Assembly (NCBI GenBank): GCA_002726935.1
Contig: PBTC01000024.1
Location: 1 to 36,319, forward strand
Length of the DNA stretch: 36,319 nt
Source: Candidatus Saccharimonadota bacterium
Lineage (GTDB): Bacteria; Patescibacteriota; Saccharimonadia; Saccharimonadales; Saccharimonadaceae
Direction: 5' to 3'
Shown here: piece after piece, positions 1-36,319 of the stretch
Layout of the letters: every line of letters begins with the position of its first letter
Numbering within the stretch: the first letter of the stretch is position 1
Program-made: the position numbers and the translations under genes
The notes under the pieces: generated by a model
What the model was told of the DNA's origin: nothing
The model's database searches: none
Seen by the model: the letters and a program-made list of their open reading frames with translations, nothing else

Positions 1-73
1 AGGACAACGACCAGAACATCGACCAGACTGAAGCCGCCTGACTACCGGTCAGGGCGCGGCAACTGTCAGCCGA

Positions 74-205
74 TTACTGTCTCAGTACAAGCAGCTCCGC
101 ATTCTGATTCTCGACCGCAAGAACAAACTGATCGCCGACGAAGTGCAACAGCGTGGCACCGTGGACGACACCCCAGTCTACCCACGAGAAGTCATCAAGC
201 GCGCT
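74..205 (+). pseudogene. radC: radC remnant (JAB-domain core only)
   Basis: A plus-strand reading frame gives a peptide with the highly conserved RadC segment: an RILILDRKN core, [19 protein letters not shown], then REVIKRA. This is the first part of the RadC JAB/MPN domain. The metal-binding HNHPSGDPTPS segment that should follow at once is absent: after KRA (about position 205) the frame reads unrelated sequence and stops at 391. The N-terminal helix-hairpin-helix part is also missing, since the frame is closed by a stop at 29-31. Only about 44 residues of a protein of about 220 remain, so it cannot be functional. RadC homologues often travel with genomic islands, and the defence genes start just to the right. 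Recognition of the family is firm; the reason for the truncation is inferred. Confidence 0.85.
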
Positions 206-400
206 TCATTACGCGACCCGATCTTTTCGCGCCGGCATTGGCGCAGGCAGGCCTCGCCCCCGACCGTGCTTGATCAGATTGGCTTCCGTTGCCTCGAATT
301 GCTCGAGAGCCGTCATGATGGAATTATTTGCTGTACTCGGCGTAGACATCACCTCCCCTTCGCCTGCTATGGAGGCGATACTGCGAGATAGAACTTTTAA

Positions 401-1126
401 CTAAGCTCGGTTTCCCGATTTTGCCTTTCCCGCCTCCAGAAAGCGCGACAACATCGCATCCATCGCTTCGGCAAGATTGTCGGGCTTTTCCGCCCGCAAC
501 TTTTCTGATTCTTCCACAACGTCAGAAAGCAGATCCCGGAGGACGTCCGGCGACGCCGTCAATGTCCTCAGTGCATTCAATTCATTCTGCGCATAACCAA
601 GAAACTCCGCATTTCTATCGGTGATCTCCTGAAGCATCTCACCCGTAATGCGTTCATTTGGCGCAACGAACTCGCCGCCAACCCAATCCACATAAAACGA
701 AGCGTTCTTGTTCTGATTTGACTCGCGGTGAAATTCGTCTTGCGTCCTCCTGAACGCTTCTATCGCACCTTTCCAGTCGCCCCGCGCTCGCGCCTCTCGT
801 TCTTCCTCGGATGATTCGAGCATGTAGGCGTTGGACTTGTTTTTCGACGAATGCCGCGCGAACGCGGCCAAGACCTTCTTCTGATCAACCTCAAGGCCGA
901 GAACGAGGCTAACACCCCACGCTCCGAGATTGTTCACCTTTGAACACTCCTCGAGCGAAATCTGGTGCAGGCAAAGGGCGCGGGCAAGCGCACCGGCTTT
1001 CGCCAGCAGCTCCGCCTCAAAGAAAAGTTGTTCCGCATTGGTGAAGGTCTTCTCTGCGCCCTGGAGCAGAACGTCCAAGGACGCTTGATTCTCATCCGCC
1101 TTGCTATCGGCCACCCGCATCTCCAT
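401..1126 (-). CDS. AbiV-like abortive infection protein (HEPN-type)
   Basis: The 241-aa soluble protein resembles the AbiV family of abortive-infection proteins. It shows NAEQLFFEAELL at residues 30-41, LHQISLEECSKV at 53-64, a charged RHSSKNKSNAY segment at 91-101 and KNASFYVDW at 120-128 followed by a proline-containing loop. This order matches AbiV proteins, which are grouped with HEPN domains; the Lactococcus AbiV stops phage growth by blocking translation. It is the last gene of the leftward defence run. Its start overlaps the end of the Mrr-like gene by 23 nt if the first ATG is used. A GTG at 1114, with GGAG about six bases before it, would give an 11-nt overlap and a protein four residues shorter. 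No promoter of its own fits in the overlap, so it is probably co-transcribed with the genes upstream. Family call fairly sure; mode of action inferred. Confidence 0.8.
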   Translation of the reverse strand: MEMRVADSKADENQASLDVLLQGAEKTFTNAEQLFFEAELLAKAGALARALCLHQISLEECSKVNNLGAWGVSLVLGLEVDQKKVLAAFARHSSKNKSNAYMLESSEEEREARARGDWKGAIEAFRRTQDEFHRESNQNKNASFYVDWVGGEFVAPNERITGEMLQEITDRNAEFLGYAQNELNALRTLTASPDVLRDLLSDVVEESEKLRAEKPDNLAEAMDAMLSRFLEAGKAKSGNRA

Positions 1127-2102
1127 CGAAAAGAACTTCGGTTAGATTTTCTGGCGGCGACCAAATCCCAGACTTCGCCTTCACATATGTCCGGCAAAGA
1201 GTGACGATCTTCTCCTGATCCCCGAACCTCAATTTTTCTCGCTCAATCGTGGTGAGCTGCTCAAACGCATTCTCGGTAAATCCATAGGTCGACAGAAACA
1301 GGCCACCTGCCTTCTTGTCCGTGACAATCACCTTGAGCAACTTCGCGACCGCGTCGGCACCAACCCGGGTCGATGACCGCCAATGCTTGATCTCGACATA
1401 ATAGGTCGCCTGCTTTCCGGCGACCTCACATTCCAGGATGACGTCCTTCCCGCCGTCCTTCGACCCTGGGGTGAGCGTCACCCGAAAGCCAAGCCCATCG
1501 AAGACCTCGGCAACAGTGCGCTCGACATCCCGCCATTCCAAATGGGCCAAGGCGCCGGGGTCTCGCGCGATGAGCCGGGCGAAACGCTCGCTGAGTTCGC
1601 GCAGCATGACCCGCACCTCTGTCTCCGCGTCGGGCTCAGCTTCCCGTACGAGCTCCAACCAGCTGCGCAGATCCTCAAGAGCTTTCAGTTCGACCGACAG
1701 TGGGAGGTCATGCTCGATCGTAGCCCTGGCCGCGGTAGTGAAGACGCAATTGCTGACGAGGATCACTCTACCCATCCCCCTCAACAGGCCAGCCCCGATT
1801 AGCTCCCTGACCTGCTCAACCGCGACCTTTCGTGCTCGTGAGTAAAACTTGGCTACCACCCCGAGGCTTTCCGCCGATCCGAGCGCTGGATCACCGCGGA
1901 CGCCCACGAAGTCGATCCCTTCGTCCCTGTGTGTGGATGTCGCTTGCAGGTCAAACCCTTCGACCCGGAGGATCGGCTTCAATACACCTCCCAAAATCCG
2001 CTCAGCCTCCATTGGCGATGGCGCCGATCCGACTTCGAGCCGGGCAATGTCTGCGATGATGCGGGTATATTCGTCATTCGAAATTTTGGTCGCAGCGCGC
2101 AT
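1104..2102 (-). CDS. Restriction endonuclease-like protein with two Mrr-type domains
   Basis: The 332-aa protein carries two copies of the Mrr-type PD-(D/E)xK fold. The C-terminal copy (about 185-300) looks catalytic: helix WRDVERTVAEVFDGLGF, then KDGGKDV with Asp220, then YYVEIKHW with Glu237 and Lys239, and GLFLSTYGFTENAF as the usual closing strand and helix. The N-terminal copy (about 35-150) has the same order (DEGIDF with Asp64, GVVAKFY with Lys85, VILVSNCVFTTAA), but the acidic residue expected two before Lys85 is a valine, so it is probably inactive. Mrr-type enzymes cut modified or foreign DNA. The gene lies 45 bp after abiH and overlaps the AbiV gene at its end. No methyltransferase partner is nearby, so it is not a classical restriction-modification pair. 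Whether it senses modified DNA cannot be told from sequence. Confidence 0.8.
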   Translation of the reverse strand: MRAATKISNDEYTRIIADIARLEVGSAPSPMEAERILGGVLKPILRVEGFDLQATSTHRDEGIDFVGVRGDPALGSAESLGVVAKFYSRARKVAVEQVRELIGAGLLRGMGRVILVSNCVFTTAARATIEHDLPLSVELKALEDLRSWLELVREAEPDAETEVRVMLRELSERFARLIARDPGALAHLEWRDVERTVAEVFDGLGFRVTLTPGSKDGGKDVILECEVAGKQATYYVEIKHWRSSTRVGADAVAKLLKVIVTDKKAGGLFLSTYGFTENAFEQLTTIEREKLRFGDQEKIVTLCRTYVKAKSGIWSPPENLTEVLFDGDAGGR

Positions 2103-2147
2103 TACCCAATCTGTTCCTCTTCGATCTCTCCAACCTGTTCGGGCACT

Positions 2148-3047
2148 TCAAAACTCACTCAGCAGGGCATATTCGACCAAATGAGACGGCACGCCCAGCG
2201 CCTCCATGCGCACGCGCAAGCCGTCGATATCGCCGTAGTAGCTGATCTTCCACCGAACCCGATCAACGTCGATGTTGGCAATCACCTCGCCAAAATATGG
2301 GTGATCAACGTCGGACACCGAGTGTCCCATCACCAAGATCCGATCCACGTCCGAAAGGCCGGCGAAGAAGGAGGCATTGTTTTCAATGACTTTTGATGTC
2401 GGCTTGAACGTGTCCTTGAAGTAGTCGTCGACAAGTCGCTGCCCTTCGATGACGCGAATGTCCGCGTCCTCCGGATCTCGTTCAAAGCGGTAAGGGTCGG
2501 GATTTGGATCGGGTTCCCACCCATGACCCAGAATAAGGGTGTCCGCTGGGTTCGCGGCCGCGCCGTGAATATGAAGTATGTTGATGTCAGGGACACCGTA
2601 CAGGCGCTGCAATGACGGGGTGTAGTTGAAGTTCAGGAAGACCGCGGAGGGGTCGACCGGGACGCGCCGTTCAACGATATCCGAAGCGGCCGGAATGGGA
2701 AGTTGACGAATCCATTCGGCAAACCGCAAACGCAACGTCGTCGAAATCGCCTCGACCGCCTGTTCTATCTCGTATTGATAGTCGTGGTGGTAAGCGTCGC
2801 TCCAATCCTCCGCCCCATACCCGACGAGGAAATTTGAGGCATCCTCGATCAGTGAATCACTGTCGAATGAGGCCAGCCGATCCTCAAACTCAGCCCAAAA
2901 CTGCGCGTCCATGGCGAAGTATTTCGCGACCACCTCATAGGTGTTGGAGTCGTGCTTTCGAAGATATTCACCGAACGCTTTATATGACGACGGAATGCCG
3001 TGGTGGAGATCGAAGCCATTTCCAATGATGTAGAGAGTCTTCGCCAT
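2148..3047 (-). CDS. AbiH family abortive infection protein
   Basis: The 299-aa protein opens with MAKTLYIIGNGFDLHHGIP, the signature of the AbiH family (PF14253). It keeps LNFNYT at 138-143, ILHIHG at 157-162 and a late GHSVSDVDHPYF near 241-252. AbiH proteins were first found as plasmid-borne phage-resistance genes in Lactococcus; their biochemistry is not settled. The GNGFD...NFNYT...HIHG...GHS order recalls SIR2-like NAD-binding proteins, which is an inference. The start at 3047 puts the glycine motif at residue 9, as is usual in the family. A longer reading starts at 3107, where TGATG overlaps the stop of the gene upstream, but it adds 20 residues with no family match. The gene sits in the middle of the defence run between the 229-aa protein and the Mrr-like protein. 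Confidence 0.88.
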   Translation of the reverse strand: MAKTLYIIGNGFDLHHGIPSSYKAFGEYLRKHDSNTYEVVAKYFAMDAQFWAEFEDRLASFDSDSLIEDASNFLVGYGAEDWSDAYHHDYQYEIEQAVEAISTTLRLRFAEWIRQLPIPAASDIVERRVPVDPSAVFLNFNYTPSLQRLYGVPDINILHIHGAAANPADTLILGHGWEPDPNPDPYRFERDPEDADIRVIEGQRLVDDYFKDTFKPTSKVIENNASFFAGLSDVDRILVMGHSVSDVDHPYFGEVIANIDVDRVRWKISYYGDIDGLRVRMEALGVPSHLVEYALLSEF

Positions 3048-3106
3048 CGGACACATTCTTCCGCAGTTCAACGTTGACGATCGGAGTTGCCCATGCCCGC
3101 CGCCCA

Positions 3107-3796
3107 TCAGTCATCCGTCTCCATGTCCACCTCCGCGATCAGCTCTTCGGCCAATTCCGAAAGCCACGGTGAGACATCATCAATCTGCACCGCGTTGCCG
3201 TGGTCCGCGTAGTAGTCTCCGAGCGTTCGGAATCTCTCACCGAACCGATCCGAGAACATTTTCTGCAGTTTGCTGTTTCTACTCAGCACGCTCGACATGG
3301 CCCGGCCACCTCGCAGGAACCTGATCGCGTGCTCGGTCCCCAGCAAATAGAGGTGCTTACGCTTCGCGGTCGGATGCTCTGCAAGCAACAGATAATCCTT
3401 GAAAACGGAATTCTGACGGATCGTTTCTGCGCCTCCACGCCACCGGATGAACTTGAATTCAGCAACCCGAACATTGGTCTCAAGATCGAAGTCACGGCCG
3501 GTATTCCCGGCGCCGAGCGATACAGATTCGACCCGCTCGTCCGGCTCGAGAATGTGCGGCAGACACATGAGGATGCCGAGCGCATGGATCGTGACGTTGA
3601 TTTGGCCGGCCAGCCGCTTCATCTCGGCGGCGGCCGCGAGAACGTCGCGGCCGGCCCCCGCGTTTTCAAGGAAGCCCCCGCAGTCTCCTGCCGTAACACC
3701 ACGAACCGCGCCTTCAATGCGCGATAGTGTTTGCGTCAGGTCCGAGCCGGTGAATCGTCCGACCAATTTGACGATCTCGGCCGGGTCTGCGGTCAA
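3107..3796 (-). CDS. Unknown protein with PD-(D/E)xK-like signature (defence operon)
   Basis: No named family was recognised. From a TTG start at 3796 the product is 229 aa, soluble, without signal peptide or membrane segment. A helical region (about 50-82) ends in ILMCLPHIL. It is followed by RDFDLET (101-107) and VAEFKFIRWRGG (111-122). The Asp/Glu, then Glu113-Phe-Lys115, then a basic helix order is what restriction-endonuclease-like folds show, so a nuclease role is proposed by inference. The TTG start is preferred over the ATG at 3826: a GGAGG lies about seven bases before it, and its TTGA overlaps the TGA stop of the gene upstream, a typical coupling arrangement. The two proteins are thus likely made in fixed ratio and may form a complex. 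The gene ends 59 bp before the abiH start. Confidence 0.65.
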   Translation of the reverse strand: MTADPAEIVKLVGRFTGSDLTQTLSRIEGAVRGVTAGDCGGFLENAGAGRDVLAAAAEMKRLAGQINVTIHALGILMCLPHILEPDERVESVSLGAGNTGRDFDLETNVRVAEFKFIRWRGGAETIRQNSVFKDYLLLAEHPTAKRKHLYLLGTEHAIRFLRGGRAMSSVLSRNSKLQKMFSDRFGERFRTLGDYYADHGNAVQIDDVSPWLSELAEELIAEVDMETDD

Positions 3797-4314
3797 TCTG
3801 CTGCCTCCAGCTCCAGGTGCATCCATTCCGTCAACTCTTCATCCAATTCGGCATCAACATAGACGTCGCAACGAGGGGCAACCCCTGCCTTCACGTCGAT
3901 CACCAGATGAAGGCCGACCAAATACCCATAGGGTCCAGCTTGCTCGGTCATGCCCTTGAGCTTCCAGATGTCCCCCTCGTAGTCCTTGTTCGTCGACTTC
4001 TTGACCTCGACGACCAGCAGGTTCTCCCTCCTTCCGACCCGATGCACGATCAGGTCAGGCACGATGGCGTCCTTGCCAATCAGTTCAGCGTCGCTGAGAC
4101 CGTATCGAAGACGTTTGATGACATCCTCGCGGCGATTCCATTCGAGATCGATCGACCAACCGGCATACTGGCCGTGCAGGAGATCCCGAACTCGAGCGAC
4201 AAGCGCGCGCTCGGCCGGATCGGCATACGCAAGATCCTTGTCCTGCAGCAGCGCACGCACCGCGGCCGCGAATACTGAAAGTGTTGCTTGCAAATCATCT
4301 CCCATACCACCCAT
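3793..4314 (-). CDS. Small PD-(D/E)xK nuclease-like protein
   Basis: The 173-aa protein shows a compact restriction-endonuclease-like core: an N-terminal helix with Glu39 (AERALVARVRDLL), then IVPDLIVHR with Pro86-Asp87, then LLVVEVKKS with Glu103 and Lys105, then the helix YEGDIWKLKGMT. The PD-x(15)-ExK spacing is good for an active PD-(D/E)xK site. Short proteins of this kind are common as unnamed genes in defence islands. It is the first gene of the tightly packed leftward group, with a 331-bp non-coding stretch before it, so the promoter of the group may lie there. The start is uncertain between ATG codons at 4314 and 4305; neither has a clean ribosome-binding site. It overlaps the next gene by 4 nt. 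The substrate is unknown. Confidence 0.7.
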   Translation of the reverse strand: MGGMGDDLQATLSVFAAAVRALLQDKDLAYADPAERALVARVRDLLHGQYAGWSIDLEWNRREDVIKRLRYGLSDAELIGKDAIVPDLIVHRVGRRENLLVVEVKKSTNKDYEGDIWKLKGMTEQAGPYGYLVGLHLVIDVKAGVAPRCDVYVDAELDEELTEWMHLELEAAD

Positions 4315-4645
4315 TTATCATGAATTACTTCAAAGAAAATCGGGGGCTCCGACGTGAACACCGAAATTGGCGGCACGGACGCGAAAACTGCAGCCGCGCG
4401 TCAGCACGACGGCTCCCGCGCGCAGCAACTGTCGCGGTTTTCAGGCAGGACGTCGCGTCTCGTTGACCCGGACTGCCTCCCATGACTGACGAGCATTCAC
4501 ATTCATCGGAGTGAGGCGTCTGGACGCGCAACCACTTGGATGCGGCGCGTTGTTGCCGAAGATCAGCTCGACAATTTCACAGCGGCGGACGCGATTCCGA
4601 TGAAAGTGCTCGAAAAACACGGCGCCCTCGCCGAGGGCTAGAATG
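4315..4645. other. Non-coding spacer between two parts of the defence cluster
   Basis: This 331-bp stretch has no convincing gene. Short open frames in it have arginine-rich, low-quality translations and no ribosome-binding sites. It holds a terminator-like hairpin just after the 438-aa gene on the minus strand, and by position it should contain the promoter for the leftward 173-aa/229-aa/AbiH/Mrr/AbiV group. I could not point to a convincing -35/-10 pair. Confidence 0.5.
4613..4638 (-). terminator. Terminator-like hairpin after the 438-aa gene
   Basis: Read on the minus strand, GCCCTC-GGC-GAGGGC forms a perfect 6-bp stem with a 3-base loop, 7 bases after the TGA stop of the 438-aa gene. Five T residues follow after a short GCCGTG gap. 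The T-run is offset from the stem, so it may be a weak terminator. It would separate the XRE/438-aa unit from the nuclease/AbiH/AbiV unit. Confidence 0.45.
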
Positions 4646-5962
4646 TCACTGCTCGACTTCACCCCCGCCCAGGAAATCTTCGAGTTTCGGCGGCCTCTGA
4701 TCTTCATCCTGAATGATGGTTCGCGACCAAAGGATCGACGTCTCGTAGACGGTGCTGCACAGCCGCACACCATCGTCCTCATACCAATGGGCCGCCTCAG
4801 GCAGAAGTTCGAACGGGACTGGATGCCGCGCGAAGGGGTTGTGAAAGACCTCCACCTCAGCCGTCCAGGGTTCGTATCCGTGAGGCCATAGCCCCCTATA
4901 TTCGTCGCTCGTAATATCCAAGCAGAACGGAGTGCCGGAGAGCGCCCCCGGGGTCCGGTCGAAGAAATTTCCAATCCGCGTGTACCGTAGGCCCTTCGGC
5001 GCCCCACCGCCGGAAATCGGCACGCGATACAGCTTGGCGATCGAGCAGGCATTCGAGAAAATCACCGCAGAAAGCTCCGCGTGACGATCGTCGGCGAACA
5101 ACCCGGCGGGAAAGGCCGATGGCCCGAGCAAGTGCGTGGCCGGCATCGCGACGGCTTGCGGCCGGCCGTCCACTGTCGCGACCTGTGCGCCTTCCCCATA
5201 CAAGTAGCCAATCAGTCCCTCCCGGCTCCAGATCATTGAGGACGGCGCCTGAAAGTCGGCGATGGCGATCATGAAGGGCTTGCCAGTGACATGCGGTAGC
5301 TTGTCGTAAGCCCGGTCCAGCTTGTTGCCCAACGTCTTCGCGAACCGCAGCGCGGCCGCGCCGAAGAACACTTCCTCTTTCTCCATCGGCATTGCTCCGT
5401 GCGGTGCGTTCACATGATTGTATGCGACCGGCGGGTTTGCCGTAACCGCTTCCACCCAGGCCTCGCCTCCAAGGCGGTTCGCGATATGAAAATCCGGAGA
5501 CTCATAGGGCTGTGTCACCAGCAACCCCTGCTCACGAAACGACGCAAGCAGTTGCGCCTCCCATATGCGGGTGTGGAAATTGCCGGTCTGGCAGTCGCTG
5601 CCCCAGTTCCGATCCGGCTTAGGGAGGGCAAGATAGAGATGGTTCAGCGCCCAGGCGGCTGGGTCATGCGATGGGCGCGTGAGCAGCTTGAAGACCTCGC
5701 TCGGTTCACGCCCTTGCAGATCAAACAGGGGTGGCCGCGCAGCGACCCCTGGTTTCATCGGCTCCAGCTCTTTGCCCTCGATCATCAACGGTTCGATAGC
5801 AAGCGTCGCCTCGTGCAGCGTGCCAAAGTCGGTCGCCTCGGCGGTAATGACCCAGACCGAATCAACACGGCGCCGCATGACGACATCGAAATCACGCGGC
5901 GCCTTAAAACGGTAGTATTGGCGCTTGAGCTCGATCTGCACGATCACATCGTCATCGGGCAC
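4646..5962 (-). CDS. 438-aa protein of unknown function, possible nuclease fold
   Basis: The protein was not recognised as a named family. It is long, soluble and has no signal peptide. A central segment reads RIWEAQLLASFREQGLLV (Glu135), then ESPDFHIANR (Pro156-Asp157), then AWVEAVTANP (Glu171). This E...PD...E order resembles a PD-(D/E)xK core, but the usual lysine after the last acidic residue is missing (VEAVT), so catalytic activity is in doubt. Further on, KPFMIAIADF and MIWSREGLIGYLYG look like conserved family blocks. Its ATG at 5962 lies inside the end of the XRE gene (11-nt overlap), so the two form a regulator-effector pair, a layout common in defence islands. The function as a defence effector is inferred only from context. 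Confidence 0.65.
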   Translation of the reverse strand: MPDDDVIVQIELKRQYYRFKAPRDFDVVMRRRVDSVWVITAEATDFGTLHEATLAIEPLMIEGKELEPMKPGVAARPPLFDLQGREPSEVFKLLTRPSHDPAAWALNHLYLALPKPDRNWGSDCQTGNFHTRIWEAQLLASFREQGLLVTQPYESPDFHIANRLGGEAWVEAVTANPPVAYNHVNAPHGAMPMEKEEVFFGAAALRFAKTLGNKLDRAYDKLPHVTGKPFMIAIADFQAPSSMIWSREGLIGYLYGEGAQVATVDGRPQAVAMPATHLLGPSAFPAGLFADDRHAELSAVIFSNACSIAKLYRVPISGGGAPKGLRYTRIGNFFDRTPGALSGTPFCLDITSDEYRGLWPHGYEPWTAEVEVFHNPFARHPVPFELLPEAAHWYEDDGVRLCSTVYETSILWSRTIIQDEDQRPPKLEDFLGGGEVEQ

Positions 5963-6269
5963 GCCACGTACACGTCGTTCCGCTCCGCCGGATTGCTTTA
6001 GCGACCCTGTTTCGAGACCTTGCGCCCCGGCCGCAAGGTCGGGACCGGCCCCGGCCTGCCCAGGCGATCACGAGTAGATCGCCGATATCTGCCAGGAGAG
6101 CCCTGATGATCTTTTCGTGCGCGGAAACAGTGGGGTTCTCGAGGTTGCGCTCAATCCGCCTGATGTACGTCCGATCGAGTCCGGCATCCACTGCAAAGGC
6201 TTCCTGAGAAAGTCCGGCGGCCACCCGGAGGCGTCGAACATTCCTGCTCGCCCGGGCACGCGCATTCAT
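5952..6269 (-). CDS. XRE-family helix-turn-helix regulator
   Basis: From the ATG at 6269 the product is 105 aa. Residues 9-48 form a clear XRE/Cro-CI helix-turn-helix: NVRRLRVAAGLSQEAFA, then LDRTYIRRIERNLENPTV. It probably binds DNA near its own promoter and controls itself and the 438-aa gene it overlaps. The C-terminus after IGDLL is arginine-rich and unlike other XRE proteins. A one-base shift near 6083 would instead read TRDRLGRPGPVPTLRPGRK and stop at 5998-6000, which looks much more like a normal XRE tail. The gene may therefore carry a single-base deletion, or the sequence an error. A longer reading from 6305 adds residues outside the usual family length. The gene upstream (6344) is divergent; 74 bp between them must hold both promoters. 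Confidence 0.8.
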   Translation of the reverse strand: MNARARASRNVRRLRVAAGLSQEAFAVDAGLDRTYIRRIERNLENPTVSAHEKIIRALLADIGDLLVIAWAGRGRSRPCGRGARSRNRVAKAIRRSGTTCTWRAR

Positions 6270-6343
6270 GCCCGGAGTGAACAAGTATGGGGTGCATGAC
6301 TCCACAGAACTATGTGTCTTATTATTAGCCAGAGGAGAATACT

Positions 6344-7174
6344 ATGAGCTCACATGTCGGGAAATGGCGACTCTGCTTTGGGGCAATAGCATTCGCAGCC
6401 CTGCTGCCCGCAGAGGTACATGCTCAGACAGAAGTCTCGTTCCCTACGGCAAGATGGTCGGGATCAGACAACGTGATGCTGAAAGCCGAACTCCATCGGC
6501 CATCCGGACCGGGGCCGTTCCCGTCAGTCATTCTGCTCCATGGATGTGGCGGCATCGTCGCGGGCGATCGGGGCTGGGCTAAGCTCATCAGCGCCTGGGG
6601 ATACGTCGCTCTCGCCATCGACAGCTATTCGACACGCGGCTATCCCAAGGGCACCTGCGAAAACACACGCATGGTCTCTGGTTCTCTTCGCAGCGGCGAT
6701 GTCGTTGGTGCAAAGTTCTGGCTAGATGCCCAACCCTATGCCGTTCGAGACCGCGCAAGCGTTGTCGGCTGGTCCCATGGCGGTGGTACCGTCATGATTG
6801 GCGTCAATGAGCAAGCGCACTGGTACAAGTACGGCATTCGCTCAGCCGTCGCGTTCTACCCGCAATGCCCAAACGGCATCGATAATCGTCCGATCCTGCC
6901 GACTCTCATCTTGATCGGTGAAAAGGATTCGTGGGTACCGGCCTCGCGTTGCCGAACTTGGGCTGCCGAGGCAGCGCGTCCTGACTTGGTAACGACCGTC
7001 TTCTATCCAAACGCCTATCATGCGTTCGATCAACCGTTACAGAAAACGATCTTCATGCAAGGCTGGACCGAAGGCGGTGTCGTGAAGACGCACCGCCTGG
7101 AAGCTGATCGCGAAGCTCGGCAGGATGCACAACAAAGGGTGCGCGGCTTCTTGCTGCGTACGATCGGCCCCTAG
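6344..7174 (+). CDS. Secreted dienelactone hydrolase-like alpha/beta-hydrolase
   Basis: The 276-aa protein starts with a signal peptide (hydrophobic stretch about 10-22, cleavage after AEVHA near 27) and is thus probably periplasmic. It has the alpha/beta-hydrolase fold of the dienelactone hydrolase family: VILLHGCGG (63-70) for the oxyanion region, GWSHGG with nucleophile Ser144, EKDSWVP with Asp195 and YHAFD with His226. These would make a full Ser-Asp-His triad. The physiological substrate is unknown; it is likely an ester or lactone. AGAGGAG lies six bases before the ATG, a strong ribosome-binding site that fixes the start. It is a single-gene unit diverging from the XRE gene. No link to the defence genes is evident, so it may mark the right end of the island. 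Confidence 0.85.
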   Translation: MSSHVGKWRLCFGAIAFAALLPAEVHAQTEVSFPTARWSGSDNVMLKAELHRPSGPGPFPSVILLHGCGGIVAGDRGWAKLISAWGYVALAIDSYSTRGYPKGTCENTRMVSGSLRSGDVVGAKFWLDAQPYAVRDRASVVGWSHGGGTVMIGVNEQAHWYKYGIRSAVAFYPQCPNGIDNRPILPTLILIGEKDSWVPASRCRTWAAEAARPDLVTTVFYPNAYHAFDQPLQKTIFMQGWTEGGVVKTHRLEADREARQDAQQRVRGFLLRTIGP

Positions 7175-7535
7175 CGATTGCATGGTGCACCGTCCAGCGG
7201 GCTTTTGGGTTAACATTCGTCGGCGGGCTAGTGAGTCCCTGGGTGGCTGATCGGCACCATGACGCTACCCCTCGCAAGATCGACCCGTGGCATTTCTTAT
7301 GTTTTGTACTGAGTTGGCAGTACTGCGCTCAGTTGTCTTCCCGGTGGCATTTCTTACATTCTGCGATGAGTGGCAGTTTGCGGCATCGTTAACAGCAGAT
7401 TCGAGAGGATGCCTTATAGCAGGTCTGCCAACGCCGCCCGTGTCCGCTTGCGTGCATGATGAGACCGGCCCGACGCTCAAATTGGCGTACACATTCCACC
7501 GCAACTGCTGCCGAGCCGCGACACTTTCTGGCACA
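7175..7535. other. Gene-free stretch with a direct repeat
   Basis: I see no convincing gene in this 361-bp stretch. Open frames on both strands lack ribosome-binding sites and family resemblance. It contains the two-copy repeat listed separately. Confidence 0.5.
7287..7376. repeat. Imperfect direct repeat, two copies 57 bp apart
   Basis: GTGGCATTTCTTA begins both copies (7287 and 7344). The similarity continues for about 33 bp, ending in GAGT(T)GGCAG at 7320 and 7376, with one gap and a handful of mismatches. Repeated short boxes of this kind, spaced by tens of bases, are found at the ends of IS21-family elements. No istA/istB gene is present, so a leftover element end is only an inference. 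Confidence 0.55.
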
Positions 7536-7844
7536 CTAGGCCACTGCAAAACTCTCAAGCTTCTTACCCGCCTTCAATGCTGCGGACAGCCATCGGGGTT
7601 TTTTGCCTCGTCCAGCCCAGCTTTGAGTCCGGTCCTCTGGATTGCGATACTTGGGCGGCAGCTTCTTGCCTCTCAAAGGGTGCGGCCTCTTTGTCGTCAG
7701 CTTGCCAGTCCCTCTGAATACCACGCCCTTGAGCATTTCCAGGAGAGCGCGTTGTTCCGTTGCAACATGCAAATGAATGGCCGCATCAATGTCCGCGCGG
7801 ACTCTGATGAGCTGTTCAAGCGACATGGATCGGATCTGCTTCAT
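7536..7844 (-). CDS. H-NS family nucleoid protein
   Basis: The 102-aa protein has the two-part layout of H-NS-like proteins of Proteobacteria. There is an N-terminal helical part for oligomerisation (MSLEQLIRVRADIDAAI and following) and a C-terminal DNA-binding part with KYRNPEDRTQSWAGRGKKPRW followed by LSAALKAGKKLESF. Such proteins bind AT-rich or foreign DNA in the minor groove and silence it. The ATG at 7844 is preceded by GAGAG at good distance. The gene stands alone between a repeat-bearing spacer and a 511-bp gene-free stretch, close to the defence island. It could be a housekeeping paralogue or an island-borne silencer; the sequence alone does not decide. Confidence 0.88.
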   Translation of the reverse strand: MKQIRSMSLEQLIRVRADIDAAIHLHVATEQRALLEMLKGVVFRGTGKLTTKRPHPLRGKKLPPKYRNPEDRTQSWAGRGKKPRWLSAALKAGKKLESFAVA

Positions 7845-8355
7845 TACAGCTCTCTCGTTTATTCGCGGAAATAGCCATCTCTCACTTCGCTATGCGCGGC
7901 GCAAGATCACTCCATAATCATGGCATACTAAGGATCGGTCTGCTCGCAGCATTTAGCCAGAGCATATGACGCTCCGTCATCGGACCCAACGGACCATCAC
8001 GGTGCATGAGATCCAACGCCAGTAGAGACGCGGATTCAGATGGGTCACTTGAATTGCTGAACACAGATGCGCTGCGGCGAGCGGTCGTATCGAGGCCGTG
8101 CTATGCGCATCGCTAACGGTCTCTAAGGCGACGTTGTGCGAGCGCGACCCAATACTACATCTGCGATCAGCGCCAATTCTCTAATGAGAGAGCCATCTTT
8201 TGCGCGCGGCACGGCACGAATCGCAGCGACGCCTCATCAGCCCGAACCCGCACGTTTCGGTACCCCCAAAGAGATTTTGGGTATTCGGGCGAGCATCCTG
8301 GCAACCGAATTGGAAAGACTGCGAAGTGGCTATGCACTTGCGCGCCTGACGAGCC
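7845..8355. other. Gene-free stretch upstream of the H-NS gene
   Basis: I find no supported gene in these 511 bp. An open frame on the plus strand from 8136 runs into the antisense of the next gene and its product is arginine-rich. A hairpin-like TACCC..AAA-GAGA-TTTTGGGTA near 8261-8283 lies beyond the end of the secreted-protein gene but has no T-run on that strand. The promoter of the H-NS gene should be near 7850-7900. Confidence 0.5.
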
Positions 8356-9372
8356 TCAATCGAGGGCGCCGAAGGCGCGCAAGGCCGGCCAAGCGAAGTC
8401 GCGTACACGCCAAGGCTCGGACTGGTGCACCAACGTCGTCCACATTCGACAATCGACGAGCAGCCACCCGGTCGTCGGCGCACCATGCGCCTCGAGAGGA
8501 GGACATCGGTCGGTGGTCGTCATAGTATGATGGGCCGCGGCGATGCTTGGCGGCTGGGGAAGGTTGCCGTTGGCCCATCGTTCCCATCGGACGAGTCCCA
8601 GCCCCTTGGCCAGGTAGAATCTTTCGAGATGGTCGGCAGTCTTCACGTCACGACCGCCGTAATGCTCCGAAACGATCGCATCGACCTTGTGGAACTGCAG
8701 GCGCGCTGGGGCATCTGTCTCGACGATGCGGAAAGGCATCTCGATCGCCTCCAGACGGAACCGCGTGAAGGCGAAATTGAAGCGGCCCGGACAATCGTCG
8801 GCCGTGGGGGCGATGTTGAGCCGGGCAACCGCGGACTGCCAGTCCCACCATACGATGTCCTGCCGAAATACCAGCCAGCCGACGAAACGCGCGTCGGGCT
8901 TTGTCCGCGCCCCGCACGCTTCGCCCAGAAACCACTGCACGCCACCCCCGCCATCTTCCGTCATGGCGAACGAGGCCCAGCGGTCGACGAACACAAGCAC
9001 CTGCCCGCCATCGCCCTTCAAGGCATCGAAGTGGCCGAAGCTGCGGCCTCCGGTGCCAAAGTCGAAGGTTTGGACGACGATCGTCCTGCCATTGCGCCGT
9101 TCGAGGACAGAATCGCTCGCCTGGTAGGCCAGCACGGTCGACGGCTCCGCAAGGATGTTGGGCCAGTCGTGCTTGCGATAGGTCGCGACGTCGTCCGACC
9201 ATTGCAGCCGCCGATCTACGCAGGCCGCATCGACCGGCAAATTGTGCACCGGACGGCCGGCCGCGTCGATGCAGATGCTTTGGACCACGTAGTCCGAGAA
9301 GTCGACCGCCTGCTGGGCCTGCGCACCCGTTGCCACCGAAAGAGCGAGCAGCATGCCGGCCAATACCCTCAT
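8356..9372 (-). CDS. Secreted protein of unknown function
   Basis: The ATG at 9372 gives 338 aa with a textbook signal peptide (MRVLAGMLLALSVATGAQAQ, cleavage after AQA), so the product is exported. No family was recognised. The mature part is rich in tryptophan and aromatic residues (VFVDRWASFAMTEDGGGG, WLVFRQDIVWWDW), has cysteines that could pair (SICID, ACVDRR, GEACGAR, DDCPGRF), and ends with a GWLLVDCRMWTTLV segment. An ATG 36 bases earlier (9408) would overlap the start of the divergent methyltransferase gene and would put extra residues before the signal peptide, so it is less likely. Only 29 bp separate it from that gene, so at least one promoter must lie inside a coding region. No function is proposed. 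Confidence 0.7.
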   Translation of the reverse strand: MRVLAGMLLALSVATGAQAQQAVDFSDYVVQSICIDAAGRPVHNLPVDAACVDRRLQWSDDVATYRKHDWPNILAEPSTVLAYQASDSVLERRNGRTIVVQTFDFGTGGRSFGHFDALKGDGGQVLVFVDRWASFAMTEDGGGGVQWFLGEACGARTKPDARFVGWLVFRQDIVWWDWQSAVARLNIAPTADDCPGRFNFAFTRFRLEAIEMPFRIVETDAPARLQFHKVDAIVSEHYGGRDVKTADHLERFYLAKGLGLVRWERWANGNLPQPPSIAAAHHTMTTTDRCPPLEAHGAPTTGWLLVDCRMWTTLVHQSEPWRVRDFAWPALRAFGALD

Positions 9373-9401
9373 GTGGATGCTGCCAAGCGAGGATGCGCGC
9401 G

Positions 9402-10268
9402 ATGACACAGTCGCCCCTCCTCCCTTACTTCGATTTCATCCTCGCGATGCTGTCGCAGGAAAATCGCGCCGTCGAAACCTGCTTCGGGCGTCATGTGCAT
9501 TTCGGCTATTGGTCCAATCCCAAGGAGGCTGGCGCCGACGAAGGCGATTATGCCCGCGCTGCCGAACGGCTGACCCGGGAACTGTGCGAGGCAGGCAGTA
9601 TTGCCTCCGGCGAAAGCGTCCTGGACGCAGGCTGCGGCTTCGGCGGCACGCTCACGCATCTCAATGAGAATTATCGCAACATGCGCCTCGTGGGCATCAA
9701 CCTGGAGAGCCGGCAACTCGATCGGGCACGGCGACTCGTCCACGCGATGCCGGACAACCGGCTCGAGTTCCATCACGGAGACGCCTGCGCGCTGCCCTTC
9801 GCAGATGCAAGCTTCGACCGTGTCCTGGCTGTCGAATGCGTCTTCCACTTTCCCAGCCGCGAGCAGTTCCTCCGCGAAGCCTTCCGCGTGTTGAAGCCGG
9901 GCGGAACGCTGGCACTGTCCGACTTCCTCCCCGCACGCCTTTTCCGCCCGTTGGCGGTCGCAGCGACGGAAGCCCCGATGTTGGCGCGTTTCCAGTATTT
10001 CGGCCGCTGCAATCTCGGCTACACGGCAGCAACCTACCGCAGCGTTGCGAGCCAAATCGGCTATGAGCCGGTCCTCGCCCGCAACGTGACACGCAACGTG
10101 CTTCCTACCTACCAGCATCTGAAGCATCTCCTGGCCGGCGCCGCGGCGATAGAAGGTATCACCGGTCCAATCGTGCGTTTCATGGACGCCCTGCGGTTCC
10201 TCAGCGGTGCCGGGCTGCTGAATTACTACGTCGTGGGGCTTCGCAAGCCGGCGCCAAAATCGGGGTAA
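9402..10268 (+). CDS. Class I SAM-dependent methyltransferase
   Basis: The 288-aa protein has a Rossmann methyltransferase domain: SVLDAGCGFGGTLTHL is the SAM-binding loop, LVGINLES the acidic-strand region, HHGDACALPFADASFDRVLAVECVFHF motifs II and III, and FRVLKPGGTLALSDF the post-domain block. Its layout resembles UbiE and the small-molecule or lipid methyltransferases related to tocopherol and sarcosine enzymes. The substrate is unknown. GAGG at 9389-9392 is nine bases before the ATG at 9402; an in-frame ATG at 9393 is possible but would touch the ribosome-binding site. The gene converges on the PF10118-like hydrolase with a 43-bp overlap of the 3' ends. It diverges from the secreted protein at 9372 with almost no spacer. 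Confidence 0.85.
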   Translation: MTQSPLLPYFDFILAMLSQENRAVETCFGRHVHFGYWSNPKEAGADEGDYARAAERLTRELCEAGSIASGESVLDAGCGFGGTLTHLNENYRNMRLVGINLESRQLDRARRLVHAMPDNRLEFHHGDACALPFADASFDRVLAVECVFHFPSREQFLREAFRVLKPGGTLALSDFLPARLFRPLAVAATEAPMLARFQYFGRCNLGYTAATYRSVASQIGYEPVLARNVTRNVLPTYQHLKHLLAGAAAIEGITGPIVRFMDALRFLSGAGLLNYYVVGLRKPAPKSG

Positions 10269-11104
10269 CGCTCCTTCCATACAGCGATCAAGCCGCTGTT
10301 GTCGTGATCCCACGGGTGAAAGGACGGTCGGTAGTACGAGAAATAGAGGCGCCAGGGCACGCCATGCCGCAGGAGCCCAAGCATGTTTCGCCCAAGGAAG
10401 CGCCCGGCTCCGTCGGTAGTGGAAGGCTTCTGCGGCACGGGCACGGCGCTTCGCGGCCGGCCCCGCTTCAGCACCATGGCGACCCATAGCAGCATGACGA
10501 ACAGGAACAGCGGCGTCGCCACCAGCATGCCGGCCAGTCTGTTGCCATAGCTGAGAAGACCTGCCCCGAGCACGGCCTGATGTACGTCGAAGCAGACCGA
10601 TTTGTGCTCGGTCTCCTCGGCTGCATGCCAGAGCCACATGTCGGCGATCTCGGGGGGAACGATGGTGCGGAAATCATCCGGATGATGCAGCAGCGTGTCG
10701 GCGACCATCGAGGTGAAGTGTTCTAAGGCGCTGGACAGGGACAGGCGGAACCATCGCGGCAGGCGGCCGAGCCGGCGGAAGGTGGTGATGCTTATTTGCT
10801 CGGCGCGCCGGCAGTTCGGATAGTGCCGCGCCAGCATGGCATTGCAATCCAGATGGACCTTGTTGTGCATGGCCTCCTGATAGATGAAACCCTGCACCTG
10901 CTCGCGCAGCCCCTGGTCGCTTATGCGGTCTTGGTAGTCCCGCACGGCGGCGATAAAGAAGCGCTCCGTCGGCGGGAAGCTGAGCGAAGCCGCGTTGAAC
11001 ATGATTTCGAGCGCTCCGCCGGCCGGGAACCAGGGTCCGGGGGGTACCGGTTCGAAATCTATGGCGACCTGACGGCGGACAATCGGGAAGGGAGCGCCCG
11101 TCAC
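10226..11104 (-). CDS. PF10118-type predicted metal-dependent hydrolase
   Basis: The 292-aa protein matches the predicted metal-dependent hydrolase family (PF10118/COG3687). Possible metal ligands lie in helices in the family order: PPTERFF (Glu47), FIYQEAMHNKVH (Glu77, His80, His84), LEHFTS (Glu128, His129) and WHAAEETEHKSVCFDV (His160, Glu163, His167), with HPWDHD near the C-terminus. The spacing looks like a diiron, ferritin-like helical site. A hydrophobic segment (about 190-210, MLVATPLFLFVMLLWVAMVL) suggests membrane association. The reaction is not known for this family. It starts 11 bp after the stop of the GT4 gene on the same strand, so the two may be co-transcribed, and it overlaps the convergent methyltransferase gene. 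Confidence 0.82.
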   Translation of the reverse strand: MTGAPFPIVRRQVAIDFEPVPPGPWFPAGGALEIMFNAASLSFPPTERFFIAAVRDYQDRISDQGLREQVQGFIYQEAMHNKVHLDCNAMLARHYPNCRRAEQISITTFRRLGRLPRWFRLSLSSALEHFTSMVADTLLHHPDDFRTIVPPEIADMWLWHAAEETEHKSVCFDVHQAVLGAGLLSYGNRLAGMLVATPLFLFVMLLWVAMVLKRGRPRSAVPVPQKPSTTDGAGRFLGRNMLGLLRHGVPWRLYFSYYRPSFHPWDHDNSGLIAVWKERYPDFGAGLRSPTT

Positions 11105-11115
11105 CTTGTCAGCCC

Positions 11116-12495
11116 TCAGAGCTGCAGCGCGGCGGCGCTCGGCGCGGATGCCTGCGCAGCCTCCCCGAAGGCGCTCGTCAGGACCAGCCGGCCGGTCTCA
11201 TTCCAGCTCGGCAGCCCTCCTTTCGTGAGCCGACGCGCAATGCGCTGGCGCGACGCTGCCAGCACCTGCTCGTCCAGGATCCAGCGCGCAATACGACCTT
11301 TGAGGTCACTTCCGTCCGGGCCGACATAGGTCGCCAGATCGCGGCCGGCCTCGCGCGTCTCGTCGCGCGCCATTGCGATGCACGGCACGCCGTGGCCGAG
11401 ACTTTCCTGGATGGCCAGGCCGAACCCCTCCCCTAGGCTGGGCATGACCGAAAAACGGGCTCCCCGGTAGACAGCTGCGAGCTCCCCATCATTGAGGTTC
11501 TGCAACCAGAACAGCCGGCCATCGCGGGCGCCCCGCCTCAGCCGCTGCCGCAGCCGCCCGGCCCGCCAGCCATAGCCGCCGACGACGACCAGGTCGGGCA
11601 CACGCTGGCCCAACTCCGCGCGCAGCGCCTCCATGGCGTTCAACAGGGCATCGACATTCTTGCGCGGCTCGATCGTCCCCACGAACAGGATATAGGGACG
11701 TCGGTCGATGCCGTGGCGGCCCAGAATGCCTCGATCCGCCGACGGAGGCAGGTGGGCCGGCGGCGCGAACGTGTCCCAGCCATAGGTCAATACCGATACC
11801 GGCGGCTTCGGCAGCGACCATTGCGTCAGGCGATTCAGGAGCTGGCGCTTCACGGCTTGCGAGGGCGTCAGCCAATGATCGACATGCGGGGCGATAGCGC
11901 TCAGCTCGCGCGCGAACACCTGCGAGAATCCCGCCGGCGACCAATCGCGCCGCTGCTCGACATAGAAATCATGCACCGCCTGCAGCAGGCGCACGCCGGT
12001 GCGTTGCTTCAGCCGCGCCAGCGCGGCGGCATAGCCCGCCTGCCACCACAGGTCCCCCGGACTGAAGAATGCGTCGTTCGGGCCCGGCGGAGCGATGGCG
12101 GTCAGGGAACTTGTCGATCGCTGGGCAAGGCCGCGCACCAGATAAGGGATATGGAAGTACCGGCCTTCCCGCACCAGGCCACGGAAGGGGGCGCGCTGCA
12201 GGCTGTCGGCAAATGTGCGGCGCATTTCAGCCATCGCCCGTGCACGGTCGTGGTTCAGCGCGACCAGCAACGATGGATCGACACGCAGGAAGCTGTCGCT
12301 GCCAAGGACCCGGACGACGAATTCGACATGGCAGGCCGCCCCCGGCACCCGCGCCGCCGCCTCCTGGAAGAGTGCACACGCGCCGATCTTCTCGATCATG
12401 CGCTGCACGCCCGCCGGACGCCGAAAATAGCCGTACCAATGCAGCAGGCCCGTCAGGTCGTAGAGCAGGCGGGGACGCGATGCGATGCCGGTCAT
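11116..12495 (-). CDS. GT4 family glycosyltransferase (left flank)
   Basis: The 459-aa cytoplasmic enzyme is a GT-B fold, family 4 retaining glycosyltransferase. The C-terminal donor-binding domain shows ILFVGTIEPRKNVDALL, LVVVGGYGW and PSLGEGFGLAIQESLGHGV, the EGFGL...E motif holding the nucleotide-sugar. The N-terminal half contains FFSPGDLWWQ and VHDFYVEQRRDW, shared with the glycosyltransferase at the right edge of the window (35214), so the two are paralogues. The ATG at 12495 is preferred because the longer reading from 12540 adds residues with no family match. It probably adds a sugar to the surface polysaccharide made by the locus; donor and acceptor are unknown. It is transcribed away from the first winged-helix regulator. 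Confidence 0.88.
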   Translation of the reverse strand: MTGIASRPRLLYDLTGLLHWYGYFRRPAGVQRMIEKIGACALFQEAAARVPGAACHVEFVVRVLGSDSFLRVDPSLLVALNHDRARAMAEMRRTFADSLQRAPFRGLVREGRYFHIPYLVRGLAQRSTSSLTAIAPPGPNDAFFSPGDLWWQAGYAAALARLKQRTGVRLLQAVHDFYVEQRRDWSPAGFSQVFARELSAIAPHVDHWLTPSQAVKRQLLNRLTQWSLPKPPVSVLTYGWDTFAPPAHLPPSADRGILGRHGIDRRPYILFVGTIEPRKNVDALLNAMEALRAELGQRVPDLVVVGGYGWRAGRLRQRLRRGARDGRLFWLQNLNDGELAAVYRGARFSVMPSLGEGFGLAIQESLGHGVPCIAMARDETREAGRDLATYVGPDGSDLKGRIARWILDEQVLAASRQRIARRLTKGGLPSWNETGRLVLTSAFGEAAQASAPSAAALQL

Positions 12496-12658
12496 TGCCG
12501 CACGAACACCTCCGGCCGGAAGGTGCCCCGAGCAGCCCATGCAGGGCGATTGTCAAAGACCCAACCTTTTTTGGGTGTCGCCTGAACGTTAGCGGTTGGC
12601 CTTCTGTATGGTTGGAGACTCCTTGGCGTGCGCCGCACACAATGCAGGGGAGTAACCG

Positions 12659-13015
12659 GTGGAGATCGACGAGACGATCAGGGTCGCGTTGGCGAGCCTG
12701 GCCTTCAATCGATGGGCCAAGGAGTCGCTGCCGGTCTCTAACTCGATCATGGCGCTAGACGTTCTTCTTGGCATCTACCTCGCCGAGCGGCAGCGTCCCG
12801 AGCCCACCACCTTCAAGGAGCTGTGCTGGGACCTCCGGCACAGCGAGCAGGCTATCCGCTCGATCGTGGACCGTCTTGAAGGGTCGGGTTGGGTCCTGCT
12901 GGAGCAGGACACGCGTTTCCGCCGGCCGATCAACCGGTTGCGGATCGCGCCGCAGCGCCACGAGGCTCTGGTCAAGGGGCTCGAGCTCCTGCGCAAGGGC
13001 GTGGTCGGCACGTAG
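12659..13015 (+). CDS. Small winged-helix (MarR-like) regulator, paralogue A
   Basis: The 118-aa product starts with GTG, seven bases after GGGGAG. It is a small winged-helix-like protein: IMALDVLLGIYLAERQ (helix), TTFKELCWDLRHSEQAIRS (helix-turn-helix), IVDRLEGSGWVLLEQD (helix and wing), then RLRIAPQRHEALV. The order matches the two related proteins at 13197 and 34564, but this copy is the most diverged, since the PLKDLY..SRFSEP motif became FKELCWDLRHSEQ. By family resemblance it binds DNA and may control the polysaccharide genes. It diverges from the GT4 gene at 12495 and shares a 163-bp spacer with it, which is where an operator would be expected. The ligand is unknown. Confidence 0.75.
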   Translation: MEIDETIRVALASLAFNRWAKESLPVSNSIMALDVLLGIYLAERQRPEPTTFKELCWDLRHSEQAIRSIVDRLEGSGWVLLEQDTRFRRPINRLRIAPQRHEALVKGLELLRKGVVGT

Positions 13016-13089
13016 TTGTATTTGCATCAACGAAGAAAACACTGGCAGAATCAGGTTTGAATTTCGGGCCAAAATCGCATCTAAAATGC

Positions 13090-13104
13090 CGAAAATGATT
13101 TTCG
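13090..13104. promoter_or_regulatory. Perfect 7-1-7 palindrome before the second regulator
   Basis: CGAAAATGATTTTCG is a perfect inverted repeat of seven bases around one central base, in the 181-bp spacer between the two small regulators, 92 bp before the second start. It could be an operator for a dimeric regulator. Perfect 15-bp palindromes of this form should occur about twice by chance in a window this long, so position is the only argument. Confidence 0.3.
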
Positions 13105-13196
13105 CAAGACACTTCCGCTAGGCAGGCTGGAGCTGCAATTATCGGCTTTGCGCTTTGGTGTGCAATCAGCAGTTGCGTCACGTGAGGAGGCTGCGG

Positions 13197-13589
13197 ATGT
13201 GGAAGGCTCTCGACCATTTGCATCAGTGGGAAAGAGACAACCTCCCCGAGTCCGAAACGGCGGCAGGCGGCGAGATTCTGATCTGGCTGTTGAAGTGCAA
13301 GGACCGCCCGCGACCCTTGAAGGACCTGTATCGGTCGAGCCGCTTCTCGGAGCCAACCATCCGGGCCAGCCTGCGCACCTTCGTCGAGCGCGGTTTCGTC
13401 GAGATCGATGTGAACGCCAAGGACATGCGCAACCGCTTTGCCTACGTCACACCGAAATTCCAGAAGACGATTGAAGCCTACTGGCAGCGCTTCAACGAGG
13501 TTGTGCTACTGCTCGAAGTCACCGAACAGGGAACCGGGGAAGACAATCCCCAGTCGGGAGAGACCTCTTCTTGCATCGCCGGTGATTAA
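13197..13589 (+). CDS. Small winged-helix (MarR-like) regulator, paralogue B
   Basis: The start at 13197 is fixed by GAGGAGG six bases before it and gives 130 aa. The protein has helix EILIWLLKC, then RPLKDLYRSSRFSEPTIRA as helix-turn-helix, LRTFVERGFVEIDVN as recognition helix and wing, and YVTPKFQKTIEAYW as the dimerisation helix. This is the plan of the MarR-like winged helix, somewhat shorter than true MarR. It is clearly paralogous to the protein at 34564 (PLKDLYR.SRFSEPT.R, GF..ID.N..D.R, TPK). The likely role is a transcription factor for the polysaccharide genes that follow on the same strand after 167 bp (FkbM, GT4, ManC). A palindrome at 13090 lies upstream. Ligand and targets are not known. 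Confidence 0.8.
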   Translation: MWKALDHLHQWERDNLPESETAAGGEILIWLLKCKDRPRPLKDLYRSSRFSEPTIRASLRTFVERGFVEIDVNAKDMRNRFAYVTPKFQKTIEAYWQRFNEVVLLLEVTEQGTGEDNPQSGETSSCIAGD

Positions 13590-13756
13590 ATAGCTTCACC
13601 AGGAGGTTGTGTAGCCGCCTCCCCTTGCACGACCGCGGTCGCGATCTTCCTCGCCGACCGCCCAAGGCAGCCGAGTTAGAGAAAAGAGCTTTGGCCAGTC
13701 GCCGCTCAAAGGCGTGCGGCGTCAGGCAGAGTGGGCATCCACCCAACCGCGTGCCC

Positions 13757-14581
13757 ATGGATCTTTACCCCACCCACCTTGCCACCTGGTCCCGCCCTGT
13801 CCTCGAGAGGGCGATCCGCCGGCGCGTGCAAACAGCCTATCTGGGCGGGGGGCTGGTGCTGGCCCGCATCCTAGGCCGCCACAAGATACTGTTGCGCGGC
13901 AGCGACCGCGGCTTCGCCTGCCACCTCATGCTCGACGGGTTCTGGGAGGTGTGGCTGACGCAGTTCCTTGCGCAGCGCGTGAAGCCGGGCATGACCGTGG
14001 TCGATGTCGGCGCCAATTTCGGTTACTACACGCTGCTGCTGGCCGACGCGGTCGGCGCGGGCGGCCGCGTTGTCGCCGTCGAGCCCAATCCCGATGCCGC
14101 GGCGCTGCTCGGCGAGACGATCCTGCTGAACGGCTTCGCCGACCGGACTCGCATCGTCCCCCACGCGCTGGGCGCGGCGGAGGGCACCGCCCTGCTCTTC
14201 GCCCCCGACAGCGAACCCAAGAATGCCCTGCTGGTGTCGCATGCCGACCTCCCCGGCGGCAGCACCCGGGAAGTGCCGGTCACCCGCCTCGACACTCTCG
14301 CGCTGGGGGAACGGCGCATCGACCTGATCAAGATCGACGCCGAGGGCGCCGAACAGGCAATCGTCGACGGCATGCAGGAGGTGATCGCGCGCGACCGGCC
14401 CGTCATCGTGCTGGAGTACAATGCGGCCCGCTATGCCGATCCGGCGGGCTTTCTCGACGGGCTGCTGGCCCACTACGGCACGGCGGAGGAACTCACCGGC
14501 GAGGGCCGCCTGGTGCCGCTGGATCGCGCCTCGGTCACGGACGCGGCGCCGCGACAGGACCGGCTGCTGGTCTTCGGATGA
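13757..14581 (+). CDS. FkbM family methyltransferase
   Basis: The 274-aa protein is an FkbM-type SAM-dependent methyltransferase: TVVDVGANFGYYTLLLAD binds SAM, VVAVEPNPDA follows, and IDLIKIDAEGAEQAIVDGM is the FkbM hallmark near the end. FkbM enzymes O-methylate hydroxyl groups and are frequent in polysaccharide loci, where they methylate sugars or cap chains. The start at the ATG at 13757 is chosen because the family match begins soon after; a GTG two codons earlier is equally possible and no good ribosome-binding site is seen. A longer reading from 13607 adds residues with no family match. Its stop overlaps the next start (ATGA), so it is translationally coupled to the GT4 gene. Confidence 0.85.
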   Translation: MDLYPTHLATWSRPVLERAIRRRVQTAYLGGGLVLARILGRHKILLRGSDRGFACHLMLDGFWEVWLTQFLAQRVKPGMTVVDVGANFGYYTLLLADAVGAGGRVVAVEPNPDAAALLGETILLNGFADRTRIVPHALGAAEGTALLFAPDSEPKNALLVSHADLPGGSTREVPVTRLDTLALGERRIDLIKIDAEGAEQAIVDGMQEVIARDRPVIVLEYNAARYADPAGFLDGLLAHYGTAEELTGEGRLVPLDRASVTDAAPRQDRLLVFG

Positions 14582-15930
14582 GCGATTCCCCAGGCGCCCG
14601 GCCTCCCGCCGGCCAACCCAGCATTCTCTTCGAAGCCAGCAATCTCGGCCTGGCCGCCGGCACGGGCATTGCGACCTATGCCCGCGCCCTGGCAGGCGCC
14701 GCGGGACGCCTCTGCTTTTCCCCGCTGGGCCTGTTCGACGTCGCCCGCGGGCTCGACCGCCGACAGGGCGCCCTGAACGAGGTGCTGGCTTTCGACGCGA
14801 TCGACCCGGACGAGGGCGTTCCGCTCCTGCGGGATATCGGGCGGATCCTTGCCGCGCCGGTGCGGGCGCTCCGCGGCCTGGCGCCCATCGAGATCCCGCA
14901 GAGTGGCGTCGTCGTTGACCAGGCCACGCGGTCGCTGCGGGCCTTCGACAAGGTGTATGCCGTCACCCGCCTGATCGAGGCCGCCCGCGGCCATTTCAAA
15001 TGCTACGGACGCAGCGCGCAACTGCGCCTGCCGCAGCCGCCGTCGCTGTTCCACGCCACGCATCCGGTGCCTCTCACCGTCAAGGGCATACCCAACCTCG
15101 TCACCATCCACGACCTGGTACCCCTGCGGCTGCCCTTCACGACGCTGGACGACAAGCGCCATTTCTACAAACTGGTTCACCATCTCGCGCGCACGGCCGA
15201 CCACATCGTCACGGTCTCGGAGCATTCGCGGCGCGACATCATCGAGGTGCTGGGCGTCGACGAACGGCGGGTCACCAACACCTGGCAGGCGGTCGACGTT
15301 CCGGCCGACCTAATCACCCTCTCCGAAGATGCACTCGCCGACCGGCTCCAGCGGCTGTTCGGTCTCGACCCTAGCGAATACTACCTGTTCTGCGGCGCCA
15401 TAGAGCCCAAGAAGAACGTGTCCCGATTGCTGGATGCCTATGCCGCCTCCGGCACGAAACGCCCGCTCATCCTGTCAGGCAGCCGCGGCTGGCAGAACCG
15501 CACCGAGCTGCGCAAGATCGGCAGCGACCGCTTCCGGTCCTTCCGCATCGACGGCCAGTCAATCCGGCGCGAACGCCAGGTGCGCCGCCTTGACTATCTT
15601 GCACGCGACCAGCTCCTTCTGCTGATGCGCGGTGCGCGGGCGCTGCTGTTCCCCTCGATCTATGAGGGGTTCGGCCTGCCGGTCGTCGAGGCCATGGCGC
15701 TGGGCACGCCGGTGCTCACCGCCAATGTCTCGTCGCTTCCCGAAGTTGCCGGCGATGCGGCTCTGCTGGTCGATCCCTACTCGATCGACGCCCTGAGCCG
15801 AGGCATCACCGCACTCGACGCGGACTCGGCCCTGAGGTCGGAACTCTCACGACGAGGGACTGAACAGGCCAAGAAGTTTTCGGCGAACGAGTACGACGAG
15901 CGCCTGAAGCAATTGTACCAACAGTTCTAG
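14578..15930 (+). CDS. GT4 family glycosyltransferase
   Basis: The 450-aa GT-B enzyme carries the GT4 signature YLFCGAIEPKKNVSRLLDAY (donor-domain start) and FPSIYEGFGLPVVEAMALG (nucleotide-sugar site with the two glutamates seven residues apart). These are followed by TPVLTANVSSLPEVAGDAA. The N-terminal half begins with ILFEASNLGLAAGTGIATYA and contains VTIHDLVPLRLP, also typical. It is thus a cytoplasmic retaining glycosyltransferase, probably using a GDP- or UDP-sugar to extend the polysaccharide. It overlaps the FkbM gene by 4 nt and precedes manC by 10 bp, so the three form one operon. Since ManC makes GDP-mannose, this enzyme may use GDP-mannose or its product; that is an inference. Confidence 0.88.
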   Translation: MSDSPGARPPAGQPSILFEASNLGLAAGTGIATYARALAGAAGRLCFSPLGLFDVARGLDRRQGALNEVLAFDAIDPDEGVPLLRDIGRILAAPVRALRGLAPIEIPQSGVVVDQATRSLRAFDKVYAVTRLIEAARGHFKCYGRSAQLRLPQPPSLFHATHPVPLTVKGIPNLVTIHDLVPLRLPFTTLDDKRHFYKLVHHLARTADHIVTVSEHSRRDIIEVLGVDERRVTNTWQAVDVPADLITLSEDALADRLQRLFGLDPSEYYLFCGAIEPKKNVSRLLDAYAASGTKRPLILSGSRGWQNRTELRKIGSDRFRSFRIDGQSIRRERQVRRLDYLARDQLLLLMRGARALLFPSIYEGFGLPVVEAMALGTPVLTANVSSLPEVAGDAALLVDPYSIDALSRGITALDADSALRSELSRRGTEQAKKFSANEYDERLKQLYQQF

Positions 15931-15940
15931 TAAGGAGATC

Positions 15941-17377
15941 ATGTCTCTCATCACGCCCGTCATCCTGGTCGGAGGCTCAGGCAAGCGCCTGTGGCCGTTG
16001 TCGCGCGAGAGCATGCCCAAGCAGTTCGTGCCGCTTCTCGGCAAGCAGTCGACCTTCCAGCAGACGCTCGTCCGGGTCGCGGACCGCGGCCTCTTCGGCC
16101 GACCCGCTGTCGCCACCAACGACGCCTACCGCTTCATGGCGGAGCAGCAGGCCAAGGAAGTCGGGATCGAGATCGACATCCTGGTGGAACCGTCGCGGCG
16201 GGATTCGGGACCGGCCATGGCGGCAGCCGCAGCCTACACCCGCAATCTCGGCTCGAAGGCCGTCCTCGCCCTCGCCTCGGACCATCTGGTGATCGGATCC
16301 GAGGAATTCCGCTCCGGCTGCCGCGACGGACTCAACGCCGTGCAGAAGGGCGGCATCGTGACTTTCGGCATCCCGCCGACGGAGCCTAAGACCGACTACG
16401 GCTACATCCGGCCGGGTAGCGAGCATATCGGTCCCGTGATGAAGGTCTCGGCGTTCGTCGAGAAGCCGAATGCCCAGACGGCGTTGCGCTACATCGCCGA
16501 GGGCTTGCTGTGGAACAGCGGCAATTTCCTCTTCCCGCCAGACCTGCTGCTTTCGGAGATGACGCGCTTCGAGCCCGAGATGGCCGCCGCTGCGGAAGAA
16601 GCCGTCGCCAAAGCCAAGGTCACCGGGTCCACGGTCTTCCTTGATGCCGCAGCCTTCGCCAAGGCGCCGGCCAAGTCGATCGACTACGCGGTGATGGAGC
16701 GGACCGACAAATGCTGGGTCGTGCCGGCCCGTTTCCGCTGGTCCGACCTCGGAACATGGGACGCGCTGCTGGACGTCGGCAATGCCGACAGCTCGGGCAA
16801 CGTGACCGAAGGACCAGTCGAGATCGACCATGTCCGCAATTCCTATGTCCGTTCGGACGGCCCGCTGACGGCGGTCATCGGCGTGGAAGACGTCGTCGTG
16901 GTCGCCATGAACGACGCGGTCCTGGTGGGACATCGGGAAAACCTGCCGCGCCTCAAAGACGTCGTGCAGCGCATGTCGGACGGCAAGCATCGCGCCGCGA
17001 CCGAGCATGCCGTGATCCACCGCCCCTGGGGCAGCTACCAGGACATCGACCGTGGCGAGCGGTTCCGTGCCAAGCGCCTCACGGTCAAACCGGGCGCCAA
17101 GCTCAGCCTGCAGAGCCACAACCGCCGTGCCGAACACTGGGTCGTGGTGAAGGGCGTTGCCGAGGTAACGCTCGACGGCAAGATCATGACGCTGCACGAG
17201 AACGACTCGACCTACATCCCGATTGGCGGCATCCATCGCCTCGCCAACCCAGGCAAGGAACTGCTCGAAGTCGTCGAGGTGCAGACAGGCGACTACGTCG
17301 AGGAAGACGACATCGTCCGCTACGAAGATATCTATCACCGTGCACCGCGTGATCCATCCACTCGAGTTCCGACTTAG
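15941..17377 (+). CDS. manC: Mannose-1-phosphate guanylyltransferase / mannose-6-phosphate isomerase
   Basis: The 478-aa enzyme is the two-domain ManC/AlgA type. The N-terminal nucleotidyltransferase shows VGGSGKRLWPLSRE and PKQFVPL (GTP and phosphate binding), FGIPPTEPKTDYGYI, and FVEKPNAQTA, the GDP-mannose pyrophosphorylase signature. The C-terminal cupin domain begins at HRPWGSYQDID and has LSLQSHNRRAEHWVVVKG, the type II phosphomannose isomerase metal site. It makes GDP-mannose from fructose-6-phosphate through mannose-6-phosphate, given a phosphomannomutase that is not in this window. AAGGAGATC just before the ATG fixes the start. It closes the high-GC FkbM-GT4-ManC operon; the genes after it are GC-poor. 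GDP-mannose feeds the Gmd and Rmd steps downstream. Confidence 0.95.
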   Translation: MSLITPVILVGGSGKRLWPLSRESMPKQFVPLLGKQSTFQQTLVRVADRGLFGRPAVATNDAYRFMAEQQAKEVGIEIDILVEPSRRDSGPAMAAAAAYTRNLGSKAVLALASDHLVIGSEEFRSGCRDGLNAVQKGGIVTFGIPPTEPKTDYGYIRPGSEHIGPVMKVSAFVEKPNAQTALRYIAEGLLWNSGNFLFPPDLLLSEMTRFEPEMAAAAEEAVAKAKVTGSTVFLDAAAFAKAPAKSIDYAVMERTDKCWVVPARFRWSDLGTWDALLDVGNADSSGNVTEGPVEIDHVRNSYVRSDGPLTAVIGVEDVVVVAMNDAVLVGHRENLPRLKDVVQRMSDGKHRAATEHAVIHRPWGSYQDIDRGERFRAKRLTVKPGAKLSLQSHNRRAEHWVVVKGVAEVTLDGKIMTLHENDSTYIPIGGIHRLANPGKELLEVVEVQTGDYVEEDDIVRYEDIYHRAPRDPSTRVPT

Positions 17378-17434
17378 GAGCGATCCTCCACATCCTATGA
17401 CCCACATAACGCTCACTCACGATGAAGGCCCCGC

Positions 17435-18688
17435 ATGACTCCTGACTCGCTTCCGCCGCGCTATGAAAAAATAAACGAATGCCGCATCGGCGGCGGAAAC
17501 GACTTAGTTTCCGTTCTAAATCTCGGACATCAAGCGCTCACCGGCGTATTCCCAAAGGACGCCAATCAAAGCATCACTTCTGGGCCTCTTGAATTAGTAT
17601 GGTCCCCCAAGTCCGGTTTGTTGCAACTGGGTCACTCTTACAGCGCCACGGAGATGTACGGCGAAAACTATGGGTATCGATCCGGCCTAAATCAGTCCAT
17701 GGTTGACCACCTGACACGTAAGGCTCGCATGCTTGAGCAGCTAGCCCCTGTATCCCCAGGCGACACTGTACTGGACATTGGCTCCAACGACGGGACCCTT
17801 CTAAAGGCTTACTCCACAAGCTCACTGAATCGCATCGGCATTGATCCAACGGGCATCAAATTTAAAAGCTTTTACCCGCCCGACATTCAGCTAGTGCCGG
17901 ACTTCTTTTCCAAAAAGGCTTTTTATTTGGCTAGTTCTAGGAGCGCTACCCTCATCACCTCGATAGCAATGTTCTACGACTTGGAAGACCCCATCGGCTT
18001 TGCTCGCGAGATCGAGGCGTGTCTCACACCAGAGGGCATATGGCATTTTGAGCAGAGCTATATGCCTTCCATGCTCCGTCTTTGCTCATATGACACGATA
18101 TGCCACGAGCATATCGAATTCTACTCCTTGAGCGTCGTTAAAAAAATTCTCGAATGCGCCGATCTCAAAATTATTGATGTGCAGATGAATGCAGTAAACG
18201 GAGGTAGCTTTGCCGTAACCGCCGCGAAAAAAAACAGCTCAAAACCAGCGAATGATGCGGTTGTGAATTGGCTTTTAGAGAACGAACATCGCATGGGGTT
18301 AAATACCCCCCGCCCTTATCGGGACTTTGAGGAACGCGTGTATCGCCACCGCGAAGACCTGCGCCGCCTCCTTCAGTCTCTCGTGGCTGATGGAAAGAAA
18401 ATTATAGGCTACGGCGCCTCCACAAAAGGGAATGTAGTTCTTCAGTTTTGCAACATCACCAATAAAGAATTAAGCGCCATAGCGGAAGTAAATCCTGACA
18501 AGTTTGGATGCTATACTCCCGGCACTTCGATTCCAATCGTTTCCGAATCAGAAGCACGCTCTATGCGCCCTGACTACCTCCTGATTCTGCCATGGCATTT
18601 CAAAGATGGCATCGTCCGTAGAGAGCAAGCCTTCCTAGATGCTGGGGGCAAACTGATCATTCCCTTTCCCGAAATAGAAATCATCTGA
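17435..18688 (+). CDS. C-methyltransferase-like SAM-dependent enzyme
   Basis: The 417-aa protein has the three-part build of sugar C-methyltransferases (PF08421-PF13489-PF08484; NovU and TylC3 are relatives). The N-terminal part keeps VLNLGHQALTGVFP and YGENYGYRSGLN. The SAM domain has TVLDIGSNDGTLLKAY (112-125). CHEHIEFYSL sits at 223-232. The C-terminal part has IIGYGASTKGNVVLQF and LLILPWHFKDGI. In the usual family the N-terminal part holds four zinc-binding cysteines. Here the first pair reads CRIGG and the second WSPKSGL, so most of them are missing and the zinc site is probably lost. The likely role is methylating a nucleotide-linked sugar or its 4-keto form, or a related modification. 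It stands first in the GC-poor cassette, 21 bp before gmd. Confidence 0.82.
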   Translation: MTPDSLPPRYEKINECRIGGGNDLVSVLNLGHQALTGVFPKDANQSITSGPLELVWSPKSGLLQLGHSYSATEMYGENYGYRSGLNQSMVDHLTRKARMLEQLAPVSPGDTVLDIGSNDGTLLKAYSTSSLNRIGIDPTGIKFKSFYPPDIQLVPDFFSKKAFYLASSRSATLITSIAMFYDLEDPIGFAREIEACLTPEGIWHFEQSYMPSMLRLCSYDTICHEHIEFYSLSVVKKILECADLKIIDVQMNAVNGGSFAVTAAKKNSSKPANDAVVNWLLENEHRMGLNTPRPYRDFEERVYRHREDLRRLLQSLVADGKKIIGYGASTKGNVVLQFCNITNKELSAIAEVNPDKFGCYTPGTSIPIVSESEARSMRPDYLLILPWHFKDGIVRREQAFLDAGGKLIIPFPEIEII

Positions 18689-18703
18689 CCTTTAAATACC
18701 TGA

Positions 18704-20645
<1,942 letters not shown>

Positions 20646-20649
<4 letters not shown>

Positions 20650-21743
20650 CTCCCCCTTCTTTCACGCCCGACGTCTTGCAACTGAACGAGAACGATCGTC
20701 TGTAAAATAGTCCTAATCTGGGAGAAAAGAGTTTCAGGCGAAGCACCGTCCGCTTCTGCTTCAGGAATCTGCAATTTGTATCCATTTCGCAATAAAAAGA
20801 GCTCCAACAATGACTCAGTCATTGAAAGAACATCCAAAAGTTTCTCGCATGCACCACGCAGCGGGATAAGCTCGGAAAGAAGGGAATTTCGCGGTGATTC
20901 TTTAAATTCTGTACTCGAAAGTAACTCAGTGAGAAATGCCTCTATCTTCATCCCTTGGGATAGAGCGTTGCCGTATAACTCAACGCCCTCGGCCTCTGCG
21001 TCTCGACCGAATATTGCCCGATATGAATCACCGACTATCTCGGAGTAAGCCGCACCGCCAGAAGGTACTGGCAGTCCCCTTCTAAGGGTCAAAAATTCTG
21101 TGATAAGCGCCTCTACGCGCATGCCATTTTTGAGCGCTTCTCCATAGAGGCGGTGACCATCCGCCTCTGGTTCCCGCCCAAGCAGCGCTAAGTATACGCC
21201 TTGTACAATGTCAGCAATTGGGATGCTCCCAAGTTGAGAACAGCCGGATTCCGTAGCGCTTTGAAATTCTGAGGATGTCATGACTGGCAGCTTTTCAAGT
21301 TCTGCAGTGGCGTCACTTAGATGCGGCGCGAGTTCGTGCGCTTTAGCATAAAATTGACGAGCACGGCGGTAACGTCCCATTTTTTTTTCCAGATGCCCAA
21401 TTTGAAGATGAAGATCGGCATCTTCCGGCATAACACTGAGGGCTTTCTGATAAGCGTCGCCGGCGCGCCCATTTTGCCCCGCCTCTTTTAACGCATGGCC
21501 AAGCTGAACAAGGATTGGTCCATCGAGAGGAGATAGTTTCAAGTACTGAGTGTAGGCTTCAATTGCCTCCTTCCAGTTCTTTCTGTCGCGCGCGGCATCT
21601 CCGCGGTCTCGCCACTTCTGCGGGCCACCGAATATCCTAGTAATTAGATTCACCGCTAGGTCGCCTGTCGAAAAACTGGCCAGGATTATAGAATTGCCAT
21701 CCATTCGAACATCATCCAGATGAATAGGCGTTTCCTTTACCAA
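20646..21743 (-). CDS. TPR-repeat protein with two DUF4214 repeats
   Basis: The 365-aa protein has at least three tetratricopeptide repeats (about 41-140; WKEAIEAYTQYLKLSP, GRAGDAYQKALSVMPEDADL, RRARQFYAKAHELAP). These are followed by two DUF4214-like units (about 178-215 and 230-270: VYLALLGREPEADGHRLY and YRAIFGRDAEAEGVELY). No signal peptide or membrane segment is clear. TPR parts bind proteins. DUF4214 repeats often sit next to glycosyltransferase domains and in secreted or surface proteins, with no proven activity. It could hold a glycosyltransferase complex together or sense chain length; both are guesses. It is the only gene of this part of the cassette on the minus strand, with an ATG at 21743 or an alternative one at 21704. 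Confidence 0.75.
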
Positions 21744-21921
21744 AGGCGGAAATATTTTTGGTCTTCGGCTTTCGCGCTAGGCGAACCTGCCGACTAGAGT
21801 GCCTTTCATGGAAGTTGTGGAAGAATGCATCTTCTTGATCTTACTTCATAAAGACCGATAACGGAATGCGTCGTCCTTACAGGTTAGCAATAGCGCCCCG
21901 AGCATCGTTACGCGTGGTTAA

Positions 21922-24255
21922 ATGATGAGCAGCATCAAGGTCGACAACGTGGTTGTAGACGCGCGACCACTCCAAGACCCGGATTATAGATATCGCGGCG
22001 TTGGGCAGCATTCAACTACGCTTATCCGCGCGCTCCGGGAATACCATTGGTCATCGCGACGGCCTCGCTTAACAGCCCTCGTCGACTATCAAATGCTGCC
22101 CCTTACCGCTGACCATACAGCCTTGTTCGATGACGTAGTAAATGGCGGTGGGGCGCGCTCTGACACCAACTCTTGGTTTCTGAGTTTGTCCCCGATGACA
22201 CACGACCCATTGTGGGTAGCCGGGCTTCTCACGGATCCTCAAATCTACAAAATTGCACTTTTCTACGATCTTATTCCTCTTGAGTTTCCAGAGCGCTACC
22301 TAAGACACCATACGCTCAAGAGCGCTTATCTGACTTCCCTCGCCTGGCTCCGTCAGTACGATAAGTTCGCTTGCATATCCGAGTACACAGCCGAAAGCTT
22401 ACTACGAAGCTGCGGTGTGAGCCGGTCCCGCATGTTTGTCTCTGGAGTTGCCTTAAGACCAGAGCTGTCTCCTCTCGAAGCTTCCGAAATTGCATTTAAT
22501 GACCGGCGGTATATTCTCATCGCTGGAGGTGGCGATCCACGGAAGAATCCCGAATGCGCCTTGCGGGCTATTGGTGCATCAAGATTGTTGCAACGCCTAA
22601 ACCTGTCTGCCGTCGTCTTCGGCACTTATTCATCCGAAGCCAGAAGCGCGCTTAGAGCTCAGTTTTCCCAAGCGGGCGGCCCCGCGAGCTGTCTGCAGTT
22701 CCCGGGGCATTTGACCGACGCTGAGCTTCAGGACTTGTATAGAAGGGCTCTGGTAACGATCGTTCCGTCTTTTGCAGAAGGATTCTCGATCCCAATCATA
22801 GAAAGCGCTGTAAGCCGCACTCCTGTGCTGGTTTCCGATGTCGGCGCTCACCCGGAACTAGTTCGCAATGCCGCAAGGCGCTTCGATCCCGATAGGCCCG
22901 ACCAGCTTCAAAAGATGCTCGAACGTTTGGCGGCCGATCAAGTCGAGTGGGAAGAGGCCCAACGAGAGCAAGAAAATATATGGAAGCCGTATAGCGTTGA
23001 AGAGGTGGGAAAGCGCTTCATCCGCGGAGTGCTAGACAGACCGGTGGCGACTGCCGCCCCGCGAGTTCGACGCGCTGTGCGGCCAAGAATTGCCGTACTA
23101 ACTCCGATGCCGCCTGCGGAGTCGGGGGTAGCTGACTTCTCCGCCGCCACCTTGAAACCACTAGCCCAGTTCGCGGAGCTCCACCTCTTTACGGACACCA
23201 AGAATGTCAGGCCGGTTACAGGCTTTTTCTCTCAGATGCCAGTTCGAGCCGCGGGTCTACAACTGGGTCGTTTTGACCGGATGATATCTGTTATCGGGAA
23301 CTCCGATCATCACACATCAATCTTCCACCATCTGCTGCAGTACGGGGGCGCTGCCATCGCGCACGATGCCCGAATGATCAATTTTTACATGGGCGTCTTG
23401 GGTCTTCAGAAAGCCCTTACGGTCGCACGCTCGGAGTACGACGAAGATTGTAGTGCAGCCGATTTGCAAAAGTGGCTTCTGAACCAAAGAGAGTTGCCGA
23501 TACTGTTTCTCTCCGAAGTGGCAAGGTCCGCAGCTCCGCTAATTGTGCACTCGGCGGTAACTGCGAAGGCTATAACCAAACAGTACCGCGTTCAGCCGAA
23601 GCAACTTCCTTTCGCCCAGTATCGTCGCCTCCCATCCGACTTGTTGTCACCCAACACTCGCTCCTCCATTCGGCGCCGCATAGGATGGTCCCCGCGGGAT
23701 ATCGTCATTTGTTCCTTTGGCTTTGTCAGCGATGACAAGGCGCCCGATGAAATCATTTGGGCTCTGCGATTGTTGTTAGACTGGGGCGTTTCCGCCCGAC
23801 TGGTCTTCTGCGGATTCGCTCATCCTGGAACAGCTGAACGGCTCCGGAAGCTCGCTGGTGATATTGGCGTTCTCGATAGGCTTCAGTTGTTCGACACCGT
23901 GGTATCGGAGTCTGACTATGTATCCCATCTGGTTGCGACCGACCTCGCAGTACAGCTTCGCACATATTTTATGGGCGGCTTATCGGGGGGACTGGGAGAC
24001 TGCATCGCCGCAGCAGTACCAACTGTCGCTAATGAGCATCTCGCAGAGGCCATGGAGGCTCCCAGTTATGTCGTACGGACATCTGACCATCTCTCTCCGG
24101 TGCTGATCGCGGAGGCTTTATTGGATTTGATCCCATCCGCACATTATAAGGCTCGCCCGCTCGATGAGGCCGATTTGTTTCGGGCCAGTCATAGTCCGGA
24201 GAAGTACGTAGACCATCTACTAAATGCGCTGGATCTTGAGAAGGTCACAAATTGA
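21922..24255 (+). CDS. Double GT4 glycosyltransferase (two fused domains)
   Basis: The 777-aa protein consists of two GT-B modules. The first (about 1-380) begins VVVDARPLQDPDYRYRGVGQ and has LIAGGGDPRKNPECALRAI and PSFAEGFSIPIIESAVSRT with both glutamates of the GT4 motif. The second (about 395-775) opens RIAVLTPMPPAESGVADFSA, has IVICSFGFVSDDKAPDEII, and ends with LRTYFMGGLSGGLGDCIAAAVP, where the EGFG...E motif is changed and the first glutamate is missing. Fused two-domain transferases often build a repeating disaccharide. The second domain may be weakened or use another donor. The start at 21922 has no clear ribosome-binding site. The TGA stop overlaps the TTG start of the next gene by 4 nt. 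Confidence 0.85.
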   Translation: MMSSIKVDNVVVDARPLQDPDYRYRGVGQHSTTLIRALREYHWSSRRPRLTALVDYQMLPLTADHTALFDDVVNGGGARSDTNSWFLSLSPMTHDPLWVAGLLTDPQIYKIALFYDLIPLEFPERYLRHHTLKSAYLTSLAWLRQYDKFACISEYTAESLLRSCGVSRSRMFVSGVALRPELSPLEASEIAFNDRRYILIAGGGDPRKNPECALRAIGASRLLQRLNLSAVVFGTYSSEARSALRAQFSQAGGPASCLQFPGHLTDAELQDLYRRALVTIVPSFAEGFSIPIIESAVSRTPVLVSDVGAHPELVRNAARRFDPDRPDQLQKMLERLAADQVEWEEAQREQENIWKPYSVEEVGKRFIRGVLDRPVATAAPRVRRAVRPRIAVLTPMPPAESGVADFSAATLKPLAQFAELHLFTDTKNVRPVTGFFSQMPVRAAGLQLGRFDRMISVIGNSDHHTSIFHHLLQYGGAAIAHDARMINFYMGVLGLQKALTVARSEYDEDCSAADLQKWLLNQRELPILFLSEVARSAAPLIVHSAVTAKAITKQYRVQPKQLPFAQYRRLPSDLLSPNTRSSIRRRIGWSPRDIVICSFGFVSDDKAPDEIIWALRLLLDWGVSARLVFCGFAHPGTAERLRKLAGDIGVLDRLQLFDTVVSESDYVSHLVATDLAVQLRTYFMGGLSGGLGDCIAAAVPTVANEHLAEAMEAPSYVVRTSDHLSPVLIAEALLDLIPSAHYKARPLDEADLFRASHSPEKYVDHLLNALDLEKVTN

Positions 24256-25433
24256 CCGTCTACATAGATATTACCGAGTTTATCAATTGCCCCATACGAT
24301 CCGGCGTCCAACGTGTCGTGAGGGCCCTCTTGTCGAACTGGCCGAACGAAGTTGAAAGTCAGCCTGTAGTGTTTCATCGCGATACACGTCGTCTATATAA
24401 AGTGCCTCTCCGCGCGTTAGATTTTGCCGTCGAACTTGCGCGCCAAGATTTTGGCACTGATAGCGAAGTTCAAAACGAACTCAATTTTCTCGGAGCTTTC
24501 CGCCAGGACCGCCCAGTCTACTTCAGTGATTCCGACTCGGTTTTAATACCGGAAGTATTCTATGACCCCCCTCGTGTGGAATTCTATAAGTCTATTATTA
24601 TAACCAGCTCGGTCCTACCACATTTTATCGTTTATGACTTTGTCCCCTGGCTTAGGCCAGACGTGGTTCGTCTTGAAGTGGGCGCCGGAAGCGCTATCAT
24701 GCCTTACCTTCAACTGATTCAAATAGCGGAAAAACGTGCATTTATTAGTTCTGCTGTTAGAGATGATTTTGCTTATAGAGTTTTGCGGTCATCGAAGCCA
24801 AACAGGATGGGGCATGTAGTTCCGTTGGGTGCCGACGGAATTGGCGGAAGGCGACAGGAATTCGATCCCACAAAAACTGTCGTCGCCTGCATCGGAACTC
24901 TCGATGGAAAGAAGAACCAGCATTTGCTCTTCGAGGCCTTCACCTCGTTGGTGGACATACCGAACCTGCAGTTGGTGTTTTTGGGGAAGGCCCCCGCTGC
25001 TCCAGCCCCTTGGCTTCGATCTTTGCTTTTGTCGACGTCGGAGCGTGTCAAAATTATCGATAACCCGACAGATGAGCAAATTTTCCAGACGCTAACTACG
25101 GCCCGAGCAACGGCATTTATTAGCACAAACGAAGGCTTTGGCTTGCCAGCTATTGAAAGCTTATATTTAGGAATTCCCGTTATAGTACATAAGTCCCTTC
25201 CGGCTATTTCAAACTTGCCGAATGTTGGTCAAATTCGCTTGGAGAGTAACGACCATACACATCTTCAAGAGGCTTTGCGGCATATCGACAGCAATCAAAA
25301 GCTTGAGCAGCTTTGGAAAGAGGCCAAGACCCTACGTTTAGGTACCTGGAAGAGTTTTTCGAACAGAATTGCTGATTGGGCCCACAATCGACCGTTTGGG
25401 TCGCTCAAGAGGTCGGCTTGGCTAAGGCGCTGA
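24252..25433 (+). CDS. GT4 family glycosyltransferase
   Basis: The product is 393 aa from a TTG start at 24252 that overlaps the previous stop (TTGA). It has the GT4 layout: N-terminal VYIDITEFINCPIRSGVQRVV, then VVACIGTLDGKKNQHLLFEAF at the domain junction, LQLVFLGKA, and ISTNEGFGLPAIESLYLGIPVIV with the nucleotide-sugar glutamates. It is thus a retaining cytoplasmic transferase, co-transcribed with the double GT4. Donor and acceptor are unknown; GDP-D-rhamnose is a candidate from context. A perfect 12-bp palindrome (CTTGATATCAAG) begins 7 bases after the stop at 25440, without a T-run directly next to it. Confidence 0.86.
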   Translation: MTVYIDITEFINCPIRSGVQRVVRALLSNWPNEVESQPVVFHRDTRRLYKVPLRALDFAVELARQDFGTDSEVQNELNFLGAFRQDRPVYFSDSDSVLIPEVFYDPPRVEFYKSIIITSSVLPHFIVYDFVPWLRPDVVRLEVGAGSAIMPYLQLIQIAEKRAFISSAVRDDFAYRVLRSSKPNRMGHVVPLGADGIGGRRQEFDPTKTVVACIGTLDGKKNQHLLFEAFTSLVDIPNLQLVFLGKAPAAPAPWLRSLLLSTSERVKIIDNPTDEQIFQTLTTARATAFISTNEGFGLPAIESLYLGIPVIVHKSLPAISNLPNVGQIRLESNDHTHLQEALRHIDSNQKLEQLWKEAKTLRLGTWKSFSNRIADWAHNRPFGSLKRSAWLRR

Positions 25434-25498
25434 CCCATCCTTGATATCAAGATGCCGCTCTTCAAATTTTTACACTTGTATGCCATTTTGGACTATAT

Positions 25499-26506
25499 TT
25501 ATGATATTTTTCTTCCGAGAAATCCCGCTGCCGCTTTCACGATTGTTTGGTTGATCTCTTCGCCAGCATGAGTTGGTGAATATTCGCGTCTTAGCCTTTC
25601 TAATGGTCGTGTTCCTAAGCGCGCAATTGCCTGCAGGGAGTTTTTCTCGAGAGAGACTTCCGGGCATTCTGCAAGTATGTGACGAAACATCGCCGACGAG
25701 CTTACGGCGATGGGACGGCGAGCCGCTAACGCATAATCTATGCAACTTGATAGTCCGCGCTCGGCACCGTCCCCTTCATACGCAAACGCGTTAATTGTAT
25801 TTCCTGCTAAGAAGCGCAGCAGATCGCTTTCGCTCAAGAACTCGTCCAAAATCTCGAGCAGCACATGCTGCTGATCCACGGCATTTTGACATGCATTAAT
25901 GATGCTACTCCGCTCAAGTTCGGAGACCATCTCTTCACTATCGTGCTTGGGAATAAGCAACTTTATCTTAGCATGCTTAAATTGTCGGTCGACCAGACTG
26001 CATAGTTTTTCAAATCCCTTTCCCGGCGTGGCAAATCCGAAAGAGCCTACAGTAAACACTTCAGGCTCTCTTATGGTTTCTTTGAATTTTGGTATGAAGC
26101 GGGGAATTGACAGTATACGGCTATGTGTATTGGAAAGCGTGGGGTCCGGACAAAGACAGAAATCAAAAATACTGTACTCGACCGCATCTGCCACACCTGA
26201 ATTGACTTCGTGTACTATGGCGAAATTGCAGGTGTTGGTTCCATCAAAGGTCTTCCTAGTTACCCACCCTAGGGTGCTGGGATGGTAATTGAAGACTAAA
26301 ATAGAGGGTTGAAGTTCAGATATAGCCTTTTGAAGGGAATCAGGATTCTCACACTCCACGAAGGACCAGTTAATAAAATTGGTTTTTTTAAGTGCCTTGT
26401 AAAGGCGACGTCCATACTGATAGACACCGCAACGCTCACCGACATGCGATATGAGTGCACCGCGAGGTCGATGAATGCCGCTCCGAGAGTTTCCCGTGCG
26501 ATGCAT
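25499..26506 (-). CDS. Glycosyltransferase-like protein
   Basis: The 335-aa protein is related to GT-B glycosyltransferases but not to a well-defined family I could name. GERCGVYQYGRRLYKAL in the N-terminal part is the usual opening of GT4-type enzymes. VFTVGSFGFATPGKGFEKL matches the start of the donor domain, and ERGLSSCIDYALAARRPIAV takes the place of the EGFG motif, with the first glutamate at about residue 262. The start is uncertain: the segment before the glycine motif is longer than usual and no clear ribosome-binding site is seen. It lies on the minus strand 7 bp after the kpsM stop, so it is probably in one unit with kpsM and kpsE. The region is very AT-rich. Confidence 0.7.
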   Translation of the reverse strand: MHRTGNSRSGIHRPRGALISHVGERCGVYQYGRRLYKALKKTNFINWSFVECENPDSLQKAISELQPSILVFNYHPSTLGWVTRKTFDGTNTCNFAIVHEVNSGVADAVEYSIFDFCLCPDPTLSNTHSRILSIPRFIPKFKETIREPEVFTVGSFGFATPGKGFEKLCSLVDRQFKHAKIKLLIPKHDSEEMVSELERSSIINACQNAVDQQHVLLEILDEFLSESDLLRFLAGNTINAFAYEGDGAERGLSSCIDYALAARRPIAVSSSAMFRHILAECPEVSLEKNSLQAIARLGTRPLERLRREYSPTHAGEEINQTIVKAAAGFLGRKIS

Positions 26507-26513
26507 ATTCCAT

Positions 26514-27302
26514 CTATATAGGTTGGAAGTTGTTCCGGACTTTTTCTATAAACATCATTCCGAGGAAATTTAATATAAAGATCCACGCCAATACATAAGG
26601 CACTGAGAAGTGGGTCTCAATGTTGTTATTGAAAAAGCCTGCACGAAACATTTCATAGCAATGGACTAGAGGATTTAGCAGCACAAGTCTTTGGGCATCG
26701 CTTGGCAGCCATTCGACCAAAAAAAATACCCCCGAGATCGGTACCAAAAGGTATTGAATTGGCTGGATAAATCTTTCCATCGTTTCGTTGAGTTCAGTAG
26801 CAGCCAGAATAATAGCACCTGCGCCGCTTGCCAGCCCTGCCATCGCTAACCACCCCCCGATGAATAGGGCCCAATCGATAGTGGGGTCTATTATCCCCAT
26901 TAGAAAAAGCGTCAGCGTTACGATCACAAGGGCTGCGGTGGTTCCGCCAAATTCCAATACTATACGAGAAAAGAAAACGTCAAAGTGACTTACTTTCTGA
27001 TGATAGAATATAGCGGTACTCCGCCGTAGCAGTAGCACGGGAGATGTAGTTACATGCCTCCAAAGGGTAAGGAGCATATATCCAGTTAGAACGAGCTCAA
27101 CAATTCTTAGGCCGTGCTCGTAACCACCTTTTAGTACCGACCATAGAATGAGTACTCCGATTGTTAAGAGCATGGGCTCCAGAATTAGCCAAACGAATCC
27201 TAGGTGCTCGCGTCCGTATTTCATCATTATATCGCGGACCAGCAGTGCCATGAGACACCGTCTTTGAACGCTCCAACCCCTCAGGAAGAATCCTAATCTC
27301 AT
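26514..27302 (-). CDS. kpsM: ABC-2 type polysaccharide export permease (KpsM-like)
   Basis: The 262-aa integral membrane protein has about six hydrophobic segments (near 35-57, 68-82, 112-137, 142-165, 172-196 and 226-242), as in KpsM/CtrC/BexB. LLVRDIMMKYGREHLGFVW and LILEPMLLTIGVLILW near the start are typical. It forms the channel half of the transporter that moves capsular or other lipid-linked polysaccharide across the inner membrane, together with KpsT. The start at 27302 gives the family length (about 258); a longer reading from 27386 would overlap kpsE by 70 bp. It lies 14 bp after the kpsE stop. The ATPase it needs is encoded about 2.7 kb away on the opposite strand. Confidence 0.88.
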   Translation of the reverse strand: MRLGFFLRGWSVQRRCLMALLVRDIMMKYGREHLGFVWLILEPMLLTIGVLILWSVLKGGYEHGLRIVELVLTGYMLLTLWRHVTTSPVLLLRRSTAIFYHQKVSHFDVFFSRIVLEFGGTTAALVIVTLTLFLMGIIDPTIDWALFIGGWLAMAGLASGAGAIILAATELNETMERFIQPIQYLLVPISGVFFLVEWLPSDAQRLVLLNPLVHCYEMFRAGFFNNNIETHFSVPYVLAWIFILNFLGMMFIEKVRNNFQPI

Positions 27303-27316
27303 GCTTAGTAATCTCT

Positions 27317-28540
27317 CTAAAATTGTCCGGATCTTGCCCGCTGCGTAGATGGCGCGTGCTCCGCCAATCCAGAGTAAATAAGCCATGCAACTAAAACGAA
27401 AATCAAATTCCCTCCTAACATTGTGAGAGGGAGACGTAGGCGCTTCGGTAGCGTAGCGTGGTCTGAGAGTTGCGGCTCAACTACGCGTTCTAAGTAGAGC
27501 ATTTGCCGCGCTGCGTCATTGCGCGAGCGTAGGAGCTCCGCTTCCGAATTGGCTAGCATCCGCCTCGCGAACTCCCGCTCCAACTGAAGCCGCTCGTAAG
27601 TCGCAATCCGCGTCGCAAGACCGTCGCGATCATCCGCAATTCGACGACGCTCGTCGCTGATCTGTTGCTGCAAGGCGACCGCCTTACGCTGCAACCCGCC
27701 AAGCTGCGGACTCGCGGAAGTTCCGTTTTTCATTTCTGCGATTTGCGCCTGGACCACTCCCAGCTCTGCGGACAGCCGTGCGATCAGCTCCGCCAGGGCC
27801 ACGGCGTTGCGTACCGGGTCGACCGTCAGTTCGCGGTTCTGGAATTCGGTCAGGCGGGTCTGGGCCGTGATCAGACGCTCCTGGGCGTTCCTGACCTCGG
27901 CGGCACTGCTCGCAATCGCATCGGTCTGCAGGCGGCCGTTCAGGCGGTTGACCAGATCCTCGCTCATCGACAGCAGCGTGTCGGCCACGTCCTTGGCGTC
28001 GGTGGCGTCGAAGGCGCGCACCTTGAGGGTCGAGATGCCGGTGCGCTCGGAATGGACCACCGAGATCATGCCCTTCAGGTACTTGTAGAGCTGCTCCTCC
28101 TGCGGGCCATAGAGCACGGACGGCCAACGGGCGAGGAAGTCGGCGCCGGCCGGTCCGTAGATTCGGTCGAGCGGCAGGCGCGCCTTGAGCTGGGCCACCG
28201 CGTCGCGCGAGCCGATGAAATCCTGGACGATGAAGGAATCGTCCTGCGAGCGGGCCAGGCCGAGCTGGACCAGGAAGGAGAGCGTGCCTGACATCTCCGG
28301 CCGGTTGGCCGAGCGCACGACAAAGCGTGCCTCCGATTCGTATTGGTCGGTGGCGATCAGGCCGTAATAGAGGGTGGCCAGGATCGACGGCAGCAGGAGC
28401 AGGCCCCAGCGCAGCCAGCCGTTGCGCGGGAGCAGCCGCAGGCGGGGCGGCGTGGCCAGCCATTGCCGCCACCGTGGGACAGCTGGCGGCGGAGCGGCGG
28501 GGGAAGCCCCCTCGGGGAAGGGCAGAGTCGGACGCTGCAT
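27317..28540 (-). CDS. kpsE: Capsule export inner-membrane protein, KpsE-like (copy 1)
   Basis: The 407-aa protein has the KpsE/CtrB/RkpR build: a transmembrane helix near 46-64 (LLLLPSILATLYYGLI), a periplasmic part starting YESEARFVVRS, long coiled-coil segments (about 215-345), and a second transmembrane helix near 372-390. It belongs to the polysaccharide co-polymerase group that links the ABC exporter to the outer-membrane channel. Homology to the protein at 28758 is clear (ESEARFV, DSFIVQDFIGSRDAV, GISTLKVRAFDATDA), so there are two copies back to back with a 217-bp spacer. Base composition changes within the gene: the end (27317 to about 27700) is GC-poorer than its start, as if the cassette junction lay here. 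Confidence 0.88.
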   Translation of the reverse strand: MQRPTLPFPEGASPAAPPPAVPRWRQWLATPPRLRLLPRNGWLRWGLLLLPSILATLYYGLIATDQYESEARFVVRSANRPEMSGTLSFLVQLGLARSQDDSFIVQDFIGSRDAVAQLKARLPLDRIYGPAGADFLARWPSVLYGPQEEQLYKYLKGMISVVHSERTGISTLKVRAFDATDAKDVADTLLSMSEDLVNRLNGRLQTDAIASSAAEVRNAQERLITAQTRLTEFQNRELTVDPVRNAVALAELIARLSAELGVVQAQIAEMKNGTSASPQLGGLQRKAVALQQQISDERRRIADDRDGLATRIATYERLQLEREFARRMLANSEAELLRSRNDAARQMLYLERVVEPQLSDHATLPKRLRLPLTMLGGNLIFVLVAWLIYSGLAEHAPSTQRARSGQF

Positions 28541-28757
28541 GGCACGATCCTGACAGACGGGGCGGCGCCCCGCGTCCCTCTCGATGCCGTGCCTCGCCGC
28601 GCCTAGCGAGGCCTAACGCACAAAAGATCTTTGGGTGAGCCGAACGGCGAGCGTCGGGGCGAGACGGCGAAAAAAGGTGGGGTCACCTCCCCGTGACGGC
28701 CGCGGCGCGATCGGAGACACTGCCTCCCCCGCCATCTTCCGGTCCCGCCCAACGGTC

Positions 28758-30020
28758 ATGCCCGACGCCGCCCAATTCACCAGCTATGCCAAGCTGCTAC
28801 GCCTGACACCGGTCGAGAGCGAGAGCGCGGGCACGCTCCCCTTGCGGCCGTTCCAGCCGCCGGGCGAGGCCGAGGTCGCGCGCGAGGCCGAGCGGCCGCG
28901 GTCGCGCGGGTTGATGTCGCTGGCCTTGCTGGTCGTCCTGCCCACCCTGCTGGCCACGGTCTATTTCGGTCTACTGGCGGCCGACCGCTACACGTCGGAG
29001 GCGCGCTTCGTGCTGCGCATGCCAGGCCGCTCGCTGGCCAATGCCGCGATGGGCCTGGCGCTGCAGAACAATACCGGTGGCGTCGCCGGATCCATGGGCG
29101 TTGCACGGTCGACCGACGATGGCTACCTGGTGCAGGATTTCCTCGAATCGCGCGATGCGCTTTCCTGGGCGCAGGCGCACGCGGCGCTAAGGCCGGCCTG
29201 GGACGCGGCGCCGGCACGGTCCGACATATTGTGGCGCTTCCCCAACCCGTTCGAGCCCAAGGGCGAGGAAGGGCTCTACCGCCATTTTCAGCGCATGGTG
29301 ACGGCGAGCTACGACAGCACCACCGGCGTCAACACGCTGAAGGTGCAGGCCTTCTCCCCCGCCGATGCCCAGCGCATCGCCGATTCGCTGCTGGCGGCGG
29401 CGGAGGGGCTGGTCAACCGGCTGAACGAACGGGCGCGGCAGGATACGGTGGCCCGCGCCGAGGCCGAGGCAGCACGGCTACGCACGCGCCTGGAGGCGGC
29501 GCAGGCCAGCCTGACGGCTTTCCGCGAGCGCGAGCGGCTGATCGATCCCGGCCAGGCAACGATGGCCGTGCTTGAGACGATCGCCAAGCTGGCGCAGGAG
29601 GCGGCGCTGCTGTCGGTGCAGATCGGCGAGCTGGGCAAGGGCTCGCCCAACAGCCCGCAGCTCGGCCCGCTGCGCGGCCGGCGGGCGGCGATCGAGGCGC
29701 AGATCGCGAAGGAACGCCACCGGCTGGCCGGCGACGCCCAGTCGATCGCGCCGCGCCTGGTCGAATACGAGCGGCTGATGTTGGAACGCGAGTTCGCCGA
29801 AAAGGCGCTGGTCTCGGCCATGACGGCGGTCGAGACGGCGCGGGTCGAGGCCCAGGCCCAGCAGGTCTATCTCGAGCGTGTGACCCAGCCGTCGGCGCCC
29901 GACTATCCCGCGGCGCCCTGGCGCTTCCTGTGGTGCGCGGCCGTCGCCGTGGCGGGCTTCATGGCCTGGCGCATGTGGCGCATCGTGTCGGAAGACACGA
30001 TGGCGCACGCCGACCCCTGA
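28758..30020 (+). CDS. Capsule export inner-membrane protein, KpsE-like (copy 2)
   Basis: From the ATG at 28758 the product is 420 aa. It has an N-terminal transmembrane helix near 53-71 (LALLVVLPTLLATVYFGLL), then YTSEARFVLRM, DDGYLVQDFLESRDAL, GVNTLKVQAFSPADA, a coiled-coil middle rich in Ala, Arg and Glu, and a C-terminal transmembrane helix (WRFLWCAAVAVAGFMAW). It is a paralogue of the divergent copy at 27317-28540 and keeps the high GC of the backbone. Its stop overlaps the start of the ATPase gene (TGATG), so it is in one operon with kpsT. A longer reading from 28635 is not preferred, since it adds 41 residues without family match. Two KpsE proteins could serve two glycans or form a mixed complex. 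Confidence 0.85.
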   Translation: MPDAAQFTSYAKLLRLTPVESESAGTLPLRPFQPPGEAEVAREAERPRSRGLMSLALLVVLPTLLATVYFGLLAADRYTSEARFVLRMPGRSLANAAMGLALQNNTGGVAGSMGVARSTDDGYLVQDFLESRDALSWAQAHAALRPAWDAAPARSDILWRFPNPFEPKGEEGLYRHFQRMVTASYDSTTGVNTLKVQAFSPADAQRIADSLLAAAEGLVNRLNERARQDTVARAEAEAARLRTRLEAAQASLTAFRERERLIDPGQATMAVLETIAKLAQEAALLSVQIGELGKGSPNSPQLGPLRGRRAAIEAQIAKERHRLAGDAQSIAPRLVEYERLMLEREFAEKALVSAMTAVETARVEAQAQQVYLERVTQPSAPDYPAAPWRFLWCAAVAVAGFMAWRMWRIVSEDTMAHADP

Positions 30021-30781
30021 TGGTGCTGCCCGGCGGGGCGGGCGAAGGGGCGGCACGCTCGGCGGGCACCGGCACGCCCACAGGTACGGGCACGGATGGC
30101 GGTGTCGTGACCCTGCCGGTCGATCCCGCGCGCTGCGTCGAGGCGATCGAGGTCACCAAAATCTTCACCGGCGCTCACGGCTCGCATCGCGCGCTGGACC
30201 GCATCAGCTTCCGCGTCGGCGCCGGCGAGCGGATGGGCATCCTGGGCGCCAACGGCGCGGGCAAGTCGACCCTGATCAAGGTGCTGTCCGGCCTGCTCCA
30301 GCCGACGCGCGGCACGGTGCGGCGTGGCCTGCGCCTGTCGTGGCCGCTGGCGCTGGGCGGCGGGTTCGAGGGCCACCTGACCGGCTACGACAATGTGCGC
30401 TTCCTCACGCGGCTTTACGACCTGCCGTTCGCCGAAACCTTCGACTACGTCACCGACTTCTCCGAGCTCGGCAAGCACATGTACGTGCCGGTGCGCTTCT
30501 ACTCGGACGGCATGCGCATGCGGCTGGCCTTCGCGCTGTCGCTGGCGATGAACTTCGAATGCTACCTGATCGACGAGGTCATCCTGGTCGGCGACCGGCG
30601 GTTCCAGCTCAAGTGCCATGATGAGCTGTTCGGCCGGCGCCAGCATTGCGGGATGATCATGGCGGTGCACGATGCCGGCGTGATCAAGGAATATTGCCAG
30701 AGCGCGCTGCTGCTGAAGGCCGGGCGCGGCCGTCTGGTGACCGACCTCGACCTGGCGGCCCGGATCTACGGTTCCCTGTGA
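30020..30781 (+). CDS. kpsT: ABC transporter ATPase for polysaccharide export (KpsT-like)
   Basis: The 253-aa ATPase has Walker A GANGAGKST (76-84), the signature YSDGMRMRLAFA (161-172), Walker B CYLIDE (181-186) and the H-loop His207 in AVHDAG. LGGGFEGHLTGYDNVRF and FSELGKHMYVPVRFYSDGM are typical of KpsT/CtrD. It powers export of the glycan through KpsM. The ATG at 30020 overlaps the kpsE stop (TGATG). It leaves about 40 N-terminal residues rich in Gly and Thr that are odd for the family, so a GTG at 30107 is also possible. The permease is not beside it but on the minus strand 2.7 kb away (26514), an unusual split. Confidence 0.9.
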   Translation: MVLPGGAGEGAARSAGTGTPTGTGTDGGVVTLPVDPARCVEAIEVTKIFTGAHGSHRALDRISFRVGAGERMGILGANGAGKSTLIKVLSGLLQPTRGTVRRGLRLSWPLALGGGFEGHLTGYDNVRFLTRLYDLPFAETFDYVTDFSELGKHMYVPVRFYSDGMRMRLAFALSLAMNFECYLIDEVILVGDRRFQLKCHDELFGRRQHCGMIMAVHDAGVIKEYCQSALLLKAGRGRLVTDLDLAARIYGSL

Positions 30782-30800
30782 GGGCGGCCGCGGGCGGGGC

Positions 30801-31691
30801 TCATGCGGGATCCAGCCGGACCTCGATCAGAGCAGCCTGCCCTTCGAGGGCCGAGTCCTGCGAGATCAGCCGCACCTCCAGGGGATGCAGAGGGTCGGCG
30901 ACCTGGAAGTCGAGGCCGAGGGAAAAGAAGCCGCCGCGCTCGACCTCGAAAAAGCCACGCGAGATTTCCGCGCCGCTGTCGATCTCGAGGATGAAGGGCA
31001 AGCGGCCGATATCCGGACTGAAGCCCAGCCAGGCCGTGGCACTCCAGGCGCCCGCCGGTAGCGGCAGGTAGGGCCCGTAAGCCACGATGCGGGCACGGCC
31101 GGCCACCTCGATCACAGCGGGCAACGGCGCACCGGGCGCGTCGCCATCAAGGAAGGCCTCGCGCGGCCAGGCGAGCGGCGGTGCATGCCCAGCGGCGGCA
31201 GCGCGCCAGAGCGGGCCGAGGTAAAGGTCGAGCAACGGCCCCGCGCTGGCGGCAAGATCGCCTCCCATAGCCAACGGGGGCGGCGGGGCCGGCATGGGCC
31301 GTTGGTCGGCCGGCGCTGAGCCCGCAAGCGCCTGCATGGTGGCGGCGAGCGCGGCAGGCCAGCCGGCGATGTCGCCGTCGAGCACCAGCGTCGTGCCCGC
31401 CCGCCGCGCCAACTCGAGCGCAAAGACAGCGCGCAGGGCCTCCGCGCGCAGCAGATCGGCGTTCAGCATGTCCGGAGTTGCAGCCGCGTCTGCCGCCGGC
31501 GCTGCGAAGGGCTGGGGATCGACCAGCACCAGGAAGACCGGCGGCGCTGCCGAATAGCGAGCCAGCGTTTCAGGGGCAGGCCAGGTTTCCTCGATCGCGG
31601 CTCCGGCGACCCCCTGCTGCAGGAGCGCCCGGGCGTACGCCGCACGAGGGCCCTGGCCGAGCAGCAGGATCGTCGTGCCCTCGTCCCGCAC
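30801..31691 (-). CDS. Unknown protein of the export region
   Basis: This 296-aa protein was not recognised. It is rich in alanine and proline, with no signal peptide and no membrane segment. The N-terminal part (TILLLGQGPRAAYARALLQQ, then VFLVLVDPQPF, then TTLVLDGDIAGWP) could be a Rossmann-like fold. The C-terminal part (GPYLPLPAGAWSATAWLGF, LPFILEIDSG, GFFEVERGGFFSLGLDF, HPLEVRLIS) looks like a beta-sandwich. The gene begins 12 bp after the stop of the Wza-like gene on the same strand, so the two are co-transcribed and it probably serves glycan export or modification. It is convergent with kpsT. Confidence 0.65.
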   Translation of the reverse strand: MRDEGTTILLLGQGPRAAYARALLQQGVAGAAIEETWPAPETLARYSAAPPVFLVLVDPQPFAAPAADAAATPDMLNADLLRAEALRAVFALELARRAGTTLVLDGDIAGWPAALAATMQALAGSAPADQRPMPAPPPPLAMGGDLAASAGPLLDLYLGPLWRAAAAGHAPPLAWPREAFLDGDAPGAPLPAVIEVAGRARIVAYGPYLPLPAGAWSATAWLGFSPDIGRLPFILEIDSGAEISRGFFEVERGGFFSLGLDFQVADPLHPLEVRLISQDSALEGQAALIEVRLDPA

Positions 31692-31703
31692 GCCGGCCCG
31701 CCC

Positions 31704-32885
31704 TCACCGGTTGGTGGTGACGGCGCCCACCGTGACGGCGGTCGCCCCGACCCCCAGGAAGGGGAGCAGCACGGTCATCACCTTCTGGAGCTCCATACTC
31801 GAAGCGTTGGAGATAAAGACGATGTCCTTGTTGCGCACGGGAAAGCGGCGGGCCAAGAAGAAGCCATTGGGATCGCGCATGTTGACGCGATAAATCACCG
31901 GCACCTGCCCCTGCGTCGCGGCGTCGGGCCGGCGCAGGGCGAGCTGGTCATAATCCTGGGGCTGCTCGTAGCGGATCACGAACACGCCGGCGGGATCGGC
32001 GCGGTTGTCGTTGATGCCGCCGGCCCGCGCGATCGCCTGATCCAGCGAGATGCCGATCGCGTCGAACGGGATGACGGCATTGGCGCCGGTTGCTCCGGCC
32101 GCGGTGAAGGTCTGCGGGTCACGGGCCACGCTCACGACGTCGCCCGGACGGACGAACACATTCTCCGCCGGATTGTTGAGGATGGCCTGCATGGGGACGC
32201 GCACCGACTGGCCGTCGCGCACCAGGGTGACAAAGGTCTCGTGCGCCGCCGCCTTTACGCCGCCGGCGGTGGCAATGACGTCGAGGATGCGGTCGCCGCG
32301 GGTGGTGAGCGGCACACGCGCCCCATTGGTGACTTCGCCGATCACGGTGACGGTGTTGGCGACGTTCTTGGTCACGGTGACCAGCACCTGCGGCTCGATC
32401 GCCTTGCCACCGAGCGCATCCACCACCGCCTGCTCGACCTGCTGCGGCGTGCGGCCGGCGACGCGAACGCGGCCGGCGAAGGGTACGGTGATGGCGCCGT
32501 CAGGTCCAACCACCTGTTCGGGAATGATGGCCGAGCGCGACCCCGCGCCGACGCGGTCGTTGACCGGCGCGGAGAAGAGGCCACCGGCCGACGCTTCCCA
32601 TACCACGACCTGCACGTAATCGCCGACGCCGATGGCCTGGGTCGAGAATGGCTGGCGCTGGCCGAAGCTCCCCTGCAGCGAGGCGGCGACCCATCGGTCC
32701 ATCGCCGACACGACGGCGGGATCGACGTCGACGAGCGCGAACCGCGTACCGCCATTTCGGTCGGGACGGGCGGCAGCCGTGATGTCCGAATTGCTGGGTC
32801 CGCTGCCCGGCAGACTGTCGCAGGCCGACACCAACGCCGCACACGCCATCAATATGGGCAATACGGGCAACAGCCGCCTTGTCAC
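31704..32885 (-). CDS. Polysaccharide export outer-membrane lipoprotein (Wza/KpsD type)
   Basis: From a GTG at 32885 the product is 393 aa, with a lipoprotein signal (MTRRLLPVLPILMACAALVSAC; lipobox cysteine at 22). It then has the poly-export domain: IGVGDYVQVVVWEASAGG, VVGPDGAITVPFAGRVRV, GRTPQQVEQAVVDAL. SLBB-type beta-grasp repeats follow (VTVIGEVTNGARVPL, LDVIATAGGVKAA, FVRPGDVVSVARD, IGISLDQAIARAGGI). It forms the outer-membrane channel for the polysaccharide, fed by the KpsE proteins. The start is uncertain: GTG codons at 32912 or 32948 would also allow a signal peptide, and no strong ribosome-binding site is seen. The upstream open frame to 33326 has no family match. It leads the unit with the 296-aa protein. 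Confidence 0.85.
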   Translation of the reverse strand: MTRRLLPVLPILMACAALVSACDSLPGSGPSNSDITAAARPDRNGGTRFALVDVDPAVVSAMDRWVAASLQGSFGQRQPFSTQAIGVGDYVQVVVWEASAGGLFSAPVNDRVGAGSRSAIIPEQVVGPDGAITVPFAGRVRVAGRTPQQVEQAVVDALGGKAIEPQVLVTVTKNVANTVTVIGEVTNGARVPLTTRGDRILDVIATAGGVKAAAHETFVTLVRDGQSVRVPMQAILNNPAENVFVRPGDVVSVARDPQTFTAAGATGANAVIPFDAIGISLDQAIARAGGINDNRADPAGVFVIRYEQPQDYDQLALRRPDAATQGQVPVIYRVNMRDPNGFFLARRFPVRNKDIVFISNASSMELQKVMTVLLPFLGVGATAVTVGAVTTNR

Positions 32886-33236
32886 CGACCGGGCCGAGAC
32901 CAGCCTTCCCACGATAGTCAGGACCGCTGGACGATGAGTCGACTTCACGATACGCAACCGTACTCGCACATGCGGCTGGCCTCCCCGGCACCAGTTTCGC
33001 GACGCGCCCTGCCCATGCAATGCATTGCCAAACGATCTTCGGTGAATTCTTGGTTGTCGTTCACCCAAGAGCGATGACTGGCAGGTTTGCAGCAGGACGC
33101 CCGTCGAAGTCGCGAAACGGATTTTGGATGATTGAGACGCTACCGGAGCGTGCAGCCCTCGTTGACGCGTGACAAGTGTTAGAAGCTGGCGATGCTTCAG
33201 GAAGCACCTGTCCTCAAACTCTTCGGGGAGAAAAAA
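32886..33236. other. Divergent spacer between the export lipoprotein and ompA genes
   Basis: This 351-bp stretch has no supported gene. It should hold both promoters. A perfect 12-bp palindrome (GCAATGCATTGC) lies at 33017-33028, and a TTGACG hexamer at 33162-33167 could be a -35 box for ompA, but no matching -10 at the usual distance was found. Confidence 0.45.
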
Positions 33237-34196
33237 GTGAAACTCAGCACTATCGGATGGCTGGCCGCCGCGGCCGCCGCCTTGCCGCTCTCGGCCCAGG
33301 CTCAGGACGCGTTCGTGCCGACGCAAGGATTCTATCTCGGAGCCGGCGGCGGCCTAGAATGGGCACTGGGCAACAATCCGAATGCCTCGACCTGGACAGG
33401 CTGGGCGGTCGGAGGCAAGGCCGGCTACGATTTCATCGGTCCGCGGCTCGAACTCGAGGTCGGCTACGGCCAAATCCCGACTTCGGCCAACATTCCGGGC
33501 ACCGCGATCAACGGCAAGGTCGGACAGCTCACGGCGATGGCCAACGCTCTGTACGACTTCATGCCGACCTCGCAATTCACACCGTATGCCGGCGTCGGTG
33601 TCGGCGTGGCCTTCATCGACAGCAACTCGTCGCTGGGTAGCACCCAGTTTGCCTGGCAGGCCATGCTCGGCCTTGCGTACAATATCGATTCGTCGCTGCG
33701 CTTTCAGGTCGAAGGCCGCTATCTCGGCACCACGAATCCGAGCGTGAATACGCCGATCGGCAACGTCAGCTTCAACAACCAGAACATCATGGCCCTGGCG
33801 GGCATCCAGTTTAAGTTCGGAGCCCCGGCGGCTGCTCCCCCGCCCCCCCCGCCGCCGGCCGTCGCGCCGCCATCGTTCATGGTGTTCTTCGACTGGGACC
33901 GCTCTAACCTGTCGGCCCAGGCCCTGAACACGATCAAGCAGGCGGCGAGCGCCTACAAGCAGAAGGGCAACGCCCGCATCACCGCGACGGGTCACACCGA
34001 CACGTCGGGCTCGGAGCAGTACAACATGGCGCTGTCGCTGCGTCGTGCGAACGCCGTGAAGGACGCCTTGGTGCGTGAAGGCGTGCCGGCGACGGCCATC
34101 TCGGTCATCGGGCGTGGTGAGCAGGGCCTCCTGGTCCAGACGGGCCCCAACGTGCGCGAGCCGCAGAACCGCCGCGTCGAGATTGTCATCCAGTAG
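33237..34196 (+). CDS. OmpA-like outer-membrane protein
   Basis: The 319-aa protein starts with GTG at 33237, six bases after GGGGAG, and has a signal peptide ending in LSAQAQ. An eight-stranded porin/opacity-type barrel follows (about 30-190; FYLGAGGGLEWALG, AGYDFIGPRLELEVGYG, PYAGVGVGVAFID, FQVEGRYLG). Then comes a PPPPPP linker and an OmpA C-terminal domain (FMVFFDWDRSNLS, ITATGHTDTSGSEQYN, SLRRANAVKDAL, EPQNRRVEIVI). The domain binds peptidoglycan and ties the outer membrane to the cell wall. It is a single-gene unit with a good terminator downstream. It is not a member of the polysaccharide pathway but sits in its locus. High GC and codon use are of the backbone type. Confidence 0.93.
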   Translation: MKLSTIGWLAAAAAALPLSAQAQDAFVPTQGFYLGAGGGLEWALGNNPNASTWTGWAVGGKAGYDFIGPRLELEVGYGQIPTSANIPGTAINGKVGQLTAMANALYDFMPTSQFTPYAGVGVGVAFIDSNSSLGSTQFAWQAMLGLAYNIDSSLRFQVEGRYLGTTNPSVNTPIGNVSFNNQNIMALAGIQFKFGAPAAAPPPPPPPAVAPPSFMVFFDWDRSNLSAQALNTIKQAASAYKQKGNARITATGHTDTSGSEQYNMALSLRRANAVKDALVREGVPATAISVIGRGEQGLLVQTGPNVREPQNRRVEIVIQ

Positions 34197-34347
34197 GCGG
34201 CAGAGCAACCGGAGCGGGAGCTGGCCGATCATCCGAGCCATCTCCCGTCTTGCCTCTCAACAATGAAAGAACACGTCGGACGTGTTGCTGTCCGGTCTTC
34301 CCTACGGCAGCGGCCGCCTTGGCGGGTTCAACGTGACAACAACCACT

Positions 34348-34384
34348 ACCCCGCGTTTGGTCTCGCCGCCGCGGGGGTTTTTTT
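34348..34384 (+). terminator. Rho-independent terminator after ompA
   Basis: ACCCCGC at 34348-34354 pairs with GCGGGGGT at 34371-34378 (a single extra G), making a GC-rich stem of about 7 bp with a 16-base loop. It is followed at once by a run of seven T. It lies 152 bp after the ompA stop and separates that gene from the third regulator. Confidence 0.8.
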
Positions 34385-34432
34385 ATGCAAATGCCGGTCG
34401 GAATTACCCCCCCCAAAAAAAGTCATACAAAG

Positions 34433-34447
34433 CTCTTGAATCAAGAG
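34433..34447. promoter_or_regulatory. Perfect 7-1-7 palindrome before the third regulator
   Basis: CTCTTGAATCAAGAG is a perfect inverted repeat in the spacer between the ompA terminator and the regulator start at 34564. It has the same 15-bp architecture as the palindrome at 13090 but no sequence in common. It could be a dimer operator; a chance hit is possible. Confidence 0.3.
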
Positions 34448-34563
34448 GCTGCCCATTGCCCGTATAGATGGCCAAACTAGCTTTCGGTACCCGTAGGTGC
34501 TCGACCGGTGAGGGTTCGGATCCTCGAGGCTGTTTCTTTGCTTTTTTTGGGGAGGGGGAAGCA

Positions 34564-35058
34564 ATGGAAAGTGCGTTATCGACATCGATCAACGGGCCCC
34601 TGAAGACTCCGTCCCAGGACTCCCCAGATTCTGGCGCCAACCACTTGTTTGCCGCAGAGCAAGAATTCTGCAGGTGTCTCGAAAGGCTGTCGATCTGGAA
34701 GCGCAAGCACATGCCAATCCTCGACATGCGGCAAGGCGGCGACGTGCTAGTGTGGTTGTTCAAGGGCGGCGTCCGCGCGCGCCCCTTGAAAGATCTCTAT
34801 CGTGGCAGTCGCTTCTCGGAACCCACAATGCGTCTTGTACTGAAGGCGCTGGTCGACGATGGCTTCATCGTCATCGATCGCAACCCGGACGACCTGCGCG
34901 TGCGCACGGTCCAGATAACGCCCAAACTTGTCGACGCCTTGATGACTTATCTCCAGTTGTTGCGCGAATGTGCCGCTTCCTATGGCTCCTTCGAATCCTC
35001 GAGCTTCGGAGTCACGACGATTGACACGTCGTACAGGGCGTTCAAACACACCGCCTGA
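34564..35058 (+). CDS. Small winged-helix (MarR-like) regulator, paralogue C
   Basis: The start at 34564 follows GGAGGGGGAA by three to eight bases and gives 164 aa. The plan is that of the protein at 13197: GGDVLVWLFKGG (helix), RPLKDLYRGSRFSEPTMRL (helix-turn-helix), VLKALVDDGFIVIDRN (recognition helix and wing), VQITPKLVDALMTYL (dimer helix). The shared motif and equal spacing make them paralogues. This copy has an extra N-terminal tail of about 45 residues without predicted domain. It probably acts as a transcription factor; by position it may control the convergent GT4 gene, ompA or the whole locus. A longer reading from 34468 is not preferred, as it has no good ribosome-binding site. 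No ligand is suggested. Confidence 0.78.
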   Translation: MESALSTSINGPLKTPSQDSPDSGANHLFAAEQEFCRCLERLSIWKRKHMPILDMRQGGDVLVWLFKGGVRARPLKDLYRGSRFSEPTMRLVLKALVDDGFIVIDRNPDDLRVRTVQITPKLVDALMTYLQLLRECAASYGSFESSSFGVTTIDTSYRAFKHTA

Positions 35059-35213
35059 CGGCGTGCTTCATCTTTGTCGCCGCGTCTAGAATCCCTGCAC
35101 AAGCGGGCGGTCACCGCAGCAAGTTTCTCGCTCAGGCGCTTGATACCGGAAGGATGGCGGGCAAAGACGTGCCAGTGGAGAAAACCCTGTGATCTCGACC
35201 AGCGTCCTGCTGC

Positions 35214-36319
35214 TTAGCCCGTCTCGCCCATAGCGTAGTCGCGCAGAAAAGTGGCGGCATCGTTCCAAGTCGGAAGAGGATCGCGGCAAAGCGCAACCGC
35301 AATGCGTGCTCGCGCACCCTCCAAGGCCGCATCGTCCTTGATCCAATGCGCCATGGCGCGCTGTAGGGCCTTGGCATCCGTGGGATCAAACAGACGTGCG
35401 AGCCCGTGCGCGGCTTCCGGCATCGCCCCGCCATTAGAAGCGATGCAGGGCACCCCATGCGCCAGGCTCTCCTGTACCGGCAGGCCCCAGCCCTCGCTGA
35501 AGCTCGGCGCCACCGTGAAGCGCGCATGCCGGTACAGTACAGCAAGGTCGGCATCGCTCGCCGCCCGGAACCAGTGCACCCCTTTCATCCGCCGCAGCCG
35601 TGCCTTCATCTCCCCAGACTTCCACCCGCCTCCGCCCACGACCACCAGCGCCGGCATCCCCTCGCCCAACTCTCCACGCAGAGCCTCCACCGCATCGAGC
35701 AAGGCGCCGAGGTTCTTGCGTGGTTCAACCGTCCCCACGAACAGCACAAATGGCACACCCTTCAGCGCCAGCCTCTTCAGCACGGCCTTGTCTTCCGGCG
35801 GATGTCCGAGCGCCGCTGCCCGGCCGAAACTGTCCCAGCCCATCGGCAGCACGCCAATGGGACGCACGGGCAGGCCACTGTTCTTGACATACCGGCGCAA
35901 CCGCTTCCTCACGAACACTGAGTTCGTCACCCAACGATCGACATGGGGCGCCACGGTCGAAAGACCGGCCGTGCAAAACCTTACCAGGTCGTCAGCGAAC
36001 CACTGGGGATTGTCGAAGACGAAGAGATCATGCACGAGCTCCACCAGCCGCACGCCGGTCTCGGTCCGCAACGCAACGAGCGCCGCCGGAGCCCGGCGCT
36101 GCCAGAACAGGTCGCCCGGATGGAACAGGACGTCGCGCGGTCCCGGCGGTGGGGCCGGTTCGATGCGATGCCGCAGGCGGCTGGGCCAGCCGCGAGCGAA
36201 GACGGATTCTATCAGCCATTCGAGCCGCCAGAGTCCGAAATAGGCATAAGGCAAGTGATAGTAGCGCAGATCGCCGGCAAGCCCCCGCAGCGGGCCTAAC
36301 CGCATCGTCGCGGCAAAGG
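35214..36319 (-). CDS. GT4 family glycosyltransferase (right flank, 5' end cut by window)
   Basis: The reading frame stays open to the window edge; the first ATG inside is at 36305, but the residues before it (FAAT) still align with the paralogue at 11116-12495, so the true start lies outside. The protein shows VLFHPGDLFWQRR, LVELVHDLFVFDNPQWF, FVLFVGTVEPRKNLGALLD, LVVVGGGGWKSGEMKARLR and PSFSEGWGLPVQESLAHG with the GT4 nucleotide-sugar glutamates. The similarity to the left-flank enzyme extends over the whole length, including the end (LPTWND.A..L). It is probably a cytoplasmic transferase of the same polysaccharide system. It is convergent with the winged-helix gene at 34564. Confidence 0.88.
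   Translation of the reverse strand, partial: FAATMRLGPLRGLAGDLRYYHLPYAYFGLWRLEWLIESVFARGWPSRLRHRIEPAPPPGPRDVLFHPGDLFWQRRAPAALVALRTETGVRLVELVHDLFVFDNPQWFADDLVRFCTAGLSTVAPHVDRWVTNSVFVRKRLRRYVKNSGLPVRPIGVLPMGWDSFGRAAALGHPPEDKAVLKRLALKGVPFVLFVGTVEPRKNLGALLDAVEALRGELGEGMPALVVVGGGGWKSGEMKARLRRMKGVHWFRAASDADLAVLYRHARFTVAPSFSEGWGLPVQESLAHGVPCIASNGGAMPEAAHGLARLFDPTDAKALQRAMAHWIKDDAALEGARARIAVALCRDPLPTWNDAATFLRDYAMGETG

Follow-up and report, generated by a model that had tools for sequence, protein, structure and literature searches.

The window analysed here, the whole stretch of 36,319 nucleotides of contig PBTC01000024.1, carries five minus-strand open reading frames between positions 401 and 4314, all of them present, in the order A, B, abiH, mrr1 and abiV. 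The first gene of the operon, A (3793-4314), encodes a PD-(D/E)XK-like protein of 173 aa. Gene B (3107-3796) encodes 229 aa from a TTG start within a full open reading frame of 239 aa (3107-3826), and abiH (2148-3047) encodes 299 aa from a conserved ATG in a frame that extends to 3107. They are followed by mrr1 (1104-2102; 332 aa, tandem Mrr-type nuclease domains) and abiV (401-1126; 241 aa), a candidate effector of the HEPN_AbiV type. With B starting at the conserved TTG at 3796, A and B overlap by 4 nt; with abiH starting at the conserved ATG at 3047, it lies 59 bp behind B. The gap between abiH and mrr1 is 45 bp, mrr1 shares 23 nt with abiV, and no terminator-like sites were found in the gaps between cassette genes. 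The initial annotation had described the same five genes with the same spacing. Although the contig was filed in a bin of Saccharibacteria (TM7), its DNA is almost certainly alphaproteobacterial and misbinned; gene B was found in none of 100 genomes of the bin's own family.

Two Bradyrhizobium species share this gene order, at 91% DNA identity over 4.3 kb, and so does a plasmid of Sinorhizobium medicae, at 78% DNA identity; in these copies an intact second Mrr gene comes next. Because the order is kept across genera and replicons at 78-91% DNA identity, comparison of the loci indicates that the five-gene group is no chance stack. The gene-order search proposed in the initial annotation therefore returned a recurring arrangement, not genes that never occur together elsewhere. 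A truncated second Mrr gene, which that annotation had not described, lies at the downstream end. DNA homology to locus L011 stops at about position 265, and mrr2 (remnant 265-349, minus strand) is cut after about 28 codons. The truncated end is abutted by a radC fragment (83-205, plus strand; PF04002 RadC, E 5e-9). The second Mrr gene follows abiV in L003, L009, L011, L012 and L013, and an intact relative matched Mrr_cat with E 2.3e-9.

Across about 50 relatives, A and B formed a constant core followed by exchangeable tails. The tail consisted of AbiH only (L005, L006, L014, L015, L043 and L139), of AbiV and Mrr2 (L003, L004 and L013) or of AbiH, Mrr1, AbiV and Mrr2 (L009, L011 and L012), and in L033 A-B occurred without AbiH or AbiV. 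In the survey of B loci, A of this subfamily was always followed by B. The window's A, B, AbiH and Mrr1 were 95% identical to those of Bradyrhizobium and its AbiV only 82%; the latter was 90% identical, at the DNA level, to that of an Agrobacterium A-B-AbiV cassette. These identities point to a mosaic history, and the best reading of the cassette is that of a horizontally mobile, modular unit. Because nature provides loci with either AbiH or AbiV, with both and with neither, it can be tested directly whether an upstream nuclease pair drives such effectors.

The A protein had no match in Pfam and matched the PADLOC profile PD-Lambda-3_A (PDLC03986) with E 3.4e-18. In agreement with the nuclease signature noted in the initial annotation, P86-D87 and E103-x-K105 were invariant in all 13 rows of the alignment, as were K106, E35 and R61 in these 13 relatives, which range from Rhizobiales to Photobacterium. 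By its sequence, A is a relative of component A of PD-lambda-3, a system from E. coli (Vassallo et al. 2022, PMC9519451) that acts by abortive infection (PMC13190303). PD-lambda-3 A (159 aa) is 34% identical to cassette A and has the same invariant P-D...E-x-K. Both systems place a second defence protein directly behind A and include a HEPN protein. They differ in their component B, which is a TIGR02391/Ymh HEPN protein in PD-lambda-3 and an unrelated PD-(D/E)XK-fold protein in the cassette, and the cassette adds AbiH, Mrr and AbiV. PD-lambda-3 copies were found on enterobacterial plasmids (L046 and L047), where the true component B of L046 was identified with E 1.2e-179. The PD-Lambda-3_B profile (PDLC03987) had no match in the genome studied here, cassette B included. 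Despite the match of A to PD-Lambda-3_A, we therefore rejected the window as a PD-lambda-3 member, and consider true membership of the cassette highly improbable. The earlier statement that no named system has this gene set stands for the whole set, but A itself is related to a named component, which ties PD-lambda-3 A to a wider, partner-changing family.

A-like proteins occurred in 20 of 397 Hyphomicrobiales genomes, with B adjoining in only two. Most A-like matches of this order-level survey lie next to the same conserved gene, in 14 loci; it encodes a TPP enzyme in the single locus scanned. In the matches aligned, E-x-R replaces E-x-K. The A-like proteins beside the conserved gene are probably chromosomal paralogues with a different role; that all Bradyrhizobium A-like proteins serve defence was rejected on account of this neighbour and the E-x-R residues. 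No A relatives were found among viral contigs in two scans. A and B were also rejected as paralogues of each other (profile-profile comparison probability 0.8%), and none of AbiH, AbiV, A and B gave a useful match when searched against the sequences of the PDB.

Gene B belongs, to judge from its alignment, to an unnamed and highly conserved family: 42 columns were invariant in 32 sequences from Rhizobiales to Chloroflexi, and D114 and E123-x-K125, the second nuclease signature of the initial annotation, were identical in 32 of 32 rows. B had no match in Pfam. Its AF2 model (pLDDT 85.8), obtained as that annotation had proposed, showed an alpha-beta-beta-beta-alpha-beta core (H77-92, E99-102, E115-117, E120-125, H134-150, E156-161) with D...E-x-K on core strands 2-3, as in PD-(D/E)XK nucleases. 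The top Foldseek matches were restriction enzymes, all weak; none in the PDB had an E-value below 0.001 (best EcoO109I, E 0.023, TM 0.24), and the best viral structural match was an Mrr-domain protein (E 0.045). We therefore describe B as PD-(D/E)XK-like by predicted core topology and motif, and as an unproven member of that superfamily.

The partner encoded upstream of B varied: it was A in about 14 loci, a 514-aa nuclease-like protein in 13, and SRAP or other proteins in a few others. The 514-aa protein has its own C-terminal D...Q-x-K motif and lay behind a type I R-M operon in one case. It was rejected as a fusion containing A, whose profile did not match it. One speculative reading, which we regard as possible but doubtful, is that B represents a new family of near-invariant defence hub proteins coupling exchangeable upstream partners to exchangeable suicide effectors (AbiH and AbiV). 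If this were true, AbiH and AbiV would serve alphaproteobacterial multi-gene systems as their effector modules. The constancy of B beside changing partners would also suit a scheme in which B is the conserved effector nuclease, the upstream partner an exchangeable sensor, and AbiH and AbiV optional back-ups in case a phage inhibits B. The active site of A is, however, equally conserved and no sign of a guard relation was seen, and we consider B as the effector unlikely.

In lactic acid bacteria, AbiH and AbiV were recognised as single genes decades ago. The Pfam scores of both, like that of the tandem Mrr protein, lay far above the cut-offs, in agreement with the families named by the initial annotation. 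AbiH matched PF14253 over its full length (252 bits, cut-off 30.9; E 1.6e-74; profile positions 1-260 of 260) and carries conserved GNGFD, FNYT and HIHG motifs. It is usually described alone, whereas here it is the third operon gene, behind A-B. The top 25 Foldseek matches of its AF2 model (pLDDT 88.9) were SIR2-HerA chains, ThsA and related HerA-complex entries, with probabilities up to 0.99, a best E-value of 7e-4 and TM-scores of only 0.3-0.4, in keeping with a Rossmann-like fold of the SIR2 type. N161 and H181 (ORF numbering) were invariant in 38 AbiH sequences, as would be expected from the N/H pair conserved in ThsA and FAM118 (PMC12700824), a comparison made at the level of conservation. 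AbiH is thus like the anti-phage SIR2 effectors SIR2-HerA/Nezha and ThsA in predicted fold, and its invariant N and H may correspond to theirs. It differs from them in that HerA, TIR and cyclic-nucleotide-sensing partners are missing, and A-B is the candidate partner instead. We infer from the model that AbiH is a SIR2-like effector expected to destroy NAD+. A recent table still gives its mechanism as unknown (PMC12322248), and AbiH gains here a testable NADase prediction.

Mrr1 matched PF04471 Mrr_cat in two stretches (111 bits, cut-off 21; E 5.1e-32) and the PADLOC candidate PDC-S02 (E 2.7e-15), and was 86-95% identical in L009 and L011. It has the Mrr_cat domain with D...E-x-K in common with Mrr/type IV restriction enzymes and PDC-S02, but is not stand-alone. 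Whereas the AbiV of lactic acid bacteria is a system of one gene, here the gene overlaps that of Mrr, and in intact relatives a second Mrr follows. The protein matched PF18728 (116 bits, cut-off 27.1; E 2.1e-33) and TIGR04498 (104.5 bits, cut-off 27), both of the HEPN superfamily, and R49, H54 and H92 were invariant in 11 relatives. AbiV reportedly lacks the canonical motif of HEPN RNases (Rx4-6H in helix 3) and uses an alternative His (PMC3710099), and for this reason we rejected the invariant R49-x4-H54 as proof that the protein is an RNase. As a HEPN protein, AbiV would be expected to attack RNA or translation. The earlier proposal that AbiV or AbiH could be toxic effectors is thus backed for AbiH by the SIR2-type fold and for AbiV by family membership only.

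We tentatively favour, at close to but short of an even chance, a modular abortive infection system in which the A-B core, acting on phage DNA, triggers or licenses the suicide effectors of the tail. The translationally coupled A and B, both with intact PD-(D/E)XK residues, would jointly recognise and/or cut phage DNA. Their engagement with it would trigger or license the tail, a set of interchangeable killing modules that share their transcript (AbiH, AbiV and Mrr-type DNases), and the infected cell would stop before phage release. The initial annotation had suggested such a nuclease-like pair driving AbiH and AbiV; the suggestion, unproven, fits the constant core with its variable tail. It also fits the kept gene order, the mosaic tail, the missing internal terminator, the SIR2-like fold of AbiH, and the HEPN pairing and abortive infection of PD-lambda-3. 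Against it stand L033, the AbiH and AbiV relatives found without A-B, the small share of A-like proteins with B (2 of 20) and the weak Foldseek matches of B.

The earlier alternative of separate modules stacked in one island stays alive. In this view A-B would form a nuclease system by itself, beside AbiH, AbiV and Mrr as separate single-gene defences with their own triggers. We judge this credible if somewhat more likely wrong than right, and say the same of its corollary that shared transcription and mobility are why such genes ride behind A-B. AbiH need not depend on A-B, because relatives of 46-63% identity stand at the end of defence operons of other kinds, N6-methylase and ABC-three-component loci among them, and because in lactic acid bacteria one gene, that of AbiH, is enough for it to work (PMC12322248). 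AbiV and Mrr homologues likewise occur elsewhere without A-B, and AbiV relatives lacking A lie behind an opposite-strand gene or on other plasmids. However, in the plasmid search and genome survey, AbiH of at least 77-85% identity always lay directly behind A-B, with the spacing conserved at about 56-59 bp, and both the gene order kept at 78% DNA identity and the Mrr1/AbiV overlap speak against mere stacking.

Also beyond the initial annotation, two minus-strand genes lie upstream of the cassette: a PD-T7-1-like gene (4646-5962; 438 aa; PADLOC PD-T7-1, E 8.2e-61 over 329 residues) and an HTH_3 (Cro/C1-type) regulator (5952-6305; PF01381, E 2.2e-9). The former is co-directional with the cassette, and the leader between them (4315-4645) holds a terminator-like hairpin (4620-4638, minus strand), which closes the upstream unit, and the probable promoter region of A-B, although no consensus promoter was found in it. 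Because of the 331-bp gap and the hairpin, the two genes are probably a separate unit. DNA homology to the Bradyrhizobium cassette begins at about 4549. The PD-T7-1-like gene is no more than a recurrent neighbour of the cassette; its homologues adjoin A-B in L005, L006, L009 and L043, and the pair of 514-aa protein and B in L029.

The initial annotation had described a defence operon of five leftward genes, and all five were found in the window with the spacings it reported. On the minus strand, A (3793-4314, 173 aa) is transcribed first, followed by B (3107-3796, 229 aa with a TTG start at 3796, within a 239-aa ORF reaching 3826), AbiH (299 aa from a conserved ATG at 3047), Mrr1 (1104-2102, 332 aa) and AbiV (401-1126, 241 aa). 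No terminator-like site was detected in the gaps between these genes, and a terminator-like hairpin at 4620-4638 sets the operon apart from an upstream unit encoding a PD-T7-1-like protein (4646-5962, minus strand; PADLOC E 8.2e-61). AbiH, Mrr and AbiV scored well over curated Pfam cut-offs; A and B matched no family in Pfam or NCBIfam. An HTH regulator accompanies the PD-T7-1-like protein (4646-6305). PD-T7-1-like genes also adjoin B cassettes in L005, L006, L009 and L043, with amidohydrolase and DUF5677 genes.

Searching plasmids and one genome per species with B as a query returned more than 40 loci, whose content was read by gene calling and profile scans; because exact patterns from the window's B and a single genome per species were used, distant B relatives are under-sampled in this count. 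The complete order A-B-AbiH-Mrr1-AbiV-Mrr2 was found in Bradyrhizobium manausense, B. stylosanthis and a Sinorhizobium medicae plasmid, the record of which has frameshifts in the B reading. Shorter versions consisted of A-B-AbiH (6 loci: L005 of Sinorhizobium fredii, L006 and L043 of Rhizobium, L014 of Labrys, L015 of Hoeflea, and L139), A-B-AbiV-Mrr2 (two Agrobacterium plasmids and Rhizobium LC145) and, in Croceicoccus, A-B alone. B is rare: 11 out of 266 Bradyrhizobium genomes carried it, with several of the copies degraded, as did 4 out of 397 from Hyphomicrobiales.

B is a putative hub protein of these loci. It is unusually conserved: 42 columns are invariant in an alignment of 32 sequences that range from Rhizobiales to Acidobacteria and Chloroflexi. 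In the AlphaFold2 model of B (pLDDT 85.8, pTM 0.84), the secondary-structure elements run alpha-beta-beta-beta-alpha-beta, as in the PD-(D/E)XK core, and the invariant D114, E123 and K125 fall where that core would have them. Foldseek found no significant match to this model in the PDB; the weak top matches include EcoO109I (E 0.023), BstEII, Cap4 and Cdn1, which either are nucleases of the PD-(D/E)XK fold or contain it. In 13 loci, a protein of about 514 aa stands before B in place of A; it has a C-terminal D...Q-x-K motif of its own and, where checked, overlaps B by 4 nt. In L031 (1899-8699), HsdR (type I restriction), an HsdM-S fusion, a 517-aa version of this nuclease-like protein and B follow each other on one strand with short gaps; the last two look like a hitherto undescribed extension of a type I R-M operon. 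A SRAP (HMCES-like) peptidase gene directly precedes B in L027 (7393-8711; 4-nt overlap) and L034. In L120 and L121, a 397-495-aa protein, trypsin-like only in its GGVSGG motif, directly precedes a B that is 55% identical, and may be another such partner. These proteins occupy A's place, so B's upstream partner can be exchanged as well. The 514-aa protein and B pair adjoins a PD-T7-1-like gene in L029 and decays frequently in Bradyrhizobium: many B copies in L124-L137 are fragmentary or carry stops, some adjoining remnants of the 514-aa gene.

A is a relative of PD-Lambda-3_A (PADLOC E 3.4e-18), the component shared with PD-lambda-3. In enterobacterial plasmids, A (PD-Lambda-3_A, E 2.3e-100) is followed by a TIGR02391 protein (PD-Lambda-3_B, E 1.2e-179) that also matches the Aga_HEPN profile, whereas the window has no such gene; A is thus partnered by a HEPN protein in Enterobacteria and by B in Rhizobiales. 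Other A-like proteins are solitary or lie in different contexts, and several encoded on Bradyrhizobium chromosomes have lost the E-x-K lysine. Those of L147-L161 (about 171 aa) adjoin one conserved gene, with a TPP enzyme in L148; E-x-R replaces E-x-K in the aligned members, possibly a non-defence paralogue.

A Sir2-like nature of AbiH was predicted in 2012 (PMC3506569). The top PDB matches of its AlphaFold2 model (pLDDT 88.9) were anti-phage SIR2-HerA complexes and ThsA, with probability up to 0.99, a best E of 7e-4 and TM-scores of only 0.3-0.4. All of 38 diverse AbiH proteins share N161 and H181, the two residues that a SIR2 enzyme would be expected to have; N and H have a role in ThsA and FAM118 (PMC12700824). 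These matches and residues make NAD+ destruction the best prediction for AbiH. AbiV is a HEPN protein reported without the canonical motif (PMC3710099), so that RNase activity is only inferred. In the working mode we tentatively rank first, A-B would detect or cut phage DNA, and AbiH (on NAD+), AbiV (on RNA or translation) and the Mrr enzymes (on DNA) would halt the infected cell. What has been established is the gene content, the conservation, the modularity and the modelled fold of AbiH; the trigger, the activities and the coupling of effectors to A-B are inferred. This coupled model is given no higher probability mainly because AbiH is promiscuous: relatives of 46-63% identity stand last in unrelated operons, behind an N6 methylase, an ABC-three-component system and an AAA protein. 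The main rival, nearly as probable, is that the modules act independently and share a transcript.

Cassette homology ends on both sides within the window. DNA identity between the window's cassette and the Bradyrhizobium copies is 91% along 4288 bp, running from about 4549 down to 265; with the S. medicae copy it is 77.5%. Mrr2 breaks off after about 28 codons (265-349, minus strand) and a radC fragment follows (83-205, plus strand); together they mark a recombination junction at the left edge of the contig. The rightmost 9 kb of the window had no long match in three of the carrier genomes, consistent with the cassette moving as one piece. AbiV is 82% identical to its Bradyrhizobium counterpart, against about 95% for the other genes, and 90% (DNA) to that of the Agrobacterium cassette, so that its history is separate from that of the rest.

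The bin is Saccharibacteria-like (lysM-TM7 RNA, GC about 50%, relatives of 0.7-1.1 Mb). The window, with GC up to 66-70% and above that of the bin over most of its length, carries an outer-membrane-type polysaccharide export gene (Poly_export/SLBB) and a rhizobial defence cassette. It is very probably a misbinned alphaproteobacterial contig, and therefore nothing in it should be credited to Saccharibacteria. A lower-GC island (0.51, against 0.58-0.66 elsewhere) at 17400-27000 harbours genes for GDP-mannose dehydratase, C-methyltransferase and glycosyltransferase.
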